From NCBI GenBank assembly GCA_963930775.1, contig OZ005706.1:3214545-3278544 (forward strand): a stretch of 64,000 nucleotides of DNA, given 5' to 3'. Source of the stretch: Cliona cf. orientalis (lineage: Eukaryota > Porifera > Demospongiae > Clionaida > Clionaidae). Under the pieces are notes generated by a model. The model had not been told where the DNA came from. It saw only the letters and a program-made list of their open reading frames with translations, and did no database searches. A program made the translations under genes and the position numbers. Below are positions 1-64,000 of the stretch, piece after piece. Each line of letters opens with the position of its first letter. The stretch's first letter is position 1.

Positions 1-140
1 GCTCCGGGGGGGGGGGGGCAAGTAGAAAGAATCAGCACAGTGTGTGCATAAGCACACCCATCTAGGGGGGTCTGGGGGCATGCTCCCCCAGGAAAATTTT
101 TTATTTTACAACCCCTGAGATTGCTTCTGAGAGCTATTAT
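1..140 (+). repeat. Dispersed repeat with poly-G tract
   Basis: A run of G at 6-18 is followed by a stretch (about 62-140) with the string CTGGGGGCATGCTCCCCCAG, which is itself an inverted repeat. The same sequence family recurs on the opposite strand at about 14795-15010, next to a poly-C tract. It is a dispersed element, probably a DNA-transposon derivative. It lies upstream of the kinase-like exon, so it is intronic or 5' to it. Confidence 0.6.
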
Positions 141-369
141 GATGATGATGACAACCTTTTAGCTACCATTTCGTTATATTATGCAGCTACATCTCTCTCT
201 CTCTTTGACACTTAAAAATTTCATAAAGTTACCTATTTTGAGATATTTGGGTATTTGTAATGTATTATGTATATGGAGTGTCCGGGCCATCCCTACTTAT
301 AGAGTCTACCGACTCTATGATTTTGAGTGCATGCATTATGTTTTACCAAGCTTGCTTGAATCACCACAG

Positions 370-1498
370 GGCAATCAGAGCAGAAAGCATTGCCAGGGAG
401 GTCCTGAAGAAGCTTGAGAAAATAGATCTCCACCTGATGTCTGCCACATACCCTCAAGTCAACGAAAGTGACACACCAATTCCTCCAGAGCCCAAGGAGG
501 AGGAGGAGGAGACAGAGAAGGAGGAAAGACCATTCTGGGAAATCTCCAAGAAAGATGTTGAGCTGACTGGAGTCGACATAGGGAAGGGAAGGTGGTCCAT
601 TGTTCGTGAGGCAATCTACCGTGGAGACCGTGTAGCCGCTCGCTGCCTCTACAGTCAAATCATCTCAGAGGACAACTTCAAGGTGTTCATGGAGTGCTTG
701 GACACAGCAGCCAAGCTTCGCCACACCAACCTGCTCCCGTTCATTGGAGCTGTCCTAGAAGGAGAACCCATCATCATCACCGAGCTGATGCCCTTCAATC
801 TCAAGAGGGTCCTGGACAAGAAGAGCCAGTTGCTTAACCATCAGATAGTCGGGATTGCACTGGATGTGGCTCGTGCTCTCAACTTCCTCCACACGACCAA
901 GCCTGACCCAGTCATCCATGGAGACCTAACCAGCACCAGTGTGCTCCTGGAGCAGGGAAGGGGAAACAGCTGGAGAGCAAAACTCTCTGACTTTATGACG
1001 GCAAAATTCTTCAAGCAACTCATTGTTTCAGGTGTGGAGTTCGACCAGAGTGGGCACGATCGACGGAGCATGAGCCCTGCTGGTTCCGGCATCAAGCACT
1101 CGACCGCTGGCTCCTCAGGTAGAAGCTCAAGGGAGAGACGGTCAAGGAGCTCAAGTATAGGCAGTGAATCAGAGAAGATGAACAGAAAGGTGAGCATGAT
1201 CACTCCTCCCGACATCCTGGACCCAACCAACCTCACACCTAAGAGAGATACCTACAGCTACGGTCTGCTCCTGGTGGAGATGTGCAGTGGTAGCGCTCCT
1301 CAGGTCATCTCCCTGCCATTCCTGCTCGAGAGCATCACGTGGACGGAAATGAACAATCTGATTCGAGACTGTGTTGAGCTGGAGCCAGAGAGCCGGCCCA
1401 GCATGGACGATATACTCCCCAAAATTGCTGAGATGCACCAGTCACTGTCTATTGGACATGGGCCATCCAGACCCGCCATCAAGAAAACTTTCGTGTGA
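370..1498 (+). CDS. Protein-kinase-like protein (probable pseudokinase), last exon, 5' incomplete
   Basis: A single open exon encodes about 375 residues ending at the TGA at 1496-1498. The CCACAG at 364-369 looks like its splice acceptor. The frame stays open upstream to 260, but that part has no coding character, so the 5' exons are probably outside the window. In order: a charged helical segment, an acidic run (about 487-530), then a kinase fold starting about 560. The glycine loop is GKGRWSIV. The VAIK lysine is replaced (VAARCL). The catalytic loop reads HGDLTSTSVLL instead of HRDxxxxN. The Mg-binding DFG reads DFM. A Ser/Arg-rich insertion lies at about 1054-1185, where the activation loop should be, and no APE motif is seen. 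The C-lobe is intact (DTYSYGLLLVEMCSG, then PSMDDIL). Losing K, HRD and DFG together argues against ordinary phosphotransfer, so it is probably a scaffold pseudokinase of the tyrosine-kinase or TKL type. The specific family is not recognised. Confidence 0.8.
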
Positions 1499-1872
1499 TG
1501 ATATTTTTTTTTGGCAACTAGCTAACCATACTACCTGTACTGTTCTTTAATTTTGTACAATAATAATATGCAAATAGCATGCTATAAACACCAGGTAATT
1601 TTGTTAGCTACACAAAATAAAGGCTATTAGGTAGACTTGAAAATCAATAATAAATGTGTGTATGCAGCGCTATTCTCAACATTGAATTTTATACCCACCA
1701 ATAATAGTTGTACCACAAATTTCCTGTTATTTTGATGAATAGCTTGCATTTTTGTCAACATGTACACAAATATTTTGGCAATACACTGACACACAGAGTA
1801 TTATACGCATGAACATGTATACATAGTACACTATAATAATATTATTATTGTGTACATGTACTGCATGGGCAC
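1499..1872. other. Convergent intergenic gap with a poly(A) signal
   Basis: Only 374 bp separate the + strand kinase-like stop (1498) from the - strand CEP295-like stop (1873). AATAAA at 1616-1621 is the likely poly(A) signal of the + strand gene. The rest is AT-rich and contains nothing else recognisable. Confidence 0.6.
1616..1621 (+). terminator. Poly(A) signal of the kinase-like gene
   Basis: AATAAA lies 118 bp after the stop codon at 1498, in AT-rich sequence. Confidence 0.5.
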
Positions 1873-4800
1873 TTATCGGAATGGTGGTCTTTTTAGTTTG
1901 GTTTTGGTTTGAGTTTTTGTTGCTTGTTGTGATGAGCTGGCTTGTTTCTTTTCTCCTTGATTCTTCACTTTGATCCAAAGATTCTGTATGATAAGCACAA
2001 CAGACTATATTATATTATTATGGCTTCAAATTTCACACACTATAATATTCTCTGACAGTGATATGAGCATACGTAATTATTATATGTACTATATTGTAGT
2101 GGGAAACTTGAGGGAAAAATGCTCCTTTCCTACCAATCCGCGAAAGTTTTCTCCCTCGAAAATTTCCCGCTATACAGTATATGTACACATACAGGGTACA
2201 TGCACGTGCAAGGGGTGAAGTGACCAGTTGCATGCACATCTGTCAGTGACTCACAAGCACAACGGATCGGCCAATGAGTGTGAATTTTTTGGGGGACGCC
2301 TCCTACTGCAGGCTATGCATGTATGTGCCCTCTGCAGATAGACAGACAGACTAGCCTCGAACCAGGCTCCTCCCCCTCTGTGCGCTGAATAATTGCGCGC
2401 GGAGGAGGAGGAGCCTGGTTCGAGGCTACAGACAGACCCATTGCTTTATCCCTTGAGCATTCATGTGGGGTAACAAATACATGTATGTGGCACCTGTTGG
2501 TATTCCTTGGCCTTGTCTCTGTTGATGGAATAGGCTTTCTTCCTCTGCTCTTCCTCACGCTGCTTCTTCACTTCGGGAAGCTTGTTATAAAACCTGAATA
2601 CAGAGTGACAGGTTAAAGACTTGATGATGCAAAACAAATGATTTCTCATACACAGATATCACAAACTGCAGCCTCTTCATCAACGTTAATTTGGTCAATG
2701 GCAAATTTAATGCCAAACTATTCTTTTTTTTTGGGGGGGGGGGGGGGGGGGGGGTGGGGGGTGGTGGGGGGATGGATGCAGAGATGGTGGTGTTTTATCA
2801 TACACGTACATCCCTTCCCCCAATGAAAAATTCTGTATGAACACCCCTGGCTAGTATGTACCTCAAGTTTCTCTCTTTCATTTCCTTTCTTCTAATCTTC
2901 TCCCTCTTTTGTGATGAGAGGAATTGCGGTGGTTTGGTGGAACTGATTGATACTGCTCCTGCATGTATGGATGAACTTGCAATCATTAATCATAAACGAT
3001 TGTAAAAACACTTTTACATGCATATAGAGCAGTTGCAGCCTCATCCCCATACAGTTCATACAAATTTAAAGCTTGGAAAAGGACCCAGATAAAAATTAAT
3101 AATGTACATGTACATCGTACTATACGCACCTAGGAACTTGGGTGGGGTGAATTTTCCAGTATCCTGAGGGATGGCAAGAGGACTTGAGAATGTCACTGCT
3201 CTCCTCCTGGCATCAGCATCTCTCTGCTTACGTGACATTGTAGAGCTTTGTTCACCTCGGCTCCTAGTCACTAGACCATGGCCCCTCCTATCTTGATGCA
3301 TATTAGACGGTGAAAGTGGCTTATACGGCTTTTTACTGTGCAGCGTCAGTCTGGGTGTACTGTGAGCCAGCACTGGAGAGCTCTCTTCCTGCCGCTTTTG
3401 AGCATTCTCCTTCAGCTGCTCCAGTCGATGTTTGGACTTGAGAATGAACTGTTCCTTTCTCTTTAGGAATGCCTCTTGCAAGCTGATAGGCGAAGCACTG
3501 CGGCCTTGTGGGGCATCAAGAAGACTGCTTTCACTGGAGCCATCTTCCAGTGAGGGAGAGTGTGGCTGGGTGTCATCATTGGCCTCAGGATGTTGAGTGC
3601 TTTTGGGAGAAACTTCTGGTAAAGGCATAAAGTGATCATGTTGGCTTGGGTTGCTGGACGAGTCACTGTCTTCTGAACTGTCACTATCTGGATATCCTTT
3701 GTGGTGCTGCTTTAGCTCACTCCGAGCCTTCAGATCCACTTCATCTTCACTTTCGCTACTTTCAGTCTCCTCAAGTTCACGTATACTGCTATCATTCACC
3801 ATTGGAGATAATGATGGATGGTGCAGCTGAATGGAATCCCTAGCTCCTCCTTCCAGCTCTGGTTTTGGTCCACCTTCTTCATCCACATCTAGGGAAGCAT
3901 CATGTTTGATATTATCCACACTCTCTCTTTCCTCTTCACAGGATGAGTCATCTGAATCAGAGGTGCCACCTTGAGACGGGGAACTGGAGTGTTCCTCAGC
4001 TACTTGCTCCTTCTCCGATGATAAGGAACTGGGGGAAGAAGAGGGGGAGGGGGCACCAATAGGCTGCTCTGAGTGGGCGTGGCTAGTTTCTAAGGTGAAA
4101 ATAGAGAGTTCTTCAGAGAAAGGTTGAGTTTGGGCTGGCATGTCAGTGTTAGCTTCTAGCCTCTGTAATGTGGTGTCACTATTCACACCATAAGGAGTTG
4201 GAGGTTGTAACATACTTGCTAGTTCTGAACTTGCCTCATGGTAGTAATGAGCTGGTTCACCTACAATGTCATGTAGCTGGTGAGGATGAGCGAGTGGGTG
4301 TGGATGCTCTGGGGTTTCAAGTTCAAAGGATGTATCATCAATGTTAGTGTGTGGAGGGTGGTCATGAGGTGAGAGAGGTGTGGATGGAGAGCTTGTATTG
4401 TCTTGCATTGCATGGATGAGGGGAGCAGCAAAGCTCAACTGATGGAAGTCAGATGGCATGGAAACACTATTAGCTGAGTGAGGAGGAAGGAGATGACTTG
4501 AAGAGAGAGGGTGGTATTGGAGAGCGGCCGTGGGGGTAGGGATGGCAGAGATAGCTGCAGTAGAGACTACTGGGGTACCAGAGAGAGGTAACTGCAAGCT
4601 AGCTAAGGGGGAACTGAGGGACACAGAGGTGGAAGGTGATAAGGAACTGAATGGTGAACCGAGAGATCGTGGTGGCAGGGAATTGGAAATCTGGGCGTGT
4701 GTATGATGAATGTGAGACGCTCGAGAGTGGGAGTAGGGATGAGCAGTGTTTGGTAGAGTGAATGGAGAACGGGATGAAAGTGGAAGAGTGGTGGGAGGTT

Positions 4801-7800
4801 GTGATGATGGCACAGTGGCACTCCAGGAGGAGCTGGAAGGAGGAGAGAGGGGATGAGGCATTGACGATGATGCAGTATGATGTAATCCATAGCCTAGCGT
4901 GTTTGCCATTGAGGAAATTAGTAAAGAAGTACTTGATGCAGGAGTACCGCCACTCTGCAAAGATTGAGTAGCCGTGGGCTCCAACAATGTGCTAAGGTCA
5001 GCTGCACTACTGGGAGGGGGGACTCTGACATCAGCCAGTGGGTCAGCCCGCTCTGAAGAGGTCAGTTCTCCTACTGGTTCTCTAGTGGGCGAAGTGATTC
5101 TATACTCAGTAGCAAATGGAGAATAAGATTGCACAGGGAGAGAGTTTCTGGGGTCAGTGAGTGGATTGTCCTGTGTGCTGGACTGTAGAGTGAGTGAGGG
5201 TTGTTGGGCTGTTGGTTCCAGAGAGTCCATGGTGGTGTGGTACTGGGTGATGCTGAGTGCTTCAGGAGTTGGGCCACCTCTCTCAGTTGATCCACGACTG
5301 AAATCAGCGATGCCTGGCTCAGGAGATCTCGTTGAGTCCCTATAGATGAATTAATAATATACTGTGAAATTTCAAAGTTTGACTAAACATTTTTTGGTAG
5401 ATTGACAGTTGATTTAATTCCACCTACAACATACGTACTCTAAAATTACATGTACAGTGTATATACACACAATTTTTAGCCAGTAGAAATCATACCTAGT
5501 TGATAGGGTGAATATTGAGAGGGAGTCATGGTGAGATGCAGATGTCCTGGACGGTATCACTAGTTGACTATCTCCTTTAACTCCAGCACCATGGGGCAAC
5601 AGGGAAGGTGGTAGTTCACTCTCTCCTCTCACCCCACCTTGACCGCTTAGTGTTGGCAGTGGGTGATTGTGCCTAACTACACCCCCAGCTGATAGAGGGG
5701 CGTGTTGTTGATTCAAGGTTCTGCCCTCGTTGTCCTGTGAAAGAGGAGGGCTGGGCTCAGCAGAGTGCTGGTACAATGCCCCACCTCGAACCTGCCTTGA
5801 CGAGAGGCTAGGTTGAGTGTGCATGGTGGGCCTCTCTCCTTCCTGGACGTACGTGTGCAATGATGGAGGGCTGGGATGAGACCGCTGATGCAATGCTCCA
5901 CCTTCACTCTGATGTGCTGAAAGGCTTGGTGGGTGTGAGTGCATGGCTCTCATGTCTTCCTGGAAATGGTCATGTGCTGGATCTTGAGGGGCAGGAGTAG
6001 GGTTCTGTGTATCTTCCCCAGCCTGACCCAGCTGTGCTGGAGAGGTGGAGGTGGGGGATGAAGCTGTGGGAGTCGAGTCCTTGGACTCCATCTGGCTGAT
6101 GGTCGACTGGAGGCGGCTGGCTCTAGCCGCTAGCCTCTCACTCCAAGCCTGGTGCTGAGCTCTGATCACTGATACCAACTTATGCACACCTTCACCTACA
6201 TGTACATGTGTATAAGAGAGAGGTACAGTGTACGAGTACATGTAACCATTACAAAGCAGCACTAAAGGGAAACTACATATACTATGTACGGCTAGGAAAC
6301 GAAAAATTAACTGTAATGACATCAAACTATATGTACATGTATATATGTGTACTTATAACTTAGGGATACACATACGTTATAGTTATAAGACCTTAATTGG
6401 GGTGCACGAGATGCATGGTCGAATGCACCCCAATTAAGGTCTTGTAACTGTCTTATTGGCCCATGACCCCCTCTCATCATTGGCCTACCCTATGATCACC
6501 CACACCCCTGTGGTGGCCGGCAATTTGCCTATAAAACTTTGGTTGCTAGGTGACGGCCAATCAATATCAACGCATGCCTAGCTACATGTACATGTAGCTT
6601 CTGATACGGTAATCCCAAACTCCAATATTATTTAGTTGTCATGGAAACAGCTTTGCCCTTACTTCTTCTGGAAGGTGCTGATGATGCAGCTACTGAGCTC
6701 GAGTGTGAATTTCTTTCAGCTGGGCGTTTCAGTATTCCCTTGATGGGTGGTCGCAGTGACCCACCCACATCATCCACATCATCACCACCATCACCATCCA
6801 CGCCAGCACTCCCAGTAGCACTACTGATCCCACTGCTAGTATTTCCACCAGCACTGCTCGTGCTCTTAGAGGTCGTAGAGGTCAGCTCTTGAGAGTCAGA
6901 TCCTGTCACATCAGACACCGACAGTTCTGCTATCTTTGGAGGTTGATTCGCTGAAGCTGTGGCAGTACTGCAGGCTGATTGGTTCAGATGTGGTGGTTCC
7001 ACATGCTGAAACAGCGGCAAACTCCTGGTGACATCTTGTGCACCCTCATCGGGCGTAGTAACACTACTGGACTCAAACGACTGTTCTGATGGTTCCATTT
7101 CACCAGTAGGCACTGTCACCGGACCGCCAGGGGGTGCTCTTGGAGGAAAGCTATGCAGTTTGGAAGCTTTAGACGACGGTGGTGGTTTCAACACTGATGG
7201 CTTTTGCTGGAAGCTAGAGTAATCACTGGAGAGCATTGTTACAGAGAGAGCTGATGGGTCTCCTTTGCCACCTTGTGCCTGTGCTAGTGGCTGCTGTGAT
7301 CTGGGAGAGGAATCCTCATCATGGCTACCTCTGTCACCCCCAAACATGTACTTCGATGGTTTTATTGGAGGTTGGCTGCCAGTACCTCCGTGCTGCTGAG
7401 ATAGATACTTGTTGGCTGATGTGTGTTGAGGTTCGGTGAGGGAAGAGGAGTCTTGAGTGGTTGTGCTGCGGCTGGTGTCACTTGGGGAGGGTGACACGTC
7501 TTTCCCACCACTAGTAGAGCCAATCTGAGATAGCGTTGGGTGGCTGTGGACTCCTGCACATAAAGGCCCAGCCAGTTTGTAATACACAGATTCACCCCCA
7601 CCCCAATACTAAGCTACACTGTATAGTAGAGTCTGGGTATGATGGTACAAACATGATACAACTTACACATGTACATGTACAGACAGTAAAACATAGCCTA
7701 CCATGTGTCTTTATGAAGAGTCCCTCAAATGCCTGCTCCATGTCCCTCTGCTGCTCACAGCCTAGCTCAACTCTGCGTTCAGTGTGCTGGAACATGTTCA

Positions 7801-10800
7801 CCTACATACATGTAGACACAAAGACTATATAAGGAGGTTCTGGATTGATTGAAATCGGAATTAAATGCATCTGCTCATTCGTCAACCAGTTTCCTGTGCA
7901 GCACATGAAGACCAGCTCATGCATGTAAAACTGATTGAAAACATGTACGAACGATAAACTTACCTACATGTACATGTACATGTACATGAATGCAATGAAA
8001 GCCACGCATAAGAGATAGTATATGTACACACTACAACACAGAACTAGCAATCCTTGACTCACTGGCATTTTGGCAAGGGATTTTTGCCTGTGTACTCTGT
8101 CTACCCTCTCTAGGGTCCTCAGCTGGCTCATCATATCACTCTTCTCCTGCAATAATTATTCAACAAGTGTAAAACACAGAGGTTTGCAGGTAGCTAAAGT
8201 TTGAGTTGGTAACCAAAATTGGATTTATAGACAATGGTGCTGTACGGTGTTGTGGTCATCTACGTATATGCAAATGGCATGGTAAAGCCCTTACTCGCTC
8301 TAGCTTGACTTTGGCGAGTGCATGCTTGTGTCTTAGCCAAGCCTTCTCTTGCTGCTCTTGCTGCGCCACCGATGAGTGCTGCAAGATATTAAACAAATGT
8401 AGTACAGTGCAACCTCGATTATCCGGACCTCGTTTATCCGGAACCTCGATTATCCGGACTAGCCAGAGACCTAAAAATTCATTACCACGCTTGCGCAGAA
8501 GGCGTGACCGATGATCTTTTGTGGGTGTGGTTATAGATTGAGCGATGAGCTATGGACTCTACAGGCTTGCCTTGGCCAAAATTGACTGACCAAAGTACTT
8601 TTCTGAACACTGCTGGCCATGATCATACTGTATAGGTATCGTTTATAGGCTAGGTATCATAAACCAGGCGAGAAATGTAGGCATTTCAGTTATCTGGACA
8701 TTTCACTTATCCGGTATGGCAGCGATCGGCCGTTGGACAAAGGGGTCCGGATAATCGAGGTTGCACTGTATATGATGCTAATTACTGTATAGTAACTATA
8801 TATATACATATGTACATGTACCTTCATAAAGGATTCATCCTGTTTTGCAGTTGCCTCTGCCATCTCCTGAGCACTAGGCTAAACACATGAAACAAAAAAT
8901 TAATTTATCAACATAAAGGAACTGTAGAGCACATACCCCGCGCGCACATTGCACAATCTATAGATTTATTTTCAGTGCATGGCTATACTTTTGTGAACTT
9001 GAGAGGAATAATGGAAATGCTGCTTAGTTGTTCCGGTGACACTTGAAACAGCCCTCTCTGCACCCAGACTAGGAAGACATGAACGTGTACCTATATTTTG
9101 TTGTAATAATAGTATAGCTATCTTACATACTGATTGGTTCCATGGGGCTTTTGATTTCAGTCACTATAGACGTCACGAGCATTATTTAGAACATCGACGA
9201 TCTTTACCAGTCATACGCTTGTTAGTTGTGTGCATGAGCAGAAAGCACAATGGGCATGCATGATGCATTAATGGGCACTGTCGATAGGCGTGGCTACGGT
9301 GTCCAACAAATAGGCACTATTTGTGACGCTCGTGGACCGTATGCCTCGATTTGACGTGCACTGAAGCCATTTTTTCACCGAATTCAATTGATTCGTTGTG
9401 CTTACGAGTCGCTTAGATGCCTACATCTCGAGATATGGCAATTTTTGTGCTAACGACAACAACGACGACGACGACGACGACACAACCGATTACTTTACCC
9501 CTTGCGCATGCGCGCGGGGTAATAACTAGGCTGTTGTAGAAAGAAGGAGAGGAGAGAGGCTAACATCACACAGCTGATGATGGGCCAGTTTAAGCACACT
9601 ATTTCGACATTACAACAATGCTGAATGGACACCTCTCCTAGCTACTGCCTTGTTCTCTATGAACAGGTAAGACTTGCTCACCTTTCCCTGGTGGTGCACA
9701 GGCACCCTCTGCACAACCGTCAAGGGAATGTTGTAGTAGGTTGAGGCAAAGCCATCTGCTTCCTTCAGCTGTACCTTGTGACCCCTACCAACTGCTAGAT
9801 CCTGTACAGAATATTCAGACACACAACAGTGATGATCGAATTATTGTGTACGACATGTACTATGTAGGTAGGATTTCTACAAGTGTATATAGTAGTTAAA
9901 ATCTGGATGGAAGTAGTGGTATCTGAAAGTCAATGATATGGTGAAACAACAGTGGGATTAAGTGGCTAATGTTGATGAATATGGTGGTATTATACCGGTA
10001 GTTGCACTGACAAAGGAGTATTGCATGTACCTTGATGAGTGGCTGTGTGGGGTGTGGCTTGTTGACAGCGATGTACTTGGCCCTCTCCCTCTCAACAGCC
10101 AGAGCTCTCTTCCTCACCTCCACTGGATGCTGGGTCTCCTCAACCTCTCGAAGCTGGTTAATGCTCAGCTGAAAAAAGTACAAAGCCAGCAAACAGTGAA
10201 ATACACATAGCTAGCATGCAACATTGTTCTCAATTGCAGTATAGCTGCATAGAAGATAATTTGTGTACTTGGTTGCAGACTAAAAATTAAATCTGCTTTT
10301 GTTTACCACTGTGAAGTGTGGACAAGATATTGCATACTGCATAGTCTTACCTCCTTCATGGCTGCACTGTGCCTTTGCTTGGCCTGCCACCTGAAATAAA
10401 GTGAGTGCATGTTAAGTATAATAATTATGCACTGGACATGCAAAACGTTAACTTCATCTCCAGGCACATTCCAAACATAGAAAAGCTGGGAATGGGCCTG
10501 GGTAAGCAAGTACCTATACCTTTGTTCGGCCATGAGGTGGATCCTTGCCTCCTGAAGCCGGTTCTCTTCCTGTGGTAATATACACAAAATTAATTCATAA
10601 TATCACGATCATAGGGACAATAGTATTGTAGGTTTGTCAAAGCTAGAAAGCTAAAAATATTTCGCAGAATTTATTTTTACTGTGTGTTAGGTCATTAAAA
10701 TTTACAGATAGAATGAGCAGATTATGAGATTGTGAAGTTTGTGACAACATAGATGATAATAATTGGTGATAACTATAATAGTGTAACCTCTCCTTCACCT

Positions 10801-11751
10801 CTAATGTGAATTACCTGTGCTACATGCTGTGCCTGCCTGTGGCCTTGTCCTATTTGTTTCCTTCTAGCTTGATAGTGCGCCTCCAACTCCCTGAGCTCCG
10901 CTTCCTGAGAGGCAGCCAGCACGGCCTGAAGCTGTTCCTCCATGGCTCTTCTCTCCTCTTGCTTCTTGGTCCGCACGTTGACCCTGATCTTCTTGGCGAA
11001 GCTCCTCTCCTGCTCTCTTACCTCCAGCAGCCTGGCTCTGCGCCGATCCTCTCTCTGCTGACGCAGCAAAGCAGCCTGATAGCCCAGGGTGGACAATAGC
11101 AGCATAAAGCACATTAAATTTTTTGTGGGGTGCTAATTTTCATGGTTGACTTGGCAGTCACGAAAATTAATGCCTACGCTGATATTATAATAATTATGCG
11201 GCGAGTGGATAAATGATGAGCGTGGCGGAAAACACTGTGTCAGCACGGCCAACCGTTAGTAGTGTTAGCAAGTAACAGTAGCCAATCATCCGGCTAATGG
11301 CATCTAAAGTCTCTGCAGATGTGTCTTCAAGACAAGGAAAATCACAAGCAAGATCGAGCATGTATCAATTACATCAGTGTTTGTGCAGTGCCACGCCCCT
11401 AGACTGGATTGCTATCACAAATTTAAAACCACGATAATTAATTCTGAGGGCCTTCTCTGACTTTCCTCGAAAATTAGCACCCCCGAAAAATACCTGCCAT
11501 ACAGTACTTACCAATTAAGTCAAGACAAGAGATGTAGCTAGCCAGGTGATATATACACAGAGCATCCACAGCTATTAGTTACATTAGAAAATAACCAGCC
11601 CCTCCCACGTTTAATATGACTGTGGCAGACTATATTAAAATCACTTCAAAATCTGTAGTGGTCTATAGAGTACAGCTACTTGAACATTGATACTCACCTC
11701 TTCATTCGGGCTGAGTCGGCACATCACCCTTGGCTTCACACTTCCAGACAT
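1873..11751 (-). CDS. CEP295: CEP295-like centriolar protein with C-terminal ALMS motif, complete 16-exon gene
   Basis: CEP295 is a centriole protein needed for centriole elongation and conversion to centrosomes. Coding exons in transcript order: 11751-11698, 11075-10815, 10569-10520 (or to 10514, same phase), 10390-10351, 10168-10031, 9801-9682, 8878-8822, 8378-8295, 8146-8063, 7801-7702, 7553-6663, 6195-5496, 5339-3130, 2958-2862, 2593-2494, 1983-1873. All phases close, giving about 1,698 residues. The N-terminus matches family landmarks: RLSPNEE in exon 1, LLEVREQERSFAKKI and GQGHRQAQ in exon 2, ALAVERERAKYIA in exon 5, and LAKMP then a DMEQAFEGLF segment in exons 9-10. Exons 11-13 encode a long Ser/Pro/His-rich, probably disordered middle. 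The C-terminus carries the ALMS motif: SPISLQEAFLKRKEQFILKS (about residue 1,478), then after an insertion FYNKLPEVKKQREEEQRKKA (exon 15). The start codon sits 18 codons before the first donor and gives the expected N-terminal spacing. The last exon (basic, ending KRPPFR) is the least certain. Vertebrate CEP295 is longer (about 2,600 aa). Introns hold several MITEs. Confidence 0.87.
2095..2185. repeat. Small inverted-repeat element
   Basis: The ends are imperfectly complementary: TAGTGGGAAACTTGAGGGA on the left, and on the right the complement reads TAGCGGGAAATTTTCGAGGG. It lies in the last intron of the CEP295-like gene and resembles a short non-autonomous DNA element. Confidence 0.5.
2353..2427. 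repeat. Palindromic hairpin element (AGCCTCG family)
   Basis: Two 21-nt arms are exact reverse complements (left from 2353, right ending 2427), starting AGCCTCGAACCAGGCTCC. The flanks share ACAGACAG on both sides, which may be a target-site duplication. Related hairpins occur at 22447-22499, 46433-46493 and 49020-49196. Confidence 0.75.
2722..2770. repeat. G-rich simple repeat
   Basis: An almost uninterrupted G run with a few T and A, in a CEP295-like intron. It is low-complexity sequence that could form a G-quadruplex on the + strand and is prone to assembly error. Confidence 0.8.
6387..6443. repeat. 57-bp perfect hairpin
   Basis: The arms AAGACCTTAATTGGGGTGCA (6387-6406) and its exact reverse complement (6424-6443) surround a 17-nt loop. 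It lies in the intron between exons 11 and 12 of the CEP295-like gene, and is probably a solo MITE or foldback remnant. Confidence 0.75.
7972..7991. repeat. TACATG microsatellite
   Basis: TACATG is tandemly repeated about three times in a CEP295-like intron. Shorter copies of the same alternating motif are scattered through most intergenic and intronic parts of the window. Confidence 0.7.
8405..8768. mobile_element. Non-autonomous pogo/Tigger-like MITE
   Basis: The 364-bp element has terminal inverted repeats CAGTGCAACCTCGATTATCC at both ends, followed by GGAC. It is flanked by TA on both sides (8403-8404 and 8769-8770), the target-site duplication of the Tc1/mariner-pogo superfamily. Internal sub-repeats of the end (CGTTTATCCGGAACCTCGAT) lie near the left side. 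It has no transposase ORF. It sits in the intron between exons 7 and 8 of the CEP295-like gene. The superfamily call rests on the CAGT...ACCTCGATTATCCG end and the TA target. Confidence 0.85.
8930..9525. repeat. Dispersed repeat with GCGCATGCGC palindrome end
   Basis: It begins with ATACCCCGCGCGCACATTG and ends with a (CGA)n tract and a palindrome-like block TTACCCCTTGCGCATGCGCG (from 9494). The end block resembles the one at 19428-19507 (CAAGGGTTATGG followed by TGTGTGTCTGTC). No coding capacity was recognised. It is intronic in the CEP295-like gene. Confidence 0.5.
11118..11491. repeat. MITE with GGGGTGCTAATTTTC termini
   Basis: The left end reads TTTTTTGTGGGGTGCTAATT. The right end on the opposite strand reads TTTTTCGGGGGTGCTAATTT. 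The 374-bp element sits in intron 1 of the CEP295-like gene. A partial copy with the same internal string (GACTTGGCAGTCA-GAAA) lies at 15145-15215. Confidence 0.6.
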
Positions 11752-11959
11752 ATTACTTTCTGAGGCAAAACAACCGTCAATAGGTCTGCACGACAGCAGG
11801 AAGATGTCACCAGGCCTTACAGATACAATTCATCTTAGGCAGTTTAATAGTTTCTCTTTCCCCCATATTTACGTTAACTTCCATGCCACGGTCTTCACGT
11901 GCAGCGATTTGAATTTTTAGTTTGCTGACTCAGCACGGTACGGAATCATCTGATGCTGA

Positions 11960-11978
11960 CCAATCAAATTGCTCCACG
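11960..11978 (+). promoter_or_regulatory. ER stress response element (ERSE), perfect consensus
   Basis: CCAAT at 11960-11964, exactly nine nucleotides, then CCACG at 11974-11978. This is the canonical ERSE bound by NF-Y together with ATF6 or XBP1 in vertebrates. It lies 175 bp upstream of the DNAJC3 start codon. DNAJC3 is an unfolded-protein-response gene in vertebrates, so target and element agree. Conservation of this arrangement in a sponge is an inference. Confidence 0.8.
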
Positions 11979-11993
11979 AACCAGCCGCGAATT

Positions 11994-12009
11994 CCAATAA
12001 AAGCCCACG
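11994..12009 (+). promoter_or_regulatory. Second CCAAT...CCACG pair (non-standard spacing)
   Basis: CCAAT at 11994-11998 and CCACG at 12005-12009 are separated by six instead of nine nucleotides. It lies 15 bp after the perfect ERSE. It may be a degenerate tandem copy or a plain NF-Y site. Confidence 0.4.
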
Positions 12010-12152
12010 CCTACGAGGTCGAAATCTGCATCTGGAAGGTAACCGTGTGTGCTGCGTTGCTGTTTTACAGACTCCATTCCTACTTTAAACTCTGAGTTTA
12101 GTGATTTGAATTGATCCTGCGTGTTCGGAGACGTTTGTGTGGTTGAAGAAGG

Positions 12153-15100
12153 ATGCGCAGCTACTCGTTGATCGAGTGGGTCCGATCACTGGTGGTCGTC
12201 TACCTCAGCCTGGACTTGCAAATCAATGGTAAGTGCAGTCTCCACTTAAGTAGGCTGTGTTATCGATGAGTTATTGTCTGCTGTGTAATAAGCTTACATG
12301 TAAAGTGCCACTTGAGTATCTAGTATCATGGTGGTAGTATACAGCAGCCACAATATTGTAGATCAAAGCATAGGTAGTATTAAACTGATCAAAGCATATG
12401 GGGATTAAAAATTTGCACTTGTAAGCTAAGTCACAGTCATATATACCGTCCTTACTTTTCATCTGGTGCAATTGCTAAATTTACCTTTTGCTTCCAAGCA
12501 AGCAGCTATGAATGCCTGTCTAGCTTCAGTTACCCAGACTAGAGCTCTTGTATCTGTCCGTCCAATGGAACATGCTTCCATCTACATATACATGCATGCG
12601 ATTTCTGCCATGTGCTGTTGCACATTATGTCACTGAATGGTTGAAGGATTAGTTTGAGGAAACTACTTCCTCCTCTACTGCAAACATTTCCTTATGCTGT
12701 TGCTATGGTGATGGATAACTGGCTCCTCCCCCTCTCTATAGCTGTGCTGGGTGATGAGACTAGCGTGGATCAGCATCTTGAACTAGGAAAGAAGTTTCTA
12801 CAAGAAGGGCAGCTCTCAGATGCCCTTTATCATTATTCAGCTGCAATTGGTATGGCTCTCTCTCTCTCTCCTCTAATTCTGATCGTTCATCTCCTGCCTT
12901 CTCCTTTTTCCTCTCCCTCAATGTTACATGCTAATGCTATGCAGACGGTGATCCCTCTAACTATATGGTGTACTTTAAGAGAGCGGCGGTGTATCTAGCA
13001 ATGGGCCAGACAAAGAAGGCACTGCCTGATCTAAACAAGTCGTTAGAGATTAAGAAGGACTTCCATCATGTGAGTACAAGTACTAAGGTCTTTTGTTAGC
13101 ATAAATACAGGCTTAGCCACGTCTTTGTGTGCATAGCAAATGTACCTAATGTAAAAAGAAATCATCTCTCTCTCCCTCCTCTTCTCTGCTCCTCAGGGTC
13201 GTCTTCAGAGGGCCAACACTTTGCTTAGACTTGGCAAGATCAACGAAGCTGCTGATGATTTCCAAATTCTGTCAGATACTGCTAGTGGTACAGTGAAGGA
13301 GGACGCTCAGGTTCAGGTGTGTGTATTCTATTCACTATGAAGTAGTGTTTAGTACTGATAATGCCACGAATAGTAAGTAACTTTGGGAGGGTTTAAATTG
13401 GTGAAACAGCTCTCGTTAAGCATATGTCTAAATGCTCAGTACATAACTATTGTGCAAATTTTAATCATTTTTCAATAATTTGCTGAATTCCAAACTTTGG
13501 CAATTTGTACACTACTATAACATTAATTTCTTATCTTAAATTGTGGCAACTAACGAGCACATTAATAGCTGTGCTCTTGCTGCCAATCAGAGTCCATGAT
13601 TTTCACGTGCCTGTTTCTCTGTCCCCACAGCTTCAGCTGATCCCTTCGGTGAGTGGTCACACTGATGCTGCCCGGCAGTTCATGGACGCCAGAGACTTCC
13701 ACTCAGCCATTGAACATTTAGGTGAAGCCATAGAGGTCTGTCCGCTCACATGTAATCATGTTCTGTTACTGATTAAACTGTGCATGGATTTCCCTATGTC
13801 CACACTGCCCCTCTTGGTGCCTAGTTTATTAACTACCTTAAAGTCTTATAGTAAATAGCGATTTTGAAAAGAGTGCATTTAGCTCACAACTTAATTTTGC
13901 AATTTTGGTTTCAAGCTATAATATACACAACAAACTTTTGAGTAGTATATAGATGATTCCAGATACTCAGTGAGGTAACTACTCAACAGATGCTAGAGCC
14001 TATAGTAGAGGCCATGAACTTAGAAGTCACCATCTGATGAAGAACTGGACTATAGCTCGGACTCGAGCGAACGTTACTTGCATTTTTCAATTTTCAATTA
14101 ATCTTGTTTCTAATTAAATCAATTATGTCGTCACGAAGAAATTTTAGCCTCATGTTAATTTAGCGAATTTGCTTCCAGTCGCTAAATTCGCTAAATTAAG
14201 ATCAGTTAAGACGCAATTTACTTTAGCGACACTAAGGTATTTCTTGTTTGATTGCTAATTGCTGATTTGGATCTGATGAGGAGTGTGGGTGGGGCAAGCA
14301 CACGCGTCAATCATATTTGAAAATCACTATGTACACCTCGCATTGGCGGCTCATGCTCGGGAGAGGCTTACTGTAGCTTTTAATGTTGGACCTGTGAAGT
14401 AGAAGGCCCAAACTGTTAACAAATCAAGCTGAAACCTATAGGGCTCTTGGGACCTTGGAATAGTGCAGTTTGAAAAATAGCAAAAAAATCGCATTTGACG
14501 CAAAATGGTCCCTTTTCTCAGATCCTGTCATGAATTTTATCAGGGTTTCATTTGGGGGGGGGGCGGGGGGGGGGGCACTCGCTCCCCCCTTGAGAATAGC
14601 CACCAACCATACGTACATGTACATGTACAATACATGTATGTAAACGGTGAAAGTGTCCAACACGGTAGTTTCGCTCATATTTATCCTACAAACTATCTGA
14701 AGCTTCGTGCTACGCATGTTAGGAAACATAATATGCCCCATCCAACATTTGACTATTAAAAAGGAGGGATATCACTGACAGGCTTCTCCCCAACTGGGTC
14801 TCAGAAGCCACCAGAAACAGCCTCAGAGGTTGTAGAGTTTAAAAATTTCCTGGGGGAGCATACCCCCAGACCCCCCTAATGTATTATTCTACATTATAAT
14901 ATTCGTTATGGATGAAAAAACACGAAGTACTACTATAGTCCTTTCCTTTAACTCCACAATTGTTGTGTTTGCCCCCCCCCCCCCCCCCGCCCTTGACAAA
15001 AATCCTAAATGAAAGCCTGATTATAATATTATAACGAAAGTATCTCTCTTTATTGTGTACTTGACCGTGAGTAAAGGATACCTTGAACACTGTAGGTACT

Positions 15101-18100
15101 AGAGGTGCTTTCGAACTCTACTATGAGGCATAATTACCATATGGGTGGGAAAATTTCATGACTGCCAAGTCGACCACGAAAATAACGAAAATTAGCACGC
15201 CATGAAAATTACCTACCATATGGTACATGTATATGAATATTCATTGCTTGTGCACACTTCAAAGATGCCATGATTGCACCATCCTGAGCCCCAGAAATGA
15301 AGAGCTCATTGCTTGCGAAATTTGGGCCGACTGATGTTTGCATGAAATAAATGAAGATTCTCTGCAGACAACTTAACTGTTTGGTAAAACTTGCCGACAT
15401 TTCGACTAGATACTGTAGTCATCCTCAGGGCAAAAGTGAGGCGAGGTATGAAAATGCAGCCTGGTTTTATTATCTTTAGGCGTGGCTCCTGTGCTTGCAT
15501 GCCCATGCAGTTTGATGCAGAGGCTGAAGCACCGGCATGTTCGGGTTTGGGTTTGCATGCAAATCTTAACTACCTTTCAATTAATTGCAGAATCCCATAC
15601 CAGCTCATTACCCAGTCTGTAAAGGAGCTTCTTTACCATGTTGTACTTAAATCATGACATAGTGGCTGTCGTATCATGCTGCTTTCTGTGTAGGTTTGTC
15701 CGTGGGATGTGAAGCTGAGGGAGATGAGGGCAGAGTGCTATGAGTCTGCCAACATGTTCCAGTCTGCAGTCAGTGACCTCAAGTAAGTCAGTCCTCTCCA
15801 GTGATCAGTGTATAATGTGTAATATAATATTATGACATAGCGGGAAACTTTGGTGATATTTCTACTTTGGTGAATGCATTAAAGGTTGCCAATTTAAATT
15901 GCCAATGTAGAATTGATGCATGCATGCATACCTCTACATATGATTCGGATATAATTTCCAGTACCAAAAGAGAGCCATTTCACCTAATATTTTAACACTT
16001 GCCAAAGTTACCTGCTATAATTATACACTCAGAACATACTTTTAGTTTCTAATTGGCATAGGATGACGACAAAACTGGTGAACGACAACACAGAGGCATT
16101 CTACAGGATCAGCCAGCTCTACTACCAGCTAGGGGAGGAAGAGGACTCCTTGAGGTATACGTAGGATCATGTGCAATTATTATACATTTATTATTCACCT
16201 TTACTATTAATTTTGCACTGTGTATATAATAATTTTTTTGCTTGCAGGGAGATCAGGGAGTGTCTGAGATTAGACCCAGACCACAAAACATGTTTTCCCT
16301 TTTATAAGGTAAGCTCAGCTCTAGCAAACTTGTCAATAATAACACCATTCATATGTTAATTAATATCACCACATCCTGGATAGTTGACATTCCATTGTGA
16401 AACCCAAACGGGGTTAAGCTTGGCAGTCAGTATAAAGGGCTCCGCTTTCCGATATAGAAGTTATCGCTTCTGGCCTATTGGCTAAGATCAAGTAGAAATA
16501 AACTGTTCTTTGGAGTGTGACAGCTCCAATAGGGGAATTTCCCCTCTGCTGTTCACTTAATTTTTGTCCTGAGGGATGAGATCTGAAGCTTGCTTCATCT
16601 GTCCCACGGGTCACCCTGGTCTTGCACTGCTTCCAGGAGTGGCCCAACCCCCTTTTTTATAGGGGGACACCTTACCAAATGCATAGTAAAGTACTGTAGA
16701 ATCCCACAATTACATCCCCCCTTGCCCATCTGACAGTGAAATGTAGATACTAGAGTCCATAAGCCAAAAAAAAAAAAACGGTAGCTACAGCTAGCAAACT
16801 AGCTAATTGTGTCATATTATGCCTTACTTTGTCGTTTTTCTCGAGTTTGGCCATTAAACAGCCAGAGAAAGTACAGAGATTGTGCACCCACGTAGCATTC
16901 GACGGTCGATAATGGTCGTCACACGGAAATGTAACGCTCCCATGAATAAGCCCCCTCCCCACTTTTGCCTAATGCTAGCATGCATAAAGTGGGGGGCGTA
17001 ATCGTAGTATTCTACGGTACCTATAACTACGCAATCATTTCTTTCAGAAAATCAAGAAGCTTGAGAAGAAATTGAGAGTAGCAGGTGAACTAGTCCAGGA
17101 AGAAAAGTGAGTTCATTAATTTTGTTCCAGAGAATATTTGTATATACAAAAGTATGTACCCTTTGACACTAGATCTTCGATTTGTGCTTCATGTATGATA
17201 TTATGTGTAGATATGAAGAAGGAGCTGAGAAGTATCTCTCCCTGCTGGAGATTGACGACGATATCTCCCCATTCTTGCTGAGAATACGATCCAACCTTTG
17301 CCACTGCTACTCTAAGGTACGAAGTATAATGTGATCTAGCACATTCTGAGTACAGTGTACATAATATCCTGACTAGGCCTAGATTTCCTTAGCCCTGAAT
17401 ACATGTTGAAGTAATGTAATACAGTAGGAATCCTGGTGAACCTCCCTCCCTAACCCATCCACTCACCCAAATTGTACTGTAGCGTACATAATAATGTATG
17501 TACCATTGCTGATTTAGGCACATACATACCTGATAGGGGACTTGTAGAAATACCATACTTATCTAATAGAACACGTGGAAAAAATAATTCCAAAACTTGC
17601 GTTTTTCTGGTAAAGGTCGTCAATTGCTCCATATATACAATGATATAAACATTACGAGAATTCATAAAATGCTAATTTATTGCTGGATCATGCGTTATAT
17701 TTGATTAACTACGGTATAATTATGCTACTTGAGTTTTCATGCATATACGTACACACACATCCTTTTGTAGCTGGGTAGCTTATCGAATGGTAAGCGATGG
17801 TGTGGTCAGGTGCTGGAGATTGACCCAGACAATGTTGATGCCCTGTGTGACAGAGCTGAACTCTACGTGAGTCAGCAGATGTACGAGGAAGCCATCAAGG
17901 ACTACCAGAAAGCAAAGGATGTCGAGAATCATCCACAAAAGGTACTCTTATCTGGTAATTGTATATATCAGATTCTGCTCTCCCTGCATGTGACGTGTAC
18001 AGTAACATAGTGGAGATTCCCCCAGAGCAATCCCCTCGGGGTGCTGATCGTTGATCATAGCCTCGTGCTCCACCCTTTTCTTTGATGATTTTTAATTTGT

Positions 18101-19216
18101 CCAAAATCAAACCGGGTGGTCTACCCTGGTTAAGGTGTGCTACAGGAATAGTGCATTATATTTCTTTCAGGTTGATGAAGGACTACAAAGAGCACAGAAA
18201 TTGTTAAAACAGTCTCAAAAAAGAGATTACTATAAAATATTAGGAGTAAAGAGGTGAGCATTTGTGGTATCCAGTGGATTTGCACATTATTATTGGGATG
18301 CTAGTATAGCTATGGACATACATAATACTTCATATTGAAAGCCAAGTTTTTAAGCTCTTCATCCTGTGCCACCTGCATGTTAAGATTGGTTGAAAGGTGA
18401 TGTGAGTCTCGAGTCAATCTGAAGATTTTTTGAACTTAGAGTAGCATGGAGGAGTAGGTCAAAGTGTGCCCTTTTCACTAAACCTTTTGTGGAATTTCTA
18501 ATTTCAATTTTTGGATTAGACCACCTTCCTTTTGAGCATGGAAAGAGGATCTCCTCCCATAGCATAGGCACTACTCTCTCCACCTCATGAAGCTCAACAA
18601 TTTGCACGCGCTTATAACAGAACAGCAACGAAAAGTGAGATTAGCAAAGCATATCGCAAGTTAGCAAGAAAATGGCACCCTGACAGTTATGATGGAGAGG
18701 ATCAAGAAAAGGCAGAGAAGATGTTTCTAGACATTGCAGCTGCAAAAGAAGTGCTAACTGACCCAGGTAAACATATGGCAGAACTTTAGTTCATAGAGTA
18801 AAGAGAACTGAACTCAGCAACTTTTGATTTAGTTCCATGTATGTACATAGACATGCTTTCCACTAAGACAGTGTCCATCCACCCCCCCCCCCCCCCCAAA
18901 GTAAATTTTTATAACACTGACTGACACTAATTTGTAATTTCTTGGTAATATAATTATTGCAATAATTATTTTCTGTTGGGAATTTTAATTGAGGCAGTTA
19001 CCTTGGTCACCTAGGGAAACACAGTATCACAATACTTTATATTGCTATAGTGCAGTTTCATTAATGATTGTAATTTTTTTAGAGATGCGTCAGAAGTTTG
19101 ATGATGGTGAGGATCCCCTTGACCCGGAGCAGAAGGGTGGCTTCCAGCAAAACCCATTTGGGGGATTTCCCTTTGGATCTGGACAAGGTTTCACTTTCAA
19201 ATTCAAGTGGACGTGA
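12153..19216 (+). CDS. DNAJC3: DnaJ homolog subfamily C member 3 (p58IPK), ER co-chaperone, complete
   Basis: An ER-lumen TPR and J-domain co-chaperone that brings misfolded client proteins to BiP and is induced by ER stress. Exons: 12153-12228, 12742-12849, 12945-13069, 13197-13316, 13631-13735, 15694-15782, 16062-16154, 16248-16308, 17048-17106, 17211-17316, 17771-17941, 18171-18253, 18621-18766, 19083-19216. Phases close to 491 residues (human protein 504). Exon 1 encodes a hydrophobic N-terminal signal (SLVVVYLSLDLQI). TPR repeats follow, with recognisable blocks HLELGKKFLQEGQLSDALYH, LPDLNKSLEIKKDF, NDNTEAFYRISQLYYQLG and VLEIDPDNVDALCDRAELY. The J domain starts at about residue 389 (RDYYKILGVKR) and keeps the catalytic HPD (KWHPDSYDG). 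The C-terminus is a Gly/Phe-rich tail (NPFGGFPFGSGQGFTFKFKW) without KDEL, as in the human protein. Intron 5 (13736-15693) is repeat-filled and intron 8 carries a U2-like snRNA gene. Confidence 0.96.
14500..15070. repeat. Inverted poly-G/poly-C repeat pair in DNAJC3 intron 5
   Basis: Left part: ATCAGGGTTTCATTT followed by a G tract (about 14554-14576). Right part on the other strand: ATCAGGCTTTCATTT, then AGGATTTTTGTCAAGGGC and a G tract (poly-C on + at 14973-14988). The block at 14795-14880 matches the window-start repeat in reverse orientation. This looks like facing copies of one element, or the two ends of a larger foldback element. Confidence 0.55.
15145..15215 (-). repeat. Partial copy of the GTGCTAATTTTC MITE
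   Basis: Read on the - strand it contains GTGCTAATTTTCGTTATTTT then GACTTGGCAGTCATGAAA, matching the left part of the element at 11118-11491. Confidence 0.5.
16431..16436 (+). promoter_or_regulatory. TATA-like box upstream of the U2-like RNA
   Basis: TATAAA is centred about 29 bp before the inferred RNA start at 16463, a normal TATA spacing. An upstream proximal sequence element is not recognisable without other sponge snRNA promoters for comparison. Confidence 0.4.
16463..16651 (+). ncRNA. U2 snRNA-like gene with altered branch-site recognition region
   Basis: The first 31 or so nucleotides match U2 almost exactly (ATCGCTTCTGGCC, then TTGGCTAAGATCAAGT; one nucleotide shorter in stem-loop I). 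CTGTTCTT, normally just 3' of the branch-site box, is kept, but the universally conserved GUAGUA box is replaced by AGAAATAAA. Downstream all U2 parts can be folded: stem-loop IIa (TGGAG/CTCCA), IIb (GGGGA/TCCCC), an Sm site (AATTTTTGT), stem III (GGGA/TCCC, AGAT/ATCT, GAAGC/GCTTC) and stem IV (GGGTCAC/GTGGCCC plus CCTGG/CCAGG). Length is about 189 nt, as in human U2 (about 188-191). TATAAA lies at 16431-16436, 32 bp upstream, and T6 follows the 3' end at 16653-16658. It sits in sense orientation within DNAJC3 intron 8. It could be a divergent functional variant or a well-preserved retrocopy. Confidence 0.8.
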
Positions 19217-19401
19217 TCATGTTGTTCATAGAGCTATACGTAGGTGCATTATTAAGTTTTGGCAATTCATTCCTCTGATTGATAATATTATTATAGTGTG
19301 TGCAAGACACACGGATAATCCTGATAATTGTCATTGGCCCCAAAACAAATCGTACATGTCAGTACCGGTATATGAACTGCCAAATTATAGTCTGTTTCTG
19401 G

Positions 19402-19407
19402 AATAAA
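19402..19407 (+). terminator. Poly(A) signal of DNAJC3
   Basis: AATAAA lies 186 bp after the stop codon at 19216, a normal 3' UTR length for this compact genome. Confidence 0.6.
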
Positions 19408-19427
19408 GGATGCACGCACTACCGTGA

Positions 19428-19507
19428 CAGCAGTTAACCCTCAGTGCATGTGCAAGGGTTATGGTAGTTGTGTGTGTCTGTCTATCTGTTACGAAGCTAA
19501 CTGCTAC
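19428..19507. repeat. Short dispersed repeat with AGCAGTTA ends
   Basis: The unit is bounded by AGCAGTTA (left) and its complement TAACTGCT (right). Internally CAAGGGTTATGG is followed by a TGTGTGTCTGTC tract. It resembles the end block of the repeat at 8930-9525. Confidence 0.5.
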
Positions 19508-20914
19508 GTACCCAGTTTATACAAGGTGGCATTAGGTGGCATTTCAACATAATATCACAGATAATGAAACGCTTGGTCAAAAGTTCTGGTGACATTTGCT
19601 GACTTCGCTTCTTGTCAAGCTCTCCATGGACACAAGGCTTCATTTCAAAAAGACTAGTGTGTAGGTAGGTCTAGTGATAGTTCTTGTAACTCTACTGACT
19701 CATTACTGGTCACAGTAGACACGTGGTACTAATGCATAAAGGCATGCATACAACCCTGCGGTTGCATGCTGGCTTAGCTTGCAAAATGTAGGCTAGCTAT
19801 TGCAAATAGTGCTATAATATTATTATAGTTAGATCGTGCACCAAGCTAAGCTATACTGATGCTCAATACACAAACTGTGCAGCCACGACAGGCTGAACGA
19901 CTCAAACTCATAATACTAATAATATTATGCCCCACACTTTGGAGATCTCAAAATTATATAATTTTAGTAAGTTCAAACATGGGTACTTGTAGGATCTCGT
20001 TAGCGTGGTCTTTGAGGTCATGTGACATGCTTCGGCTGGGATGGACACTGCCATTACAGGGAGCTCCGAGCATGATCAGGTAGATGCATGTAGCATGACG
20101 TGCTTGTGCCGGGTAAACATCAAAAGATTTTTAAGGGCTACTGACTGGAAGAATGTGTACTCACATACTTACGATTTATATATTATGTATCTGTACGTGT
20201 ATATAATACTCCCCTGGCAATGTTGCAACTGTATAATATAGTCAGGATTTTCTTACCAAAATTTTGGGCAAGGAAGATAATAATTATAGGTGGACCAATG
20301 GGCTCTGGTAGCCCATGGGGTGCCGGGAGCCCTCCCACGTGAAGCACAGTAAGCTAAAGCTATTAGTGTTGCCAAAAAGCCACCTAAGCAACACTTCAGG
20401 AGATGTGTAGATCATGACTGCATGGTCCAAGTCAAACAAGAGGTTTGATTACAAAATCCCATGTTAACTTTCCGTAAATTTGGGAGAGGAACACACCCTG
20501 CTGGGCTCTATGCAGATTAACCCGATAGTATAATAGTCACTCGGCTACTACAATATTGCTATGATAATAAACAATGTCTTCTTACTTGTGTATGTAATCA
20601 TATTATTTATGCTGTATACATAATAATATTATGGAATTCTGATTGTCTGCCCTTCATACCACATCCTTTTATATAATAGCTGATGTGGTTTGTACTGTGT
20701 AGTGAGGGGAATATTGTTTATGGCAGGTGGGCCCGGATGGAACAGTAGTACCAGCAACTGATAGTAGGCCACATTGCATGCATGACGTTACTTAATTTTA
20801 GCATTCTCGGATCATATGATCTGGAATGATGCATTATATCAGTGCACAACCCATGCAGTTTTGTAGCAGAGGTACTACCTATAGCCATTGCAAAGTGTCT
20901 GAGCTGCATGTGAA

Positions 20915-21940
20915 ATGTATCATTCAAAGGTTCTGCTTTTATGTGTTCCCCTGCTCCTCTTGTTCATCCATGGCCAGATAGCTACAGCTCAATTGCAACG
21001 GTTTTCTCCTCGAATTTTGAAAAGTGTTGGTGATGAATCGTGCATTGCTGAGGATCAACTTGAAGCAGTTCGTTTACGAGTCAAACGTCAAATTCTAGGT
21101 ATCATTGAGGAGAACATTGCACCAAAACTATGTCAGAGCGGACTCTATGAGAACATCCCTGCAGAATCTTGCAGGGACATTCACCAAGACTGCCCCTCAG
21201 GATACTACTGGCTAAATGTTCCTAATGGAGATCCGCTAAGGACCTACTGCACCTCCAACAAGAATCGCTGCTGTCGTAACAATGATCGTAAATGGATGCG
21301 AATTGGATACCTGAACATGTCCGAGCCGGATGCATCCTGCCCAGATGGATGGAGAGAGGTGAGCACTCCTATTCGCTCTTGTCGGAGGAATTTTGGCTCT
21401 TATGTCAACTCACTCAGTTATTCCTCCAATGGAGTTCCTTACTCTCGTGTCTGTGGGAGGATCGTTAGTTACCAGTATGGCACTCCTGAAGCATTTTGGC
21501 ACTACTCTCCATCCTCTATGACTTTGGACAGTGAATATGCTGATGGAATTTCTATCACCTATGGCGATCCTAGACGACACATCTGGACCTTTGTTGCAGG
21601 GGTAGCTAGAGTAGGCCAGGCATGCCCCTGTAGTGGGGACTCATCCTCCATTCGAGCACCTAATTTCATTGATAACCATTACTTCTGTGAGCGTGGGGCG
21701 AATGTCACTGGATCTGAGGTTGAGAACCTTCGTTTTATTGAGGGGAATCCTCTGTGGGATGGCAAGGGCTGCACTGGTAGCAGCACCTGTTGTGAGTACA
21801 ACAACCCTCCATGGTTTTGTAGAGAGCTGCCACAACCCACAACAGAGGATATAGAGGTTCGCTCAATGACCACTGCTGCACCAGCATACTTGGAACTTGA
21901 GGACACACCCATCCAACTGATGGAGATATATGTCCAGTGA
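20915..21940 (+). CDS. Secreted cysteine-rich protein, intronless, uncharacterised domain
   Basis: An uninterrupted frame of 341 residues. The start is followed by a strong signal peptide (VLLLCVPLLLLFIHGQIATA). A possible furin-type site RVKRQ lies at about residues 55-59. The cysteine-rich body starts CPSGYYWLNVPNGDPLRTYC, which recalls the opening of fibrinogen-related and collagen-tail ectodomains. It continues with SCPDGWREV, YSRVCGRIVSYQYGTPEAFW, RRHIWTFVAGVARVGQACPC and a CCEYNNPPWFC cluster. I recall similar blocks in many predicted sponge and cnidarian secreted proteins, but I cannot name the family. The last 45 or so residues are Thr/Glu-rich and look like a stalk, with no transmembrane helix or GPI signal. 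Likely role: extracellular matrix or recognition. No poly(A) signal is obvious immediately downstream. Confidence 0.82.
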   Translation: MYHSKVLLLCVPLLLLFIHGQIATAQLQRFSPRILKSVGDESCIAEDQLEAVRLRVKRQILGIIEENIAPKLCQSGLYENIPAESCRDIHQDCPSGYYWLNVPNGDPLRTYCTSNKNRCCRNNDRKWMRIGYLNMSEPDASCPDGWREVSTPIRSCRRNFGSYVNSLSYSSNGVPYSRVCGRIVSYQYGTPEAFWHYSPSSMTLDSEYADGISITYGDPRRHIWTFVAGVARVGQACPCSGDSSSIRAPNFIDNHYFCERGANVTGSEVENLRFIEGNPLWDGKGCTGSSTCCEYNNPPWFCRELPQPTTEDIEVRSMTTAAPAYLELEDTPIQLMEIYVQ

Positions 21941-22257
21941 TCGAGCTGCACCTGCTGGATTGAACAATTGTCTTTTGCATGCTAATCTTGTATACGTACC
22001 AGGTACATTAGGAATACTACCTTTAACTTTGTGAACACACATGATTGAGTAGCCAAATGATATAGATTATAGGTATGGTTTGTTTCTGGTCACCCTGGCA
22101 TGGTCAGCTGCAGATTTTTGCCTGCTCAAAAGATTTATAGAGATATCACTGTTTGCTTGTATAATAATAACTGTAGCATTCTTCCCCTAAGTCAATTTGT
22201 TCTGAAAGACAGTGAAGTTAGCATAATAATTACTATGATATTCGTAGCTCTATCTGC

Positions 22258-22510
22258 AGTAGCATGTCCATCGTATCCTGGTGTCCCAGGTTTCCTTGGT
22301 TAGCTACCTTGGTGTCTAGAGGATACCCAGGACATGACGGACACCAAGTAACCTTCACATACCTGGGATACCCAGGACATAAACGAATAAAAGGGAACCT
22401 CTACATTCCTAGGGAACACACATACCTGGGATACCCAGGCAAGACGGACACTAGCCTCGTACCCAGGCCCTTTGAGGAGTGGGTACAAGGCTAGTGTCCA
22501 CGGACACCCG
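22258..22510. repeat. Tandem copies of a palindromic GGGATACCCAGG motif
   Basis: TACCTGGGATACCCAGG occurs at about 22361 and 22422, and a partial copy GATACCCAGGACATGACGGA begins at 22322. TGGTGTCCCAGG and related pieces lie on the left. Each unit is partly self-complementary. The cluster runs into the hairpin at 22447-22499, so it may be a nested array. Confidence 0.6.
22447..22499. repeat. Palindromic hairpin element (AGCCTCG family)
   Basis: GGACACTAGCCTCGTACCCA and TGGGTACAAGGCTAGTGTCC form the arms with one mismatch, around a 13-nt loop. The core AGCCTCGTACCCAGGCC matches the ends of the element at 49020-49196. Confidence 0.75.
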
Positions 22511-23127
22511 GGAACCTCTAGGCATCTGGGAACATCAGCCACCTCGTATATCAAGTACATGCATACCATATGCATGCACAATCATAACAAAAGAATACAC
22601 AGTGCTATTGCTGGCATACACTGTACAGTGCTACTGCAGAAAGAGCTATGAATATCATACTATACTAACTTACTGTCTTTAATGATTTTGTGTACAGAAT
22701 ACTCTAAACAAATCAGCTCAAACTATAACAAAAATTTAATACTAGGTTAGAGTTCACACCCATGATTAATAATTTTGTATAATCAAATGACAGAGGCTAT
22801 ATTTCATCATGAATATGACGTGATCATTAATTTTTAATAATACCCAGCATATGTAATCGGTAGGATGCAGGCCACAAGAATAGTTTATGAATATTCAAAC
22901 ACTATGAATTATCTAAGACTAAGTAAAACATGCATATGAATCATCTAAGTACAACATGCATAATAATATTATATGAATCATTGATTTTTGAGGAATGCAT
23001 GGTAGCTGGCACCATGAATATAGCCCTGCTCAGTTTCCCTGTCTCCTGGACTTTTGAAGTTGGCACTATAGGAAGGCCAGTGTGCACGTAGCTATTACAT
23101 AAAGGAAGAAGCTATAGCATTATAGCA

Positions 23128-26100
23128 ATGAAAGTCTTCCTTTGCTTGGTGTTTTGTTTGTTGACTCTGTCAGTGGATGTGGTGGAGCTGAGAGGGCCTC
23201 AGTTTGTTGGAGATACTCCAGTGGATGGAAGTTGCATTTCAGTGCCCTATGGATCGAAATGGACAATGCAACTTGTAGTACAAAGTGAAACACAGTAAGT
23301 CAGCGGTCTATAGCTAGGTAGCTCTGTTATGGCCAGCCTTGTAATTTGATTGACCAGCACTAAAAGTAACTGTTATAGTCTCAGACTGGTGTATTCAGCA
23401 TCTACCGTAAGCCCTCGTGATCATATAATACATACAGCCATAGTCTAATTTTATTATCACGACACGAAAATTATTATTATACCTATCATTATAATACATT
23501 GTAGATTGGCTGATATCATCACAACATCTCTGCCTGGAGTCCATAAGTCAGCCCTGATTCCAGCAGAGGAATCTGACCAATGGAAAATGGATATAATAGG
23601 GATGCCTACTACATCTGAGGCTGGACCAGCCACAAGTGTCTTCTGCTTCTATGCAATGGATACTGCTGGGTCTGTTGCTGTAGTCTAGCAATGCACCCAT
23701 AAACTAACACCATGATAATGTTAAGCAAGTGGTGTATGTAATCATAATAATATACCCAAATGCTTGTTCAGCTACATGTTTCAGAATCAGCCAGTATTTT
23801 GCTGGGGAAAGATTATGCATCTGAGTTTATGAATGATTATCTTCTAAATTTCAGCTTTCAGTCTAATCATTGCTGTGTCACTCTTATTGATGAGGAATAT
23901 GGTAATACTTATTATGACCATAATATTGCCATAATTATTAGCTACAACTCTTATGCAGTCCGAGGGCCAAACATTATCCAAATTACACCAATTTGGGACT
24001 TCAACAACAGTGAAGAACTTGCCTGGGACATATATGTTGATGAAGAGGTATATTTTTGATCTGCTTATAAGTATGCTTTAAATTAGTGATAATATTATAA
24101 TGAATTATTGTACAGGTCTGCAAGCCTTCTACTTCCAAATACATTTCCATTCAAGACAAACATGGAAAGGTTGTGGACAGGATCAATGTGCTCTCAGATG
24201 ACGTACAAATCTTGGGGAAGAAGCTCACATTTAGCACCAATTTCCACTGGAATAATAGCAAGGATTACGTCATGGTGTTTGAGCAAGGTGTGTACAAATT
24301 TACCTCAGCCTGTGTAATGGTATAGAATCCTATTATAGGTCTTGTCACTGGAAACAATTCGTGTCATATGGAATCTCTGCTTAAGACTGACTTTTTACGT
24401 ACCTATCACTCACAAACAGGTTAGAAAAAAAAGCAGTATTAAGAAATTAATGATCATGTGACATTTTGAGAGGGAACTTACTCAATATAAACTTTAGGTG
24501 TTTCTATTTCAAGAGATGACAAGCAAAGAATCAGACAAAGAAGGAATACACCACCAGGTATCTGGATATGATCTATTATATCTCTACTGATTTAATTTAT
24601 ACCTTGATAATATTATTATTAATATAGGTTTACAAACTATTGTGGACAATTCGGCAAATGAATTTTTTATTGCATTTTATCGTAATTATCAAGTTGCATC
24701 GCTTCAGTTATTCATTAATACACCAGAGTCTTCTCCAGTGTCATTTACAGTGACCGCAACTGAATTCAGTTACACTGGGACAGCTACAAACATGGGCTCT
24801 GTTATTGTCACCGTACCATCAAGTCTTGAGGTACAGTCTTCAAGTGAACGAAACAAAGCTATTCACGTCCAAGCAGCTGGAAACAGCAGAATAACTGTTT
24901 ATGGCTCATCTTTACGAAGATACACATCAGATTCTTTCCTTGCTTTGCCATGTCTGGACCAATCACTAGATGAATATGAGTACTATGCAATGTGTTATTA
25001 TGGACTAGCAAATTCACCATGTGCACTGTTGTTTGTAGCCTGTCAAGACAATACACGCATTACAACGCCATATGGCTCCGTTACCCTCAACCGTCTTCAG
25101 ACATACCTGATTGAGCGAAACGGTGATACCACAGGAGCTAGAATAACATCTACAAAACCTGTATCATTTTTTAGTAGCAACAGGTGTTCATTTGTCCCAT
25201 CAGGTGTATGGGCCTGTGACTATCTCACTGAACAACTTCCACCAACATCTACATGGGGAAGAGATTTTTTGGTTGCATCACTTTTGGGCAGAACGTCACC
25301 AGAGTTGTACCGCATCATTGCTTCCCGTGCTTCAACAACTTTCACTGTAACCTGTGTGGGTAGGAGTACAGTATCATACTCATTGGCAAATGCTGGTAGT
25401 TGGCAAGAAGTGATTCTTCCTGACAACAGCCACTGTAGCATCGAAGCAAGTGCTCCAGTGTTGGTTGCACAGTTTGCATATGGAGGGACTTCAGATGGAG
25501 CCTCTGCAGATCCATTCATGATGATGATACCACCCATTGATCAGTTCAGCAACAGATATGTTTTTAATGTCTTATCAACATTCTCAACAAACTTTATAAC
25601 AGTCTACATATCCCCGCAATACTATCAGCGTGAGAGGATTTACCTTGATGGTGTAAACGTAGTTGGCTGGCAGTGGACAACGGTCAGGTGTTCAGATGGA
25701 ACCATTTGTGGTTACAACGCTGGAAGATCAATGTCTGCTGGCTCTCATGTTCTTTACCATGATGACTTATATGCCAGGATTGGACTTACTGTGTACGGAT
25801 TTTACAGATATGATTCATATGGCTATCCAGGAGGTCTCATATTGGATGCTATCAGTGGTGCGTTGATTTTATCACATTCTGTGATCCACTACTACTAATT
25901 CACTTTTGTAGCCTCTTGCTTTAATGGTGATGCTCGGCTGATCAGCAGAACAGGGTATGACTTTGAAGGGAGAGTTGAGGTGTGTGCAAATGGCGAATGG
26001 GGCACAGTGTGTGATGACAGCTGGAGCAATGCTGATGCTCAGGTGATCTGCAGGCAACTCAACATCACAACAACTGGTACGTAGCTAGCTACAATAACAC

Positions 26101-29100
26101 TATACAGGCAGCATGGGGAAAATATTATCATTCTATGAAACACAAGGTCTTGCTGTCTTTTATGGTGGAACATATGGCCAAGGCATTGGACCTATCAATT
26201 TGGACGATATTGCATGCAGTGGATCTGAGGCATCGTTGTTATCTTGTACCTATGACAGTAACACCGCTGACTGCACCCATGCCCAGGATGCTGGAGTCAG
26301 ATGCCATTCATGTAAGTCATTGTGCTTAGAATGCACATTCTCCATTACATCTCCCCCAGCTAATCCCCATGGCCACCCAATGACAATGTATGATAGCCAG
26401 ACTTCAAATGCATGATTATAGTGAATAATTTATTTATGTCTGCATACCTGACAATGTTGGCATACCAACCTCATGCATACACCATTCATGAATATTCCAG
26501 TGCCAACCATCGTAGGATATGGAGCACTGTATTCAGGCACAGTAAACTATGATGATTTCACCTATTATCTGATCTCTTCCTGGTCCAATAGTGGAGTGAC
26601 ACTGAGCTTGTTTCTAACCAGTGGTTCAGTGATCCTATTTGCATCTGACACAACCCAATCTCCGAGCACACTTGGGGGCTATGTTTGGAGGCTGCAGTCA
26701 TCTGGCTATTCTGAGATATTCCTCAATCCAGCCACTCTGGGTAGACAAGCTGGAGACTATGTTGCATTTACTTTGCAGGGCAACTCACGCCCAACCAGCA
26801 GCTTTGTAATCCAGGCAGATAGTGGCAACACACTCACAACAGGTACCAGGAACTCTCTATACCCATTTAAGAGACTCTCATCATTATATAATAATTACAG
26901 CACTTAGCCTTGGTATTGTAACATCCTCAAGCTTAGCAAGCGGTCAATGGGTGTACTATAGCTTTCCATATTCATCTGTGGGAATAACTGTCACTCTAAC
27001 AGTAACATCTGGAACTGTTAACTGCTATGCATCACTTATCAACCGACGTCCACATGCATCCAACTACACATGGACTCTCCGAACAAGTAGTACTAATGAT
27101 CTCTTCCTTGATCCTGAAACAGTCTCCTCAATTCCACGAGCTCGAGTATTCGTCAGTTTTCAAGGACTCAGTTCATCAAATACATTCAGTTTTACTTCTA
27201 TTGCTTCCTTTCCCTCAATCGGTGAATAAATATTATAACTTTGTTATTGCTATGATTTTCATCACAATTATCACATGCAGAATTAACCATTGGAACTTTT
27301 GTACGAAACACCTTGGAACAGGGAAGGTCTGTAATCTACTTTGTACCATTCCCTTCCAGTGGACTCACCATTCGAGTAGAAGCCATCACTGGAACCATAA
27401 GATGCTATGCGTCTGACACAAACCAGAGACCTAATGCAATGGATAATGTTTGGAATCTGGTAATCTCTGAGTATAATGATGCCTTCCTCGATCCCTCCAG
27501 CCTGGGACGGACTCCTGGAACTACACTTTACATCACACTTGAAGGAGCGGACACAAACAATGAGTTCACCTTGAACACGACCTATGGAGATACTTCCATA
27601 ACAGGTTAGTAAATTATCATGCTCTATAATGTGTTTATTGTAATTATACCATCCTTAGGTTTAACTTTGGGAAATGCTGTCTCACTAAGTATTGCAAGGG
27701 GAGTAGTAAAGTACTATGTCGTACCATTCACATCTGGAGGGATCACTCTCCGACTGGATATCTCTGTTGGATACATCACCTGCTATGCCTCAGACACATT
27801 CAGGAACCCTGGTCCTGGCAACTATGTGTGGCTGATCAACACTAGTGGCTATGCTGATGGATTCATTGACCCAGCCTCACAGTTTGGGAGATCAGGAACA
27901 CGCTATATCTACATAGCTCTGGTTGGAGTCAATTCTCTTAACACATACCAGTTAAATACAACTAGTGGAAATTTTTCTTCACAAGGTAAGGCATCTATAC
28001 CCAATTTGAATAGCCAAGAGGAACGCTTACCACCATAATGATATTTATAGAGGTGGCTATTGGAAATCCTGTATCAGATTCCATTGGCAGTGGTCAGTTC
28101 AGGTTCTACATCTTCCCATTCCTGAGTGGAGGAGTCACCATTCGAGTTGAGGTGTTTCGTGGTGGGGTCTGGTGCTATGCCTCAGACACCAACCGCAACC
28201 CCAGCAGTAGAGACTACACCTGGAGGCTATTCATCTCTGAGTATGATGATTCCTTCATAGACCCATCATCCCTGGGTGGAACGGCTGGGAGTCTTCTCTT
28301 CGTTGCTATTGAAGGAGCTCAAGCGACTAACAGCTTCACACTGAATACAACAATAGGAGATACTTCTATAGCTGGTAAATTACTCTTCAACAGATTTCTT
28401 ACTCCATTATCATTATAAATCATTCATTTATCACAGATGTTGGACTTGATGTTGGTATCACAGCAACCATAGCGAGTGGATTGACCAAGTACTATGCCAT
28501 ACCATTCACCTCTGGAGGGATTACTCTCCGACTGGATATCTCTATTGGATACATCGCCTGCTATGCCTCAGACACATTCAGAAACCCTGGTCCTGGCAAC
28601 TACGTGTGGCTGATCAACACTAGTGGCTATGCTGATGGATTCATTGACCCAGCCTCACAATTTGGGAGATCTGGAACACGATATATCTATGTTGCCTTCC
28701 TTGGAGTCAGTGCACTCAATACCTACCTGCTCAATTCAACAAGTGGAAACTTCTCATCACAAGGTACAGTACGAGCTTTGCTTTATGAGATTACTTTATG
28801 AAAATTAATGTCTAACTCATTTGAATTTCAGAGGTATCAATTGGTGATCCAGTTTATGATTCCATTGGTGGAGGTAGTTATAGGTTCTATATCTTCCCAT
28901 TCCTGAGCGGAGGAGTCACTATTAGAGTTGAAACATTTCGTGGTGGGGTCTGGTGCTACGCCTCAGACACCAACCGCAATCCTAATAGCGGAAACTACAT
29001 CTGGAGACTCTTCATCTCTGAATACAATGACTCCTTCATAGATCCAACATCCCTGGGAAGGACACCTGGGGCTTATCTCTTTATTGCCATTGAAGGAACT

Positions 29101-32100
29101 GGTTCAATAAATGACTTTTTGGTGAATTCAACGATGGATGATACTTCTATTGCAAGTAAGACTTCTGGTTTGGGTTTGGAGTGCTATTTAATGATGTACG
29201 TAGCTACCTTTGAGGTCTTGTTTTGTAATTGTTACTGATATGAGTTGGCATGCAGTCTCTTGCAAGGGATTATGGTAGAATGCTTGTGTTAACTGTGATG
29301 TTTGATACAGATTATGGACTTGATGTTGGTATCATGGCAACTATTGCCAGTGGAGTGACCAAGTACTATGCCGTACCATTCACCTCTGGAGGGATTACTG
29401 TCCGACTGGATATCTCTGTTGGATACATCACCTGCTATGCCTCGGACACATTCAGGAACCCTGGTCCTGGCAACTATGTGTGGCTGATCAACACTAGTGG
29501 CTATGCTGACGGATTCATTGACCCAGCCTCACAATTTGGGAGATCAGGAACACGCTATATCTACATAGCTCTGATTGGAGTTAATGCACTCAACACCTAC
29601 CTGCTCAATTCAACGAGCGGAAACTTCTCTTCACAAGGTATTCTCATATTCATTAGCATCAGAGTCTGACTTTTTAATGGTGCATTCCATTCAGAGGTGG
29701 CAATTGGAAATCAGTTATCTGATTCCATTGGCAGTGGTCAGTTCAGGTTCTACATCTTCCCATTCCTGGGGGGAGGAGTCACTATTCGAGTTGAGGTGTT
29801 TCGTGGTGGGGTCTGGTGCTATGCCTCAGACACCAATCGCAACCCCAGCAGTAGAGACTACACCTGGAGGCTGTTCATCTCTGAGTATGACGATAGCTAC
29901 ATAGACCCTAGATCACTGGGTAGAGTGGCTGGGGCTTTCCTATTTATTGCAATCGAAGGAATGGATACCAATAATGACTTCACACTGAATTCAACAACAG
30001 GAGATACATCCATTGCAAGTAAGTACATAGGAATCAGATTAAGCATTTATATGTATGCGTCTTAATTACTCCCACAGATATTGCAGTCGATGTTGGTATC
30101 ACAGCAACTATTGCCAGTGGAGTGACCAAGTACTATGCTGTACCATTCACCTCTGGAGGGATTACTCTCCGACTGGATGTCTCTGTTGGATACATCACCT
30201 GCTATGCCTCAGATACATTCAGGAACCCTGGTCCTGGCAACTATGTGTGGCTGATCAACACTAGTGGCTATGCTGATGGATTCATTGACCCAGCCTCACA
30301 ATTTGGGAGATCAGGAACACGCTATATCTACATAGCTCTGGTTGGAGTTAATGCACTCAATACCTACCTGCTCAATTCAACGAGCGGAAACTTCTCTTCA
30401 CAAGGTAAACACTAATATTTGCTTGTAATTTTGCTCAGCGACAGCTTCCATTTGGTTTCAGAGGTGGCTATTGGAGATCCAGTATATGATTCCATTGGCA
30501 GTGGTCAGTTCAGGTTCTACATCTTCCCATTCCTGAGTGGAGGAGTCACCATTAGAGTTGAGGTGTTTCGTGGTGGGGTCTGGTGCTATGCCTCAGACAC
30601 CAACCGCAACCCCAGCAGTAGAGACTACACCTGGAGGCTCTTCATCTCTGGATACAATGACTCCTACATAGACCCTATCACCCTGGGAAGGACACCCGGA
30701 GACTTTTTGTTCATTGCTATTGAAGGGATAGATACAACAAACAATTTCTCCGTAAACTCTACTGTGGGTGACACATCTATTACTGGTAAGTAGTTGTGTA
30801 GACATGGAATTCTTTTATATTGAAATCACTATCTACAGATTTAAGCATTGGAACTGTGTTTGGCAACACAATATCTAATGGTATCATCAAGTTTTATTCT
30901 TTGCCCTTCCCTGCCGATGGATTAACATTAAACTTAACAGTTTCATCAGGCTATGTCTACTGTTATGCCTCTGATCGCTTTCGAAATCCAAACCAGTACA
31001 TGTACGACTGGTATATTGATGTGAGAAACTACTGGGAGTTTTATTTTGATCCAAGGGCGCTTTCAAGATCAGCAGGCAACTTTCTCTATGTGTCTTTCTT
31101 TGGGGTTAATGCTGCAAACATCTACCTAGCAGAGTCAGCTCAGGGGAATACTCTAACAGTTGGTGAGTCTGCATTCAGTACATAGCAAACCACTCCTACA
31201 TGTCTTGCAAATATTCATCACTGGTTATTAATATCATTTCAGAACCTCAGCCACCCTTTGATCTTCAGGCAAACAATATCCTGCCAACAGCTGCCACTAT
31301 TACCTGGAGCACTGCTCCACCAAACAGAGTCACACCATGGGGAGTTGTCATCAACTATGAGCTCATTTTGACAGAGTATGCATTTGGACTACGTGCACTG
31401 ACTGTAAATACTACTGTGGAATCATTCACATTCATTGACATTGAGGAATTCAATAACTATTCGGTGATAATAGCAGCTGAGAACCAGGTTGGACTAGGTG
31501 ACTTCAGCATTGTATTGAACTTTTCTACCCCACAAGCAGGTACAGAATTTGATCACAAATAATTCTAGTAAAAATTCTATGCACTTTTGTTTCAACCTTA
31601 ATTTTCAGCACCAACTGGTCCTCCTCAGAGCCCCAGTGGAACACGAGTAACAACAACCCTCGTTACTCTGAGCTGGTCACCTCCAGAACCCATTCACATC
31701 AATGGAATCATTGACCACTATGTGATTAGAGTGAGGGAGGTTTATACTGGAAGAGTATTCAGTCTGCTGTCACGGGATGAAGACATTGTTATAGGACCAC
31801 TTCATCCATTCTATGTGTACTCATGTCGGATTGCTGCTTACACTGTAGGCTTAGGCCCATTCAGTCCTGCTTTCTCAGTTCAAGCAGGAGAACAAGGTTA
31901 GTTCAGTATTCTCATATTTACCATTACTGTTCATTTTATGTATTCATACAGAACCGACTGCACCACCTCTAGATGTGTCATATGGAGGTCGAACCAATGT
32001 CTCCATTACTCTAATATGGAATCCTCCACCCTTTGAACATCAGAATGGACAGATACGAAGCTATTCTATCATACTCACTTACCCACTTTCAGGGACTCAA

Positions 32101-35100
32101 AGGTTGCTAATCACAAACTCGAGCTATACTAATTTCACGATTGGAGGACTTCAGCCATACTCCAGTTATTTATTCAGCATTGCTGCTGAGACCATTTCCC
32201 TTGGGCCATATTCAGACACCATCAATGTCAGTACAGTGGAAGGAAGTAAGTTATAATCATGGAGTCATGCTTATCTTTACTTGAGCATTACTTCTGATTG
32301 CAGTTCCAACAACCGCACCAGATAATGTCACAATCTCAGCAATCAATGCAACAACGATCTACCTCTCATGGGAGGGTGTCATTACTAGAGTAGGCATTCT
32401 TAGAGACTATATCATTCGAGTCCTTGAAGTGGACACTGGACTGCTCATGGACTATCGATCAAGCTTCACATCAATTGCTATATCTGTCCATCCAGACTAT
32501 GTGTACAGGTGTTCTGTTTCTGCATTCACAGTTGCTTCTGGTCCCTTTTCTCAGGCTGTCACCATAAAGACACCACAAGCAGGTACATAACTTAGTATAG
32601 CTATAATATTGAACGTCCAGTAAACTATTGAATAATTTTATCTAGCTCCAAGTGGCACTCCACAAAATGTGAGTGTATTGGCTACCTCCTCTCGTACTGC
32701 CTTCTTGACTTGGGTTCCACCGGATGTCCCATTGAGAAATGGAGAAATCATTTCCTATACTATCAATGTTTCCGTTGTTGAGAGTGAAGAGATGCTTCAG
32801 TTCACCTCAGACTCCACAGAGCTGGAGTTATCTGAATTACGGCCCTACCACACCTACATGTACATAATTGCAGCCTCAACTGTGGCTGGGGAGGGACCAT
32901 TCAGTACAGTTGCTACCATCAGGATGCCTGAAGATTGTAAGCATAATTCCAGACACTGATCAGCAATCTGATCAGGAGCTGTAGTTAATATTATTGTTGA
33001 TTGTGCATGCTACTTTCTTTGTAGTGCCAACTTCACCAACTTCGGTTCAAGCTGAGACAATTTCTGGGCAACCAAACCAGCTTCTTGTGACCTGGCAACC
33101 CCCTGCTGTTCCGAATGGATTGATCACTAGCTATAAGACATTCTGCTTCAGGTCAGAGAAAGGACCAACTGATATTTCTGATGATAGTGGCTCTGGTACT
33201 GAAACTGTTATGATGAATATCACATTCGAAGACAGTATCAGCAATGTCACAGTACTGGGCAGTGAGTTGTCAGCTGTTGTGGGTGGTCTGGATCCATACA
33301 TACGCTATGACTGCATTGTGATTGCCTCCACACTGATTGGAGACGGTCCACCAAGCTACTTTGTGTCTGGAGTGACAGACCAGTCAAGTAAGCTACTCAA
33401 CTGAAGTGATACAAATATAGCATTATTATACTGTGTACCGTAAATTGCGAATATTTCAATGTTAAAATATTTTCGGACAGCCTGGCTTGTGCGAAAATTA
33501 AATGCACGAAAATACATGCGCAATATTAACGATAATGAGGTACAGGGTCGTTTGTCCGAAAATTATTTAACGCGAAATTTTATCGCATGAAATATTTTAG
33601 ACACGAAATATTCGCGATTTACGGTATATTATATATTATATAATAACTCCTCAGCACCTGGAAGCCCTCCATTGAATTTTGCTCCTGATGTGATTGAGTC
33701 CTTCTCCATCTTATTCTCGTGGTCACCACCAGCTGTTCCCAATGGGCAAATTATTTCATACACTATCACATACAATCTAACTGGACTGCTAATATCAGCC
33801 ATTGTTTCAAATGGTACTCAGTATCTTATTGATGGATTGGAAGCATACACATTTTATCAGTTTACTCTAACTGCCTCTACTGTTGTTGGAGATGGACCTA
33901 CTACTATGCCTCTTGTGCTCAGAACAGACATAGCAAGTAATTCCACGTAACTAGCTTCCCTAGGATGTATGTCTCCATAATTCACGCACACGTTTTATTT
34001 TCCAACAGTTCCAACTGCTCCACCACGGAATTTCTCGGCTCTTGTAACTGGAACTACATCTGTTGAGTTTAGCTGGCAGCCTCCACTTATTGATGATCAC
34101 AATGGTCTCCTCTCGTACTACCAACTGAGAATTACCGATGAGAGTTTTAATCTGACGGACCTGACCATCAACACTACAAACACCAGCTACAGTATCATCA
34201 CACTGGAGGAGTACGTCCGCTACTCCTGTCAGGTAGCTGCAGCTACTGATATTGGACTTGGACCTTTCAGTAGCCCCATGGAAATAACTACACTGCAAGA
34301 TAGTGAGTCCTCACTTCAATTTTTATTCATATAGTTGTATGTTATATAATTATAATCTGATACTGCATGAGGACATAAAATAGCTTGCTAACCATCCCTT
34401 CACTCATTCTTACAATGTTGTGGTCTATCATGCCATGCACTAGTTTTCCATACATCATTTAACAGTTCAGTACATGACTATTAGCCACCACTTGCATACT
34501 TTTTTTTGGAATCAGCCCCTGCATTAAATTTTATTGGTGTATAATACAGTTCCATCAGCATCACCTCAGTCACTGACTGGGTTGGTTGAGAGTTCAACAC
34601 TGATCCTGGTCTCCTGGGAGGCTCCACCCCCCTACGACAGGAATGGAGAAATAATTTACTACCTCATTCACATGAGGGAGCTGGAGACTGGAAGATTCTG
34701 GACACTCCCTGTGTTCAAGAACAAAATTAGTGCTTACATTGGCTCCCTTCATCCATACTACCACTACGAGTGCAAAGTAGCAGCATATACTACTGGACTG
34801 GGACCGTACTCAGACAGTATTAGTTTACTCACAGACGAAGAAGGTATCATAACTGATAATATTAATTATTATTATAGTGATCATTATCATATTTTCTTGC
34901 CAGCTCCTTCTAGTCCACCTATGGCAGTGCTCCCTCAGATGGTAACAGCTACTTCGCTAACACTCACATGGCAGCCACCATCATTTGAAAGCAGGAATGG
35001 AGTTATACAACAGTACATCATCCAGATTGAAGAAGTTGACTCAGGCAGAATGCTGACTGCAACATCCAATACAACAGAAGTTAGCGTGGATAACCTGCAT

Positions 35101-38100
35101 CCATTTTACTCATACAGCTGTCGTATTGCTGCTGAGACTGTTCAAGTTGGACCCTACACCACTCCAATTACAATTCAACTAGATGAAGATGGTAAGAATA
35201 TTTGATGATGTTGTCACATTGCTATAGAACTTTTTATGTTCTGTATAATTTAATAATAGTCCCAACTTTTCCACCAACTGTGGATTCGTATTATGCTGTG
35301 GATTCATCATCACTGTACCTCTCCTGGAGTGCTCCTCCGGTAGACCAGCAGAATGGCATCATACGCTACTACAACATCACTCTCATGGAACTGGAAACAG
35401 GCTCCATTTTCAGCTATACTTCAACAAATACTAATTTTACAATCACTCTGCTGCATCCAAACTATCAGTACCAGTTTGAAATCTCAGCTACCACCATTGC
35501 TACTGGACCGAGCTCTGTGCCTATCATTTTGCAAATGCCAGAAGATGGTAGGAAATTTAATTTGGTAATTTGAATTGTATTCATTATATGTGTTTTGCAT
35601 TGCAGTTCCTAGTTCTCCACCAGATGAGATAAGCATTGATGCAATCTACTTCGATTCAATCTACTTATCATGGAGGGCTCCTCTTAGAGAGTACCACAAT
35701 GGAGAGCTCATTGGATACAATGTGACATTTACTGCAGCTAATTCAGAAGAAGTGTTTAATTTGCTTTCAGCATCTAATGGCACATCTATTGGTTCACTCA
35801 AGCCTTTCACTAACTACATTATCAACATAGCAGCCGTCACTAGTGTTGGAGTTGGACCATACAGTGCTGCAGTCACTGTTATGACTGCCGAATCAGGTAT
35901 AATAATATTATTATTGAAGTATGCATACATGTATTATGTTTAGAATCTCATGATTACTATAATTTTCTGTACATGTGTTATAGCTCCAAGTAATCCACCC
36001 GAGCAGCTTAATGTCACTGCTGTTAGTTCATCTTCCCTCTCCCTCACCTGGTTCCCTCCACCTATCAACACCAGAAATGGAATCATCAGAGAATACAGGA
36101 TCAACATCACCGAGCTGGATACTGGAAGAGAACTAGTACTCTATTCCATCACCACATCCCTCATAGCCACTTCTCTGCATCCATATTATGCCTATATTTG
36201 CCGTGTCAGTGCATTCACGATTGGATATGGTCCATATTCTGATGGCATCCAGATCACCACTCCAGAGGATGGTGAGGGGAAAATTATGTAATTGCATGTC
36301 CATAGTATTGCTTTTTATACTTATAATATATAACACAGTACCCAGCGGATTTCCTCAAGATGTATCTGTTGACAGCGCAACATCGCAGAGTGTAGACATT
36401 TCATGGAGTCCTCCTTTGTTAGAAGAAAGGAATGGAATTATCACTAGCTACACTGTCACTGTTTCCAGGCAGGGCTCTGATTCCCCTATTCAGATAGCCT
36501 CTCCAACCACCAGCATCTCTGTGAGTATGTTGAATCCATTCACCTCCTACACAGTAACTGTTGCTGCTTTGACAAGCATTGGTGTGGGACCACCAAGCAC
36601 TCTGCTTACTTTCAGAACAGCTGAAGATGGTAAGGGTGCCTGCATGTGTATAAGTAAAGTCATAAACAAGCTAGGAATACCTGGAGATGGGGCTATGTAT
36701 TAGCATGACTCTATGTTTATAATATAAAATTTGAAACAGCTCCAGCTGGTGCTCCTTTGAATCCCTCTGCTGCTATTATTGATTCTCGGACCTTGTCATT
36801 TATGTGGGAAGAGCCCCTGGAGGAGCTTCGAAATGGCATCGTTCGGCAGTACCATATCAATATTACAGAAGTAGATACTGGACAGCAATTTCAGATTGTA
36901 TCATCCACCACCTCTACATCTGTTTCATCACTGCATCCCCACTACACGTACCGGTGGGCTGTCTCAGCATTCACTATTGGAGGAGGCCCTTTCAGTCAAT
37001 CCCAAATCACTACAACACCTGAAGATGGTAGGGTAAAATTAGTTTCCTTGCAGATGATTATACTTGATGTCTACCATGTGTTGTGCAGTCCCAACTGGAG
37101 CCCCACAGATGCTTATAATTACTGGGACTGGAGTTACTAATGTATCTCTCATGTGGCAGCAGCCATTGCTCACGGAAAGAAATGGTATCATCCTGGGATT
37201 TGTGGTTCGACTATTACGTGTTACAAGCAGAGATACAATAGAGCTAACAACAACCTATACCAACATCACCGTGGCCCCTCTAACACCATACACACTGTAT
37301 GAGTGTGTTGTTGCTGCCTATACAAGTGTTGGCACTGGGCCATTCAGCAGTATAATCTTCGCAAGGACAGAGCCAACCAGTAAATCATGTTGATACTATC
37401 ATAAGGTCGTGTAGAATTTCTGATTCTCTTACTACAGATCCAAGTGGGACACCCTCAAATACTAGTGGAGTGGCTCTCAACTCCACACACATCTTCATTG
37501 ACTGGGACCCCCCACCTGAAGATCAGCACCATGGAGAACTACAGGAGTACAGGATCACTGTTAATGAGATTGAAACGTCCACTCCGCTTGTGGTTTCTTC
37601 CGACCCTGATGTGACTGAGGCTATAATTGGTCCCCTTCATCCATACTACACCTACGACTGTACTATCCTAGCTGTGACAGTTGGTGAGGGACCACCCAGC
37701 ACTGTCATCACCGTCAGAACTGAGGAGGATGGTAGGAAACTATGATAAATTTTCAAGTTATGTATTGATTTTGTGTATGTTTGTTGATGTTACTTCCAGT
37801 TCCATCTGGGCCTCCGACTAATTTTACCCTGACTCCACTGAGTTCAACATCAGTCCAGCTCTCATGGGACCTGCCTCTCCCTGAATACAGAAACGGCATT
37901 GTCAGACAGTACATTGTACACGTGGAGCTTCCTGTTGGAGAAATTCTCTCTTATACAACTAGCAGCAATAGCTACGCTATTTCTGGTCTTAGGCCATACA
38001 CTACCTACTTTTTCAGTGTGGCTGCAATAACTATTGGAGAGGGACCTGCTACTGAACGAATCGTTGCCCAAACTGTCACTGATGGTACGAGTATACACTG

Positions 38101-41100
38101 TTCATTAGCTGAGTACTAAATAATAGTTAGATACTGTTTAGGAAGTTCTACGTGATTTAGAAGATTAAAAATGTAGAATCCCGAGCAAAGTGAGGATTCT
38201 ACTGAGCTCTACATCATATAGAAACCAAGTAACAGTGTCTAACATGTGTAGATCCTAGCAACAATGCCCAAAAGCTTAACATATAAACTGCTGCCTAGCA
38301 ACAACCCTAACCATAATATATTATAGGCAAGAAATTCTACATGAGTTTAACCAACTAGATCACAGTAATACTGTATTTGTTACAAGTAGGATCTAAAAAT
38401 TGATGATGATCTTTTCTTCTTATATTAGCTCCTGAAGGGCCACCTTTGTTAGTTAGTGCCCAGTCCCTTGATCCGTCAAGTCTGATTCTGAATTGGGAGC
38501 CTCCAGTTCAAGAACTTAGGAATGGAATAATTCAGCAGTATTCCATCATGATCGTTGAGCAGGAGACCGGACGAGGTTTCAGCCTCACTACAAGGGATAC
38601 TAGACTGAACGTAACTTCACTTCATCCATACTATACCTACAACTGTACAATTGCTGCTGCAACCTTTGCTGGGACTGGACCCTTCTCTCCTCCAGTGATC
38701 ATCCAACTGCCAGAGACTGGTATATATTATGTTCTTGAAGTTCAAAACACTGTTTTCAATAGTTATTAATTCCTATAGCTCCTTCTAGTCCTCCATCTGA
38801 TATTTCTTATGCTCAAGTGACATCAACTGGTTTTATTTTGTCTTGGACCACTCCACCACCCGAAGATCACAATGGCCTTATTCGTCACTACATTGTTCAG
38901 TGCATAGAGCTGGAAAGTCGTGCCATGTTCAGGCAGATGACTATAAACTCATCCACCGAGAGGCTTGTGGACTCCCTTCATCCTCACTATAGCTACCACT
39001 GTGCCGTTGCAGCAGTCACAATAGCTGAGGGACCATTCTCCTCCAATATCACGGTCACTACAGCACAAGATGGTAAAATCATAACTTCCTAGACTGCAAG
39101 ATGTTTTATAACATATACAATGTGATACAGCTCCCACGTCTGCACCTGTTGGCCTGAATGTTATTTCTCAGTCTTCCATTTCACTAACTCTTGCTTGGAT
39201 GGCGCCACCTCTGGAGAGGCAGAATGGACTCATCACTGGCTACTCAGTCAATGTGACTAACAGTGACACTGGAGTTAGCATGCTTCTATCCAGCACTGGG
39301 AATTCCATCACTGTAGGACAGTTGAATCCCTACACTTCCTACCGGTGCTCAGTAGCAGCCCAGACAATAGTAGGACGGGGACCATACACTTCACCCATCA
39401 CAGTCACAACTGATGAAGATGGTAAGAAGAACCAGTAATTAATTCTATTAATAGTAGTGCTAACAATAATGTTATTTCCACAGCTCCAGTCGGAAGTCCA
39501 GTCTCCCTTGCAGTTATTTCTAGGCTATCTACCTCAATGACATTGTCATGGAGCGCTCCTCCAGAAGGACAGCTTAATGGAGTGCTGAGGTACTATGTGG
39601 TCTCAGTCCAGGAGCTAGACTCTGGAAGAAATATTACCTTGACATCTATCAGCTCTATGATAGTTCTCACTGATCTCCATCCTTTCTATACATATGCAAT
39701 TGCAGTGTGCCCAGTCACCGTGGGCATTGGTCCATGTGCACAATTGGACTCAATACAACTGCCACAAGATGGTAAAGCTATGCCTCATAATTGAAACTGA
39801 AAATTAAGTATTTTTTTATACAGCTCCAAGTGGTGCTCCTGTGAATATTGTTGCCTTGTCACTAAGCTCTACCAGTGTGCAATTGTCATGGAATCCTCCT
39901 CCAGCCGACCAGCAGAATGGAATCATAACAGACTACTATATCAACATGACTGAAGTTGAAACTGGAGTGACTGTTCAACTAACGGTCACCAGTGCCACTA
40001 CATTGCTCATCAATACCCTTCATCCTTACTATGTCTACAATTTCTTTGTCTCAGCGGCTACAGTAGTTGGCCAGGGACCATACAGCACTCTATTTTCAGT
40101 ACAAACTCCAGAAGACGGTTGGTTCAGAAAACATTACAATTGCATTGCTATAGATTTGATATGACATCTTCATTCCTGTTATAGCACCATCATCACCTCC
40201 TTTGAATTCATCTGGAGAGGTGCTTGGTCCAACAGCCATCTCCCTGTCCTGGCAGCCCCCAGCACCACAGGGACAGAATGGAATCATCACCTCATATACT
40301 GTACTCATAACTGAGTTGCTCACTGATACCAATACCACTTACCAGAGGGATGGGTCTCGCACTGAGCTAGTGATAACCGGCCTCCATCCCTACTATGACT
40401 ACAGTTGTGCAGTTGCTGCCCATACCTCAATTGGACTGGGTCCATTCAGTGCTCCATTCATTATTACAACACACCAGGATAGTAAGTTGCTACATCTACT
40501 ATCGATACAACACTTATCCCCAGTCAATATCTTTAGCACCCAGCTCACCACCTCAAAGTATTGAAGGAAGTGTGTCTAGCTCCACCAGCATCCTGCTGAC
40601 CTGGCAGCCTCCAGCTCCTAGTGATCAGAACGGTATCATACAACACTACATTATCCGTATGACTGAAGAGGAGACCATGAGGCAGTTCCAGTTGATGTCC
40701 ACTACTACCTCCATCACTGCTACTGCTCTCCACCCTTACTACACCTATTCATTCACTATCAGTGCAGTCACCGTGAGTGAAGGGCCATACAGTCAACCCC
40801 TCTCCCTGCAGACGCTGGAGGATGGTAAGCAAATACATTGTCACGGTTAGTTAATTGGATGCATTATACGTTTCAGCTCCCAGTGGTCCCCCTCAGTCAT
40901 TCCAAGTGGTGCCCATCAGTTCCACTAGCATCAGACTGACCTGGTCAGCTCCTTTGGCAGAGGAACAGAATGGAGTGATCATCTCCTACAGAATCACCGT
41001 CACTGAGATTGAGAGTGGAGAGAGGGTATTGGAGACAACAGCAGCTGCCAGTGATGTGCTTCTCATTGTTAATGACCTTGATCCACACTCCACCTACCGC

Positions 41101-43474
41101 TGTAGTATTGCAGCTGTAACAGTAGCCATTGGCCCTGAAACATCTGCTCAAGTCACCACGTTTCAAGAAGGTAATTTGTTAGTGTCTTATTTTCAGGCAA
41201 TACAGTATTGAGTGACTGTGTTGTTATTGGCACAGCTCCCAGTGGTAGTCCACGGAATGCGACTGTGTCTGCAATTGACTCGAGAAGAGTTCAGTTTGAG
41301 TGGGTGGCACCATCAGTGGAGGACTCCAATGGAATTATAATTGGCTACATTGTTCGAATTACTGGGCAAGATAGTAATGAACTGATAGAGCTACAAACCA
41401 ATATGACAAGAGTTCAAGTGGAGAACCTTCATCCATTCTATTCATACGTCTTCACCGTTGCTGCACATACAGAGGCTGGAGTGGGTCCTTTCAGCCCGGT
41501 GATTCACCTGCAAATGCCATCAGCAGGTATGTTGAGTGAGTTGAGCGACAATATTATAGTATACACTTATTCAAATGCAGCTCCTATTGGCATCATCAGC
41601 AATGTGACAGTCCAGATTCAGTCCCCTACTTCAATCCGTATTAGCTGGCTACCCATCGACCCCAGTGGGTGGAATGGGATACTGACAAGCTATATAGTTC
41701 AGTATATACGCCAAGGTCCAGCAGGAGAACTGAATACTCCTGTGGAGTCTTACGTCAGATCCACTGCCTCCATCCCCTCCCTGCCTGAACACCCACTAGC
41801 CAACAGCCCCGACCCCAGGCTAGCCACCTTACCACTGATACAAGAGTCACTTCTACTTCAAGGATTGGAGGAGAACTACGCCTATGAGTTCACCATCTAC
41901 TGTGTCAACTCAGCTGGGAGTAGTGAGAATAGCACTACTGTTACAATAACAATGCCTTTTTCAGGTATAATTGCTGCATATATATTATGCTACTGTCACA
42001 TATTTAATGTGCATTGCCATACAGCACCCAGCGGAGCTCCATTGAACATTACAGCTATTGCTCAGTCTTCATCATCTGTATTGATTTCTTGGCAGCCTCC
42101 TCAAATTCTGGAACAGAATGGAATCATCTCAAGCTATGATGTTGAAATAAATTCCACTGATCGTTTGATTAAGCCCCGCAAGTATCGCTTTCCAGCAAAT
42201 ACTACAAATATCACAGTGACTGGTAATCTAAATACATGTATTTGTAATGAGCATTCTATGCCTACAATAATTGAATTGCTGCAGGTTTGGAGAAGTATAC
42301 AGATTTCCAGGTGTTTGTGGCAGCAGGTACTTCTCTTGGTTATGGGCCATTCTCAAAAAGTGTTTCTGTGAAAACTCTTGAAGATGGTGGGTCAGCACCG
42401 CATTAATGTATAGGATAGTGCATGATAGTGATTAATCTGTTTGGCTCATAGTTCCTGGTGTACCAACAAGTCTGGATCTGAGGGAAGTCAATTCATCAGC
42501 AGTGGAAGTGTCATGGTCTTCTCCCGTTTCAAGAAATGGCATCATTCTTGAATATCAAATATTTTATGTGGGCTATGATAAGCATAAGATTGAAGAAAAA
42601 ATGGAAAAGGTAGCTACAACTATTATTTAATAATGCCAGTGTGGTTATACCTTCGTACTTTCTGAAATACCTCTGTAGGCTCCATACATGTTATCAGCTG
42701 TAACACTAGAAATTGTGATAACAAACCTTACTGGTGGTTTGACATATGAATTCAAGGTGCAGATAACCTATTATAGTCATCACAATGGGTTTGAATTTAC
42801 AATGCATGCAATTCATAATCTATGCAGGTGCGTGCAAGGACAAGTATTGGTTATGGAAACTTTTCAGCTCCGAAGGTGATAGAGCTGCCACCTGAAATTG
42901 GTGTCCAGTCTGGTCAATCAGGCAGTAGTGGACGCGGCACTGTAGCTGTGGCTGCTGTGTTTGCAATTTTAGGCTGGATCGCCGTGATAGCAATCATTGT
43001 GACTTCCATTTCTGTCCTGGTTTGGTACAAACGTCGCCACTCTGTTACCAAGAAACTGTGAGGGATAGCTTTTGTATTATTATTGTTTGCTAGGCTCCTT
43101 AATAATTATTATTATTTAATTTTCATGCTGTACTATACACAGTGAATTACACATCACTACTCCAAGGCTAGGGGCTTCAAATAGAGTCTTCTTGCAGCAT
43201 TTCGATAGCGAGTATGCATAAAATTTAATTATTAACGTTACATGCATAATAATTATTATACATGCAATTTTTGCAATACTTTCTCCAGACATGAAGATAG
43301 TATCTTTGCTAACTCTCAAGTTATGGAATCTGATGGTGATAGTGATTCATTTATTAAGGTTTGGTTCAATACAACACAATAATTATTATGGTGATGATTA
43401 GACAAATTTCTTGATTGCAGATGGATCTCAGCAAAGATGATCGTGATGAAGAGCAACGTGACACTCACTTGTAA
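23128..43474 (+). CDS. Giant receptor-like protein: IgGFc-binding domain, SRCR, 12 PPC-like repeats, 30 FN3 domains, TM
   Basis: One gene of 57 exons, about 5,233 residues and type I membrane topology. Exons 1-9: 23128-23294, 23505-about 23679, about 23772-24047, 24116-24287, 24339-24419, 24498-24557, 24628-25857, 25912-26076, 26108-26311. Only the exon 2/3 junction is uncertain: donor near 23680, acceptor 23771 or 23784. With the phase-0 choice the whole model closes. Exon 1 encodes a signal peptide ([19 protein letters not shown]). Domains in order: unknown (about 25-310), IgGFc-binding type (about 311-720), SRCR (about 721-843), PPC-like repeats (about 844-2,148), FN3 array (about 2,149-5,120), TM helix (about 5,131-5,158) and an acidic tail of about 75 residues. 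Nearly every exon from 4 to 52 is symmetric phase 1-1. It is probably a cell-surface adhesion or recognition molecule. I know no named orthologue, so no symbol is given. Confidence 0.88.
24628..25857 (+). other. Exon 7 of the giant gene: IgGFc-binding-type domain
   Basis: A single 1,230-bp exon encodes about 410 residues with the family hallmark of a bulky first half ([29 protein letters not shown]) and the conserved block [20 protein letters not shown]. It continues to [11 protein letters not shown] near its end. The family is known from the N-terminus of human FCGBP and many invertebrate surface proteins. The exon is phase 1 at both ends. Confidence 0.85.
25912..26311 (+). other. Exons 8-9 of the giant gene: SRCR domain
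   Basis: Two exons (25912-26076 and 26108-26311) encode one scavenger-receptor cysteine-rich domain. Landmarks are [43 protein letters not shown] and DAGVRC. The intron splits the domain after RQLNITTT. The cysteine pattern fits the group A/B SRCR fold. Only one SRCR copy is present. Confidence 0.92.
26501..31162 (+). repeat. Twelve tandem one-exon PPC-like repeats
   Basis: Twelve successive exons each encode one repeat of about 107-114 residues: 26501-26842, 26901-27221, 27281-27604, 27659-27985, 28051-28374, 28437-28763, 28832-29155, 29311-29637, 29695-30018, 30078-30404, 30462-30785, 30839-31162. The shared core is CYASDTxRNP and a FIDPxSLG block in a beta-rich frame. It recalls bacterial pre-peptidase C-terminal (PPC) domains, but this is a pattern judgement. 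Repeats 4, 6, 8 and 10 (type [21 protein letters not shown]) and 5, 7, 9 and 11 (type [21 protein letters not shown]) alternate and are almost identical within type. Confidence 0.85.
33436..33626. repeat. MITE with TACCGTAAAT termini in an FN3-array intron
   Basis: The 191-bp element starts TACCGTAAATTGCGAATATT and ends with the complement of TACCGTAAATCGCGAATATT. It accounts for most of the 267-bp intron between FN3 exons 6 and 7, which is otherwise longer than its neighbours. Confidence 0.75.
38085..38428. other. Longer intron of the giant gene, no gene
   Basis: This 344-bp intron between two FN3 exons holds a short repeat-like stretch (TAGAATCC-TGAGGATTCTAC at about 38174-38202) and no open frame or recognisable domain. 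Confidence 0.5.
42828..43474 (+). other. Transmembrane segment and cytoplasmic tail exons of the giant gene
   Basis: Exon 42828-43057 ends the last FN3 domain, then encodes a Ser/Gly linker and the hydrophobic helix [20 protein letters not shown], stopped by WYKRR. Exons 43143-43211, 43289-43358 and 43421-43474 give a tail of about 75 residues rich in Asp, Glu and Ser, ending [10 protein letters not shown]. No kinase, phosphatase or ITIM-like motif is visible, so signalling would need partners. The stop codon is TAA at 43472-43474. Confidence 0.85.
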
Positions 43475-44439
43475 CCAATGACTTTATAATATTATTAATT
43501 TTTAATACGTAAGAAACTTAGTATTCCCTTTCTTAGATCTGTATCTGTTTATTATCAGTATTGCTAACTACATGGTCTAGTGCAATTAATTATTTATGCT
43601 CATTCAGTAAACGCAAGATCTAGCTAATTAACGCAAGAAAATTCGCTTTCTACGAGCGTATGACGACCTTTACCAGAACATCGCGCGAAAGTTAAAAATC
43701 ATTAATGATGCTGTTTGACCTCTAGTAACTAGCAATTTACTTTCTGAAACAAGTAATATTTTCCCAGTAAGGGTATTGAATTGAGAAATTTAGCACAAAC
43801 ACAGGTGAATATGGAAAATACCGGTAGTTCTGTTCTCATTTTCAAGTTACGTCAATTTCAAACGTTTGATGATTATATCACATTACATAACTTGAGTATG
43901 CTACGTATACATACATAGTGTCCCACAATGAAGCTACTAGGGATGTGATCGTATTATTATTATGTTATGTTCATAATAATGAAGTGGGAATCTTCCAGAA
44001 CTGATGGAAGATAGCTAGGATTACACGTATTACCGGCTTTTGCCTATAGCTAACCTTTATTAGAGTCACTGGTATACACCATGCTCATGCACAGCAGAAT
44101 CTGGCCAGAACCAGAACGACCTTCACACTTTAAGCAATAAGCAGCATTATGAAATTGGTGGATTATGAAATTGGTGGGAAAGTAATAATTACAGTTATCC
44201 TTAGCCATAATAATTATTAGTTACATACTCCTTGCAATCACGATCACAATCTGACAAATTACCACAAACGAGCGAAAAACAAACATCATCGGACAACCTA
44301 GAAAACAGTGCTAATGATTCAGACAACAACTCTGCCAGTCTGTCTCAGCCTGATGCAGATGGTAGTCATCTTTTTTTAGATTCTCAGGTTCCAGGTGGGC
44401 AATTTCAATATTGAATATTTAACTGCTTCACATCACCTT
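43475..44439. other. Gene-poor stretch downstream of the giant gene
   Basis: AT-rich sequence with no convincing gene. One small + strand frame (44232-44414) encodes a Ser/Asp/Asn/Gln-rich peptide. It has no clear acceptor upstream, so it is not called as a gene. Confidence 0.5.
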
Positions 44440-46190
44440 AGATAGAGTTGGAGCAGTGCACACTTGAACTTAAAAATGTCTATACAGCATATCGATCAAT
44501 TGCCTTGTTTTGCTAGTAACCTCATCAATGTGAGGAGACCAAGATAAATCGTTACAGATAATTACTCCAAGGCACTTATAGCTTGATACTCTCTCCATCA
44601 GTTGATTGTGAAGCATCATTGCCTGACAGCTCTAGATTTTCGTTTTGATACTACCATATATTTGCATTTGCTAGCATTCAAAGTCAAATTGTTGTTATCC
44701 ACCCAGCAAGCAAAAGTATCAATATCACTCTGTAGTTGGATGTAATCAAGGGTTGAGGCAATAATTATTCGGTAAAAGAGTATCATCAGTAAAGAGAGTC
44801 ATTATGTTTCTAGTTGACAGCGGCTTATGTTCAGCATCATTAATGTAAATAAGAAATAGCAATGGTCCCAACACTGATCCTTGTGGTACTCCAGGTATGT
44901 GGTAGAAGACCATTCACCATCAAGAATCACGTACTGCTTCCTGTTGCTTAGATATATAAAGTGATCCATCTCATAGGATATATGGATTTAGGCCAATAAC
45001 TGTGAGTTTTTTAATAAGCTTTCTATGAGGGACCGAGTCAAAGGCAGCAGGCCTTCTTCAGATCAAAAACGATGGCACATACTTCATTTCCCTTATCAAT
45101 CTCCAACGCCCAGGTGTTATATACGTCCAAGAGAGCAGAAGTTGTTGATTTTTTTGGCTGGAATCCCCGCTAGCTAATTGGAGAATAGATTTCTAAGTAT
45201 GTGGCAATTTGCCAGGTAGGGAGATCGATCGATAGTTTTTCATTACTCTTTGGTATGGAAACTATGGAAGATGTTTTCTAAGTAGGATGGTAAGTTTCCT
45301 GAGGATATGGATTTGTTGAAGAGTTTCTTGGTTAGTCTAGGTGCAATGCTGTGAGCCGTTGATCTTAACATGGTAGCAGCGATCCCATCTGGGCCGTTTG
45401 CTTTTGATGTATTAAGTGATAAAAGAAGATATGTGACTTCTTCCTCCGAGCATAGAGTATGTCAACTGGACAATGTGAGGGGTCAAGATGGTAACGGTTA
45501 AATAAACTTCAGACCTGGAATTGTGGTATTAAAATATTTAGTAATTAGTAAGGTTGCCTTTTCAGCATCATCAGTAACAGCTTGGCCATCAGAATCCTTT
45601 AGGACTGGAATAGAAGTCTTTTGCTTAGTCTGATACTTCGCTGTTTTCCAGAACGGTTTTGGAGTAGAAGGATCCAGCTGATCAAAAATCTTTGACTTGG
45701 CTGTTTTAATCATATTTGCTACTTTGTTCCTTTTCTGCTTGTGAGTGGGCCAGGTGCTCAGCCTTTCCTTCTGAGCTCGTCTATAGGAACTGTTTCGGGA
45801 TCTGATAGCCTTGAGCACATCGTGTGATAGCCAAGGTGGACTGCCTTTCAGTCTCAGTCATTGAAGGTATACACTGGCTCATTACAGACATAAAAGTTTG
45901 CTCCCATTACTCCAGGCCTCGTCTGTGCTATTATCCAAATACACATCAACATCTGTATCACTTAGCATTGAATTAGGTCTTTCAAAGTCAGCTAGAGCAT
46001 GTTTCCAAATGGTATGCTGAGTACTCTGCTTCCTCGTTGCATGAGATCTTCTGGGGTAGAGCACCACATGAATACAATTGTGGTCAGAATTACCTAAAGG
46101 GGGAAAAACATTACAAGACACAAAGTGTGACACATTAATTTTGACAAAAACACGTGATCAATAAGAGTCTGATTACCACTGGATGATACG
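44440..46190 (-). mobile_element. Degraded non-LTR retrotransposon (LINE), 5'-truncated
   Basis: Read on the - strand, from about 46190 downwards: the end of an apurinic-type endonuclease (LIDHVFLSK, then GNSDHN), a linker typical of the endonuclease-RT gap (PFWKTAKYQTKQKTSIPVL, about 45670-45580), and reverse transcriptase blocks [20 protein letters not shown] (about 44895-44836) and FTDDT (the F/Y-x-DD catalytic motif, about 44790). It ends with a segment containing CLGVIICNDLSWSPHIDE. The reading frame is broken several times, so it cannot encode an active enzyme. It resembles the CR1/Jockey/L2 group, judged from motifs only. The endonuclease N-terminus is missing. Confidence 0.85.
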
Positions 46191-46660
46191 GTGGCCCAGA
46201 AGTACGGTGGCCGAGAAGGGCCATTCCAAACTTTGAGGATAGATAGAGGATAGAGCGAGCACTCAAACCAGATAGCATACCGCGTCATACTCTAATGCTG
46301 GCGCGCAGGCTAGGGGTCAAAGGTCAACTGTAACGTGTTATCGTCGAGTTGATATCTGTTTCTGAAGTAACGATTTCCAAATCCTCGCTGTGCTGCATTT
46401 CTAAAATCTTCATTTCTAAAGTTGTACATCGTAGCCTCGTTCTCAGGCCTCTCCCAGTCAGCGTGCAACTGGGTGTGGCCTGGGAACGAGGCTTGATACA
46501 TCCCCGATAAAATCCTAGCTAGCTCTAGCCAGCCTCTCCCTTTTAATTTTTTTTTGTATTAAAGGCTATGTTTGCGTTCTAATTTTCATATTAATTTTGT
46601 TTTCATCATTATTGCATTAGTAAGCTTAAGGTACCATTAAATTGCGTGGGCGTGAGGTGG
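46190..46660. repeat. Left arm of a 4-kb inverted repeat
   Basis: Segments here are reverse complements of segments at about 50090-50660. Examples are CGGTGGCCGAGAAGGGCCAT (46203) versus its complement at about 50644; GAGCGAGCACTCAAACCAGA (from 46253) versus its complement at about 50443-50462; and CTTAAGGTACCATTAAATTG (46626) versus AATTAAATGGTACCTTAAG at about 50107-50125. Similarity is patchy, so this is either two oppositely oriented copies of one element or an old foldback structure. Confidence 0.65.
46433..46493. repeat. Palindromic hairpin element (AGCCTCG family)
   Basis: AGCCTCGTTCTCAGGCC on the left pairs with GGCCTGGGAACGAGGCT on the right with one mismatch. It is the same family as the hairpins at 2353, 22447 and 49020, nested in the left arm of the larger inverted repeat. 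Confidence 0.75.
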
Positions 46661-47380
46661 GGATATGACACCTAAACCACATCAAAGTCATTAGTGAGGT
46701 GCATGTTGTGTAACCACGCCCTTTTAATTGCACAGGTCTCAGGGGTGTGGCTGCTAGAGCCGGAAGTGTTCATTTAATATCCTCCATGGACCGGAAGCCG
46801 AGCCGGAAGGGAGGGGCCAGGCCACGCCCAAAACAGCCCCACCCTGTTCCCCAAGGACCACCATTCTCAATCAAGTGCCTACTAACCACCGGATGTCCAC
46901 CGGAAGCCCACAATCAATCCCAATTAAAACACACAGCTTCCTCAAGGCCAAAACACACACAAACACTTGGAGGCCGTTCTGCCACGCCGCCCACACAAGA
47001 GCTCACCTCATTTCCTGTGTGGGCGGAGTAACAACACGTCATCGCAACCACATCCGCTTCAAACCATCGTCAGCTTCCGTCCAGCCGTACAGGCCCCTCG
47101 ATCGCACCGCCGTACAGTGCCTCATTAACAGACATGGCCTCACCTTTGACCTCCTGCCACGCCCCCAAAGCCTCCTCGCGGGGTTCAAAGGTCACCACCG
47201 CTTCCGGGACACGCCCACCTATCGCCGAGGCCAAGTCCCAGGCGCCGATGTCCAAGCACTGGCCCGTGAAGCCACGCCCAATCGGAAGCAATAAAACCTG
47301 CATTAACGCACACACACACACTCCACACAGTGCCAGGAACACGCCCACATGCTTAATTAGGCCTATTTAGCTTTTTTTTT
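46661..47380. other. GC-rich, C+A-biased stretch with CCGGAAG and CCACGCCC motifs
   Basis: Composition shifts sharply from the AT-rich surroundings. CCGGAAG (an ETS core) occurs at 46760, 46791, 46803 and 46900, and its complement CTTCCGG at 47201. CCACGCCC-type boxes recur. Open frames across it (such as 46875-47294) have biased composition without a domain or splice support, so no gene is called. It may be a regulatory island or a repeat. Confidence 0.5.
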
Positions 47381-47432
47381 TTTTTTTTCAAGGCGACCTG
47401 AACACTAAGCAGAAAAAAAATTGTCCAGAAAA

Positions 47433-47562
47433 CCACATAATACACCTAGGATGCACAGTAGAGCCAATGCAAGCCACATGCAGCCTAAACTTCAATTTTG
47501 TCAAAAAGTTGGTAAAAGTCGTCAGAAATCCACATAATACACCTAGGATGCACAGTAGAGCC
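47433..47562. repeat. Two direct copies of a 33-bp repeat core
   Basis: CCACATAATACACCTAGGAT, continuing to GCACAGTAGAGCC, occurs at 47433-47465 and again at 47530-47562. The preceding words GTCCAGAAAA and GTCAGAAAT are also alike, so the repeat unit is about 97 bp. Confidence 0.75.
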
Positions 47563-49560
47563 TTACAAAGCAAGCAAACAACCTATACTCCAATTTTGAG
47601 AGTTTTTCTAAATAACGCACACCACGGGAATTTCCCGTTTTTCACGTAACGCGTGGGCGGAAAACATTGCAAACGTATGGCTTCCCTATACAAACATATG
47701 GGAAACTTTAAAGGACCGTAACTTTAATTCTAAGGTGTGAATCAAAATTCCGCTTCCAAGAAATTTCCAGGCACGATCCATTCTGCGTGCTCATATGAAT
47801 AGTTTGTCGTGAATAGCTTCCCAGAGTCTCAAACATTATTTACATTAAATCTTTTTTTTTTTCTACAAGCTAACCACACACTAAGATAAAAGAATTGTAA
47901 CAAGCTGTACTTAAATAAATTATATGTTCAAATGTCAGGTACTTACACTACCCAAATGGTAACACAGCCATATAGATGTATCAGCTTTAATTGTACATTG
48001 TTTACGAGCCATGTTTCCTTTTCCTGACATGTGAAGGGAAAGCTCATTGTTGGGGTACCAAGGCACATATTATTCTCTGAGAGTACACGTACATCTGGGT
48101 ACCTACAATGTGTGTGCATATGTTTGTGATACACTGATTGAGCGAGAAGATCTCGGTCAGACCCCTTGTGTAGTCCTCGCACTTGTGAAAGAATTCCACA
48201 ATAAAAGCTACATGCACGATCTTTAAGTGGACAGGTACATTGTGTGTGTATTATACTAGTGCCATACTTACCAGCTTCAGAAAGTAGTAGGAATGACAGT
48301 TAGTTACAGACATAAATCGAAAGGGAGTTTCTACAGCAGTGAAGAGGCAGCCAGTTGGGAGTGTCCATGCCTATTGGTCTGATGAAAGCGGTGTGACATC
48401 CTCATGGTCACCTGGATAAGCAAAGGATTGTGAAGCTGAAGAATATATACATGGACATGTACGTATACCATGTGTAGGGGAAGTACATACATGTACACAA
48501 GTGATGCCTTTCATAAAAATTAGTTTACATGTTACATGCACATGCACAATAATATTATTCTACCATATACATGCCACATACATGTACATGTACATACACC
48601 ACTCACATGTCCACTTACAATAGATCCAGCCAGATGAAGTTGTAGCCAATAGAATCAATGGAACACCCCTGGGTGATGATGCTATTTGTCAATAAACTGG
48701 ATCAGTTTGGCAGCTATACATTGTTATACACGAGTGCATGTGAAGTGGTGGAGGAAGATGCTCCAGGTTGCATCAACTTTTTATATCACTTATAAGACGT
48801 CAGCATTGCAAGGGCAGCGATCAATGAAAAATCCCATCAGGCTCTGATATTAATAGCTTACCGAGGTCCACCACCGTCTTGGAATTGCTATAGAAGGGTT
48901 GCTATGGAGGAGGGGCGGAAATGGACTGACTGTTGTGTATGCAGTGATAGAACACCAGGAGATAAAGTGATGGCACGCCACTGTTGTAGTACCATTGTGC
49001 TACCAGCAGCACCAAGCCTAGCCTCGTTCCCAGACCCTTCAAGAGAAGGAGGAGAAAATGCCTAGTACATACTGCACGCGCATGCGCTGGGGTCTCTATA
49101 GTGACCGGTCGCATTACCACAGTGATCATTCGCGGGTTCTGCAGCAATGTGTACCAGGCCCTTTCTCCTCCTTTTGAAGGGCCTGGGTACGAGGCTACAC
49201 CAAGGCCTCCCTCTACCAGGGTTTGAGGCCTATCACACTCATAGGAACTGTCATAGCTACTTAGCCACGTTATTACTAGTCTAGCTAGCTACATCACAAG
49301 AATTCATACCATGCATTCTCGATTTATGATCAAACTAGCTTACCTTCCGTTGGCTTTTCTCATTACAAACTAGAGGATCGCTTCAGTTGACGACCATTGG
49401 TACCGTTCTTCTTGCCCAATGTTGCTTCCAACCCTTTCCATAGGCTTCGTTCTCTCCTCCTTTCACCGCTATGAGCAACGGAACATGTCTTCCACGCCAA
49501 CGAACTTGACCTCATTCTCTTAGGTGCCACCTCAGAGCTCGTTCATTGCATTTTTCAATT
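47563..49560. other. Gene-poor stretch, possibly a spliced non-coding transcript on the - strand
   Basis: No open frame with a recognisable domain. On the - strand four GTAAG-type donor sites occur in order (GT at 49343, 48861, 48618 and 48279), some preceded by possible short exons with acceptors. They do not join into a convincing protein. Confidence 0.35.
49020..49196. mobile_element. MITE of the AGCCTCG hairpin family, longest copy
   Basis: The 177-bp element starts AGCCTCGTTCCCAGACCCTT, continues CAAGAGAAGGAGGAG, and ends with the complement: CTCCTCCTTTTGAAGGGCCT then GGGTACGAGGCT. The shorter hairpins elsewhere in the window look like internally deleted versions of this copy. Confidence 0.75.
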
Positions 49561-50089
49561 TAGGTGGGCGTTACCGTACGCGGAACGTCACAGCATGCGA
49601 TCGATAATGTACTGGCGCTATGCACGTACGTATAAACAGGGACTTTCCCCATGGCTCTGACACAACAAACACGGCGTTTTCTGAGATATGAAAGTGAAAT
49701 TTAAAGTTTTGATACAATTCATTTTCTTTATTTCTTCCATTCTTCACCTGCATATAAAAATTATTGCATAATATCGTTCCATAGGCCCCAAGAATTATTT
49801 ATTTATATTACATTACATTACATTACATTACTCATACGGAAATTCTTTTATCTTAGTGTGTAACTTAGTGTTTTTTTGTCGTTGCGGTTAATAGTTAAGC
49901 AAGAATGCTTTGATCTTGCTTTGATGTGGGCAATTACCGGCCTTTTCTTCAGGGGCCACTTCCGGTCGCTAATTACACGCGCATAATCATCCCTGGCCGA
50001 TTCTGGACACGCCCACCTTCGACCAAAAGCACTCGTATGGCCTCTTCGGCCACGCCCCTTCACGATTCGCTAATTGAATTAGCCATTCC
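49561..50089. other. Gene-poor stretch with ATTAC microsatellite
   Basis: It contains (TTACA)n at about 49807-49831 and a CTTCCGG word at 49959-49965 within a GC-richer part. No gene was recognised. Confidence 0.6.
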
Positions 50090-50660
50090 TGACGCTCACG
50101 CCCACGCAATTAAATGGTACCTTAAGGCTCTTCTGTCACCATCAGCGATATGTCTACCATGCGCTTCACAGATAGGGGCGGGGCTTGGACACGCAAAGGT
50201 TCACATTCCTGTGCGCATGCGCCCTGTGTAACTCCCTGAGAGTTCGTGGAGGTAATGGAAGGAAGGATGCAAACGCTATGTAGCTAGAATAAAATAGGAA
50301 ATCTACCAAATAAGAAATGCCCAGGATTGGAAATCGTCCATTCAGAAATAGAAATCGAGAACCACGTAGTGTTGATCTTTGACCCCCTAGTCCGAGCGCC
50401 GATACAATTTGGAGTATGAGTACTACTATGACGCGGTGTGCTATCTGGTTTGAGTGCTCGCTCTATCTATGCTCTAATTTAAGACGGGTAGCTACGCACA
50501 GTTCGCAGAAGCCATTAAACACAGTAGTCTGATTGCTGGCTAAAATAAAGGTTTAAGTAAAGATTTTGAAATGACAACTTTAGAAATGCGAATTTGGAAA
50601 TGACCAATTCTGAAATGCAAATTGAGAAATTGGAAGTTTGAAATGGCCCTTCTCGGCCAC
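50090..50660. repeat. Right arm of the 4-kb inverted repeat
   Basis: It pairs in reverse orientation with 46190-46660. The block at about 50371-50480 (TTGATCTTTGACCCCCTAG, then TATGACGCGGTGTGCTATCT) matches the complement of about 46240-46330 closely. Confidence 0.65.
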
Positions 50661-51148
50661 CGTACAGAAGGGCCATCCATCTTTGCAATTTTTCCAAGTT
50701 ACATTTTGTAAACTTGCAATTTTTCAATTGCAAACATGCAGTTTATCAATCAGGCACTTTTGCAAATTTGCTGTTTATCAATTTGCATTCAGTACCCCAA
50801 CAGTAAGGGACATATAGTAGGATCTAATGAAAACTTAAGTCACTGATTCGTGATGACTTAGGGAGCTTGTCCAAAGTCCTTGTGGAAAAATTAACATCAT
50901 TAGCTATGACTTTAGCGTTTTATCCCCCCTCCCCCCCTCTCTTAATGTCACAGCATTTCAGCATTTTTGCCATAGATTCAACACTGAAAGTCAGATTCTG
51001 TTTCATTTAGCCTACACATTACATTTTGGTGTTCATTTGTATTCTCTACAGTGCTGTGTCTTCATGGATTTATTGCTTACCTTCTCTTCTTCTTGCTTGC
51101 CTGTAGCTAGGTCATGGTGAAAAATACGTATTAAAAATGGAAGAAAGT

Positions 51149-51770
51149 CCCATGAGTGACTCATGGGAAGGATTTACGTCTCTCTTGAATGGCGTAAATT
51201 CCCCGAAAGTTAATCTTTTAAAGTTTATATACATGGGAATCATTTAGTACTTTCTATTAAAGAGCAAAACCCCATCTGACTGGTATTTAACGAGAAATGC
51301 ATAAATCCTCCCCATGTATAGACACACATCTAACCAATTATTAAGGGAGGATTTATGCCGTGAGGTGCCTCTGTAGTTAGGTGAATTTGACATAATTCAT
51401 TCCCATGTGTATCCAAGCATATGCATAGAAACTTTCACAACAAGAAGTGCATAAATCCTCTCCATGTATAGACACACACCAAGCAGTTTTATTAAGGAAG
51501 GATATACGCAATGAGGAGCCCCTGTAATTAGATGAATTTGACGTAATTCATTCCCATGTATCATCATAAAGGAGCAAGAATTTACAGGATACAACATTAA
51601 ATTTTTAGTATGCACAGAAAGCACACTATGGAGATCGCCAATTAATTGTAGCAGATAAGCATAATAATATTATGACAATATTTTGCTTAATAACATAGTA
51701 GCTAATATTGTATGGCTCAGTCAGGTGAGAAGAAGAAAAGAGAGAATGGTCGAGTTAATGTGCCTATAGG
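51149..51770. repeat. Left arm of a large near-perfect palindrome
   Basis: It is the reverse complement of 52263-52886 along almost its full length, with scattered substitutions and small indels. The outermost word is the self-complementary CCCATGAGTGACTCATGGG. Similar open frames of about 75-86 codons on opposite strands (51397-51624 -, 52396-52656 +) are by-products of the duplication. Weaker pairing extends outwards: AAAGTCCTTGTGGAAAAATT at about 50874 against its complement at about 53190. Confidence 0.9.
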
Positions 51771-52262
51771 GATGCATAGTGGATGTGATTATTCCTACAA
51801 ACCTTGTTTGTGTACTTTTTGGCACTCTTTTCCTACTTAATCTTGTACCACAGTAGTGATGTGGTTACCATCTATAACTTGTTCATGAAGGCCAGCTGCA
51901 GACCGAACACATCTTGAGAGAGAGAAATAAAAGCAAGACCTACTTTATTCTTAGATTTTTTACACCTATATTGCGTACAAGCTTAAGCCTTGGGACAGTC
52001 GAATAGTAAGCACATGCATGGTTGTATGTACATTATAGCGAAAATTTTAGTGGAGTCAAATTTTCGCAGAAAGCATGTCTTCAATTTTTCATAGTATAAT
52101 GTTCACGGGTGCAAGCAATCATGCCCGAGCCGGCCATTTCACACACTGTACAAATTTTTCATGGGCTGAGTTTTCATGGATAATACCCATGAAAATCACG
52201 AAAATCAGACCCTCCCCCCCCCCCCCCCCGAGAATTCCCTTCTATATGAACATACATGCATG
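51771..52262. other. 492-bp spacer between the palindrome arms
   Basis: AT-rich single-copy-looking sequence with a poly-C run at about 52214-52230. It has no transposase or other recognisable coding content. Confidence 0.6.
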
Positions 52263-52886
52263 CATAGGCACATTAACTCGATCATTCTCTCTCACCAGAC
52301 TAAGCCATACAATATTACAATGTTATTAAGCAAAATGGTAATAATAGGAGCACATGATCTGATTCAATCTATAATTAATTGGCGATCTCCATAGTGTGCT
52401 TTCTGTGCATACTAAAATGTTGTATCCTGTAAATCCTTGCTCCTTTATGATGATACATGGGAATGAATTATGTCAAATTCACCTAATTACAGGGGCTCCT
52501 CATTGCATAAATCCTTCCTTAATAAAACTGTTTGGTGTGTGTCTATACATGGGGAGGATTTATGCACTTCTTGTTGTGAAAGTTTCTATGCATATGCTTG
52601 GAAATCCTTGGTCCTTTGTTATATACATGGGAATGAATTACGTCAAATTCACCTAACTACAGGGGAACCTCACGGCATAAATCCTTCCTTAATAATTGGT
52701 TAGATGTGTGTCTACATGGGGAGGATTTACGCATTTCTCGTTAAATATCGGTCAGATGGGTTTTGCTCTTTAATGAAAAGTACATAAATGATTCCCATGT
52801 ATATAAACTTTAAAAGATTAACTTTCGGGGAATTTACGCCATTCAGGAGAGACACAGCTAAATCCTTCCCATGAGTGACTCATGGG
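52263..52886. repeat. Right arm of the large palindrome
   Basis: It pairs with 51149-51770. Just outside it the CCCATGAGTCACTCATGGG word is repeated twice more with variants (about 52907-52962), giving a small tandem array present only on this side. Confidence 0.9.
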
Positions 52887-54021
52887 AAAAGTGACGTAAA
52901 TCAATCCCATGAGTCACTCATGGGTTTGGTGATGTAAATTTTTCCCATGAGTCATTCATGGGATTTTCCGTAATTTTCTATCTGACCTTGTAGCTACATT
53001 TCTAGCTACTGTAGTACTTGACACAGCTTTCACTAAAATGCAAATTTTGACACATTCAATGAATGCTGGAGGCATGATACAATCTAGACTTGTTCAACCA
53101 CAAGACACAACTAAAGCCTGCTAGTGCTGACAATGCAGTTGTAAAACGTCATGGACTAAGACCCCCTCCTCCCCCATAATGATGTTAATTTTTCCACAAG
53201 GACTTTAGACAAGTCCCCTTAAAATAATGCCATAATAATGTCACAAATACTATACTCATTTCCGAAGTATATAAGTTAATTATAGATGTCTTAATTTGTT
53301 CCCAGGAGTAACTCAAGGTCTGTCTTACTTAAGTTAATGCCACAAATAACTCATGACAGTGACAGTGACTTAAATTGATGCCATAAGCAACTCATGGAGT
53401 TTTCCCCTTTTTATGTCAATCTCTACACAACCCTGCCTCACTAGTCACTCCTTCCTATCTGTAGCTAATACTCTTAAAAATGGATTTATTTATTGTAATG
53501 TATCATGTGATGATATAGCAAATTCATTAGACAATTGCATAACACTCGTTCCTTCATTTTATGAATATTGGTATAGGTTATGAACTCTTCTTTTGTTTTG
53601 ATCTTGTTATTGCATTATCTTAATTGATTATTATCTCATAGTGGAATTCATAAATGACACACCCCTATTTTGACATAATAAATACCTCAATCAGTGCATT
53701 GTGGGTGTTGTTTCATCTATAAAGAAGAAGGAAAGAAAGAAAGAAGAGTTTCCTAGATCTCTAAGAACTAGCTATTTGTAAGTAAGTCCCCTCCCCATCT
53801 ATCCCTCTCCCCTCCTACTTACCTTGCAATCAATCTACATCACAAACCCTGAAACTGTTCCCTCTTCAGACTCTATAGCTAGCTACTTTGCTGCTCAGGC
53901 CACCCAATCTCTCTGCATGCAGTATGTTTATATAGTTATAATAATATGATATTAATATGATCAATCCAGCTTATCTGATTGCTGAAGTGACAATATTAGT
54001 TGATTGAGAGCTTGGGAAACA
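52887..54021. other. Intergenic region upstream of the dynein gene
   Basis: It contains the TGAGTCACTCA-type tandem words, the outer part of the palindrome and AT-rich sequence. The last few hundred bases must include the dynein promoter. I see no clear RFX X-box, CCAAT or TATA element there. Confidence 0.5.
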
Positions 54022-57000
54022 ATGGCAGATGAAGGTGACGAACAGGATGGGGGTGAAGATGCTCGAATGCAATTGGTGCAACAGTACTGTTTGAAAACTA
54101 TTAAACAGGTATCTAGGGTATCTAGGTAGCTTATATTAGTAAATAACTGCATAATTTACTATCAGTATTATGGAGTAACATCAGCTATAAACGCATGGTT
54201 TATATCTGCCATTAGAAAAATGATAAATGGGCAAAAATGATGAGCCAGGAAGAGAATGGAGTGATGTTAACGGAATTCCTTGAAAAGAGCGATTCTCTGG
54301 TGCTAGTCATCTATGTCAATCAACTGGGACAGCTCACGCCCATCAATGACTTCCCAGCTACATCGAAGAACAAGGTAAGCTACTAGTAGCTAGATACCTA
54401 CGACCACATTTCGAGCGCGCATATTATTGCGCATGCGTAGAGTTTGCGATACTTGTGGGTGTGGCTTCTGCGTGCGCATGTGTGGTATAGGCCTGTATCT
54501 CATAAACTTTTGCAGGCTGTCTATTTTGTGAAGCGTCGCCCTGAGTCTATCAAAAAGGACAACTTCCATGACCTGGTGATGTTTGGTGACCTCTCCCATG
54601 TACCACTCGACCATTTCTCTGCTCTCATTGACACAGTTAGTATCTGAGCTCTAGCTAATATATAAATATTATAGCTTATTATTCACTGCTTGTGCACATA
54701 GGTTCTGGTCCCTATATTAACCAACTCCAGCAATCACAAATCTTGGCCGGCTGTAGTAGCTAAGGATGTGTTACAGCATATGGGCAGTTTCAAGGGGGAG
54801 GTATTTCTGTTTAGTGGACAAGTGAAGGGGAAAACTCTTTTGCCGCTGCCACCACAAGCTGACTTGATCGTCAAAGCTGCTGACTGTCAAAGGAGGTAGC
54901 TAATTGAATAGCAACGTTTATAATATGGACACTATAATAATTATATCATCATCCCGTCTAGGGGTGAGGCGTTTGACAGAAGTTTGATTCACATAGTAGA
55001 GGGTATTGTCATTGATTGGTCGAGACAGATCCACGATGTTCTCAAGAAGAACTCTGCTCAGCCTCTATTGGAAGGCAAGAATCCTGGACCACTGGTTGAG
55101 ATTGAGTTTTGGGATGCTCGAAAAGCTGATCTGGAGTCAATAGCTGATCAGCTATGTGTCGATAAAGTGACTAAGATGGGACACCTATTGGAGAAAACCC
55201 TCAGCAGCTACTACCCAGCCTTCCAGTCAATGATTGATACAGTCTTTGGCTCACTTGAAGAGGCCAGAGATATTAGGTATAATCTGGAACACATGTTCCC
55301 AAAGTGAATGTAGCTAACTTAATTATTGAGCTCAATAAAATAAACTGTTCACTGACATTACTATAATACACTATGCACGCCAAATAGTAGTGAAAATAAA
55401 TGTACTACATGATGTTGTTTATGTGCATTGCTTTAGCATGCATCTGAAGCCACTGAGGCGCCAGTTTGAAGAGATGGAAGAATGTGACTTCCTTGAACTG
55501 GAGAGAAGGCTTCCAGCAGTATATCATCTCATCTGTCTCATTTGGAGCCACTCCAAACACTACCAACAACCTTCCAGGCTGGTGATTCTAATGCAGGAGA
55601 TATCAAACCTCATGATTGAACTGGTAACTCAGTTTTGTTGTAAAATTTGTAAATTGAGACTGCTTTTATTTGTCACCACAACACTTTATTTGTAGACAAG
55701 CAATTTTGTCTCTGAAGAGATCATTCGAATGGAGCCTGACGATGGTCTGGAAAGACTTACTGATGCTTTGAAGATCTGTGGCCAGTTTGAACGTCTATTT
55801 TTTGAGAAAAAATCTCAGCTGAGCAGCTATTTCAAGGAAAAGCCAACAGTTGAATGGGATTTCAAATCTAGTTTGATCTTTGCAAGAATGGATGTATTCA
55901 TTGGCCAGATGAAACTCATTCAGGTAGCTAACTACTGCTGATCAAGTTCACACATTAACTTGATCCTCAATAATACTATTCCTTGCAGAAATATTTCCGT
56001 ACCACCATGTCCTTCTTGAGGCTGGAGAAGATGGACTTTGGAGGAATTAGAGGCCAATATTTGAGTGATCAAGTGGTGCAAATGTATAATGAGTTTATGG
56101 AGTTGACCAACACTTTCCAGAGTCGAGGAGACAATCCTCTAGACACTACCAACACAGTGAGTGATCACAGTAATTATTTAGTATGCCTAATTAGTTCTAT
56201 AATTATGATCATTGACACGTTAGAAATTTGTGGCTGACTATGAAGCCTTCAAGGAGAGGATAGCTGACATGGATAAACGTCTCTCTCAGATCATCTGTCA
56301 TGCTTTTGACGACTGCTCATGCTGTGAGAGCATCTTTAAACTGTTTGAGATGATGGGCCCTCTGCTGGAACGACCAATCATTCATGAAGACTTCAAGCAC
56401 AAGTACTCCATCCTTCTTTCCATGTACAATCAGGAGCTGGATCAAGCCAAGATAATCTTTGATGAGCAAATGAAAGCAGCCCAGTCCCCTTTGGGGCCGG
56501 CAATCAACAAGAACATGCCACCTGTTGCTGGAGTTCTAAAGTGGGCCTTGGAGCTCAGGGAAAGGATCGGAGGGAGCATGGATAAACTGAGGGCAATTAA
56601 CCATGGGTATTAACTGTGACTCAACTGTACTATTATCATTGTAAATTTTAATGCAGAACAATGGAAACAGCAGAAGCCATGCTGGTGTTCAACAAGTATG
56701 ATGAGATGGTAGAACTGATTCAGAGGTTAGCTATAATAATAGCAAATGTGGCTAATTATTTTATGCTAGCAATATTGGCTACTACAAATCATGAATTGTT
56801 GATTTTTGTCCAGGTATGAGGCAGAGGTATTCAGTGAGTGGACCCAGGGAGTGGATGAGGTGGCAAAAGCCAACCTGGATAAACCACTTATAGTCAGAGA
56901 TCCAGACACTTTATCAATCTCCGTCAACTTTGACCCCAAGGTACATATATTATGGGTGCATACCTACCCAATTTTGACCTATTTGTTTTACCAACAATAT

Positions 57001-60000
57001 TGATATCACTATAGGCTACTGTTTTATCAATACTTTTCACATGCAGCTTGTTGCTCTTTTGCGTGAAGTGAAGTATCTAGAACAGCAAAATTGTTCAGGG
57101 CGAGTAATCCCAGAGAGTGCTAGCAATGTCTTTCAACAGAATGAGACTTATAGGAAGTACCTCCAGAATCTAGATGTCACAGTAGCACTCTACAACAAGG
57201 TGCGAGAGACTATACTGGACGTGGAGTATCCTCTCATTGAGAAACAACTATATGACATTGACCAAGAGCTGGAAAAAGCTATTTCGCAACTCAACTGGAC
57301 TAGTGCAGGTATAGTTGGCTATTACTACACTTTCAGCTAACATTATCATTGTCATTCTACTTCATGCAGGTGCATGGGAGTACATTGAATCAACTCGTGA
57401 TCTGGTGCGTGACCTGGAGCGTCGTGTTCGCCTGGCCAAGGCTAACGTGGAGAACATGTGCACTCTCATGGCTGGCTGGTCCAAAACACCACTCTATAAG
57501 AGAAAGGGAGACAAAAAAGAGTCCCTCCTCAACTTAGAGGTAGCTAGCTACTTTATAATAATTAGATAATGAGTTTATAGTATGGTTTCTGGCCCATTTA
57601 TATAGGATCGTGAGACTCACCGTGAAGCATGCTATAAACGCTTGAAGGCTGATGCAGAGAAGATTCATGTGCTAGTTCAAGAAAATTTGGGCTATTTCCA
57701 AGCTGAAGAGGAATCTGAGAACTGGAGAAACTACATTGACTACCTGGATGATGTTGTTCTTGATGGTTTATTTGAGTCCGTCCAATGCTCCCTGCTCTAT
57801 CTCAAGGAGAACACAGACAAAGAGAAAGAGGTCCCTCCTCTCATGGTGGCCAAGCTGGAGCTGCAGGTTAATAAAAAAAAATAGTATGTAGGAGAGGGTG
57901 GGGGAGGGGAATAGTCTAGCCGTAGATCTTACATGACTATGTTTACATGTCTGTTGTATCTGTGTTCAGCCTAGTGACGAAATACTCTCCATTTTGCACC
58001 TCAGGCTCCTGAAATAGTATTCCAGCCTTCAATGGAGCAAGACTCTCCTGATAGCTTGCATATGCTGATGGAAAGTATCCTTGGTGATATTTTTAACTTT
58101 GCTAGCCTGGTGCCTCGTGTGGCCAAACACACAGGCACTACAGATTACCTTTCAGATGTAGAAGAGGTAAGAGTACCATGCACAAATGCACAACATAACA
58201 ATCAGATTTATTATTTTTGGTATTATTTCAGATTGTAGAGTTGTCAGATATGAAAGAAGAGATTCTGTCTCGGGTCTCGGCTGTTGTGAAAGCATCAACG
58301 GAGTACAGGGACTCATTCAGTAGCTATTCCCACCTGTGGACTGATAATAGACAAGAAGTTTTAACACAATTTTTGGTCTATGGACATGTACCTACTCAGG
58401 TAATACTATGTTGCGTGCTTAAAAACAGATCATGAATTAAGACTTAATTCTTTGCTCAATCGAACCGCTATCTTACTTGGTTTTAGGAGGAAATAGAGCA
58501 GGCTGGAGATGAGGGTGTACCGGAGAATCCACCAACGCTGGCTCAGTTCAAGCAGCAGGTTGACAACTATGAAAAAGTGTACTCGGAGGTGGACAAATTC
58601 GAGGTAACTCTCCAAAGAGCTCAGCAGTAGCTATAGAGTGTTTTATTATACTAATAATAATAGGCCAGTAAAGTGGTTAACGTGTGGTTCCGTGTGGATG
58701 CTCGACCATTCAAACAAGCCCTGCTTACTACCGTCAAGAAATGGAGCTTCATGTTCAAACAGCACCTCATTGATCATGTGACCAACAGGTTAGCATAAGA
58801 TTCCTTAGCTATTGTAGCTATATAGCTGCATGGCCTTGATTTATATTTGTGTCAATTTCATTTAATCTGTTCATGACATTATTATTCAATTTTCTAAATA
58901 GCTTGAATGATCTACAAGAGTTCATTAAGGTGACCAGTAGTGGTCTGAATGCGGAGGTTGGTGAAGACGACTATGAAGGCTTGACAGGAGTGATGGTTCA
59001 CCTACTGGCTATTAAGGACAGGCAGCCCACCACTGATGACATGTTTGAGCCACTTAAAGAGACCATAGAGTTGCTCCAGTCTTATGATCACATCATGCCT
59101 GATGAAGTGCACCAGCAACTAGAGGTATAGCATATATGTACGAATAGTTAAAGTACACACCATAATAATTATTACACTTTATAGGAACTTCCTGAAGCAT
59201 GGACCAATGTCAAGAAACAATCAGTGGTAATGAAGCAGAATGTAGCTCCACTGCAGGCTGAAGAGTGCAACAAGCTCCGCCGCAAGCTGATTTCCTTTGA
59301 TGTATCTCAACATGAATTCAGAGAGAACTTTCGTAAGACAGCTCCATTTCGGTTTGCCTCTACTCATCCATACATTCGTATTGACAAGGTAATTTCTGAT
59401 ATAAAGTATAACACACAGTAATTCTCAATGAACATGCACATGCAGTCACATCAATCTACTCTTGCAATGGAGGCTGAGATGAAAACCTTGAGTGAAGCAG
59501 CAGCACTGTTTGAAGTGAATATGCCAGAATTCAAACAACTAAAGGCATGTCGAGTTGAAGTAAAGATGCTCAAAAATCTCTGGGATCTCATCACTCTGGT
59601 GCAGAGTAGTTTTACTGACTGGAAGACAACCCTGTGGTCTGATATCAATGTGGAGAATATGGAGCTGGAGTGTAAGAAGTTTGTGAAGGATATTCGAGGC
59701 TTGGATAAGGAGATGAGGGCTTGGGATGCCTTCAGTGGGATGGAGTCAAGTGTGAAGAACATGGTGACCTCTCTACGTGCCGTGGGAGAGCTACAAAATC
59801 AAGCCATCAGAGATAGGCACTGGGAACAGCTTATGCAGGCTACACAGGTAGTGCAGCTACAAAGATTATAATACTAAATTTAATGCAAGGTTTCTTTTTA
59901 GGTGAAATTTGTCATGTCAGATGAGACCAATTTAGCCGATTTGCTGGCTCTTAATCTGCATAAATTTGAGGACGAGGTTCGCACTATTGTAGACAAAGCA

Positions 60001-63000
60001 AGCAAAGAACTGAGTATGGAAAAGACACTTGGGGAGCTTCAAGTTACTTGGTCACAGATGGAGTTTGAGAATGAAACACATAACCGTACTGGCTACATGA
60101 TACTCAAGTCTAGTGAGGAGCTCATTGAAACACTGGAAGACAATCAGGTATAATAATACTGTATTCATTTAGGTGGCAGTGCCCTGCTCCTAAAATTAAA
60201 TTAAATTAATAATATTATTGTTAAAAATTTAATGGCTTATGTAATCATAAGTGGTTAAAGTCTGATTCACCTGTTTGGCTGCTCACAAACACATTGAATT
60301 ACAACTCTGTCAGCACTACTCTGTAGGGCCTTAGTGAATTTGGAGATTGCAGCTAGCTAGAATGTATTTGTTAGCAGCCAAACAGGTGAATCAATCTTTA
60401 ACCTTATGCATGATTTCTTTGCAGGTGCAACTGCAAAACATGATGGCTAACAAGTTTGTTGGCTATTTCCTTGAGCAAGTGTCTGAGTGGCAGAAAAAGC
60501 TCTCCATGGCCGACTCTGTCATCACTATCTGGTTTGAGGTTCAGATCACCTGGTCTCATCTGGAGTCCATCTTTATTGGTTCAGAGGATATCCGAGCTCA
60601 ACTACCAGAGCACTCCAAGCAGTTTGATACCATTGATGCTGACTTCAAGGTGCTCATGAAGGAAGCAGAGAAGACGCCAAATGTAGTGAAATTCACTAAC
60701 AGAAAACGTCTGTATGGAGAGCTAGAGGATATCCAGAAAAGGCTGGCAGTTTGTGAGAAGGCCTTGGCTGACTACCTGGAGACAAAGCGGCTCGCCTTCC
60801 CTCGATTTTACTTCGTTTCCTCATCAGACCTTCTTGATATACTCTCCAAAGGCAATCAACCAGTTCAAGTAATTATTCTCTTAGGCTATGCAGTCCCACT
60901 AATATCAATTCAAAGTTATCTACTTCACCATTTGCTTTCCAGGTTGCACGTCACCTGGCAAAGTTGTTTGATAGCATGGCTAAGCTCAAGTTCAAGGAAG
61001 ATGAGGATGGGCAGCCAACCAAGGAGGCTGTGGGCATGTACAGCAAGGATGGAGAATATGTCGACTTTGATGAGCCTTGCAAATGTGTTGGACAGGTATT
61101 GGAAACATGATTATGTACACAACTGTTTGTGAATGTTTGTTTAAACTTCTTATTTAGGTTGAATTTTGGTTGAATTCACTGCTTGATAGGATGGTTGCCA
61201 CCATTCGTCACAACTTTACTGAGGCTGTAGTCACCTATGAGGAGAAACCGAGAGAGCAGTGGATCTTTGATCCTCCTGCACAGGTTAATTAAATGCTAGT
61301 ATATACTGCAGCCAATGACAAAATTAATAGAGGTAGAATTCTTCAGTTTATTGTTCAATAGGCTAATATAGGGATGCCTAATAATGTTCTGATTGTGTAT
61401 TATTATACAGGTGGCTCTAGCTGGTACTCAGATCTGGTGGACCACAGAGGTGAACATTGCTTTCAGTAGGATGGAGGAAGGCTTTGAAACAGCACTCAAG
61501 GACTATTTCAAGAAGCAAGTGAGCCAACTGAACACGCTCATCAACTTGCTACTAGGAGAGCTCACTAAGAGTGACAGACAGCGGATCATGACTATCTGCA
61601 CCATTGATGTCCATGCAAGAGATGTGGTGCAGAAGATGATTACACAGAAAGTGGAAAACTCCCAAGCCTTTACTTGGCTCAGTCAGCTAAGACATAGGTT
61701 GGTTAAACCGTTTTACTGTCACAATAATTATTAGGTACCATTTGTCTACTCTAAAGCATATGATAGCTACAGATAGCACAACCCAAACATCTAAATAGAT
61801 TCAATGACATTAGGTGGGATGAGGCACAGAAGCACTGCTTTGCTAACATTTGTGATGCTCAGTTCCGCTACTCGTATGAGTATTTGGGCAACACAGCTCG
61901 TCTGGTGATCACCCCTCTCACTGATCGCTGCTACATCACTCTTACACAGTCACTCCACTTGACAATGAGTGGAGCTCCTGCCGGACCTGCTGGAACAGGA
62001 AAGACAGAAACCACTAAAGACTTGGGAAGAGCTCTCGGTATTATGGTCTATGTGTTCAACTGCTCAGAACAAATGGACTACAAAGTATACATACTAGATT
62101 GTCATATCATGGAGATTTTGTGTATTATGCTATATACATCATCCATAGTCAATTGGTAACATCTACAAAGGTCTAGCTCAGACCGGTGCCTGGGGTTGCT
62201 TTGATGAATTCAATCGCATCTCTGTGGAAGTGTTGTCAGTGGTATCAGTCCAAGTGAAAACTATTCAAGATGCAATCAGGGATAAGAAGACAAGGTTTGT
62301 TTTAATAAGAAGGGGATACTAAATAATAGCCTCCAAACTTTGATCATATTAAGCAGAAGTAGTCTTGGTATCACACAGTGTGAATTACAGTGCTCTATAA
62401 GCCCTCAGAATCTCAGTAGCGCTTAAGTTTTCATTGGAGTTGAGAGAATCTGGGATCAATTCTCAATAGAATTTTATCAGCATCACTGCATAATATCATC
62501 GTTGCTCAGATTCCTATTTGAAGGGACAGAGATTCGACTCACCCCAACTGTGGGTCTCTTCATTACAATGAATCCTGGCTATGCTGGGAGGACTGAGCTA
62601 CCAGAGAATCTCAAGGCCCTCTTTAGGTATACCTATTAATAGAGAGACAATACAACTACAATGTAACCTTAATAATCTCTTTCTCGTCAGACCATGTGCC
62701 ATGGTTGTACCAGACTACGAACTGATAGCAGAGATCATGTTGGTTGCAGAAGGTTTCATTAATGGACGAATACTAGCCAAGAAGTTTCTCACGCTTTACA
62801 CCCTGTGTGCAGAGCTACTCTCCAAGCAGGATCACTATGACTGGGGGCTGAGGGCTATCAAGTCTGTGCTGGTGGTGGCCGGATCACTCAAGAGAGGAGA
62901 CAGAGGGAGACCAGAGGAACAAGTGAGATACCAATAGATAGCTACACATAGCTAGCATAAGTACCTAGTATCTGAAAGCATGAGTATGGCTAATGCACAC

Positions 63001-63972
63001 TTATTTATAGACAATGTTCTTCATCAGTGATACTTGTATATGATATTCTGTAGGTTCTCATGCGTGCTCTCCGTGATTTCAACTTGCCAAAAATTGTGAC
63101 TGATGATGTGACCATCATTATGGGACTGATTGGTGACCTATTCCCAGCTCTCAATGTACCCAGGAAGAGGGACATGGAATTTGAAGAGTGTGTTAAGAAA
63201 TCTATACTGGTAAATTGTAGTATCAGTACACAATACAGCTGATTGAACCACAAACTGTCATTAATATAATGTAGGATCTTGGATTACAAGCTGAGGATCA
63301 CTTTGTTCTGAAGATAGTTCAGCTTGAAGAGCTGAGGCATGTGAGGCACTCCATCTTCGTCATTGGTAACGCTGGAACTGGTAAGAGCAAGATCCTACGG
63401 TCCTTGAACAAGACATATGCCAACATGAAGCTGAAGCCAGTCTGGGTTGATCTGAATCCCAAGGCTGTCACAACAGACGAGTTGTTTGGGTTTATCAATC
63501 CTGCCACCAGGGAATGGAGGGATGGTAAGACAAATTTAATTGACTACATGTGTGTGTGTGTGTGTGTGTGTGCGCGCACGCATGAGTGCATGTGTATGTG
63601 TGAAACATAGTGAATATGTGGTATGTTACATTTAATTTACTTTAGTTCCTATATAATTACTGGGATAATACTCAAGAGCTACCTTTTCTTTATAGGACTG
63701 TATTCCAACATCATGAGAGACCTGGCCAACCTTCCACATGACAACCCCAAGTGGATTGTTCTTGATGGAGATATTGATCCCATGTGGATTGAGTCGCTCA
63801 ACACTGTGATGGACGATAACAAGGTCCTGACCCTAGCCAGCAATGAACGTGTCCCTCTCACTCCCTCCATGAGGCTCATGTTTGAGATCAGTCATCTGAG
63901 ATATGCCAATCTGTCTACTGTATCGAGAGCTGGTATTCTCTTTGTCAATCCATCTGATCTAGGATGGAATCC
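54022..63972 (+). CDS. Axonemal dynein heavy chain, outer-arm beta type (DNAH9/11/17 group), 5' 33 exons; continues past window
   Basis: A motor heavy chain of the ciliary outer dynein arm. Exons: 54022-54108, 54216-54374, 54516-54635, 54702-54895, 54962-55276, 55437-55623, 55696-55923, 55989-56156, 56224-56606, 56657-56725, 56814-56940, 57047-57308, 57370-57539, 57606-57866, 58005-58166, 58232-58399, 58487-58603, 58664-58788, 58902-59124, 59185-59388, 59446-59847, 59902-60147, 60425-60868, 60943-61095, 61158-61283, 61411-61697, 61814-62084, 62149-62294, 62510-62626, 62691-62922, 63054-63209, 63275-63524, 63696-63972. All phases agree, giving about 2,278 codons and an open phase-2 donor at the end. 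The tail (DHC_N1) includes [12 protein letters not shown] and [13 protein letters not shown]. The linker (DHC_N2) includes [20 protein letters not shown] and [23 protein letters not shown]1 has the P-loop [18 protein letters not shown] and [18 protein letters not shown]2 has [34 protein letters not shown] precedes the window end. The start codon gives the usual tail length, with AAA1 near residue 1,850. Confidence 0.96.
63549..63573. repeat. TG dinucleotide microsatellite
   Basis: (TG)n passes into GCGCGCACGC within the second-to-last dynein intron of the window. Confidence 0.85.
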
Positions 63973-64000
63973 GTAAGTAATAATAATTAATTAAAGATAT

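Follow-up and report, generated by a model that had tools for sequence, protein, structure and literature searches.

The window, a stretch of 64,000 nucleotides from the genome of the sponge Cliona cf. orientalis, contains one U2 small nuclear RNA (snRNA) gene, the sole Rfam match at the gathering threshold when the whole 64 kb is scanned with cmscan. The features of the locus are as follows.

16309–17047, plus strand: predicted intron of a DNAJC3-like gene, holding the U2 gene in sense (ab initio exons; predicted exons within 12153–19216)
16383–16410, plus strand: upstream element GTTGACATTCCATTGTGAAACCCAAACG, PSE-like (named by analogy), common to the copies on chromosome C17 in the upstream alignment, with a weakened 3' end in the window copy
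16431–16436, plus strand: TATAAA, from −32; a TATA-like box occurs in 11 of 11 aligned upstream regions
16463–16652, plus strand: U2 snRNA gene, the most divergent of eight full-length copies (RF00004, 128.4 bits)
16469–16487, plus strand: stem I, with one C fewer than in the other seven copies (alignment)
16486–16491, plus strand: GATCAA, the U6-pairing stretch, intact
16494–16502, plus strand: altered branch-site recognition box AGAAATAAA, replacing GTAGTAT; seven of the eight genomic places read AGAAATAA, and this one AGAAATAAA
16503–16510, plus strand: CTGTTCTT following the box, intact
16510–16529, plus strand: stem IIa, one pair altered on both sides between families (structure alignment)
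16531–16545, plus strand: stem IIb, two pairs altered on both sides between families (structure alignment)
16559–16566, plus strand: Sm site AATTTTTG, invariant in 8/8 copies (sequence, alignment)
16573–16605, plus strand: stem III, in which the drawn pair at columns 120/140 is unpaired in 8/8 copies (structure alignment)
16608–16645, plus strand: stem IV, two pairs altered on both sides (structure alignment)
16648–16666, plus strand: 3' inverted repeat CCCCC-T6-ATA-GGGGG, present in some form in 8/8 full-length U2 copies
16653–16658, plus strand: T6 after the U2 3' end

The predicted protein of the host gene matches the human DNAJC3 structure 2y4t (E 1.3e-140). Its nearest named relatives are all from sponges (Halichondria panicea, 64%; Ephydatia muelleri, 57%; Dysidea avara, 56%), followed by a mollusc and Amphimedon, which supports the sponge origin assumed in the sequence-only reading. 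A second gene, dynein-heavy-chain-like and named from the reading of its protein alone, is predicted from 54240–64000 onward. It has 59 predicted exons, and many of its introns measure 51–90 nt.

The sequence-only reading had identified the gene as U2 by its 5' end and length, and the covariance model bears this out: it aligns from end to end (positions 1–192 of 192), well above its gathering score of 46. GATCAA of U2 is the stretch that pairs with U6, and both it and ATCGCTTCT of the U6-pairing 5' end are present. The box has indeed been replaced, as that reading held, and lies between AAGATCAAGT and CTGTTCTT, both intact; the good Sm site that it described is also there. Relative to the other copies, the window gene lacks one C in stem I (column 10), and its box is longer by one A (column 39); its score is the lowest of the eight, the other seven falling between 137.3 and 156.2 bits. 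With its extra A, missing C, and weakened upstream element, it is a diverged, and perhaps declining, member of its family. Assignment to U12 (RF00007) was considered and rejected: only U2 is called at 16463, and real U12 genes are found elsewhere.

An RF00004 search of the genome (216.8 Mb in 149 contigs), in which 46 of 9028 candidates were scored and which therefore gives a lower bound, returned at least nine U2 matches with scores of 77.5–156.2 bits, eight full-length and one decayed. Family A comprises four full-length copies, three on C13 and one on C4, at 150.5–156.2 bits; family B comprises three copies on C17 (137.3–139.5 bits) together with the window copy. In the ninth copy (L009, on C6, 77.5 bits) the box is gone and the 3' part has diverged; this decayed family-B copy, at L009:1501-1681, has an intact-looking promoter. 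Same-orientation pairs occur at C13:1098170-1099942 (family A, 1.6 kb apart) and C17:834477-835616 (family B, 0.9 kb apart).

None of the eight full-length genes, even the four with the highest scores, has the GUAGUA box, and on that ground they are classed as a non-canonical U2 variant. Seven have the box CAAGUAGAAAUAACUGUUCUU, with CTAAGATCAAGTAGAAATAACTGTTCTT at the box region, and the window copy has one A more. An exact gap pattern run over the whole genome hits eight places, seven with AGAAATAA and one with AGAAATAAA; the canonical form and the reversed control each give none. The listing of canonical U2 copies that the sequence-only reading proposed is thus empty: none was found by the RF00004 search, the exact gap pattern, or the GTAGTATCTGTTCTT pattern. 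GTAGTATCTGTTCTT occurs at 1 exact, 19 one-mismatch, and 683 two-mismatch places, and none of the 30 places fetched (all 20 exact or one-mismatch places and 10 with two mismatches) has GGCTAAGATCAAGT within three mismatches upstream. The two families match at 47 of 50 positions in columns 1–51 (47 of 51 with the window copy), or 92–94% over the first 50 nt, and at 94/139 to 98/137 positions (68–71%) in columns 52–190. The altered box is identical in both and falls in their conserved 5' part.

Stems I, IIa, IIb, III, and IV can all be drawn, in agreement with the original description. Standard pairs fill 95.7% of the 352 pair cells in the eight full-length copies, as against 38.6–51.9% in a control with partners slid by one to three columns; helix 4 (stem III) is 84.4% paired. 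Among the 44 drawn pairs at least 25 are invariant, and five, accounting for 19 cells, are altered on both sides, mostly as differences fixed between the families. None of 500 shuffles reached 19 cells, while 150 of 500 reached five pairs, so the pair count is not significant. Broken pairs are found at columns 117/143 in two copies and 161/173 in five, in addition to 120/140.

Two U12 genes and all nine U2 copies, the decayed one included, share an upstream arrangement in which a TATA-like box lies about 30 nt, and a CCACAAG-like element about 55–60 nt, upstream of the gene. In the window copy the latter is CCCAAACGG, which is weaker. U4 likewise has a TATA box and a CCACAAG-like element. A TATA-containing snRNA promoter type, with the TATA box near −30 and the CCACAAG-like element near −57, is thus seen in a sponge at L001-L009, L045, L046, and L059 (U2, U12, and U4). 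The TATA box and the T6 had been noted as unusual for a U2 gene; both are present at the window copy, but neither is peculiar to it, since U2, U12, and U4 share the TATA box and the CCACAAG-like element, and a T run follows 8/8 U2 genes. By the features of a Pol III snRNA gene, the window copy has TATA and T6, a T5 lies within its Sm site, and U4 and U12 share the TATA. Just 3' of all eight full-length U2 genes (3' flanks of L001-L007 and the window) are CCCC, a T-rich run, and GGGG, an arrangement that does not occur in the U12 and U4 genes examined and is possibly a signal for 3'-end processing or termination.

The other spliceosomal RNAs that could be found look ordinary. Both U12 copies are canonical (112–114 bits), with the U12 box GAGUAAGGAAAAUAAC preserved. 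For U4 there are four equally scoring matches; the one that was read is normal, with both U6-pairing stretches kept. No U6 was found in the genome by family search (in which the controls were empty too), by a human core pattern with up to three mismatches, or by DNA search; a degenerate pattern gave two places with three mismatches, neither of which has any Rfam match. The sequence of U4 implies an ordinary U6, which is therefore taken to be missing from the assembly, though a split or divergent U6 is also possible. A conserved 59-nt 28S stretch was not found in the genome. The absence of U6 and of this stretch indicates that the assembly is incomplete for conserved RNA genes. A 45-nt core of initiator tRNA, identical to the human one, has one exact and seven near-exact places, so that long stretches resembling human sequence can generally be recovered.

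These U2 genes resemble canonical metazoan U2 (RF00004) in length, in the 5' end and U6-pairing stretch, in the stems and Sm site, and in having an snRNA-type promoter. They differ in having AGAAAUAA(A) in place of GUAGUA(U), and the spacing between AAGU and CUGUUCUU is longer by one or two nucleotides. Nucleotides 31–41 of the altered U2 (GUAGAAAUAAC, e.g. L001:1531-1541) resemble the region GUAAGGAAAAUAAC of U12 from the same genome; the two RNAs are nonetheless distinct, both U12 copies being canonical U12, whereas U2 keeps its own stems, including stem III/IV. Eukaryotic U2 also turned up as three strays among the bacterial genome bins of genome_contigs, and the box is canonical in 3/3. 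The altered U2 pattern has no occurrence in genome_contigs, and related sequences have none in viral_contigs. One contig (L060), filed as the bacterial MAG GMC4.maxbin2.282, holds U1, U2, 5S rRNA, and three histone 3' stem-loops and is therefore animal DNA.

According to PMC4950102, GUAGUA of U2 is well conserved in metazoans, and Leishmania major has a working U2 with UUAUAA, also A/U-rich, in its place; a U2 that lacks GUAGUA thus has a kinetoplastid precedent. The setting there is different, with trans-splicing and an unusual Sm site; the sponge is an animal that has numerous cis introns and whose Sm site is canonical. U2 of Giardia and Spironucleus is divergent, with a 5' part better kept than the rest (PMC3510501, PMC6679479). 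In Giardia, U2 retains GUGUAGUU, which can pair with the branch site of that organism (PMC3510501), whereas the sponge has changed the box and left the rest ordinary. Stentor U2 keeps GUAGUA (PMC9505925). Single changes in the box are harmful elsewhere: in human RNU2-2, n.35A variants have been associated with neurodevelopmental disease, and the corresponding 36A>G of yeast U2 does not support splicing (PMC12165836). In the literature searched, which left subscription papers on metazoan snRNA evolution outside its scope, no report of a sponge U2 sequence was found, nor was any account met of an animal in which an snRNA and its introns have co-evolved genome-wide in such a way.

Human U2 carries the box in its branch-interacting stem loop: U34-A35 belong to the loop, and A38, C40, and C45 to the stem (PMC8516221). 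The altered box may still be displayed in such a stem loop. By predicted pairing, the canonical G33·U37 that closes U34-A35-G36 would be replaced by A33-U38 closing G34-A35-A36-A37, a GNRA-type loop; U32 would still stand opposite an A (A39), and the G31·U39 wobble would become G31/A40. When the stem loop is forced, its energy is 1.7 kcal/mol in the canonical form, 1.5 in the altered form, and 3.4 in the window copy, which has the extra A. In RNAfold neither the canonical nor the altered stem loop is stable by itself. The box could still pair with the intron branch region, now by A-U pairs with AU-rich sequence, the candidate pairings being AUUUC[A]U (nt 33–38) and UUAUU[A]U (nt 35–40). Were the bulged A placed as it is with canonical U2, between the partners of nucleotides 33 and 34, the matching branch site would be AUUUC[A]U.

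Introns were predicted from sequence by an ab initio gene finder trained on the window and on fetched DNA. Of 332 predicted introns 296 were used, and of 37 predicted in a 40-kb hold-out 33 were used, the remainder being dropped for short flanks or length; the predictions are sensible, with 14 exons in DNAJC3 and 59 in the dynein-like gene. The sequence-only reading had suggested that branch-site motifs be compared, and the result speaks neither for nor against re-coding: the canonical motif is not enriched, and no replacement rises clearly above background in the 329 predicted introns of this one genome. The same intron picture may arise in animals that combine canonical U2 with degenerate branch sites. 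Within 40 nt upstream of the 3' splice site of these introns, CTAA[CT] occurs 29 times against 32.3 expected and CTGA[CT] 21 times against 29.8. The AGAAAU box ranks 2299th of 4096 possible boxes. AAATAA (U2 nt 35–40) ranked 19th of 4096, and later 81st and 57th for all introns and 35th and 50th for 100 short introns. At first ATNAT/TTATTAT stood out, with 269 observed against 153 expected (z 9.2, second-order Markov). It was rejected as a new branch motif: its excess is largely genome-wide, at 284/160 (1.77x) in the branch zone versus 180/117 (1.54x) in random 40-mers of the same contig, and over the 33 hold-out introns its density in the zone does not exceed that in distal intron sequence (15 observed, 8.0 Markov-expected). 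TCAT/TTCAT (nt 33–38) was also set aside; it is 2.5x denser in the zone than distally, yet TTCAT occurs 35 times against a Markov expectation of 34.2. A preference for TNAT over TNAC (odds ratio 1.41, p 0.0005; control VNAT/VNAC 1.19, p 0.016) partly reflects the T-rich zone.

The window gene is probably one of eight full-length, ordinary genes for U2 of the major spliceosome, in all of which GUAGUA has become AGAAAUA(A), throughout the species. Four observations support such a rewriting of U2: the box is changed in 8/8 genes, the same box occurs in two diverged families, the stems and Sm site are kept, and the promoters are of snRNA type. The alteration looks species-wide in this demosponge and not a property of one odd copy, and the eight genes are presumably transcribed and supply the working U2. 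The sequence-only reading was right that the locus is a structured, promoter-bearing U2 whose box has truly changed, and wrong or overtaken in treating it as a variant beside canonical U2, a reading rejected because neither the RF00004 search nor the genome patterns found a canonical U2. Its suggestion of a decoy, or of different branch-site selection beside a normal U2, is not the natural reading when the same change is present in all eight full-length genes, the four best included. The chief rival is that canonical U2 exists and is missing from the assembly, for example because a tandem array collapsed; in that case the eight altered genes would be two non-canonical side families. U2 lies in tandem arrays in many animals, and U6 (by four routes) and the 59-nt 28S stretch are also not found, though U4 keeps its U6-pairing stretches. 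Against this stand the recovery of the initiator-tRNA core, the normal appearance of the altered genes, four of which score 150–156 bits, the sharing of one box by two independent families, and the snRNA-type upstream regions of all eight, weakened only in the window copy; we consider a missing canonical U2 unlikely. That all copies are retro-pseudogenes derived from one damaged RNA is scarcely credible. The copies are scattered over several chromosomes and include a decayed one (L009, of the nine), but they have upstream promoters in common, which retrocopies lack, the families differ by compensatory changes in the stems, and the same-orientation pairs are spaced as in gene duplication. For the window copy itself this origin was rejected on its promoter elements and kept stems, in contrast to L009, where the box and 3' part are gone. 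The several decayed copies sharing the change that a retro-pseudogene family would have presented are not seen: the seven others are intact, and the only decayed one lacks the box.

How a species-wide rewriting of U2 might be tolerated is a separate matter. One possibility, real though short of probable, is relaxed constraint: pairing between U2 and the branch site would hardly matter, the branch adenosine being chosen through SF1, U2AF, SF3B1, and the 3' splice site, so that the box drifted and was then fixed. Since this concerns mechanism only, it is compatible with a species-wide change. It agrees with the lack of any prominent branch motif in the predicted introns, with the poor correlation between branch points and U2 complementarity and the optional pairing cited in PMC7969005, and with the UUAUAA box of Leishmania major (PMC4950102). 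Drift alone does not predict a box identical across families that differ at about 30% of their remaining sites, although concerted evolution or a recent common origin of the 5' part of U2 could explain it. Very unlikely is a third arrangement, in which GUAG is still used but shifted 2 nt in the 5' direction, so that introns branch at UUCUAAC. GUAGAA is present in the sequence (U2 nt 31–36), yet TTCTAAC has 0 occurrences against 0.8 expected in the branch zones of the 329 introns, GTAGAA ranks 3663rd of 4096 boxes, and CTAA[CT] falls below expectation. More specific, and rather doubtful, is the proposal that a demosponge lineage has re-coded the interaction between U2 and the branch site: its only U2 would display a GAAA loop with A33-U38 as the closing pair, and its introns would branch at A/U-rich AUUUC[A]U or UUAUU[A]U and not at yUnAy.

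With several letters of the box altered in every findable U2 gene, this sponge would offer a natural experiment on the extent to which pairing between U2 and the branch site is needed, and on the joint change of an snRNA and many introns.
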